From Acidobacteriota bacterium (GTDB lineage: Bacteria > Acidobacteriota > Blastocatellia > HR10 > J050), in contig RFHM01000299.1 in assembly GCA_003696865.1 (NCBI GenBank), positions 1-32,811 on the forward strand: a stretch of DNA of 32,811 bases, written 5' to 3'. Below the pieces are notes generated by a model that was not told where the DNA came from, ran no database searches, and worked only from the letters and a program-made list of their open reading frames with translations. Shown here piece after piece: positions 1-32,811 of the stretch. The first letter of the stretch is position 1, and every line of letters begins with the position of its first letter. A program made the position numbers and the translations under genes.

Positions 1-911
1 GACCGAAGGTGATCGGTGGCTTTGCGATAATAGGTGGCGGCCAACTCGGCGCGACCGATGTAGCGATAGAGGTCGCCGAGTTGGATAGCGGTGACGGCTT
101 CGGCCCAGTCGGCGGCTCGCAATCCTCGGCTCATTTCCAGAGCTCGTTCCAGTTGATCGATGGCTCGATCGTAGCGGCGGCGCTCCCTGAGCAGGATGCC
201 GCGTTCCAGCGCGACGGCCCATTGGCCATACGTGAAGCCCGCTCGCTGGGCGGCGGCGAGGCTTCTGGCGTAGTACGCTTCGGCGCGCTTCCATTGACGG
301 TGCTGGCGGAAGTATCTCCCCATGGCCAGATCGAGCCAACTCATGGCGCGTCGGTTCTGCTCCCGCTCGGCCCAGGCCATGCCCCGGTCATAATAGGCGG
401 ACGCCGCCGTCTCGTCCCATACCGTCGGTTGATCTTCTTCTTCAACGCTCAACCAGTAGGTTCCATACTGATCGGCGTTGAGGCCACAGATGACGATCGT
501 ATACCGCCCGGATACCGGTAGTGTAGTAGAAATTCGGGCATTAAAAAATCCCCCACTATCGTCGCTCCAGGCGATCTCCTGGCCCGTGGGACTGATGAGG
601 ATGAGATAGGGGTCGAATTCGTAGGACTGAGCGGTGATGGTGACCGCCTGACCGGCTCGGGCATCCAACGCCCAGTACTGCTCGCGGCCATAGGGGGCGT
701 TTCTCCGAATGGGATTGGTTTGGTGAAGGACTTGTCGATGGCGTTGGCCGAAGCGGGCCTGGTGATAAATGGGCAACAGGCGGCAACCAAACGGATCAGA
801 GGCCAGCAGTAATCCCACCAGGCTCACGATGGTGAGGCCAGACCTCCAACCTTTGGGCCTCGCCGGGGAACGCGCCAGCCACTGAGATGGCCGTTTGTAG
901 TCTTCGCTCAC
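1..911 (-). CDS. Exported PPC-domain/TPR protein, 3' end beyond window
   Basis: This open frame is not in the ORF track because its stop lies beyond the left edge; I read it from the minus strand (303 codons visible). The GTG start at 911 follows AAGGAGG at good spacing; another in-frame GTG lies just upstream but has a poorer ribosome site. Residues about 22-38 form one hydrophobic segment (GLTIVSLVGLLLAS), so the rest should be periplasmic or extracellular. Residues about 80-150 resemble a bacterial pre-peptidase C-terminal (PPC) domain, with AGQAVTITAQSYEFDPYLIL and SGRYTIVI. From about residue 155 to the edge come TPR-like helical repeats such as RAEAYYARSLAAAQRAG and YDRAIDQLERALEMSRG. 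PPC plus TPR proteins of acidobacteria often end in a CHAT peptidase domain, but that part is not visible here. The substrate is unknown. Confidence 0.75.
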   Translation of the reverse strand, partial: MSEDYKRPSQWLARSPARPKGWRSGLTIVSLVGLLLASDPFGCRLLPIYHQARFGQRHRQVLHQTNPIRRNAPYGREQYWALDARAGQAVTITAQSYEFDPYLILISPTGQEIAWSDDSGGFFNARISTTLPVSGRYTIVICGLNADQYGTYWLSVEEEDQPTVWDETAASAYYDRGMAWAEREQNRRAMSWLDLAMGRYFRQHRQWKRAEAYYARSLAAAQRAGFTYGQWAVALERGILLRERRRYDRAIDQLERALEMSRGLRAADWAEAVTAIQLGDLYRYIGRAELAATYYRKATDHLR

Positions 912-1082
912 CGCCTTCGACCTCCTTGCTGCGCTCACCGCTGATGCTAAAACAATAACAAATGTCACCGGGAATCGCAACTACTCGCTGATGACGGGAT
1001 ACATCGATCGGGAGTTGGCGGGTTCTGAGCAACTCCCAAGCGTTGGGGGGAAAGCCAGTTCGGGAGCGTGGGAGAGGAAGCC

Positions 1083-1212
1083 CCGCCGCTGGCCGGCGAA
1101 GAGGCGTCAATTGAAAGCGAGTCGGGGAAGTCTCCCATGGCTTGGAGGGCCACACCCAAAGGATGAGAATGGCCTGTTGGAAGATCTTGGCGTTCTCTGC
1201 GCCTTGGCGGTG
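1083..1212 (+). repeat. Intergenic mosaic repeat, copy A
   Basis: The gene-free stretch 912-1400 holds no convincing ORF but carries two joined repeat modules. Module 1 (1083-1170, containing AAAGCGAGTCGG and CCCATGGCTTGGAGGG) is imperfectly matched in inverted orientation at about 3477-3560. Module 2 (1165-1212, GATCTTGGCGTTCTCTGCGC) is matched inverted at 3214-3267. The two modules touch here but lie about 210 bp apart in the second copy. No terminal repeats or transposase are visible, so this looks like a dispersed non-coding repeat family rather than an insertion sequence. Confidence 0.65.
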
Positions 1213-1400
1213 ATGTTCGAGCGGGCCTCCCCTGGGAAGCTCCGCCGTTGGCCCCAACGGAGCCCTACCTCGCCGCGAAGCCCCGCCGCCTGAAGACTGG
1301 TCCCCCAGCGCCCTCCGAGTGGTCTGGGAGCAGGAGCGGCCAATAATCTCTTCTCATCGGTGATCCCCCCAGAGATGTTAAATGGGCGAAAAAACGCCGG

Positions 1401-1429
1401 TTGATTGTCTCCCGAGTGTATGATATTCT
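1401..1429 (+). promoter_or_regulatory. Candidate sigma70 promoter for the ECF operon
   Basis: TTGATT, 17 bp, then TATTCT; four of six matches in each hexamer. It lies about 100 bp upstream of the chosen sigma-factor start. Assigned by eye only. Confidence 0.3.
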
Positions 1430-1532
1430 ACCTTTGCTTTTCATCGAGCTCGAGGCACGAAAAGTGAGCAGGTCGCAAAAGAGTGGGTTGGGCCCAATCA
1501 GGACGCTATCCCCCTCTGAATCCGAATCTCAC

Positions 1533-2114
1533 ATGACGCAATACAAGGCAGAGCGGCTCTCTCGTCAACGACTTCATGCCCTGCTCGCATCTGCCCAAGC
1601 GGGCGATGCTGAGGCACGAGAGCAAATTTTTTTATTTTTACACACAAGATTTTTAGCCCTCGCGAAACTAAGAGTCATGGAGGAGGATGCGCGGGAGATC
1701 GTGCAGGAGACGTTGATCGTGGTTGATCGACATTTATCCAGGTTCGAGACCGTAGAACACATGATTGCTTTCACCGATGGGGTGTTGCGCAATAAGATCG
1801 GAAATTTCTATCGAACGCGCGATCGTCGAGGGCAACATTGGATTGATTGGGACAAAGCCCCCGAGCCGGTGTATTACATGGATGGAGAGCTTGACGCCAA
1901 GGAATTAGAGCGCATCCTCTTGGCCGCCATCGACGAGGTGGGAAAGAGGAGCGCAGCCTGTCGAGCGATTCTGTTAGGGCTCTATGAAGGGGCAACCGCC
2001 GACGAACTCTGTGCGCGACTGGGATTCACCAAGACGCGGATGGATGAGCACGTCTTTCGTTGTCGAAGGACGCTCCGTCGCATTTTAAGGCGTCAATTTG
2101 GATTGCGCGTATGA
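1533..2114 (+). CDS. ECF-family RNA polymerase sigma factor
   Basis: The product is 193 residues from the ATG at 1533, the usual ECF length. The longer track ORF would add 44 residues unlike the family, although a GTG at 1464 is possible. The first half shows sigma region 2, including the DAREIVQET segment and following basic helices (FYRTRDRRGQHWIDW) that would contact core polymerase and the -10 element. The last 60 residues resemble region 4 with a helix-turn-helix (ATADELCARLGFTKTRMDEH) and an arginine-rich end. The next gene encodes a membrane zinc-finger protein, the usual arrangement of an ECF factor with its anti-sigma. The signal sensed and the regulon cannot be told from sequence. 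Confidence 0.85.
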   Translation: MTQYKAERLSRQRLHALLASAQAGDAEAREQIFLFLHTRFLALAKLRVMEEDAREIVQETLIVVDRHLSRFETVEHMIAFTDGVLRNKIGNFYRTRDRRGQHWIDWDKAPEPVYYMDGELDAKELERILLAAIDEVGKRSAACRAILLGLYEGATADELCARLGFTKTRMDEHVFRCRRTLRRILRRQFGLRV

Positions 2115-2232
2115 GCGGTCGAACATCGGCGCAAGTGAACCGGGCATCGTCCCCATGGTCGGTGAAGGCAGGGTCGGTCTCCTGCCGTGGCCCTTCGTCT
2201 TCTTCACTGTGCATCGGAGGAATGGGAGAGCG

Positions 2233-3072
2233 ATGAAATGTACAAATCCTCATATTGGACGATTGATCACGCGCTATGAGTTTGGCGCACTGGATGAATC
2301 CGAGCGAGCGATTTTTCTCGACCATCTCATCGAGTGTGTGTACTGTCATAATGAAGTCTACGCCATGCGACCATTCATGGAGGTGCTCCGAGAGCACCGA
2401 CGAGAGGCGCGACGCCGAATGGTCCACGAGGAGGCGTCCGCGCCGTCACCCCTGGCTCAAAGTCCACCGTCTCCATGGTTCAGAAGATCTCTGCTGGTGG
2501 CCGCATCGGTGCTGGTTGTGATATGCCTGAGTCTGGTGGCCGTTTATCTCATGCGGCTGCGCTCGGCGCCGGAAATGGTGACTCAGCCTCGCGACGTCAG
2601 ACCGGAGAGCGAAATCGCCCGGACCTCTCCCTGGTCTGAGATGGTGATTCCCAAAGCCCCGTATCAGCCGCCGGAGCAACCGGGCCGGCTGCGTGGCGAG
2701 GGCCGTGGGAGCCCATTCCAGCGCGCCATGGCCGCCTATCGGCAAAATGACTTTGCCGCCGCCGCTCAACAATTGGAGGCCGTCACCCGGTTGAATCCAA
2801 GTCACGCTCCTGCCTATTTCTACTGGGGCGTCTCTTTACTCTTAGCCGACCGAAGCCGGGAGGCGATCTTCCCTCTCAAACGAGCGATTCGACTGGGCAA
2901 TGGAACACTGCGCGAGCAGAGCCATTATTATCTGGCTCTGGCGTACCTGAAAACCGATCGGCCGCGCCGAGCTCTACAGGAACTGGATGAGGTCGTCGCC
3001 CTGGACGGAACGTACCGAGGGGCGGCCGAAAGGCTGCGGGAACGGGTCCGTCAGTGGCTCAACCGTGATTGA
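2233..3072 (+). CDS. Membrane zinc-finger anti-sigma factor with periplasmic TPR domain
   Basis: The start at 2233 follows GGGAG at 5 nt; the upstream part of the track ORF looks non-coding. The 279-residue product has three parts. Residues 1-60 carry the anti-sigma zinc-finger pattern H-x3-C-x2-C (His31, Cys35, Cys38), expected to bind the ECF factor encoded 118 bp upstream. Residues about 85-108 form a single membrane span (SLLVAASVLVVICLSLVAVY). After a Pro-rich linker, residues about 160-279 form TPR repeats (FAAAAQQLEAVTRLNPSHAP, AIFPLKRAIRL, RALQELDEVVAL) outside the membrane. The family role is to sequester the sigma factor until an envelope signal arrives. The TPR sensor part suggests sensing by protein contact, which is inference. 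Confidence 0.8.
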   Translation: MKCTNPHIGRLITRYEFGALDESERAIFLDHLIECVYCHNEVYAMRPFMEVLREHRREARRRMVHEEASAPSPLAQSPPSPWFRRSLLVAASVLVVICLSLVAVYLMRLRSAPEMVTQPRDVRPESEIARTSPWSEMVIPKAPYQPPEQPGRLRGEGRGSPFQRAMAAYRQNDFAAAAQQLEAVTRLNPSHAPAYFYWGVSLLLADRSREAIFPLKRAIRLGNGTLREQSHYYLALAYLKTDRPRRALQELDEVVALDGTYRGAAERLRERVRQWLNRD

Positions 3073-3213
3073 GAGTTGCGCTATTTCCGGTGTTCGGTGA
3101 TGCCCGGTTGGGCATCTCGTACGGTGTCCGACCAGCGCCCCTTCGGCGACTTTCTTTTCACATATGGTGCTTCCTCCGCCCATGCCTGGGAGATCGTGAT
3201 CTCCTTCGAAAGG

Positions 3214-3560
3214 CACCGCCGAGGCGCAGAGAACGCCAAGATCCTCCAACAGACTCTGGTCATTCTCCCGATGTAGCTCGGCGCGCGCCATGGGCGACTC
3301 CTTGGAAAATCACCACTGATTGCTCAGAGGGACCCAGATTCTTTTCTTCATCTGTGATCATCGGTGAAATCTGTGGCTTGATTTGCATCCCTGAGATGTG
3401 GCTCGGGTGCGCCATGGGCGACTCCTTCGAAAATGCAGTGCAAGCCATTGGCTTGCGTTACACCCTCCGGACGTCCATTCCCATCCTTTCGGTGTGCCTC
3501 CCAGGCCATGGGAAGCCCCCTCGACTCGCTCTCAATAGACCCTTCCCACCGACCGGCCAC
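3214..3560 (-). repeat. Intergenic mosaic repeat, copy B (inverted relative to copy A)
   Basis: The stretch 3073-3710 contains no convincing gene. Read on the minus strand, 3560-3477 and 3267-3214 match the two modules of copy A, for example GGATCTTGGCGTTCTCTGCG against GATCTTGGCGTTCTCTGCGC. About 210 bp of other repeat-like sequence separates them here. That insert includes a TCATCTGTGATCATCGGTGA-like tract on the plus strand, of a kind often seen as dispersed intergenic repeats. Confidence 0.6.
3271..3434 (+). repeat. Two direct repeats of about 40 bp within copy B
   Basis: 3271-3310 (starts ATGTAGCTCGGCGCGCGCCA) and 3396-3434 (starts ATGTGGCTCGGGTGCGCCAT) share the core GCGCCATGGGCGACTCCTT and end in GAAAAT. 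They are separated by about 85 bp. Confidence 0.7.
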
Positions 3561-3710
3561 GAGGCTTCCCGGGTTTCAGAACCCGTCTCTCAGGCTCGGC
3601 AGCCAATTAGAAGAATACATTGACTTCGATTGGCGCGCCGGGGCATATGGCCCATTGGAGCATCTTGACGAAGAGGGGAGGTCTTGACTATCTTTAATGA
3701 GCGCAAGGGC

Positions 3711-3787
3711 GCACCCGTAGCTCAGTTGGATAGAGCGTCGGTCTACGAAACCGAAGGTCGGGTGTTCGAGCCACCCCGGGTGCGCCA
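3711..3787 (+). tRNA. tRNA-Arg (anticodon ACG)
   Basis: The full cloverleaf can be folded by hand. The acceptor stem is GCACCCG/CGGGTGC and the D arm GCTC/GAGC. The anticodon stem is TCGGT/ACCGA with loop CTACGAA (anticodon ACG). The variable loop is AGGTC, and the T arm GGGTG/CACCC has loop TTCGAGC. The discriminator is G and the CCA end is encoded. The length is 77 nt. It would read CGU/CGC/CGA after A34 deamination. Confidence 0.96.
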
Positions 3788-3947
3788 TTTCATTCTAATA
3801 AGTCAGTGTAATACCCCCATAGCGTAGAGGCGAGAAATCGGTCGGCACCCACGGCCTCGCCATCATGTTCCACTTCCACTGCTTCTGCCAACGTAAGAAC
3901 CCGCTCTACTGCCTCGGCCAGTTCAGGTCCGTCAGCTCCCTTTGTGG

Positions 3948-3976
3948 TTGACATCTCAGGGGATCATCGGTATATT
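3948..3976 (+). promoter_or_regulatory. Near-consensus sigma70 promoter
   Basis: TTGACA, exactly 17 bp, then TATATT, one of the strongest matches in the window. The predicted transcription start, near 3983, lies only about 26 nt before an intrinsic terminator stem, so the promoter does not obviously serve a coding gene. The surrounding 3788-4232 has no convincing ORF. Confidence 0.6.
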
Positions 3977-4008
3977 CCACAGACGTGTGTTGAGCGCGAG
4001 TATTATCT

Positions 4009-4038
4009 GGAGAGCGGAAATCCGCTCTCCTTCTTTTT
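4009..4038 (+). terminator. Rho-independent terminator
   Basis: A perfect stem GGAGAGCGGA/TCCGCTCTCC with a minimal AA apex (effectively 9 bp with a 4-nt loop) is followed directly by TTCTTTTT. It lies just after the promoter at 3948-3976. It could end a roughly 55-nt RNA or act as an attenuator for the gene at 4233. Confidence 0.75.
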
Positions 4039-4194
4039 ATGATTCCGTCGCCGCGAACGCGTGGGAAGTCGCCTGGGGTTGGAGAGTCCCACGGCGAGAA
4101 TGGAAATGATTCCCCGATGAACTCGCCCATAACGACAAAGACCACACCAAAGAATGCTGCCATTTTACCCTCTTTTGCTCCTCCAAATTCTCGG

Positions 4195-4200
4195 TATAAT
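4195..4200 (+). promoter_or_regulatory. Consensus -10 element before the PLP-enzyme gene
   Basis: A perfect TATAAT lies 32 bp before the ATG at 4233. No good -35 hexamer is visible 16-18 bp upstream, so an activator or a divergent -35 would be needed. Confidence 0.35.
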
Positions 4201-4232
4201 GGAGGACTACTGCGAACCTGAGGAGGTCATCA

Positions 4233-5549
4233 ATGGCCATCTTTTCGCCACAGACGGTGAAGGCAATTAGATCTCGTTTCTGGTATGTTGCCGAAGATAG
4301 TGGCGGCCGGTCGAGGATTTTCTTCGACAATGCCGCTGGCAGCCTCGTGCTCAAGCGAGCCCACGCGGTGATTGAGCAATACGCCCGCCTCAGTTCTTAT
4401 GGTGGGGGGTACTTCCCCGATGCCTCGGTCGTCGACCATCTCATGGAACGTGCCCGGCAGAGTGTGGCCACGCTGTTGAATGCCCCATCGCCGGCGTCCA
4501 TATTCACTGGAGAGTCGGCCACTGCCGTGCTCAAGCGACTCGCCGAAGCCATCCTCCCTTCACTCCCCGATGGGAGCACTCTTATCGTTTCAGCGACCGA
4601 CCACAATGCTAACATCGATCCCTGGCGCAGAATGGCCGAACAACTGGCCAGCAAGCGATTCGACGTTAAACAGGTGACCTTCAGTCCCACTACGGGTACG
4701 GCTGACCTCGACCACCTGGAGTCGCTCCTCGACGAGCACGTGGGCCTCGTGGCCGTCTCGCACGCCTCTAATGTGTTAGGCGCCGAAAATCCCATCGTCG
4801 AGATTCGTCATCTCCTCGATCAGAAAGCTCCCGAAGCTCTCCTCATCGTTGACGGCGTTCATTTCATTCCTCATGGTCCTGCTGACGTGCAAGCTCTGGG
4901 CGTCGATGCCTACGTTTTCTCCAGCTATAAGATCTTCGCCCAACGAGGCACCTGCTTCGCGTATGCCAGCGATCGGGTTCTGCGACTGCCTCACTACAGA
5001 TTGACTCCCGCCCCTGACGCTCCACCGGAGAGTTGGGAATGGGGCTTTCGTAATCCCGCCGATCTGGCGCCGATCGCCGAGGTCGTCCAATATCTGGCCT
5101 GGCTCGGCCAGCGGTGTTTCCCATCGGCGTCGACCGAAGATCGTCGAGATCTCCAACAGTGCGTGCGACGTGGACAAACGGCTATCCGCCAGTACGAACA
5201 CGAACTCGTCCGGGCGATGCTCGACGGCGTTGGCCATACACCAGGATTACTGGCCATTGATGGGATCACCGTCTATGGCGCGCAACATCCGACCACCATC
5301 CATCTGAAAGAACCGACCTTCTCGTTCAACATCAAAGGCTTGCCGAGCGACAATGTGGAAAAGATCCTATGGGACCAGTATCGTATCGCCGTGCGCGCCG
5401 GCGATCATTATGCACGAGAGACGCTCAACCACCTCGGCATCACCGACTGCGTGCGTGCTTCCTTGGCGCATTACAATACTATTGAGGAAGTCGAAAAATT
5501 CCTCATGGCCGTCCAGCAGATCGCCCGCCACGAGCACCGTCGCCGGTGA
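4233..5549 (+). CDS. Cysteine desulfurase-like class V aminotransferase
   Basis: The 438-residue product starts at an ATG 6 nt after AGGAGG. It shows the class V PLP-enzyme fold: an N-terminal FFDNAAGSLV segment, Asp207 in the LIVDGVHF strand that would bind the pyridine nitrogen, and the Schiff-base lysine Lys233 in VFSSYKIFA. The overall layout and length match the cysteine desulfurase-like subfamily represented by Vibrio VC1184, whose members are not known to serve Fe-S assembly directly. No SufE, IscU or other sulfur acceptor gene lies nearby and the gene is monocistronic. It should be cytosolic. The reaction may be sulfur or selenium release from cysteine or another PLP-dependent elimination; the substrate cannot be assigned. 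Confidence 0.8.
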   Translation: MAIFSPQTVKAIRSRFWYVAEDSGGRSRIFFDNAAGSLVLKRAHAVIEQYARLSSYGGGYFPDASVVDHLMERARQSVATLLNAPSPASIFTGESATAVLKRLAEAILPSLPDGSTLIVSATDHNANIDPWRRMAEQLASKRFDVKQVTFSPTTGTADLDHLESLLDEHVGLVAVSHASNVLGAENPIVEIRHLLDQKAPEALLIVDGVHFIPHGPADVQALGVDAYVFSSYKIFAQRGTCFAYASDRVLRLPHYRLTPAPDAPPESWEWGFRNPADLAPIAEVVQYLAWLGQRCFPSASTEDRRDLQQCVRRGQTAIRQYEHELVRAMLDGVGHTPGLLAIDGITVYGAQHPTTIHLKEPTFSFNIKGLPSDNVEKILWDQYRIAVRAGDHYARETLNHLGITDCVRASLAHYNTIEEVEKFLMAVQQIARHEHRRR

Positions 5550-6008
5550 CGCTGGTTTCGCCCCCAACGCGGAGAAAGCGTCACAGAGGATCTCGCTCTC
5601 AAGAGCGCTTGTCTCTCTTCATGATGAGGCTGCCCCCCTTCGGGGCTGGGCTATGGGTTGTTGCCCCTCATGAGGCTGAACGCAAGCCGGGAGAATATGA
5701 AGACCTCGCCTATTTCTGCAGGCGTCTCTCTCGAAAGAGAACTTGACAGCCGCAAGAATTTACAGTATAAGGAAAGGGAGTCGGCAAGTTGATAGCGGGT
5801 TCCTCAGAGAGCAGCATTATGTCCCGATGAAGAGGCATTCAGAGTCGAAGCGCGATGTAGTGATGGGCCGACTCGCTCAAGGACATGGAGTCGACGGTAC
5901 GCGACGTACCCGGTGATGGATCCACTGGGATAATGAACGAGGGGAAAACAAGCCGCGTTGGGACCGGATGAAATACACGAATCATCTTGATGAAGGAGGG
6001 CTACAACC
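5550..6008 (+). other. Gene-free stretch with long leader of the next gene
   Basis: No ORF here looks coding. It holds a small GC hairpin (GCCCC-CCTTC-GGGGC, 5632-5646) and the promoter at 5743-5771. It then holds about 230 nt of predicted untranslated leader containing the hairpin GGTACG-CGA-CGTACC near 5896-5911. I do not recognise a riboswitch class. Confidence 0.4.
5743..5771 (+). promoter_or_regulatory. Strong sigma70 promoter
   Basis: TTGACA, 17 bp, then TATAAG. It would start transcription near 5778, about 230 nt upstream of the small membrane protein gene at 6009. Confidence 0.6.
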
Positions 6009-6341
6009 ATGCAAAAGGTGGGAAGCTGGGCGTTCATCATTGGCGTGATCATCGCCATCGTGGCTGGCGTCATTACCTTGAAGCCGTGGCTCACCAGCGT
6101 GCTGATCATTCTCGGGCTCATTGTGGGATTCCTGAACATCACTGCAGCGGAAACGACCTCATTTCTCTTGGCCGTCATTTCACTGGTCATTATCGCCGGA
6201 TTTGGGGCAGATGTTCTGAAAGAGATGGCCATCGTTGGAGATCGACTCAGCCGTATTTTTTCGGCGCTCCTGGTATTCCTCATTCCGGCGGGGATCGTGG
6301 TTGCTCTGAAGTCGATTTACGCTGTGGCCAAGGAAAAGTAG
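6009..6341 (+). CDS. Small multi-span membrane protein, function unknown
   Basis: The ATG follows GGAGG at 9 nt. The 110-residue product is almost entirely hydrophobic and has four likely spans: residues 6-24 (WAFIIGVIIAIVAGVITL), 27-45 (LTSVLIILGLIVGFL), 50-68 (SFLLAVISLVIIAGF) and 83-100 (IFSALLVFLIPAGIVVAL). A short Lys/Glu tail follows (YAVAKEK). No catalytic or binding motif is visible and I do not recognise a family. It stands alone behind a strong promoter and long leader, so it may be well expressed and post-transcriptionally controlled. That is inference. Confidence 0.75.
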   Translation: MQKVGSWAFIIGVIIAIVAGVITLKPWLTSVLIILGLIVGFLNITAAETTSFLLAVISLVIIAGFGADVLKEMAIVGDRLSRIFSALLVFLIPAGIVVALKSIYAVAKEK

Positions 6342-6552
6342 CGAGGCCTCTCGTCATTGACCAATGATGATGTGATGAGAGCGTCGTCCCGCCAGGGCAG
6401 GATCACTCATGGATGACCTTCGTCGTTGCCCTGCCGGGTCTGAAGGAGATTTTTCTCTTCATCGGGTCTCTGGCGCGTCATCCCGGCGAGTTTCCCCCTC
6501 ATAGCGTGAGCTGACAGCCACCTTCTCCAACGAGTCCTCTCTCACCCCTGCA

Positions 6553-6585
6553 GTCTCCCCGGCCACAGGCGGCTCCCCGGGAGAC
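6553..6585 (+). terminator. Weak terminator-like hairpin
   Basis: GTCTCCC (6553-6559) pairs with GGGAGAC (6579-6585), with an inner GCC-ACA-GGC stem. It is followed by TATCTTTC, a poor U tract, 212 bp after the 6009 gene. The rest of 6342-6688 shows no gene. Confidence 0.25.
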
Positions 6586-6598
6586 TATCTTTCATCCC

Positions 6599-6628
6599 TT
6601 GACCAGCCTCCGAGAGTACCCTTAGAAT
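6599..6628 (+). promoter_or_regulatory. Sigma70 promoter for the 6689 gene
   Basis: TTGACC, 18 bp, then TAGAAT; five of six matches in each hexamer, ending 61 bp before the start codon. Confidence 0.5.
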
Positions 6629-6688
6629 GACCACTCCAAATGGTTACGCAGCCCGGATAGAGAAAACCCAGTCGCGGAGGATACCCCA

Positions 6689-7339
6689 ATGACAAAAGCT
6701 CGTCAATTGGTAGTCATACTGGGATGCTCGTTACTGATTGCTGGTTTCCATCTCCCACGACCCGAATCTAATGCCTCGTTCATGCAAATGGACTGGAGTG
6801 GGGCGGTGGGTACGGGTTCCGTCTATAAGTTGGAATCCACAACATCCAATCGCACCATGGAGTTCGAGATCGGCGTGGCCGGTAAGGAACGCATCGAGGA
6901 TCAGGACGGATACTGGCTGGAACTCACAACCCATACCGGTCAAGGACCGATGACCATCAAGGTCTTATGGCTTGGTCAGGAGTTGAAGCGACTGATTATG
7001 CAACGGGGCAATAATGATCCCATGGAGATGCCCGCCCAATTCCTTCAGCAGATGGCGAGGACGATGCCTCAACTCCAACAACTTCAATATACCCGGGACA
7101 CGCTCAAAATGAAGGCCAAACTCATCGGTCGAGAGACGGTGACCGTCCCGGCGGGCACCTTCGAATGCGATCATTATCAGCAACTCACCGAAGGAAAAAC
7201 GCTCGATGTTTGGATCTCAACGGACGTGAAACCGACGGGATTGGTTAAGATGACGCGCCCGGACTTCACGATGGAACTCATTCGAACCGTCAGCGGTTAT
7301 AAGAGCAAAATCACCAAGGCGCCGCGGAAGATGATGTGA
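6689..7339 (+). CDS. Exported protein of unknown function
   Basis: The ATG at 6689 follows GGAGG at 8 nt. The 216-residue product starts with a signal peptide (KARQLVVILGCSLLIAGFHL), so it is exported. The rest reads as alternating beta strands (GSVYKLESTTSNRTMEFEIG). It includes a VPAGTFECDHYQQLTEGKTL segment, as in small periplasmic beta proteins of the DUF4412 or DUF3108 type that are common in acidobacteria; this likeness is from memory of the pattern. No lipobox and no catalytic motif are visible. It has its own promoter and faces a convergent gene across about 210 bp of non-coding sequence. Confidence 0.7.
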   Translation: MTKARQLVVILGCSLLIAGFHLPRPESNASFMQMDWSGAVGTGSVYKLESTTSNRTMEFEIGVAGKERIEDQDGYWLELTTHTGQGPMTIKVLWLGQELKRLIMQRGNNDPMEMPAQFLQQMARTMPQLQQLQYTRDTLKMKAKLIGRETVTVPAGTFECDHYQQLTEGKTLDVWISTDVKPTGLVKMTRPDFTMELIRTVSGYKSKITKAPRKMM

Positions 7340-7551
7340 TCGCCCGGCGGCTTTTGGATCAACACATAGGACCGATCGCGGCCGATACGATGGGTCTTCT
7401 GATCCACCACCATCTTGAGCGCTCACGAATTCGTCGAGCGGATCTAAGAGCGACATGAGTCGCGGTTATCCGTGGGCGCTATGATGATCGCCTCTATCGG
7501 GCAATGATGAAAACTCCCCCGTCGGATTGATGTTGCGGGCAAGCCGCGCTC

Positions 7552-8694
7552 TCAATTGGCCGACACTTCCCGCAGGCGAATCAGACAGTCACAGTTCCCT
7601 TCAGCGAACACGAACGTCCCGCTGGCCGGTGAAATGCCACTTCCGTTGAGGATGAACAATCCTCCGATGGGATCGCCGTTGATGTCAAAGATATTGGGCG
7701 AGCCGATGATCATCGCCTCCGAGGCGAGAAGCGAGGCATCGCCTTGCCCTCCGCCGGCATTCCGTATGACGATGACGCCATCATCGGTCTGGCCCGTACC
7801 GAAAGCATTGGTCAGATAGATGGTCCCATCCGGATCGATCCCTCCGGCATTAGGGCCGATATCGGGAGCACCGATGTCCGCTTCGATATCCGTGGCGGCA
7901 ACGAGCAGGGAGACGGCTCCCGTGGCCACATCGATCTCCAGGAGATCGTCCGACGACGCGGCCGCCGCGCTATTGGCCAAAACGAGATGTCCATTGGGAA
8001 GAAAACCGATGACGCGAAAGGCCAGGGGATCATCCGGGCCGAGAAGTTGACGAAAAGCGTCCTCGGAGACCAATGTTTCGGCCGGCGTCTTCCCTCCATC
8101 GGGAGCATCCACGCTGACCGTGGCCACGGTATCGCCGTTGACGGCTCCGAAACGCTCTTCCAACACGAGATAGATCGTCCGCCCGCGGACGGCCATGGCG
8201 GCGATCCCCTCGACGGACGTCACACCCGCCGGGCCATCCCGTCCCGCCAACAGCACAATGGTCTTCTCTTCCGGATCGACGCGGAATACATATCCGGTCT
8301 CGTCCCTTCCATCGCTGGCGATGATGATGTCTCCATCCTCATCTACGCCCAGGGCCTGGATCGTGAGCTCTGCCGGCCGTCCTCTGAAGCGCCCGTTGAC
8401 TTCGTCGACCTTGTCCTTCAGCGCCTCGGTGTCGGTCACCAATGTGAACGTTGGCGGATCGGTGGATACATCGATGAGGTAGACGCGCTCCACCATATCG
8501 TCCGACGAATCGGTGATCACCAGGCGGCTGTCCCCGGCGAAGGCGACCTCGTCCGGTGCCGCCCGATCACTGCCATTGGCATCGGCAATCTGGCGCGCTG
8601 TCACCACTTGATCGATGATCACGCCTTGAGCCCAAACTCCGGCGCCGAACAAGACGAGTCCACAGATCACACACACGATGATTGATTTCATCAT
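7552..8694 (-). CDS. Secreted beta-propeller-like protein
   Basis: The start is the ATG at 8694, 6 nt after GGGAGG on the minus strand; the 28 extra residues of the track ORF are unlikely. The 380-residue product has a signal peptide (SIIVCVICGLVLFGAGVWAQ). It then has repeated beta-blade units rich in Asp and Gly, such as ALGVDEDGDIIIASDGRD, GFLPNGHLVLANSA and GIDPDGTIYLTNAFGTG, typical of NHL/YVTN-type propellers, probably six or seven blades. The DxDGD-like loops might bind calcium. Two cysteines close together near the C-terminus (GNCDCLIRL) could form a disulfide or an anchor. No enzyme signature is visible and it is monocistronic. Confidence 0.7.
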   Translation of the reverse strand: MMKSIIVCVICGLVLFGAGVWAQGVIIDQVVTARQIADANGSDRAAPDEVAFAGDSRLVITDSSDDMVERVYLIDVSTDPPTFTLVTDTEALKDKVDEVNGRFRGRPAELTIQALGVDEDGDIIIASDGRDETGYVFRVDPEEKTIVLLAGRDGPAGVTSVEGIAAMAVRGRTIYLVLEERFGAVNGDTVATVSVDAPDGGKTPAETLVSEDAFRQLLGPDDPLAFRVIGFLPNGHLVLANSAAAASSDDLLEIDVATGAVSLLVAATDIEADIGAPDIGPNAGGIDPDGTIYLTNAFGTGQTDDGVIVIRNAGGGQGDASLLASEAMIIGSPNIFDINGDPIGGLFILNGSGISPASGTFVFAEGNCDCLIRLREVSAN

Positions 8695-8734
8695 AGATAT
8701 CCTCCCCATAAGATTGGCCTCCATGTGTGAGCGT

Positions 8735-8763
8735 ATTCTATAAGCGAACGTCGCGAATCTCAA
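8735..8763 (-). promoter_or_regulatory. Sigma70 promoter for the beta-propeller gene
   Basis: On the minus strand: TTGAGA, 17 bp, then TAGAAT, ending 40 bp before the ATG at 8694. Confidence 0.5.
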
Positions 8764-8922
8764 GCCACACCGACCCAAGGGCTGGACTCCTCACCAGAGG
8801 ATTGATCGTTCTCGAACACAGAGCACACCAGAGGGGAGGAAAGAAAGGGTGGCCGAGTCCGGTCATCGTTCGTACAATTAGTCGGTGCGACGGGATATCT
8901 TTTGTTCCAATGAGGAATGATG

Positions 8923-9813
8923 ATGATTGACCGTGCATCTTTACCTTTCGCCGGGTGCTTTACGCTCGACCCCGAGCGGCGCCGTCGCGGGCGTCTCGTC
9001 TTCGTAGGGCTGCCGAGCGACGGCCAATCATCGTATCGCCGGGGCTGCGCTGCTGGACCCGAGCGAGTGCGGCGAGCCTATGATGGGCGCAGCTACCATG
9101 CCACCACGGAACTGGGCGTGAACCTGGCCGGCCAGATCGTCGATCTCGGCGATTGGGCGCCTCAGGGGACGTGGGCCGAGACGAAGGAGTCATACCGCCA
9201 TCGCGCCGCGGCCCTGTTCCGAGCCGGACGCATCCCGTTCTTCGTGGGTGGCGATCACGCCGTGACCGTGCCGATCGTCGAGGCGCTGGCTGTGCTCGGG
9301 CAACCGGTTCACCTGGTGCAAATCGACGCTCACCCCGACCTCTATCCCCAGTTCGATGGAGATCCGTACTCTCACGCCTGTGTGGCGGCGCGGTTCCTAG
9401 AGATGGAACATATCGCGTCGGTGACGCAGATCGGCATCCGCACGCTCAATCACGTTCAGGCCGAGCAGGCGGCACGTTTCGCCTCCCGACTGGAGATTCA
9501 ACGGGCGCGTGACTGCCACGGCTCCCTGAGACACCCTCAGCACCTTCAACAGGAGGCATTAGTCTATATGACGATTGATCTGGACGGATTCGATCCAGCG
9601 TTCGCCCCGGGCGTCTCTCACCCGGTCCCCGGCGGACTGACATCCCGCCAGGTGCTCGACTTCATTCAGGGAGCGAGGTGGAAACTGGTAGGTATGGATG
9701 TGGTGGAGTTGAACCCCGACCTCGATGTCCGCGATCAGACGGCCATTCTCGCCGCCAGACTGCTACACGAAGGAATGGGATATGCCGTGGCGCACGATGA
9801 CCAGCGCTCATGA
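8923..9813 (+). CDS. Agmatinase/arginase-family ureohydrolase
   Basis: Three ATG codons in a row follow GAGGA; the third (8923) has the best spacing and gives 296 residues. The binuclear manganese site is complete: His112 in GGDHAVT, the DAHPD motif (Asp135, His137, Asp139), His151 in PYSHAC, and the TIDLDGFDPAFAPG motif carrying the last two aspartates. Enzymes of this family hydrolyse a guanidino group to urea, acting on agmatine, arginine, guanidinobutyrate or formimidoglutamate. The length and the DLDGFDPAFAPG form point to agmatinase-like members, but the substrate loop does not fix the substrate. It should be cytosolic. No polyamine gene lies beside it. Confidence 0.8.
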   Translation: MIDRASLPFAGCFTLDPERRRRGRLVFVGLPSDGQSSYRRGCAAGPERVRRAYDGRSYHATTELGVNLAGQIVDLGDWAPQGTWAETKESYRHRAAALFRAGRIPFFVGGDHAVTVPIVEALAVLGQPVHLVQIDAHPDLYPQFDGDPYSHACVAARFLEMEHIASVTQIGIRTLNHVQAEQAARFASRLEIQRARDCHGSLRHPQHLQQEALVYMTIDLDGFDPAFAPGVSHPVPGGLTSRQVLDFIQGARWKLVGMDVVELNPDLDVRDQTAILAARLLHEGMGYAVAHDDQRS

Positions 9814-9867
9814 GAACTATGAAGAGGCGGTTCATTCCCCGAACATGCCCTGGTCAGGATCGGATTT

Positions 9868-11163
9868 TCAAGCCCCGTCGATGATGAACCCGTCGGGAAC
9901 GCGCAGAATCTCGTCTCCGGTGACGACTTCGACCGTCCTCGGTCCCGCGGCCTGAGCATGAACGGAAATATTGACGGTGAGCGTCTCTTCATCGATCACC
10001 GTCACCCTCTCGATGTCTACTCCTTCCCCAAACGAGATCGTCGTCAGTTCCGGCGAGAAATGACTATTCCGAGCGTTGATCAAAAGGCGCGCCGTCCGAC
10101 CGGCTCGCGCCCGGTTCGGCGTGATGCCAATAAGGGTGGGCGCCTCATCGACGACGGCATCCCCGGCCAACCACACGGTGGCGTTCAAGAACAACTCCCG
10201 ATTACTTCCCGCCGGATCGCGCCACCCGTCGAACAACCGATCGCTGGTATCACCCGTCCCATCATCGGCTGGCGAGCTATCCCCGATGGCGAACAGGCGT
10301 CCCCTGCCCCATCGACAGAGGGCGGCGAACACGCCCGATCGACCCTGGGGAGAGAACCCTCGTCGAAAGAGCACACCTCGAACCGTGGGATTCACATCCG
10401 GATCGATGATCATATCGGCGCCCGATCGAATGATCGAACCGCGCACCGATCCGAACGGGCCGTTGAGAACGGCATCCACATCGGGATCGTTCACATCGCC
10501 TTTCACATCGGGATCCTCATGCCGGATGGTCTCGCGATTGAACCACAGCCCCAACTGACCTCGCGGGGCGCCGGTTTCGCGAAATAAAGCGTTCCAGATT
10601 TCTGGTGGATCGGCGCCATCATTATTGCGATCGGCACCTGCGTGATTGGCGATGATGAATAATCCCCCTCCATTGTGGACGAACTCCAGAATGGCACGAC
10701 GTTCCGCCGGAGTGAACGCGATGTTGGGCTCGCAAACGACGAACACATGATACTTGGAGAGATCCTGGGGATTGGTGGGATCGAGGAAGGTAATCCGACC
10801 ACTGGACGGCAAAGAATTGACGTCGGCGACACCTCGACGCACCAGTTCCACCCCCCAGGAGGAAAGCGCTCCATCCCAATCCGTTTCTCCCTGCGGGTTC
10901 CTGGGCAGCGGGACGATGGGCGTGATCCGTCCAGGATCGCGTCCTACCGCATCGACCACCCAATCGGCGTTCCCCGCCGTTTCGGCTTTCGTGTTGTCGA
11001 AGAGCACGTAAATGGGCCGCTCGGGCATCTCCGCCGGAGAAGCCCTCGATCGATCTCGAGCCAGCTCGGAACATCCGGTGAGGAGGGCCAGAATGAGAAG
11101 ACCCGTCCAGCCTTTCCGTCCGCGCTCACCCATCAAACGGTATGGGTTCAACACGCTGTTCAC
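9868..11163 (-). CDS. Lipoprotein with GATase-like/DUF4350-type and IPT/TIG-type domains
   Basis: The GTG at 11163 overlaps the stop of the upstream UbiD gene by 4 nt (GTGA), giving 431 residues; an ATG at 11133 is possible but has no ribosome site. A lipoprotein signal is clear: basic start, hydrophobic stretch, then LTGC lipobox. The central region (YVLFDNTKAETAG, YHVFVVCEPNIAF, ILEFVHNGGGLFIIANH) resembles the Rossmann-like glutamine-amidotransferase fold seen in DUF4350 and ThuA-like proteins, without a recognisable catalytic triad. The last 85 residues (LIGITPNRARAGRTARLLI onward) look like an immunoglobulin-like IPT/TIG domain. It should sit on the outer side of a membrane. Its coupling to a cytosolic decarboxylase gene is unexplained. 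Confidence 0.65.
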   Translation of the reverse strand: MNSVLNPYRLMGERGRKGWTGLLILALLTGCSELARDRSRASPAEMPERPIYVLFDNTKAETAGNADWVVDAVGRDPGRITPIVPLPRNPQGETDWDGALSSWGVELVRRGVADVNSLPSSGRITFLDPTNPQDLSKYHVFVVCEPNIAFTPAERRAILEFVHNGGGLFIIANHAGADRNNDGADPPEIWNALFRETGAPRGQLGLWFNRETIRHEDPDVKGDVNDPDVDAVLNGPFGSVRGSIIRSGADMIIDPDVNPTVRGVLFRRGFSPQGRSGVFAALCRWGRGRLFAIGDSSPADDGTGDTSDRLFDGWRDPAGSNRELFLNATVWLAGDAVVDEAPTLIGITPNRARAGRTARLLINARNSHFSPELTTISFGEGVDIERVTVIDEETLTVNISVHAQAAGPRTVEVVTGDEILRVPDGFIIDGA

Positions 11164-12953
11164 TCTCTCGCATCCTGCCAATATTCGGCCCATCTTCGAT
11201 TCACCTTGTTGATGATCTCCTCGTCCATCTCCAGAGGCAAAGGATATCCCGGTTTCCAGGTGGCATCAATGGCGATGCGCCCTCCATATACCGGGCGAGC
11301 GCCAATGAAACGCATCGTCTCGAACATCATATCGCGCGCCGGATCGAAGCGGGTGAAGATACCCCAGAGCAGATTTTCCTCATCCTCCACATCCACATCG
11401 GCACTGACAGCTACGATGAACTTGACCGGTCCCAGATCCCTTCGCTTGAGCAATCCGGCGAGCACCTCCCGTGGTTCGCGCTCTACACCGATGACCAGGA
11501 ATCCCCCATCGAGCAGTTTGTATGTCCTGATGCGAGCATCGAGCGCCCGGAGGTCTCCCACCGCGCGTGGCGGTTCGTCGCGCGTGACGAACTCACCCGT
11601 GGCATCCATGATGAGCTTGCTCCCCACGTGCATGGTGAACGACGTGAAATCCAGCGTATCCAGAGGGGCGATGGGCAGAAGAAGCATGTGCTCCTCCGGG
11701 TTGAAGCGAAACCATAGCTCCCGTAACAGTGCCGTGAACGAGGCTGGATTCACATCTTCGCCAACGAGAACCATCACTTTGGTGAGTGAGAGTTGGCCCG
11801 TGCCGAGCAGCGAAAGCGCCGTCTTGAGGACCTCCTTGGGGTGTCGCTCCTTGAGCGAGACGCCGAGCAAGTTATGAAAACCCGCGCCCACGTAAGCATG
11901 AAGGTCGACGATATTGGGGTTCACCAGCTTGATGAGTGGCCCAATCATCGCTCCCGCCGCCAGCCCCATATACTTGTCCTCTTGGGGAGGTTTGCCCACC
12001 ACGGTGGCCGGATAAAGGGCATGACGTCGGCGCGTGATGCAACGGATGCGGAACACGGGAAATTCGGCCGCTTCCGAATAGTGACCGAAGTGATCTCCAA
12101 ACGGTCCTTCCAACCGCCGCTCTCCGGGCGGGACGATGCCTTCCAGGATGAATTCGGCCTCGGCCGGAACGAGCATATTGATCGTCCGTCCTCGAACCAT
12201 CGGCGTGGCCGCGCCGCGCAAGAACCCGGCGAACGCGATTTCGTCGACATCTTCGGGTAGTGGCAGGACCGAACAGAGCATGAGAAGGGGATCGCCTCCC
12301 AGGACGACGGCCACCTCCAGCGGCTGACCGCGCCGCTCCGCCTCGTAATAGTGACCGCGCCCTCCTTTCATGCTCTGCCAGTGCATACCGGTCATGTCTT
12401 TGCTATAGACGTGGAGTCGGTAGATGGCCAGATTCCGTCGACCCGATACCGGATCTTGCGTCAACACAGTACCAAACGTGATGAACCGTCCACCATCCCG
12501 CGGCCAGCATTTGAGGATGGGCAACTGCGTGAGATCGGGCGCGTGGACGATTTCCTGCACCGGCGCAGAAGAGACGACTCGCGGGCGCATGAACAGACTC
12601 CGCCACAACAGGCGACGCGCTCTCCAGAGGCCCTTCAGAGAGGGTGGATTGAGGTCCTGCACTGTCCGGATGAGTTCCTCGCCGATCTCTTCAGGATGTC
12701 GTCCGAGCGCCAGTTCGATGCGTTTCATCGAGCCGAACAGATTCATCACCAGAGGGAAGTCTGACCCTCGTGGGCGCTCGAATAACACGGCCGGTCCTCC
12801 CTGGCGCACGACCCGCTGAACGATCTCCGAGACCTCCAGCACGGGATCCACTTCGACTTTCACTCGTTTGAGCTCGCCGATGCGCTCCAGCTCAGTGACG
12901 AACTGGTGAAGATTGCGAAACGGCCACTGGCGACTCTGAGGTTTCATCGGCAT
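11160..12953 (-). CDS. UbiD-family prenylated-FMN-dependent decarboxylase
   Basis: The 597-residue product matches the long UbiD form. Visible signatures are YRLHVYSKDMTGMHW in the FMN-binding region and the catalytic EGPFGDHFGHYSE segment. It also has GRTINMLVPAEAEFILEG and the C-terminal DATWKPGYPLPLEM. Family members reversibly (de)carboxylate aromatic or alpha,beta-unsaturated acids using prenylated FMN made by UbiX. No ubiX gene is in the window. Roles in quinone biosynthesis (4-hydroxybenzoate-type or futalosine-pathway substrates) and in aromatic catabolism are both possible. The start ATG is 4 nt after AAGGG, with a promoter directly upstream. The downstream lipoprotein gene overlaps its stop. 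Confidence 0.85.
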   Translation of the reverse strand: MPMKPQSRQWPFRNLHQFVTELERIGELKRVKVEVDPVLEVSEIVQRVVRQGGPAVLFERPRGSDFPLVMNLFGSMKRIELALGRHPEEIGEELIRTVQDLNPPSLKGLWRARRLLWRSLFMRPRVVSSAPVQEIVHAPDLTQLPILKCWPRDGGRFITFGTVLTQDPVSGRRNLAIYRLHVYSKDMTGMHWQSMKGGRGHYYEAERRGQPLEVAVVLGGDPLLMLCSVLPLPEDVDEIAFAGFLRGAATPMVRGRTINMLVPAEAEFILEGIVPPGERRLEGPFGDHFGHYSEAAEFPVFRIRCITRRRHALYPATVVGKPPQEDKYMGLAAGAMIGPLIKLVNPNIVDLHAYVGAGFHNLLGVSLKERHPKEVLKTALSLLGTGQLSLTKVMVLVGEDVNPASFTALLRELWFRFNPEEHMLLLPIAPLDTLDFTSFTMHVGSKLIMDATGEFVTRDEPPRAVGDLRALDARIRTYKLLDGGFLVIGVEREPREVLAGLLKRRDLGPVKFIVAVSADVDVEDEENLLWGIFTRFDPARDMMFETMRFIGARPVYGGRIAIDATWKPGYPLPLEMDEEIINKVNRRWAEYWQDARE

Positions 12954-12971
12954 AGCCCTTACGAGGCGGGG

Positions 12972-12999
12972 ATTATATCAGACGAAGTCCCCATGCCAA
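12972..12999 (-). promoter_or_regulatory. Sigma70 promoter for the UbiD operon
   Basis: On the minus strand: TTGGCA, 16 bp, then a perfect TATAAT, ending 19 bp before the ATG at 12953, so the leader would be very short. Confidence 0.55.
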
Positions 13000-13170
13000 A
13001 ACGACGAGGGTTCTCCTCATCATTTCCGCCGGAACCGAAACTCTCTTCGGACGATAGGCCATCTCCCTCAAAGGACATTCCGGATCGAGCTGTACATGCT
13101 TTCTGTCGAGCTCCCATTGGAGAAGAACTGACGAACGCCGTTGATTGGTGCGGTCATCACGGAAGTGACT

Positions 13171-13236
13171 CATGGCCTTGCCAGCCATACCGAGAGGATG
13201 AAAATGCGTAGCGCAAGCTGCCAGCGTGCGCCACAC
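13171..13236 (+). repeat. Partial third copy of the mosaic repeat (copy C)
   Basis: CATGGCCTTGCCAGCCATAC and the following CGAGAGGATGAAAATG resemble CATGGCCTGGGAGGCACACC and CGAAAGGATGGGAATG on the minus strand of copy B. Both then run to a GTA(A/G)CGCAAGC tract. The surrounding 12954-13393 has no other gene I can support. Confidence 0.5.
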
Positions 13237-13332
13237 TTTACTTTCGAGAGAGGCGACTTTGCTCAGACGCCTTTATGGAGCTTCTCCAGGCTCCTCATCG
13301 CTAAATGGGTACCCTGGCTATCGATCCGCACC

Positions 13333-13362
13333 TTGTGGGAGCCGCCGGGGGCCGTGTATACT
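13333..13362 (+). promoter_or_regulatory. Candidate promoter for the first Uma2 gene
   Basis: TTGTGG, 18 bp, then TATACT, ending 31 bp before the ATG at 13394. The -35 match is weak. Confidence 0.35.
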
Positions 13363-13393
13363 GTTAAGGCATACCAGTGTGAGAGGGTTGATC

Positions 13394-13975
13394 ATGAGCG
13401 TCACCAAGACCCGCATGACCATTGATGACTTGATGAAGATCGCCGACCGACCCGGGAAGCGGGAGTTGGTGGATGGAGAGATCATTGAAATGGGCATCGC
13501 CAAACCACGACAAGGACGCATCGTTGGTAATGTTTTTGCGGAACTGAAGCAATGGGCGAAAACGACGGGACGGGGTGAAGTCTACGTTGAAACCGGGTTT
13601 CGAATCGGCGAGAACCTGCGCGTGCCGGATGTCGCCGTCGTGGCCGTTGAACGCATTCCCGAAGAAGGCGAACCCGATCAATACTGGCCGTTCGCGCCCG
13701 ACGTGGCCGTGGAAGTCATCTCTCCCACCGACGACTATGAAGCCGTGCTCGCCAAGACGAAAGAGTACCTTCAGGCGGGGACGCGTCAGGTCTGGCTCAT
13801 CTCCCCCACGGCGCGAACGGTGACCGTGTACCGCTCGCTCACCGATGTACGGGTATTCGGCCCGGATGATGAGCTTCAGGGCGGCGAGGAACTGGCGGGC
13901 TTCCGCTGTCCGGTAGCCGATCTGTTCGCCATGGCCGGACGAAGTGCTTCTCGACCTACGCCTCATGACACCTGA
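13394..13975 (+). CDS. Uma2-family (DUF820) putative nuclease, copy 1
   Basis: The ATG at 13394 (MSVTKTRMT) follows GAGAGGG and gives 193 residues; the track's extra N-terminus overlaps the repeat and promoter. The PD-(D/E)xK-like core of the Uma2 family is visible: RELVDGEIIEM, VPDVAVV, PDVAVEVISPTD and KTKEYLQAGTRQVWLISP. These proteins are predicted endonucleases found in many stand-alone copies in cyanobacteria, Chloroflexota and acidobacteria, and their biological role is unknown. The gene is single. Its last 13 nt overlap the 3' end of the convergent M48 protease gene. Confidence 0.8.
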   Translation: MSVTKTRMTIDDLMKIADRPGKRELVDGEIIEMGIAKPRQGRIVGNVFAELKQWAKTTGRGEVYVETGFRIGENLRVPDVAVVAVERIPEEGEPDQYWPFAPDVAVEVISPTDDYEAVLAKTKEYLQAGTRQVWLISPTARTVTVYRSLTDVRVFGPDDELQGGEELAGFRCPVADLFAMAGRSASRPTPHDT

Positions 13976-14925
13976 TCGAGCACCCTCTGATAATCTCCTC
14001 GCTCAACCCACTTGAGGATTTCGGACACGCGCCAAACGGGAAATGGATGAGCACTCTGTGCGGCAGCCAGTAGCGTCCATACTTTATCCAGGACGTGTTC
14101 ATCGTAACTCTCATCGAACGCTCGAGCTTGAGCAATGAACGCTTCGTAATTGATCGAGGAAGCGAGCGTTCCTCCAGCCATTTTCATGAGCGCCGTTTGC
14201 ACCGGCCGAGGATCTTGCACGACGAGAAGGGCGGCCCGGTCGGCGCTCAGCTCAGACTTATGATACCAATTGAGCAGAGCGGCCTGGACGGTCATCGACA
14301 ACAGCGTCGAGATGCCCGCGGTGATGGGACTGGCCATGAGGGCGTAGCGCGTGAGGAGGACCAGGATGATGGCCGCCGCCCGGTAGAGCATATGTTGAGA
14401 GTGCACGTGTCCCGCCTCATGGGCGATGATGGAGAGCAACTCTTCGTCGGTCAATCGTTCGACAAGAAGCGAGTTCACTACGATGAATGGCTTCTCCAGT
14501 CCACTGGAGAAAGCATTGAATCCCAGTCCTCCCTCGAATGGATCTGAAACGCTGATGAACAGATCGGGCGTTTCAATACCCAGTGTCTTGGCGGCGATCT
14601 CCAATTTGGCGTGGAGGTGGGGATATTGACGCTCGCTCACTTTCACGCAACTGGCCATGAACACGACGCGGAAATACCTTTCATAGGTGAGCGAGAGAAA
14701 CTTCTTGAGAATGGGATCAATCCCCGGTATGGCCTTCAGAGCGGCCAACGCCTGACTGTCCAATGGATGCACATAAACGTGAGGATCGAGCGAGCGAAAT
14801 TTTTTATGGGGGGCATCGGATAACTCCAATCGACATCGCCCACAGATGGGGATACCCTCTGGCCGTGGCTCCACCTGATTCAACTGGCCGCAATAGCGAC
14901 AACGGATGGTCTGTCGTTGGTTCAC
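13963..14925 (-). CDS. M48-family membrane zinc metalloprotease with N-terminal zinc ribbon
   Basis: Translation starts at a GTG (14925) after GGAGGAAGG and gives 320 residues. An N-terminal zinc ribbon is formed by CRYCGQ and CGRC. The protease core has the HEAGH motif (HExxH) followed by the third zinc ligand Glu in HKSELSADRAALL, the M48 arrangement. Hydrophobic segments after HEAGH (AAAIILVLLTRYALMASPI, ISTLLSMTVQAALL) indicate membrane attachment. Members such as HtpX degrade membrane proteins under stress. This one has the ribbon in place of the usual N-terminal spans, so its target is open. It lies 53 bp downstream of purH on the same strand and is probably co-transcribed. Confidence 0.85.
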   Translation of the reverse strand: MNQRQTIRCRYCGQLNQVEPRPEGIPICGRCRLELSDAPHKKFRSLDPHVYVHPLDSQALAALKAIPGIDPILKKFLSLTYERYFRVVFMASCVKVSERQYPHLHAKLEIAAKTLGIETPDLFISVSDPFEGGLGFNAFSSGLEKPFIVVNSLLVERLTDEELLSIIAHEAGHVHSQHMLYRAAAIILVLLTRYALMASPITAGISTLLSMTVQAALLNWYHKSELSADRAALLVVQDPRPVQTALMKMAGGTLASSINYEAFIAQARAFDESYDEHVLDKVWTLLAAAQSAHPFPVWRVSEILKWVERGDYQRVLDQVS

Positions 14926-14978
14926 ATGCCTTCCTCCAATACGGCCGCCGCCGGCGCGTGGATGAGCGGTGCGACCGG

Positions 14979-16562
14979 TTAGTGTCGGAAATGACGGATG
15001 CCGGTGAAGACCATCGCCACACCATGCTCATTGGCGGCAGCGATCACTTCTTCGTCCCGAATCGACCCTCCCGGCTGAATGATGGCCGTCGCGCCGGCTT
15101 TGACCGCTTCATCCACCCCATCCCGGAAAGGAAAGAACGCATCGGATGCCACCACCGTCCCCTCCAGGGGCAAGACGGCTTTCATGGCGGCCAGTTTCAC
15201 GGCATCCACGCGACTCATTTGACCGGCGCCCACGCCCACCAGTTGACCGGGACGGGCGAAGACGATGGCATTGGACTTCACGTGCTTACACACCGTCCAG
15301 GCGAATAACAGCCCCTTCATCTCCTCTTCTGTCGGCTGGCGCTCGCTGACCACCCTCACCTCTTCCCGACGCAGCTGATGCACATCGCGGGTCTGGAGCA
15401 ACAGCCCACCAGTGATGCGCTTCCAATCCAATCCCTGGGGTACGCCATCCGTCTCTCCCATCCGCATCACGCGCACGTTCTTCTTTCGCGCCAATGCTTC
15501 CAGAGCGGCGCGATCGTAATCCGGAGCAATGATCGCTTCGACGAACATTTTGGTGATCTCGTTGGCCGTTTCCCCGTCCACCCGACGATTGAAGGCGATG
15601 ATGCCTCCGAAAGCCGAGACGGGGTCGGTGGCCCGCGCTTTCGTATACGCCTCGAGTAACGTCTCAGCCGTGGCCACTCCGCAGGGATTGGTGTGTTTGA
15701 TGATGGCACAAACCGGCTCTTCGAACTCGTTGGCCAAATTCCAAGCCGCATCCAGATCGAGAAAGTTGTTGAACGACAGCTCCTTCCCCTGAAGTTGCTC
15801 GGCAAAAGCTACTCCCACCGATTCGCCCGAGAGATGATAGAGAGCGGCCTGCTGATGGGGGTTCTCACCGTATCGCACATCCTGACGCTTGTGCAACGTG
15901 AGGCTATAGCGAGCCGGAAGCACCGACGGCTCGCCAACGGTCAGCCGCTTGCCGGTCTCATCGAGAACGAGTCGATTGGTGAAGAAATCGGCAATGGCTG
16001 CGTCATACTCGGCGGTGTGAGCGAACGCCTTTCGCGCCAGGGCAAGTCGGGTCGATAGACGGAGGCCTCCCTCCGATCGCCGCATCTCGTTCAATACCAT
16101 TTGGTAGTCATTGGGATCGACGACCACGGCGACATCGTGGAAGTTCTTGGCTGCTGCCCGAATCAGCGTTGGGCCACCAATATCGATATTCTCGATGATG
16201 GCTTGAACCGTCGCCCCAGGATCAGCGATCGTCTGCACGAAAGGATAGAGGTTCACCACCACCATGTCGATCAATGGAATACCATGCTCGGCAACCTGCT
16301 GACGATGAGCCTGATTCTCCCTCACGGCCAGCAATCCCCCGTGAATGCGAGGATGAAGCGTCTTCACCCGACCATCCAAGATCTCGGGAAATCCCGTCAC
16401 CTCTGAGACGTCGCGGACGGGGATCCCCTGTTGCTGCAAAACCCGCGCCGTTCCTCCGGTGGAGATGATCGCGACGCCCAATTGATGCAGCCCTTGGGCC
16501 AACTCTATCACGCCTCTCTTATCGTATACGCTGATCAGTGCCGATCGAATCTTTCGTTCCAT
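14979..16562 (-). CDS. purH: Bifunctional AICAR transformylase/IMP cyclohydrolase
   Basis: The start at 16562 follows AGGGAG at 5 nt and gives 527 residues, the normal PurH size; the 14 extra residues of the track ORF are rejected. The N-terminal IMP cyclohydrolase domain (about 1-200) begins IRSALISVYDKRGVIELA and includes IISTGGTARVLQ and GRVKTLHPRIHGGLL. The C-terminal transformylase has the catalytic AIIKHTNPCGVA, SAFGGIIAFN and the closing KSNAIVFA and QPGGSIRDEEVI motifs. It carries out the last two steps of de novo IMP synthesis in the cytosol. No other pur gene is in the window. Confidence 0.97.
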   Translation of the reverse strand: MERKIRSALISVYDKRGVIELAQGLHQLGVAIISTGGTARVLQQQGIPVRDVSEVTGFPEILDGRVKTLHPRIHGGLLAVRENQAHRQQVAEHGIPLIDMVVVNLYPFVQTIADPGATVQAIIENIDIGGPTLIRAAAKNFHDVAVVVDPNDYQMVLNEMRRSEGGLRLSTRLALARKAFAHTAEYDAAIADFFTNRLVLDETGKRLTVGEPSVLPARYSLTLHKRQDVRYGENPHQQAALYHLSGESVGVAFAEQLQGKELSFNNFLDLDAAWNLANEFEEPVCAIIKHTNPCGVATAETLLEAYTKARATDPVSAFGGIIAFNRRVDGETANEITKMFVEAIIAPDYDRAALEALARKKNVRVMRMGETDGVPQGLDWKRITGGLLLQTRDVHQLRREEVRVVSERQPTEEEMKGLLFAWTVCKHVKSNAIVFARPGQLVGVGAGQMSRVDAVKLAAMKAVLPLEGTVVASDAFFPFRDGVDEAVKAGATAIIQPGGSIRDEEVIAAANEHGVAMVFTGIRHFRH

Positions 16563-16592
16563 ATGCTCTCCCTGATCGGAAATCGAAGCGAC

Positions 16593-16598
16593 ATTATA
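16593..16598 (-). promoter_or_regulatory. Consensus -10 element before purH
   Basis: A perfect TATAAT on the minus strand, 30 bp before the purH ATG. The -35 region is poor. Confidence 0.35.
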
Positions 16599-16657
16599 TC
16601 TCACCTCCTTGAGGATCGCACCAGCTTCCGGCGCGGCGAGGTCCCCTCATTTCATCC

Positions 16658-16686
16658 TTGGTCGACATCGGAGAAGATGCTATAAT
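16658..16686 (+). promoter_or_regulatory. Extended -10 promoter for the second Uma2 gene
   Basis: TTGGTC, 17 bp, then TATAAT preceded by TGC, which makes an extended -10. It ends 30 bp before the ATG at 16717 and is divergent from the purH promoter. Confidence 0.5.
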
Positions 16687-16716
16687 CGGCGAGGAAGTGC
16701 TACGGGGAGTCATAGC

Positions 16717-17310
16717 ATGATCGAGACGGCTTTTGTTTCTATAGAAACATTCACCTCCGAGGAATTCGAACGGTTGATGGCCGACCTGCCGGCCAACGAC
16801 CCCAACACCTACGAGTTGATCGATGGGAGGATCATCATGACCCCACCGGCGGGCTGGCCGCATGGAAGATACGAAGCACATATCGTCAGTAAACTCGCTC
16901 AATTCGTGGAATCGTGCAATCTCGGGCTGGTCTTTGGCTCCAGCCAGGGATTTCGCCTGACCGAGAAAGATACGGTAGCCCCCGATGCCGCCTATGTGTC
17001 CAACCAACGGTGGGCGGAAAGTCCTTCTCCCGTGGTCGGAAAGCCCCTTCGGGTCATCCCCAATCTGGTCGTGGAGATTCTTTCGCCGACGACGGCCAAG
17101 AACGATCTGGAAGATAAACGGGCACTCTATGAGCGTTGCGGCATCGACGAGTACTGGATCGTTGATCCTCAGAAACCCAGCATCACCATCCTGGCCCTCA
17201 AGGGCGGTCAATACGAGGAGATGGACGCCGCGCGTGGCCACGGGCGGGTTCACTCACGCATCCTGCCGGGATTCTCCGTGGCTCTTGAAGAGATCGCTCC
17301 CTCAACCTGA
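16717..17310 (+). CDS. Uma2-family (DUF820) putative nuclease, copy 2
   Basis: The ATG at 16717 follows GGGGAG at 8 nt and gives 197 residues. Uma2 core motifs are present: YELIDGRIIMTPP, VAPDAAYV, PNLVVEILSPTT and KRALYERCGIDEYWIVDP, with the predicted PD-(D/E)xK active site intact. It differs a good deal from the copy at 13394, so it is an independent family member rather than a recent duplicate. It is monocistronic, divergent from purH and convergent with the VWA gene (1 bp between stops). Confidence 0.8.
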   Translation: MIETAFVSIETFTSEEFERLMADLPANDPNTYELIDGRIIMTPPAGWPHGRYEAHIVSKLAQFVESCNLGLVFGSSQGFRLTEKDTVAPDAAYVSNQRWAESPSPVVGKPLRVIPNLVVEILSPTTAKNDLEDKRALYERCGIDEYWIVDPQKPSITILALKGGQYEEMDAARGHGRVHSRILPGFSVALEEIAPST

Positions 17311-17311
17311 T

Positions 17312-18313
17312 TCACCGGACAAGATATCCTCTGCGGCGCGCGTCCACCCGCACTCCCTTTCTCTTCACTGTGACGCGTACGCGATGGAATCCGGGATGCG
17401 CATCTCCCGGTGGATAGAATCCCAAGTAATATTGATGCCGGAGATCATCGATGACGGCTTGGAAAACGGGCCTCAAGTCCACCACCGCTCGGGGATTGAG
17501 AGCTTCTTCGACCGTCCCCACGCGAAAGAACTTCCCCCCCGTCTCCTCGGCCACCTCTATGAACCCCTTGGTTGGACGTCGCGCCTTTAACCGACCGCCG
17601 GAGGGCGAGTACAGTGGAATCCACACGGAATAGACGGCGATGCCCTCGCGCTGAGCCGCCCGCGCACACGCACGGTAATCGGTCTCGCTCGCCGTATCGA
17701 GGCCATCGGAGATGATGACGACGATCCGCCGGAGGTCCGCATCAGGAAGGGCGCTCAATCGTTTGATGGCGAAGCAAAGAGCATCAAAAATAGCTGTGTT
17801 CCCCCCGATGCGCCGTCGCCGCAAAAATGTACGCAGAGCCTCATCCTTGTCGACGGTGAAGTCGAGCAACACCTCGGGCCGCTGATGGAAACTCACGATA
17901 CTCACCATCGTACGATCTCCCAGCGCCGAGAGGAGACTGGCTACGGCCGATTGTTGCTCGTGGAGAATGGCGGCGATGCTGTGACTGGCATCGAGTAACA
18001 GGATCAGAGCCAATGGTCTGGAGAGATGCTCGGCCTCGGTCTCCGCGGAGAAGAACACGATGGGGCGCCGCCGTCCATCGTCGTACAATATGAAATCCTC
18101 CGCCCGGAGACCGCTCACGAACCGCCCTCGCCTATCGTAGACGCTCACGGGAACCAACACCAGGTCGGATCGCAGCACGACCTGATGGGAGCTGATGCCA
18201 GGCATCATCGTGACGAGGAGGAGCACCATGCCGACGAGGCATTTGCCGCAAACGCTTCCGAGAAACCGGTTGACAATCATCGCCATTTTCATAATAATAT
18301 CCGATCGATTCAT
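17312..18313 (-). CDS. Secreted VWA-domain protein (acidobacterial type)
   Basis: The 333-residue product has an N-terminal hydrophobic signal (CLVGMVLLLVTMMPGISS). It then has a short beta region (LVLVPVSVYDRRGRFVSGLR, AEDFILYDDGRRRPI) and a von Willebrand factor A domain. The metal-ion adhesion site is intact, with LLDASHS (DxSxS) and the later ISDGLDT loop. This layout matches a VWA family expanded in Acidobacteriota. The C-terminal LGFYPPGDAHPGFHRVRVTV also fits that family. It probably acts outside the cytoplasm in adhesion or complex assembly; its partners are unknown. The exact start is unsure because no clear ribosome site precedes the ATG at 18313, and ATGs at 18292 and 18286 are also possible. 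Confidence 0.8.
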   Translation of the reverse strand: MNRSDIIMKMAMIVNRFLGSVCGKCLVGMVLLLVTMMPGISSHQVVLRSDLVLVPVSVYDRRGRFVSGLRAEDFILYDDGRRRPIVFFSAETEAEHLSRPLALILLLDASHSIAAILHEQQSAVASLLSALGDRTMVSIVSFHQRPEVLLDFTVDKDEALRTFLRRRRIGGNTAIFDALCFAIKRLSALPDADLRRIVVIISDGLDTASETDYRACARAAQREGIAVYSVWIPLYSPSGGRLKARRPTKGFIEVAEETGGKFFRVGTVEEALNPRAVVDLRPVFQAVIDDLRHQYYLGFYPPGDAHPGFHRVRVTVKRKGVRVDARRRGYLVR

Positions 18314-18446
18314 TGATCAGAAAGGATGATGGGATACGCGAGCGCACAGAGAATGACAGCGCCTATTCCCCGCCCGGGGAATGACGACTTCACCTGTGCC
18401 TTCTCCTTCCTTGCTTTCTTCACTTTCTTCACCGAGTTTCGCTTTA

Positions 18447-18464
18447 GCCCGTTTTAAAACGGGC
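18447..18464. repeat. Perfect 18-bp palindrome
   Basis: GCCCGTTTTAAAACGGGC is fully self-complementary with no loop. It lies in the 286-bp gap between two divergent genes and has no T tract. It could be a protein-binding site or a remnant of a dispersed repeat. Confidence 0.5.
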
Positions 18465-18599
18465 AACGAGACGAACGTTTTCACGCCGACAACTTCATAA
18501 GATGCGATGGCCGAATCAAGGGAGTGATCTCTTGATGAAGCCGGTAGACCCGAATCGAAACTCACCATATGGATTGATTCCAAAACAAGGAGGACCGAG

Positions 18600-20285
18600 A
18601 TGGCACCTCAACTGAAACTCGTCACCCGAGAGGCGAAAAAAGAGAAAACGCTCGTTCGCGTTGGCGACACAGTGATCGGAGGAGAAAAATTCATCATCAT
18701 GGCAGGTCCCTGCGCCGTCGAGAATCGCGAGATGCTCCTGGAGATCGCCGACCGGTTGCATCGGCTCGGCGTCACCATCCTTCGAGGCGGCGCCTTCAAA
18801 CCACGCACCTCCCCATACAGCTTCCAGGGGCTTCGGGAAGAAGGATTGAAGATCCTGGCCGAAGCGCGAGAGCGAACCGGCATGCCCGTGGTCACCGAAG
18901 TGCTCTCGGCCGATCAGGTGGATCTGGTGGCCGAGTACGCCGATATTCTGCAAATCGGGGCGCGCAATATGCAAAACTTCGAACTCCTGAAAGCCGTCGG
19001 CTCGATCGACAAACCGGTGCTTCTGAAACGGGGCATGGCCGCGACTCTGGAAGAATTCCTGGCAGCCGCAGAATATATTCTGGCCGGGGGCAACGAGCAG
19101 GTCATCCTCTGCGAACGAGGCATTCGCACCTTTTCCAACCACTCCCGATTCACGTTGGATTTGAGCTTGATTCCCGTGCTCAGGGATATGACGCATCTGC
19201 CTATCATCGTCGATCCCAGCCACGGTACGGGGAATCGTCGTTACGTCAGCCCTATGGCTCTGGCGGGCATTGCTGCCGGCGCTGACGGTCTCATGGTCGA
19301 AGTTCACCTCGATCCGGAGAAAGCCTTGTCCGATGGCCCACAGAGCCTGTACTTCAATCAGTTCGAAAAACTCCTTCGCGATCTGGAGGTCATCTCTCCC
19401 GTCGTCGGACGGCAACTGGATCTTTCCTACAAAATGCCCTCCGAAGCGACGTGGAAGCGAACGCGCCCCCTCAGGATTGCTTATCAAGGCGAGCCGGGGG
19501 CGTTCAGCGAGCGCGCCGTCTACCAGTATTTCGGTGAGACGGCTCATCCACAGTCGCTCGTCTCATTCCGCGACGTGTTTCAACAGGTGCAGACCCGCGA
19601 GTGCGATTACGGCGTGATTCCCATTGAAAACTCGCTCTCCGGGAGCATTCACGAGAACTATGATCTCCTGCTGGAGTATGACGTCGCCATCATCGGCGAG
19701 TTCAAGATGCGCATCGTGCACAACTTGATCGCTCATCCAGGTACGCGATTGGAGGACATTCGTCGCGTCTATGCCCACCCTCAAGCCGTGGCCCAATGCC
19801 GTCTGTTCCTCTCCCAGCATCCAGAATGGGAGATCATTCAGGTATACGATACCGCGGGCAGCGTCAAACACATCCGGGATCATCAACTGAAGGATGCCGC
19901 GGCCATCGCCAGCGCTCAGGCCGCCGAGAAGCTGGGCATGGCGATCCTGAAAGAGGGGATCGAATCCAATCCCCAGAACTACACGCGATTCCTCGTCATC
20001 TCTCCCGAGCATATCGTGAATGAAAAAGCCAATAAGACATCGCTCATCTACAGCACGCCCAATAAGCCCGGGGCCTTGTTCAGAACGCTACAGACGTTCG
20101 CCGAGAACAATTTGAACCTCGTCAAGCTGGAATCGCGGCCCCGTTCCGGTCGACCCTGGGAATACATGTTCTATGTGGACGTAGAAGGAAGTCTCTTCGA
20201 TCCTGCGGTCAAGCGGACGATCGATGCGTTGCGCGGCATGACGGAGTTTCTCAAAGTACTCGGCTCTTATCCTGCTTCCGCCTGA
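18600..20285 (+). CDS. Fused DAHP synthase-prephenate dehydratase with C-terminal ACT domain
   Basis: A strong ribosome site (AAGGAGG) lies 7 nt before the ATG. The product is 561 residues. Residues 15-270 form a type I-beta (KDO8P-synthase-like) DAHP synthase: [55 protein letters not shown] and DPSHGTGNR. After a short linker, residues about 290-470 form a prephenate dehydratase with [30 protein letters not shown] and the catalytic NYTRFLVI. Residues about 480-560 are an ACT domain with the phenylalanine-binding GALF and ESRP motifs. One chain thus joins the first shikimate step to phenylpyruvate formation. The N-terminal regulatory domain found in some I-beta synthases is absent, so feedback probably comes through the ACT domain. 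Confidence 0.92.
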
Positions 20286-20362
20286 GCAGCCTATCTGGCC
20301 GGAAGCTACGGCGTGAGGCGGATGATGCGGGCGCTCGGTACCCGTTGATCTCCGGCATGAAT

Positions 20363-20392
20363 TTGACAGTGAATTCGCCCCTGCACTACTAT
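20363..20392 (+). promoter_or_regulatory. Sigma70 promoter for the acyl-CoA mutase operon
   Basis: A perfect TTGACA, 18 bp, then TACTAT, ending 42 bp before the ATG at 20435. Confidence 0.45.
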
Positions 20393-20434
20393 TATGTCTC
20401 AGTGCAATGCCAATCCTGAGGGGGCAGAAATGCC

Positions 20435-22111
20435 ATGGTCACCAAAGAGATGAAATCACATCTGGACATTGCGTTGGAGCGGTGGGAGGAGGAGACGCTC
20501 CATCCGGCGCTCCGGAAGAGACCGGAACGAATGCCAGAATTCACCACCGTATCACACCATCCGGTGAAGCGACTCTACACGCCACTGGATATCGCCGATA
20601 TGGACTACGAGCGCGATATCGGGTTCCCCGGCGAGTACCCGTTCACCCGCGGCGTGTATCCAACCATGTATCGCGGTCGCCTTTGGACGATGCGGCAGTT
20701 CGCCGGATTCGGTACGGCGTTCGATACGAACCGGCGATTCAAGTATCTCCTGGAACAAGGACAAACCGGTCTTTCGGTCGCCTTTGATCTGCCCACGTTG
20801 ATGGGCGTCGACTCCGATGACCCGGCGGCGGCGGGTGAAGTGGGCAAATGTGGCGTGGCCATCTCCAGTCTGGAAGACATGGAAGTATTGTTCGATGGAA
20901 TTCCCCTGGATCAGGTCACCACGTCCATGACCATCAATGCCCCGGCGTCGGTCATTTTCGCCATGTATCTGGTGGTGGCCGAAAAACAAGGAGCCGATTG
21001 GAAGAAGATTTCCGGTACGATTCAAAACGACATCCTCAAAGAATACATCGCCCAGAAGGAATGGATTTATCCACCGCACCCATCGATGCGGCTGGTGGTG
21101 GATTCCATCATCTTTTGTACGAGAGAAGTGCCGCGGTGGCATCCCATCTCCATCTCCGGTTACCATATTCGCGAAGCCGGCTCGACGGCGCTCCAGGAAC
21201 TGGCTTTCACCTTACGCGATGGGATTGAATATGTCCAAGCCGTGGTCGATGCCGGCTTAGACGTCGATGCCTTCGCCCCCCGGCTCTCTTTCTTCTTCAA
21301 TTCCCATAACGACTTCTTCGAAGAGATCGCCAAATTCCGCGCCGCGCGACGGGTATGGGCCAAGGTCATGAGGGAACGATTCGGCGCTAAAGATCCCAGG
21401 TCCTGGATGTGCCGCTTCCACACTCAGACGGCCGGCTGCAGCCTCACGGCGCAACAACCCTACAACAACGTCGTCCGCACGGCCATTCAAGCTCTGGCTG
21501 CCGTCTTAGGAGGAACCCAGAGCCTCCACACGAATTCCCTGGATGAGGCGCTGGCCCTGCCTACCGAGCAAGCCGCTCAACTCGCTCTGCGGACACAGCA
21601 AATCATCGCCTACGAATCCGGCGTGACGAACACCATCGATCCGCTGGCCGGGAGTTACTTCGTGGAAACGTTGACCAATGAGATGGAACGGGGATGCTGG
21701 GATTATTTCGAAAAAATCGACGCCATGGGCGGCATGATCGCCGCCATCGAACGAGGATTCCCTCAACGGGAGATCCAGGAAGCCTCCTATCGATATCAGC
21801 AAGCTGTCGAGCGCGGTGAGAAGATCATCGTCGGCGTCAATAAGTTCGTCGTCGAAGAAGAAGAGGAAATCCCCATCCTGTACATCGACGATTCAGTGGC
21901 CGAAACACAGAGAGAGCGACTCCGGCAACTGCGCGCGCGACGCGATAACGCTAAGGTCGAACGAACGCTGGCTGCGCTGAAAGAGGCGGCACGAGGAACG
22001 GAAAACACCATGCCCTATATCCTGGAGTGCGTGCGGGCATACGCCACACTCGGCGAGATCTGCAATGCTCTGAAAGAAGTGTTCGGAACATATCAGGAAC
22101 CGACATTTTGA
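20435..22111 (+). CDS. icmA: Isobutyryl-CoA mutase-like large subunit (B12-dependent acyl-CoA mutase)
   Basis: The 558-residue product is the TIM-barrel catalytic subunit of a split acyl-CoA mutase, with FPFTRG-like [40 protein letters not shown] and [16 protein letters not shown]. It would usually be labelled methylmalonyl-CoA mutase. By hand alignment to Propionibacterium MutB (numbering happens to coincide), Tyr89 is Phe here (RQFAGFGT) and Arg207 is Gln (KEYIAQKEW). Phe and Gln at these positions are the established signature of isobutyryl-CoA mutase, which interconverts isobutyryl-CoA and n-butyryl-CoA using adenosylcobalamin. The length matches IcmA (about 566) rather than full-length MCM (over 700). 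The B12-binding subunit follows after 4 nt. The G-protein chaperone (MeaB/IcmF type) is not in the window. Confidence 0.8.
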
Positions 22112-22115
22112 ATCT

Positions 22116-22520
22116 ATGGCCGAACGAAAGATCCGCGTCTTGATCGCCAAACCCGGACTCGATGGGCATGACCGGGGCGCCAAGGTCATTGCTCGAGCGC
22201 TGCGCGATGCGGGCATGGAAGTCATTTACACCGGATTGCGGCAGACGCCGGAGCAGATCGTTCAGGCGGCGCTGCAAGAGGATGTCGATTGCATTGGATT
22301 GTCCATCCTTTCCGGAGCTCACATGGTCCTCGTCCCTCAGGTGATGAAGTTGCTTCACGAGAAAGGCCTGGACCATATCCTCGTCGTCGTCGGCGGCATC
22401 ATTCCCGACGAAGACGTGCCCAAGCTGAAACAAGTGGGCGTGGCCGAAGTCTTTCCTCCGGGCACCCTGCTTGACGATATCATCCGCTTCATTCGAGAGC
22501 ATGTCCGACAGCGCGCCTGA
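22116..22520 (+). CDS. icmB: Cobalamin-binding small subunit of the acyl-CoA mutase
   Basis: The 134-residue product is a free-standing B12-binding domain, the size of IcmB. It has the DxHxxG motif ([11 protein letters not shown]) whose histidine coordinates cobalt, then LSILSGAH and [12 protein letters not shown], which line the nucleotide-tail pocket. It starts 4 nt after the large-subunit stop, so the two are translationally coupled and should form one enzyme. The following gene overlaps its last 20 nt. Confidence 0.9.
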
Positions 22521-23136
22521 ATATCGCCATCTCATGTTGGAGATGCATCCTCACTGGGCGGTGGTGCGCCTGCATCGTCCTCATGCTCTCAACACGTTGA
22601 GCATAGCCACATTGGAGGAATTGACGCGAGCCTTCGATGGGCTCGGACGACGTCCCGATATGCGGGCGGTCATTTTGACCGGAAGTGGCGAGGCGTTCGC
22701 GGCCGGAGCGGACATCCGCGAGGTCGCCGCTCTCAACGGGTTGGATGCCTTGGCCTTCGCCGAGCGGGGTCAGCGACTCTGTCGTCTCATCGAACGATGT
22801 CCATCGGTGGTCATCGCGGCCATCGATGGATACTGTTTCGGCGGTGGACTGGATGTGGCCATGGCGTGTCACCTCCGCTATGCATCGGCTCGCTCTCTGT
22901 TCGCTCATCCAGGGGCGCGGATCGGCATCATGACGGGATTTGGCGGGACGTGGCGATTGCCTCGGCTGGTCGGCAAGAGCCGAGCCCTGGAACTCTTTCT
23001 CACCGGAAAGCGCCTCACCGCTCAACAAGCCCTGGCTTGGGGATTAATTCATCGGGTCATCACTCAAGGATCGGTCGTTGAGGCGGCGAAAGAAACAGCC
23101 ATGCGCCTCATCAATCGCTCCTCGTTCACTTCATGA
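22501..23136 (+). CDS. Short crotonase-fold protein lacking both catalytic glutamates
   Basis: The ATG at 22501 (MSDSAPEY) lies inside the icmB 3' end and gives 211 residues. The crotonase fold is clear: [22 protein letters not shown] (CoA and oxyanion region), [18 protein letters not shown] and [14 protein letters not shown]. In enoyl-CoA hydratase the two catalytic glutamates lie in GGGxE and PEI. Here they are Asp118 (GGGLD) and Gly138 (HPGARIG). The protein also ends about 45 residues early, so the C-terminal helices that cover the active site and aid trimer formation are missing. It is probably not an ordinary hydratase. It may be another crotonase activity, an accessory to the mutase, or a decaying gene. 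Confidence 0.75.
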
Positions 23137-23342
23137 TCCCTCTCCCATCGCTTCCAGAGATTCGGGGCACCGACGGGATAGCCGTACAAATCAGGGAAAC
23201 CCATCCGCGCCGAGAGAAATCGCCTTTTCAGCACCCACGATGAGAGAGAATCCGTATCCTGGAACCCATGCTCCAGGCCTTCTCATGACGTCTCTCCAGG
23301 ATTCCCCACGTCCGATTCGCCTAACGGCGTGATCACCACGGA

Positions 23343-23371
23343 TTGTATGTCCCCGTCGATTGTACTATAAT
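23343..23371 (+). promoter_or_regulatory. Promoter of the CTQ-maturation operon
   Basis: TTGTAT, 17 bp, then a perfect TATAAT, ending 34 bp before the chosen start of the radical SAM gene. The gap 23137-23342 holds only a weak CCTGGA/TCCAGG hairpin (23258-23277). Confidence 0.5.
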
Positions 23372-23405
23372 GCGGCGGCGAGAGTGCGGCGGACGGGGAA
23401 ACGCG

Positions 23406-24848
23406 ATGGGAGAACATCGATCCATGCGATATCGCCTCCACGAATGTCGACGCTTTCGAGTCGCCGGGCGCGAAGTCCTTTTCCTCGTACCGAGTCATTC
23501 GATCTTCGCTCTCGATGAGCTGGCCGCCGAGATCGTCCACCTTCTGGAAGAGCGGGAGGCTCTATCGATCTCCGATATTCTCCGGCATCTCAATGGTCAT
23601 CGATCATCGGCCGAGCCCATGGGCGCCATACGAGAACTCGTCTCCCTCGGCATTCTGCAGCCCGCCGCGCAGCCAATCAATCCACGCCCTCAACCTGCGC
23701 CGCCGGCGACGTTTCCTTTGCGAACGCTCGTCCTCAACGTGACCAATACCTGCAATCTCAGTTGTGGCTACTGCTACGAGTATGGCGAAGACCAATTGAG
23801 TCACTCGCCTCCCCGAGCTATGCCATGGGAGGTGGCCAAGCGCGCTGTGGATTTCCTGTTGGAGCATTCGGGGGAGAGCGATCGTGTGAGCCTCACTTTC
23901 TTCGGGGGCGAGCCGTTGCTCAATTTCAAGCTCATTCGACGGACGGTGAGCTATGCGGAGCAACGAGCCGCCGAACGGGGAAAGCGGATCGATTTCAGCC
24001 TCACCACCAATGCTACCCTGCTCACGCGCCGGGTCATCGATTTCCTCGCCGAACACCGTATTGGCGTGACGGTGAGTATCGATGGTCCTCGCGAATTGAA
24101 CGACCGGCTCCGCGTCTTTCCCAGCGGGCGCGGGAGCTATGACGTCATCGCGCCGAAAATCGCCGATTTGCTGCGGCGTCATAAGACGCGACCGATTGGC
24201 GCCCGCGTGACCCTCACCTCGGCCGTTCGTGAGGTCGAGCGCATCTTCGATTATCTCATCGACCTCGGTTTTCAGGATGTGGGATTCGCGCCAGTGACCA
24301 CAGCGGTGGGACGTGACTATGCGCTCTCAGAAGAAGCCCTCGCCGAAGTATTGAGACAATTCGAGACCCTGACCGAGCGATTCGTTGAAGCAGCATTGCG
24401 CGGATCGTATCTGGGATTTTCCAATCTCAGCGATCTCCTCTGGGAACTCCATCACGGCTTCAGCAAGAGTTATCCCTGCGGCGCCGGCCTCGGCTTGCTC
24501 GGCGTCTCACCTACCGGCGATCTGGCCCTCTGCCATCGGTTCATCGAATCCCCTCAACATCGACTGGGAACAGTGGAAACAGGCGTCGACGAGCGGCGGC
24601 GAGCAGCTTTCCTGAAAGCTGCTCATCTCTCGCGCAAGACCGATTGTCACACCTGTTGGGTGCGCGGTCTCTGCTCGGGCGGATGCCATCACGAAGCCTA
24701 CGTCCGCTATGGCGATACGTTTCATCCCAATCTCCATTACTGCGACTGGATTCGCGCCTGGACGGAGATCGGGATTCGCGCCTACGTCCGTATCATGGAA
24801 GGCAATCCGGCATTCTTCGACCGGTTGGAAGGGAGGAAAAGTCCATGA
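23406..24848 (+). CDS. qhpD: Radical SAM/SPASM peptide maturase, QhpD-like
   Basis: I prefer the ATG at 23406, preceded by GGGGAAA, giving 480 residues; the track's TTG start lies in the promoter and an ATG at 23424 is also possible. Residues about 10-85 (FRVAGREVLFLVPSHSIFAL, ISDILRHLNG, AIRELVSLGIL) resemble a PqqD-like peptide-recognition element. The radical SAM motif is CNLSCGYC (Cys116, Cys120, Cys123). The SPASM region shows the full seven-cysteine pattern, with CGAGLGLLGVSPTGDLALC, then CHTCWVRGLCSGGC (about 414-427), and a last Cys in LHYCDW. Known QhpD makes three Cys-to-Asp/Glu thioether links in QhpC, using auxiliary [4Fe-4S] clusters. The next gene is exactly such a substrate and overlaps by 4 nt (ATGA), so function and pairing are well supported. 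Confidence 0.9.
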   Translation: MGEHRSMRYRLHECRRFRVAGREVLFLVPSHSIFALDELAAEIVHLLEEREALSISDILRHLNGHRSSAEPMGAIRELVSLGILQPAAQPINPRPQPAPPATFPLRTLVLNVTNTCNLSCGYCYEYGEDQLSHSPPRAMPWEVAKRAVDFLLEHSGESDRVSLTFFGGEPLLNFKLIRRTVSYAEQRAAERGKRIDFSLTTNATLLTRRVIDFLAEHRIGVTVSIDGPRELNDRLRVFPSGRGSYDVIAPKIADLLRRHKTRPIGARVTLTSAVREVERIFDYLIDLGFQDVGFAPVTTAVGRDYALSEEALAEVLRQFETLTERFVEAALRGSYLGFSNLSDLLWELHHGFSKSYPCGAGLGLLGVSPTGDLALCHRFIESPQHRLGTVETGVDERRRAAFLKAAHLSRKTDCHTCWVRGLCSGGCHHEAYVRYGDTFHPNLHYCDWIRAWTEIGIRAYVRIMEGNPAFFDRLEGRKSP

Positions 24849-25165
24849 AACACGTCCGAGCACTCAACCGAAAAGCGCGAAGGGCTGAACGGGGGATCGA
24901 CGATCATGATGACGTGATGGCGATGCAGGAGCAACAGCCTCTTCCGCTCAGTTGCACCACGGTCTTCGATCCCGGCTGGGAGATCGATGCACTGGGCGGA
25001 ATGGGATTACTCTGTCAGCCCATGGAACGCGATCTCTACGCCTGCTACAACGAATGCTGGTGGCCGGCGCAATTGCCCGATCAGATGGTCAATTATCCCG
25101 ACTGGTCGGAAAAGTGCGCCAGCGCCGTGAAAGACTGGCGCCATTTGGATCTCGTCTTCCCGTAA
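24845..25165 (+). CDS. qhpC: Quinohemoprotein amine dehydrogenase gamma-subunit precursor (CTQ peptide)
   Basis: The track lists a longer frame, but the ATG at 24845 overlaps the maturase stop and gives 106 residues. Residues 1-30 form a basic, then acidic leader (MKHVRALNRKARRAE) for recognition and removal. Every modified residue of the Paracoccus protein is found at a constant offset of 30. Thioether pairs would be Cys37-Glu46, Cys57-Asp63 and Cys71-Asp79. The quinone would form from Cys67 and Trp73 in YACYNECWWPAQLPD. The core also keeps DPGWEIDA and NYPDWSEKC. A further Cys91 is present. In the known enzyme this subunit carries the CTQ cofactor that oxidises primary amines in the periplasm. 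There is no Sec signal, as expected for export by the operon's ABC transporter. Confidence 0.93.
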   Translation: MKHVRALNRKARRAERGIDDHDDVMAMQEQQPLPLSCTTVFDPGWEIDALGGMGLLCQPMERDLYACYNECWWPAQLPDQMVNYPDWSEKCASAVKDWRHLDLVFP

Positions 25166-25177
25166 CACCAATGGTTG

Positions 25178-26158
25178 ATGAGGACACCGGCCGCCGGTGA
25201 ACGGGAGCGAACGAGACGTGACGCGTTACAGATGATCGAGTGGGCTATCCACATCCAGAATCCTCAAGCCGTGAGGGCGTGTGACGGCCATCTCCCCACT
25301 GTATCGCCGCAAGGCAATGGGATGGCCAGCGTCCATCGACTCGCTCTCCGACTCATCGACGAGTACTTCGATTCCCTCACCATTTCGCGCGTCTATTTCG
25401 GCAACGAATTCTGTCAACACTTGATCCCTTCGCTGGCCTCGGTGCGGGAAGCTTATGGTGCCGCCCGAGATCGGGGATGGGGATTCTCATTGCTCACTCC
25501 CTATGTGACGGATGAAGGTCTGAACAAACTGAGACCCCTTTTCGAATTCCTGGAAATCCAGGATGAGTCAGTGGAAGTCATCTTCAATGATTGGGGCGTC
25601 CTCCAGCAGCTCTCGTCGTTCCCCCACCTCAAACCGGTGCACGGGCGATTGCTCGACAAGCGATTGCGCGACCCGAGGATCACGGGTCTCTATAAGAGCG
25701 CGCCCATCTCCATCCGCACGGCCGTTCAACGATCCAACGTCACCACATCTCACTATCTCGCTCTGCTCCGCCGTTACGGTGTCGAGCTGGTCGAACTCGA
25801 CAACGTGATGCAAGGGCTGGATATGGACTTCCGTAACACGCCTATCGGGGCCGCCCTCTACATTCCTTATGGGTTCGTCGCCACGGGCCGCGTGTGCATG
25901 ATCGCTTCCTTGCATCAACCCCAACGGGAGCGATTCCGACCGGAGACCAGGTGCCACCACGAATGCCAACACTACGTCACCGTGTACACCTATACGCGCC
26001 CGTTCGGGGGGGATGGAGAACAGCGCTTTCTGCTGAAGGGAAACACGCACTTTTATGCTCACACCGAAGAGATGTTCCGGTTCGTCTTTTCCCGGTTCGA
26101 GCATCTGGGCATTCGTCGCTTCATCTATCAACCGGGATTACCGATGTGGCTATCATGA
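25178..26158 (+). CDS. UbiV-like U32-family iron-sulfur protein
   Basis: The frame opens 12 nt after qhpC. I use the ATG at 25178 (326 residues); an ATG at 25232 is also possible and would still include the conserved part. Segments line up by eye with E. coli UbiV: VYFGNEFC with its YLGEAVC, VIFNDWGVLQQL with IEASDLGVVNM, then GRVCMIASL and RCHHEC with its ARC and ECETC, and FLLKGNTHFYA with FVLNGIQTM. Four cysteines (Cys79, Cys240, Cys259, Cys263) match the four-Cys cluster pattern, including the C-x3-C spacing. UbiV works with UbiU in O2-independent ubiquinone hydroxylation. Placed between the CTQ peptide and its exporter, it is a candidate for tryptophan hydroxylation (inference). Its stop overlaps the next start (ATGA). 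Confidence 0.75.
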   Translation: MRTPAAGERERTRRDALQMIEWAIHIQNPQAVRACDGHLPTVSPQGNGMASVHRLALRLIDEYFDSLTISRVYFGNEFCQHLIPSLASVREAYGAARDRGWGFSLLTPYVTDEGLNKLRPLFEFLEIQDESVEVIFNDWGVLQQLSSFPHLKPVHGRLLDKRLRDPRITGLYKSAPISIRTAVQRSNVTTSHYLALLRRYGVELVELDNVMQGLDMDFRNTPIGAALYIPYGFVATGRVCMIASLHQPQRERFRPETRCHHECQHYVTVYTYTRPFGGDGEQRFLLKGNTHFYAHTEEMFRFVFSRFEHLGIRRFIYQPGLPMWLS

Positions 26159-27165
26159 AGATTTTGACGCCCATCAATTCGCTTCAGGAAGTGGAGATGT
26201 TGGCCGAGAATGGAGCCGAGGAGTTCTATTGCGGCCTCGTCCCCGAGGAATGGCTACGACGATACGGGGGAGCACTATGGCTCAACCGGCGAAGTCCGAA
26301 AGGCGGGAACGTGCCAACGTTCGCCGAGTTGAATGCCTTGATTGCCGCCGCCCACCGGTATGGGATTCCGGTGTTCCTCACGCTGAACGCCCCAACCTAT
26401 GCGCCGGAACAGATGCCACTGGTCATCGATCTGGCCCGACGACTCGTGGAAGAGGCCGAAGCCGACGCGCTCATCATTGCCGATCCGGGATTGCTCATGG
26501 CCCTCGTCGAGAGCGGTCTCGATGCTCCACTCCACGTGAGCTCTTTGGCGGCAACGCTCAATGGCCGGGCGATCGATTTTTTCCGCCAGTGGGGCGTGAA
26601 GCGCATCATCCTGCCCCGCAGCGTGACGCTCGACGAGATGCGCCGTCTGGCCGAAACGGCTCGAGGAACGGTAGAACTGGAAGCCTTCATTCTCAACGAA
26701 GGATGCGCTTTCGAAGAGGGATACTGCCCGACCAGCAAGCATCATTCGGTGGGCGCCTATTGCACCGGACTCGTGGCTATGGAGGCGAACTTCCTCACCG
26801 CTCGCGGCGAGGAGGTGCCGCCCGACAAGCGGGATGAGGTGGGCGCTTTGCTTCAGGATTACCATCGCTGGTTGTTCTTCGTGAACAATGCTGGATGTTC
26901 CCTCTCGCCCGAAGGCCTCCCTTACGGTCCCTGCGGCCTTTGTGCCATTCCCCAGATGCACCGGATGGGCATCGCTTCGTTGAAGATCGTCGGTCGGGAA
27001 GCCTCCTCGTGGCGCAAGCTGGCCAGCCTGCGTCTGGTCAAAGCCATCGTTGATCGCGTGCGCCAAGGTATACCTGCCGATGAGGTGAGAGCCTACGCCC
27101 AATCGCTGCGAACGCCGCGCGAGTATTGTCGATCGGGATTCATGTGCTATTACCGATGGTGGTGA
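26155..27165 (+). CDS. UbiU-like U32-family protein
   Basis: The track ORF begins far upstream in another gene; the real start is the ATG at 26155, overlapping the UbiV-like stop by 4 nt, giving 336 residues. It matches E. coli UbiU and peptidase U32 proteins along its length: ENGAEEFYCGL, ADALIIADPGLLMALVE, HVSSLAATLN, VKRIILPRSVTLDEM, FILNEGCAFEEGYC and MGIASLKIVGRE. Cys184 and Cys191 keep the 7-residue spacing of UbiU Cys169/Cys176. Cys203 and Cys260 or Cys263 could complete a [4Fe-4S] site. Extra cysteines (248, 325, 331) are present. U32 relatives UbiU, RlhA and TrhP all serve hydroxylations without O2. A true peptidase role is less likely because U32 peptidase activity is poorly established and a subtilase is already encoded here. 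Confidence 0.8.
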   Translation: MKILTPINSLQEVEMLAENGAEEFYCGLVPEEWLRRYGGALWLNRRSPKGGNVPTFAELNALIAAAHRYGIPVFLTLNAPTYAPEQMPLVIDLARRLVEEAEADALIIADPGLLMALVESGLDAPLHVSSLAATLNGRAIDFFRQWGVKRIILPRSVTLDEMRRLAETARGTVELEAFILNEGCAFEEGYCPTSKHHSVGAYCTGLVAMEANFLTARGEEVPPDKRDEVGALLQDYHRWLFFVNNAGCSLSPEGLPYGPCGLCAIPQMHRMGIASLKIVGREASSWRKLASLRLVKAIVDRVRQGIPADEVRAYAQSLRTPREYCRSGFMCYYRWW

Positions 27166-28946
27166 GCCAAACGCTCAAAAGATACGCTCGACTGCTCGTT
27201 TACCTGAAGCCATATCGCCGGCGACTCGGCATCGTCCTGTTGTTGGCGTTGATCGGTACGGCAGTGAATCTGGCTTATCCCTACCTCAGCAAGATCCTCA
27301 TCGATGACGCCTTGTTGGGACGACGTTTCCAACTCCTCTTCACCGTAGGATTCGTCCTGTTCGCCGCCATGGTATTCAGCTTCGTCGTCAACGCTGCGAG
27401 TAGCCTGCTCTACGTATCCGTATCGGCGCGCGTGCTCCTGGATATGCGGTTGGACCTCTATCGCCACCTGCAACGATTGAGCCTCAAGTTTTACGATAAC
27501 ACGCGGATCGGCGAGATCCTCTCGCGCCTCAACAATGATCTGGCCGAAGCGCAACGGGTCACCTCGGATACGCTGCTCGCGCTCATCACCAATCTGCTCG
27601 TGCTCAGCGGGACGATCGCCCTCCTCCTGCTCCTCAATTGGAAGCTGTTTCTGGTGGGCATCGCTTTCCTGCCCGTGGGATTGAAGGGGCTCCTGCACTA
27701 CCGCCAGCGCGTACACCAACAGGCCAAGACGATTCGCGAGCGCAGCGCCGCGATCGGATCCTTCCTGGTGGAATCGCTGCTCGGCATCCGGCTCATCAAA
27801 GCATTCCATGCCGAAGACGCCGAAGCGGAGAGATTTCGCGCTCAGAACGAAGCCTTCATCCGCGCTCTGTTACGGTTTCAGTGGCTCTCGGTGATCGCCT
27901 CGGGCGTTCCCGGTCTCATGATGGCGATGAGTACGTTGGCCGTTCTTCTCTATGGGGGTTCGCTCATGATCGACGGCACCATGACGTTGGGGAGCCTGGT
28001 GGCCTTCATGGCTTATCAGATGCGGCTCATGCCGCCGATGCAAAATCTGGTGGCTTTGTTCATGAATTTTCAACGAGCCCGCGCTTCGCTCGATCGCGTG
28101 TTTGCATTCTTCGATCTGCAGCCGGACGTGCGCGAACATCCACATGCTCGCGAACTCGACTGGGTCCGGGGAGAGATCGAGTTCGATGAAGTGACGATGA
28201 GCTATGAGCCCGGTCGACCGGTCCTGAAGAAGGTGAGTTTCACCGTCCCCGCCGGAACGACCTGCGCGCTCGTCGGGCCGAGCGGTGGGGGGAAATCGAC
28301 GATCGCCGATCTCCTCCTCCGATTTTATGATCCTTCGTCGGGCGTCATTCGAGTGGACGGCCACGATGTGAGAGAAGTGACCCTGGAGAGCTTGCGACGC
28401 CACATCTGCCTGGTCGATCAAGAGACGTTCCTGTTCAGTGGAACGATCGAAGACAATATTCGCTACGGACGACCCACGGCCACGTTCGATGAGATCGTCG
28501 CCGCCGCTCAAGCTGCCGCCATCCATGAATTCATCGAGGCGCTCCCCCAGGGATATCGAACGGTCGTCGGCGAGCGCGGCGTGAAACTCTCGGGCGGACA
28601 GCGACAGCGTCTGGCCATCGCGCGGGCCGTGTTGCGCGATCCCGCTATTCTGATCCTCGACGAGGCGACATCGGCGCTGGATTGGCAGGCCGAGAGCAGC
28701 ATCAAGGAAGCAGTGGCCCGCCTCATGCGCGGGCGAACGACCCTCATCATCTCTCACCGACTCTCACTCATCCAGGACGCCGATCTCATCATCGTGTTAG
28801 AAAATGGAGAGGTCGTCCAGCGTGGTCGTCACCAACAATTGCTGCGCGAGCCGGGAGCCTATCGACGACTGTTCATCAAGCAGGCGGGCGCGCTTGAGAA
28901 GGACGCGTTCAGCCCCGCGCTCTCTCCGACAGAGAGCCTCTCCTAG
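27156..28946 (+). CDS. qhpF: ABC exporter with fused membrane and ATPase domains, QhpF-like
   Basis: The likely start is the ATG at 27156 or the GTG at 27162 (GTGA overlap with the UbiU-like stop); 596 residues from the ATG. The N-terminal half is a six-span transmembrane domain (GIVLLLALIGTAVNLAYPYL, FVLFAAMVFSFVVNAASSLL, LLVLSGTIALLLLLNW). The C-terminal ATPase has Walker A GPSGGGKST, signature LSGGQRQRLAIARA, Walker B ILILDEATSALD and the switch SHRLSLI. Known QhpF is an exporter of this half-transporter kind, needed to move modified QhpC to the periplasm. Position in this operon supports the same role. Sequence alone would also allow a lipid or drug exporter. Confidence 0.88.
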   Translation: MVVSQTLKRYARLLVYLKPYRRRLGIVLLLALIGTAVNLAYPYLSKILIDDALLGRRFQLLFTVGFVLFAAMVFSFVVNAASSLLYVSVSARVLLDMRLDLYRHLQRLSLKFYDNTRIGEILSRLNNDLAEAQRVTSDTLLALITNLLVLSGTIALLLLLNWKLFLVGIAFLPVGLKGLLHYRQRVHQQAKTIRERSAAIGSFLVESLLGIRLIKAFHAEDAEAERFRAQNEAFIRALLRFQWLSVIASGVPGLMMAMSTLAVLLYGGSLMIDGTMTLGSLVAFMAYQMRLMPPMQNLVALFMNFQRARASLDRVFAFFDLQPDVREHPHARELDWVRGEIEFDEVTMSYEPGRPVLKKVSFTVPAGTTCALVGPSGGGKSTIADLLLRFYDPSSGVIRVDGHDVREVTLESLRRHICLVDQETFLFSGTIEDNIRYGRPTATFDEIVAAAQAAAIHEFIEALPQGYRTVVGERGVKLSGGQRQRLAIARAVLRDPAILILDEATSALDWQAESSIKEAVARLMRGRTTLIISHRLSLIQDADLIIVLENGEVVQRGRHQQLLREPGAYRRLFIKQAGALEKDAFSPALSPTESLS

Positions 28947-28967
28947 TCCACCGATGGCGAGACGTCT

Positions 28968-29681
28968 ATGTCTGTGCGCATTGGAATCATCGACAGTGGA
29001 ATCAATCCCTTTCACTCCCACGTGGGAAACGTCTCCGGCGGCGTCGCCCTGCGGCGTGGTGAGGACGGTCGGATCGAAGTACTGGATGACTTCCGGGATT
29101 TCATCGGACACGGCACGGCAGTGGCCGGAGTCATCCGCCAGAAGGCTCCCGAAGCCGAGTTGTTCGCCATCAAGGTATTCCATCGACGCCTCATCACGTC
29201 GGCCGACGTCATCGCCGAAGCGATTGGTTGGGCCGTCGATCATGATGTGAAGCTCATCAACTTGAGCTTGGGCACGTTGAACTGGAAGCACCGCCCTCTC
29301 TTTGAGCGCGCCTGTCAACGGGCACTGGATCGAGGCTCGATCGTCATCGCTCCGGCGCACCATCGCGGGCGAGCCATCCTTCCAGGAGCGCTGCCCTGCT
29401 GTCTGGGCGTGGCGATGATGGCGTCATGTTCGCCCGGCGAATATTTTTATCGTCGCCTGGGAGAGCAACTCGCGTTCCTGGCCCATCCCTGGCCACGAGA
29501 TCTCCCGGGCGTGCCTCGAGAGCGCAATCTGCACGGACTGAGCTTCGCCGTCGCTCACATGACGGGATTCGCGGCCCGCCTCATTAACGAACACCCGAAT
29601 ATCACCTTGATCGAGCTGGAACGGCAGCTCCAACGACGGGGCAAGAAGCTCGCCGAGGACGCTCATCCTTCGCCGAAATGA
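28968..29681 (+). CDS. qhpE: Cytoplasmic subtilisin-like leader protease, QhpE-like
   Basis: The 237-residue product has no signal peptide or propeptide, unlike secreted subtilases, which fits cytosolic processing. The triad is present: Asp9 (IGIIDSG), His48 (FIGHGTAVAG) and Ser192 (LHGLSFAVAH, for GTSxAxPH). The usual oxyanion-hole asparagine of AAGN appears to be replaced, as the matching segment reads IVIAPAHH (His131). The domain is small for the family. Known QhpE cleaves the 28-residue leader of QhpC, and this gene would do the same after residue 30 or so of the peptide encoded 3.8 kb upstream. It lies 21 bp after the exporter gene and closes the operon. Confidence 0.87.
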   Translation: MSVRIGIIDSGINPFHSHVGNVSGGVALRRGEDGRIEVLDDFRDFIGHGTAVAGVIRQKAPEAELFAIKVFHRRLITSADVIAEAIGWAVDHDVKLINLSLGTLNWKHRPLFERACQRALDRGSIVIAPAHHRGRAILPGALPCCLGVAMMASCSPGEYFYRRLGEQLAFLAHPWPRDLPGVPRERNLHGLSFAVAHMTGFAARLINEHPNITLIELERQLQRRGKKLAEDAHPSPK

Positions 29682-29724
29682 CGCTCATCGGTGGCCGGCG
29701 TACCACACCGTCCCTGAGATTCTT

Positions 29725-29752
29725 TTCACGAACGATGAAGTAGCGCTAAAAT
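29725..29752 (+). promoter_or_regulatory. Candidate promoter for the acyl-CoA synthetase gene
   Basis: TTCACG, 16 bp, then TAAAAT, ending 34 bp before the ATG at 29787. Moderate match. Confidence 0.35.
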
Positions 29753-29786
29753 AGATTCTCCATGGGTTCTTGAAAGCGCACCGCGT

Positions 29787-31292
29787 ATGAACATCGCCGA
29801 ATACCTCAGTCAATCAGCGCAGCGGTATCCGGAGAAAACCGCCTTGATCTTCGCCGAGCAGCGATGGAGTTATCGCCAACTGTATGAGAAGAGCCGGATT
29901 CTCGCCGCTCGTCTACGGGAATTGGGCGTTCGACGGGGCGACCGGGTGGCCATCTATATGCCCAATAGTCCCGAGTTCGTCCTGAGCTACTACGCCGTTG
30001 AGGGTCTCGGCGCTGTGGCCGTGACGCTGAGCGCGTTGCTCAAACGACGCGAAATCGCCGAGGAGATCACCGATTGTGGTGCCCGCCTGCTGATCACGAC
30101 GCGGGAGCTGGTGGAACACGTTCCTGATGCCACCGAACTTCCTCACCTGCAACATATCATCACCGCCGGCGGAGCGGAAGGCCAACACATCCCTTTGGAG
30201 TCGCTCCTTGACGGAGCCGAACGAGTTGAGTGGATTTCGCTCTCTCCAGACGATGAAGCCGCTATCCTGTACACGTCGGGCACGACGGGCTATCCCAAAG
30301 GCGCCGTGCTCACCCACGGGAACGTCACCAGCAATGTCGCCGCCACCGTTCGATACACCGGAATGACGAGCGACGATCGGCTGATGTGCTTCCTTCCACT
30401 CTTCCACTGCTTCGGCCAGAATTTCATCATGAATGCGTGCTTCGCTGCCGGAGCCACATTGGTGCTCCACCCGAAGTTCGAGTTCGATGAAATCCTCCAC
30501 GCCGTCCATCACCATGAAGTCACCATGTTCTTCGCCGTGCCAACCATCTACAAGCGGCTCTACGACGCTAACGTTCCTCGCGAGATGCTGCAGTCGATTC
30601 GCTACTATTTCACCGCCGCCGCCAAGATGCCCAAGGAACTCGCTCTGGATTGGAAGAGCCGCTACGGGATGCCGATCTACGAAGGGTATGGACTCACCGA
30701 GTGCAGTCCCTTCGCCTGCTATAACCACGCGACGCAGTGGGTGGCGGGAAGCGTTGGCACGCCCATCGAGGGCGTCGACATGAAGGTGGTCGATCTCCAA
30801 ACCGGCGAGAGCCTCGGTCCTCATCAGTTGGGCGAGATGTGCATCAAAGGTCCCAACGTGATGAAAGGATACTGGAATGCTCCGGAAGCTACGGCTCGCG
30901 TCATCGACGGTGAGGGATGGCTGCACACGGGCGATGTCGGTTACATGGATGAGAGGGGCTATTTCTTCATCGTGGATCGGGTGAAAGACATGATCAATCC
31001 CGGTGGGTTCACCGTCTCGCCGAGCGAGATCGAAGACATTCTCTGCCTCCACCCGCACATCGCCGACGCTTGCGTGGTTGGCGTGCCTCACGAGGATCTC
31101 GGCGAAGCCATTATGGCCTATGTCGTCCCTCGAGGAGCGGTGACCGAGCAAGAGGTGCTCGACTTCTGTCGCCGGGAGATGGCCAAACACAAAGTTCCTC
31201 ACTTCGTGAAGTTCGTCCCGTCCATTCCCGTCAGTCCGACGGGGAAAAAACTTCGCCGATTGCTCAAGCCTGGTGCGCCAGACAGAGACTGA
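29787..31292 (+). CDS. AMP-forming acyl-CoA synthetase
   Basis: The 501-residue product is a standard-length class I adenylate-forming ligase. The ATP-binding P-loop is YTSGTTGYPKGAVLTHGN. Further core motifs are GYGLTECSPFACY, GWLHTGDVGYMDERGYFFIV and DRVKDMINPGGFTVSPSEIE. The C-terminal catalytic lysine is in PTGKKLRRLL. It would activate a carboxylic acid to the acyl-CoA in the cytosol. Chain length cannot be fixed from motifs; overall it resembles long-chain fatty acyl-CoA ligases. It has its own candidate promoter just after the CTQ operon and a nuclease gene 18 bp downstream. A link to amine-derived acids is only inferred from position. Confidence 0.9.
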   Translation: MNIAEYLSQSAQRYPEKTALIFAEQRWSYRQLYEKSRILAARLRELGVRRGDRVAIYMPNSPEFVLSYYAVEGLGAVAVTLSALLKRREIAEEITDCGARLLITTRELVEHVPDATELPHLQHIITAGGAEGQHIPLESLLDGAERVEWISLSPDDEAAILYTSGTTGYPKGAVLTHGNVTSNVAATVRYTGMTSDDRLMCFLPLFHCFGQNFIMNACFAAGATLVLHPKFEFDEILHAVHHHEVTMFFAVPTIYKRLYDANVPREMLQSIRYYFTAAAKMPKELALDWKSRYGMPIYEGYGLTECSPFACYNHATQWVAGSVGTPIEGVDMKVVDLQTGESLGPHQLGEMCIKGPNVMKGYWNAPEATARVIDGEGWLHTGDVGYMDERGYFFIVDRVKDMINPGGFTVSPSEIEDILCLHPHIADACVVGVPHEDLGEAIMAYVVPRGAVTEQEVLDFCRREMAKHKVPHFVKFVPSIPVSPTGKKLRRLLKPGAPDRD

Positions 31293-31310
31293 GAATGCAT
31301 CAGACAGAAG

Positions 31311-31880
31311 ATGTCTTCTATTTCTAAAAGCCAGAAAGTCCGGATCATTTCTCTCCTTCGAGAAGGCCAGCTCGACCGCGAGGAGATCGCAGCGGAAGTG
31401 GGCGTTTCACCAGGAACGGTCAGCGCTATCAAGGCGCACATGACGATGGGAACTTATGGCGACCTTCCTCCTTCTGAAGCCGAGACCGACGAACTCATCG
31501 AAGCGGCGGAAGCGACGTTCGGGCTGGAACGCGATCTGCAGCGCGCCCTGCGCTCTCATATCCAACACCTCGAAGAAGGCTTGGTGATCATCGACGAGGG
31601 CAAAGAATATACGACCGAAGCCGGCCGAATAGATATGCTGGCCAGGGATGCCGGTGACAGGATCGTTGTCATTGAATTGAAGGCGGGAAGGGCTGCTCCG
31701 GAAGCCCTGACTCAGCTTCTCGCCTATATGGGAGCCGTGAGCAAACAGCAACAGCAGCCCGTACGGGGCATCCTCGTGGCAGGTGATTTTCATCCACGCG
31801 TTGTATTCGCCGCGCGCGCCGTTCCCAATGTCACGTTGCGCCGGTATCGCTTCAAATTCGCGTTCGAGTCAATCGATTGA
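31311..31880 (+). CDS. HTH plus NucS-like nuclease domain protein
   Basis: The 189-residue product begins with a helix-turn-helix (residues about 5-45, LLREGQLDREEIAAEVGVSP, GTVSAIKAHM). After an acidic linker comes the C-terminal nuclease domain of NucS/DUF91 proteins: FGLERDLQRALRSHI, then GRIDMLARDAGDRIVVIELKAGRAAPEALTQL (quoted in part as GRIDMLARD and VVIELKAG). These contain the Asp and Glu-x-Lys residues of the PD-(D/E)xK site. Full NucS cuts mismatched or branched DNA and has an N-terminal dimer/DNA-binding domain; here an HTH takes its place. It might be a repair or defence nuclease or a DNA-binding regulator; the role is not known. It lies 18 bp after the synthetase gene and is probably co-transcribed. 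Confidence 0.75.
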   Translation: MSSISKSQKVRIISLLREGQLDREEIAAEVGVSPGTVSAIKAHMTMGTYGDLPPSEAETDELIEAAEATFGLERDLQRALRSHIQHLEEGLVIIDEGKEYTTEAGRIDMLARDAGDRIVVIELKAGRAAPEALTQLLAYMGAVSKQQQQPVRGILVAGDFHPRVVFAARAVPNVTLRRYRFKFAFESID

Positions 31881-31937
31881 ACCTTGATGGAGAAGGGCCT
31901 CCACGACTTTCACGAGGCGAACGGGCGACGCAGATCT

Positions 31938-32811
31938 TCACCTTTTCTTCCGTTCCAATTCCCGTCGTCGGAGTTCCACCCGACGAATTTTGCCGCTGAT
32001 CGTCTTGGGCAGCTCCTTGACGAATTCGATCTCGCGAGGATATTTGTAAGGGGCGGTCACGGTCTTCACATGCTCTTGAAGCTCCTTGACCAACTCGTCG
32101 GACGGCTGAACGTCAGGGCTCAACACGACGAAGGCTTTGACGATCTGTCCGCGAACTTCATCCGGACTGGCCACCACCGCGGCTTCGACAACGGCCGGGT
32201 GTTCGACCAGCGCGCTCTCCACCTCGAACGGACCGATGCGATATCCGGCGCTGATGATGACATCGTCGGCCCTCCCCACGAACCAGAAATATCCCTCTTC
32301 GTCCCGGTACGCCCGGTCTCCGGTCACATACCACTCGCCCCGTCTCGTCCGAGCGGTGAGCTCGGGATTCTTCCAGTAGCCCTGGAACAGAGACGGCGGG
32401 TGCCCTCTCAAAGCGATCTCTCCTTCCTGGCCCGCGGGTAGCTCATTCCCATCCACATCGATGATGGCGACCTCATGCCCGGGCATCGGTTTGCCCATCG
32501 AGCCCGGTTTCGTCTCCATACAGGGGAAGTTGGCCACGAGAATGATCGTCTCCGTCTGCCCGTAGCCATCATAAATGGAGAGGCCCGTGGCCTCCTGCCA
32601 CACGGCAATGACTTCAGGATTCAGTGGCTCGCCGGCGCTGACGGCGTGGCGTAATCGAAAGGCATATTTTCGCAAATCCTCTCTCACCAACATGCGATAA
32701 GCGGTGGGCGGGGCACAAAAGACGGTGATGCCATACCGTTGGAGGATGTCCAACGTCTGCTCGGGATCGAAACCGCCTTCGAACATGAACACTGTCGCCC
32801 CCATATTCCAC
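31938..32811 (-). CDS. Acyl-CoA synthetase (medium-chain/acetyl-CoA synthetase-like), 5' end beyond window
   Basis: The reading frame continues past the right edge (the last visible codons before the track's ATG encode Trp-Asn), so the N-terminal half with the P-loop is missing. The visible 290 residues are the second half of an adenylate-forming ligase: FCAPPTAYRMLV, YDGYGQTETIILVANF, GEWYVTGDRAYRDEEGYFWF, GRADDVIISAGYRIGPFEVE and the catalytic-lysine region LPKTISGKIRRVEL. The pattern fits the medium-chain acyl-CoA synthetase (ACSM) group, which takes short and medium acids such as butyrate or isobutyrate. It is convergent with the nuclease gene, with 57 bp between them. Confidence 0.9.
   Translation of the reverse strand, partial: WNMGATVFMFEGGFDPEQTLDILQRYGITVFCAPPTAYRMLVREDLRKYAFRLRHAVSAGEPLNPEVIAVWQEATGLSIYDGYGQTETIILVANFPCMETKPGSMGKPMPGHEVAIIDVDGNELPAGQEGEIALRGHPPSLFQGYWKNPELTARTRRGEWYVTGDRAYRDEEGYFWFVGRADDVIISAGYRIGPFEVESALVEHPAVVEAAVVASPDEVRGQIVKAFVVLSPDVQPSDELVKELQEHVKTVTAPYKYPREIEFVKELPKTISGKIRRVELRRRELERKKR

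Follow-up and report, generated by a model that had tools for sequence, protein, structure and literature searches.

A qhp maturation operon from an acidobacterium in which a U32-type protein pair probably does the job of the O2-dependent hydroxylase QhpG

An operon for QHNDH maturation in the 32,811-nucleotide stretch of acidobacterial DNA analysed here (hereafter the window) contains no gene for QhpG and encodes instead two adjacent proteins, referred to as U-like and V-like, that recall the U32 hydroxylases UbiU and UbiV. It is probably best read, as a whole, as a qhp maturation operon in which the U32 pair stands in for QhpG. QhpG is the O2-requiring hydroxylase in the assembly of the tryptophylquinone cofactor CTQ of this amine dehydrogenase, for which QhpD, a radical SAM/SPASM enzyme, forms Cys-Asp/Glu thioethers in QhpC. 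It appears moderately likely that a tryptophylquinone can also be made by another route that needs no O2, in which a U32 Fe-S heterodimer dihydroxylates the tryptophan of a radical-SAM-cross-linked protein, and that the O2-dependent enzyme has been displaced in this way several times.

The operon and a second qhp cluster

Six tightly packed genes in the order qhpD-qhpC-V-U-qhpF-qhpE occupy positions 23406-29681 of the window, all on the + strand, which bears out the sequence-only reading that an operon with QhpD-, QhpC-, QhpF- and QhpE-like proteins lies here. The first gene, qhpD (23406..24848), scores 595 bits on TIGR03906 (cut-off 453), and its product is 45% identical to Pseudomonas QhpD. 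It is followed by qhpC (24845..25165; NF037958 140 bits, cut-off 50; PF08992 122 bits, cut-off 25), which encodes a leader and the gamma subunit, the CTQ-bearing substrate, and aligns to PDB 1jmx_G with an E-value of 2.5e-28. The V-like gene (25232..26158) and the U-like gene (26155..27165) come next, and the operon closes with a qhpF-like ABC exporter gene (27156..28946; PF00664 and PF00005), the product of which shares 39% identity with Pseudomonas QhpF, and with qhpE for a subtilisin-like leader protease (28968..29681; NF049966 172.5 bits, cut-off 165). Four stop/start overlaps had been counted in the sequence-only reading; there are three, between D and C (4 bases), V and U (4 bases) and U and F (10 bases), together with two short gaps of 66 bp (C-V) and 21 bp (F-E). 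Comparison of the window genome with its sister genome indicates purifying selection on all six genes (omega 0.09-0.13), while scans for promoters and terminators gave nothing above chance. Further downstream, at 31311-31880, the window encodes a protein that joins an N-terminal helix-turn-helix-like part to a NucS C-terminal nuclease domain.

The substrate is intact. Alignment with solved gamma subunits places the CTQ pair in the motif CYNECWW (25043..25063, + strand), with the Cys67 codon at 25043-25045 and the Trp73 codon at 25061-25063, and the window QhpC retains the CTQ cysteine and tryptophan as well as all three Cys/acid cross-link pairs. The same residues, with the cross-link partners C37/E46, C57/D63 and C71/D79 (protein numbering), are conserved across the QhpC sequences read from U32-type operons.

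Genes for QhpA and QhpB are absent from the window. The same genome (G000) holds a second cluster on contig C66 (L032 1939-6494) with the order qhpA-D-C-B, followed by an aldehyde dehydrogenase gene. The end of this contig overlaps the right end of the window exactly over 99 bases (32713-32811) and an acyl-CoA synthetase-type gene reads through the inferred junction, which probably makes the two clusters convergent neighbours with about 7.6 kb between them. The C66 cluster contains neither E nor F nor a hydroxylase gene of its own, and on the QhpD tree its QhpD falls with those of the proteobacterial type. With the window operon and the C66 cluster combined, the QHNDH parts of this genome are complete except for one function, that of QhpG.

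The U-like and V-like proteins

The U-like protein is a member of the Peptidase_U32 family (PF01136, 117 bits, cut-off 22.4), its profile matches that of UbiU (hhalign 99.8%, E 8.9e-29), and the top fold match of its predicted model is the solved U32 structure 5D88 (E 8.9e-9). It was nevertheless rejected as UbiU itself, since the U-like proteins group together in one clade outside UbiU and TrhP and since it reaches 85.5 of the 440 bits set as cut-off for the UbiU equivalog NF047963. Its C-x6-C motif (C184, C191), which aligns with C169/C176 of UbiU, belongs to a set of eight invariant cysteines; of the UbiU pattern CX6CX16CX38C the CX6C is kept, the next cysteine follows after x11, and there are extra cysteines. 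The U-like gene is the sole PF01136 gene of the window genome, in which no TrhP/RlhA-type U32 protein was detected, which means that the U-like protein is no surplus copy of an RNA hydroxylase.

The Pfam name of this family might suggest a peptidase role for the two proteins in processing the QhpC leader. This can hardly be credited, given that 10 of the 11 U32-type operons encode QhpE, the protease known to act on the leader, and that the invariant residues are cysteines of the cluster type.

The kinship of the V-like protein is far more distant. Searches of Pfam, NCBIfam and PDB sequences returned no match, and neither local nor global profile comparison with UbiV alone reached significance (hhalign 1.3%), for which reason it was not accepted as UbiV; a match (E 3.7e-5, 71%) emerged against the merged U32 families. 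Its predicted model is barrel-like (pLDDT 71) and retrieved only generic barrels in a fold search. Both models, with a pLDDT of about 71, render the cysteine regions poorly and are not a source from which cluster geometry can be read. The V-like protein is a putative U32-type TIM barrel, a remote relative only.

Hydroxylation by UbiU and UbiV needs no O2, and both hold [4Fe-4S] clusters by cysteines, in UbiV by C39, C180, C193 and C197 (PMC6747719). The V-like protein has four cysteines (C61, C222, C241 and C245) in the same order, which are invariant in 15 of 15 relatives and follow the UbiV pattern Cxn-C-x12-C-x3-C with x18 replacing x12. The C-x6-C of the U-like and the C-x3-C of the V-like protein, both correctly picked out in the sequence-only reading, are likewise invariant (15/15). 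The description of the two as U32 proteins and as a UbiU/UbiV-type pair therefore holds in part: the U-like protein has a family match and a UbiU profile match and both show the cysteine patterns, but the U-like protein belongs to a clade of its own and the V-like protein, a remote relative only, matches no family and not UbiV alone.

Distribution of QhpG and the U32 pair

Three separate profiles were used to look for QhpG. The first was built from four plasmid-borne QhpG sequences and gives true QhpG 696-703 bits, while its best score in the window genome is about 23 bits; the others represent the divergent acidobacterial QhpG and a shorter sphingomonad flavoprotein, which is homologous to QhpG (hhalign 99.0%, E 3.5e-18). 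By all three, a QhpG-type flavoprotein is absent from the operon, as had been stated before, and also from the window and from the 94%-complete assembly. At an E-value of 1e-30 no QhpG-type gene was found in G000, G001, G049, G405, G496, G497 and G499, that is, in seven of the ten genomes with a U32 operon when Motiliproteus is excluded.

A QhpG that escapes recognition and acts in trans, the U32 pair being incidental, is very unlikely. The window assembly does consist of 484 contigs at 94% completeness, and several qhp operons do rely on a remote flavoprotein gene. However, none of the profiles finds QhpG in the window genome, where a qhpG had been named in advance as evidence against replacement, in its sister G001 (98% complete) or in G405 (100% complete); the best FAD protein of the window genome has 91 bits on a profile that gives operon QhpG 330-553; and the genomes with a remote flavoprotein are without V.

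In G017 and G036, the sole QhpG-type flavoproteins sit outside qhp settings, and both were set aside as candidates for a qhp-associated QhpG. The one in G017 adjoins a LodA-like gene (L156 5747-8756), named from its N-terminal sequence and not by family search, and the match is probably explained by LodB/GoxB kinship; the one in G036 is surrounded by NRPS-type genes. The only QhpG-related flavoprotein in G498 also lies away from qhp, in an uninformative context. Through the LodA-like and LodB-like pair, G017, whose qhp is of the U32 type, holds a CTQ enzyme of another kind as well.

At about 330 aa and with almost no Pfam signal, the short, divergent QhpG-type flavoprotein is encoded at L040 9504-10499 and at about 45 further loci (e.g. 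L063, L074, L195) in sphingomonads, acetobacters and acidobacteria, and it is probably the QhpG of these operons.

The locus sample was drawn from a QhpC search, which gave 80 named loci in species genomes, and from a QhpD search, which was positive in 29 of 396 genomes of the phylum, and neighbouring genes were classified by profile score. Among 118 qhp loci, a flavoprotein is found at 84, the U32 pair at 12 (11 operons), neither at 22 and both at none, so that U32 pairs, which would have counted against replacement if equally common beside qhpG, do not occur there at all in this sample. The 22 loci with neither are mostly fragments or secondary clusters; when seven operons of this type were followed, all seven genomes had a QhpG-type gene elsewhere, the short form in five (226-361 bits) and the long form in two (268-290 bits), and none had a V-like gene.

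The hosts of the U32 pair are mostly MAGs. The V-like gene occurs in 8 of the 396 phylum genomes, all of them among the 29 with QhpD, a co-occurrence with a probability of 3e-10 if genomes are treated as independent and of 2e-7 by genus (6/6); marginal matches in G253 and G298 (about 23 bits) were discarded as noise. Among 321 Gammaproteobacteria a single genome, that of Motiliproteus, carries the gene, and it also has QhpD. The pair is placed variously as C-V-U-F, B-V-U-F, B-V-U-E, upstream of A, after E, or as D-V-U-F-E apart from A-C-B, the last in G036 (L037, L057), where, on one contig, a considerable distance separates this maturation block from A-C-B. Because of these varied placements, the linkage to qhp cannot be ascribed to one inherited block.

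On the QhpD tree, which has 89 rows, was computed by a quick method and contains some long branches, the state changes between flavoprotein and U32 pair at least six times. Two operons from Terriglobia, L066 with the U32 pair and L051 with QhpG, are supported sisters, the Motiliproteus operon with the pair (L116) is nested among Oceanospirillales operons with QhpG, and one genus contains both states (the pair in G405, a flavoprotein in G315). That the U32 pair replaces QhpG is, on this evidence, likely.

The mutual exclusion that the sequence-only reading had proposed as a check thus applies to every operon, but not to every genome, as five genomes hold both systems. Four are acidobacterial (G184, G252, G318 and G373; L190-L193, L150-L153): their qhp operons contain a divergent QhpG, and the U32 pair is encoded elsewhere. 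The fifth, Motiliproteus (G500), has two qhp operons (L155 and L116/L194), one with QhpG and the other with the U32 pair. Since these genomes retain both, it may be that the pair is not the only hydroxylase in every host but sometimes one of two options, and they would resemble organisms that combine O2-dependent ubiquinone hydroxylases with UbiU/UbiV. Possession of both is also what would be predicted if the pair carried out an extra step elsewhere in QHNDH maturation, on another residue, in redox priming or as a chaperone, with the tryptophan hydroxylated autocatalytically; an autocatalytic first hydroxyl has reportedly been proposed for LodA and MADH. Such a role is quite unlikely, as most operons have QhpG without the pair, as operons with the pair lack QhpG across the at least six switches, and as QhpG, which works in a QhpC-D-G complex, adds both oxygens to the unmodified tryptophan of QhpD-cross-linked QhpC and cannot be dispensed with in the system that was studied (PMC7876137).

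Proposed reaction and comparison with known systems

It is moderately likely that the pair dihydroxylates the QhpC tryptophan by means of Fe-S clusters and without O2, a chemistry inferred from UbiU/UbiV. QhpD would form three Cys-Asp/Glu thioethers in QhpC, whereupon a V-like/U-like heterodimer with one [4Fe-4S] cluster per partner would take the place of QhpG in the QhpC-D-G complex and add two hydroxyls to Trp73 of the cross-linked protein by U32 chemistry. The oxygen donor would most likely be prephenate rather than O2, as proposed for UbiU/UbiV, and the hydroxyl of anaerobic ubiquinone synthesis does come from prephenate (PMC11574389). QhpE would cleave the leader and QhpF export the subunit; with QhpA and QhpB, the bond between Cys67 and Trp73 would then close and oxidation would yield CTQ. 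A DAHP synthase-prephenate dehydratase fusion, read from the sequence at 18600-20285 of the window and 3 kb upstream of the operon, deserves mention solely because prephenate is suspected as the donor.

Alternatively, the pair could replace QhpG on the QhpC tryptophan but use O2, peroxide or water, with Fe-S sites that only carry electrons, so that the reaction would not be O2-independent or not prephenate-linked. The evidence for replacement is blind to chemistry, and the U-like protein, with its extra invariant cysteines, stands outside UbiU and TrhP; yet UbiU/UbiV, RlhA and TrhP are all described as O2-independent or prephenate-linked (PMC6747719, PMC11574389), which makes this variant unlikely.

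Should the U32 pair indeed do the job of QhpG without O2, then CTQ can form in its absence, the substrates of U32 hydroxylases extend beyond RNA and lipid to proteins, with this pair as the first known to have a protein substrate, and the aerobic/anaerobic enzyme pairing of ubiquinone synthesis has a counterpart in the making of a protein cofactor. QHNDH feeds a respiratory chain, so that the proposal does not entail strict anoxia. QhpC with QhpD would also offer a soluble, genetically linked substrate for the study of the U32 hydroxylase mechanism. No paper joining quinohemoprotein amine dehydrogenase with U32, or tryptophylquinone with UbiU, was found in a literature search in which subscription journals were little covered. 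What would be new is that a cofactor pathway already known uses an unrelated hydroxylase, from a superfamily likewise known, on a new class of substrate.

Compared with the qhp systems of Paracoccus and Pseudomonas (PMC7876137), the window operon shares QhpD, QhpC, QhpE and QhpF, the substrate motif and the target tryptophan, but it has the U32 pair instead of QhpG, and QhpA and QhpB are encoded in the second, adjoining cluster. LodB and GoxB, relatives of QhpG, are likewise partners in making CTQ, for other enzymes, yet they are flavoproteins and thus, unlike the window pair, FAD enzymes. TrhP and RlhA have in common with the pair the U32 fold, and with its proposed reaction the hydroxylation of a ring carbon and the link to prephenate, whereas they are single proteins that act on RNA. 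UbiU/UbiV (PMC6747719) differ in that the U-like protein forms a separate clade and the V-like protein is only remotely related, in that the proposed substrate is a peptidyl tryptophan and not a lipid, and in that the window pair has no UbiT neighbour. They nevertheless resemble it in being an adjacent pair, in the profile match and C-x6-C of the U-like protein and in the order of the four cysteines of the V-like protein, and a further parallel would be that more than one position of an aromatic ring is hydroxylated.
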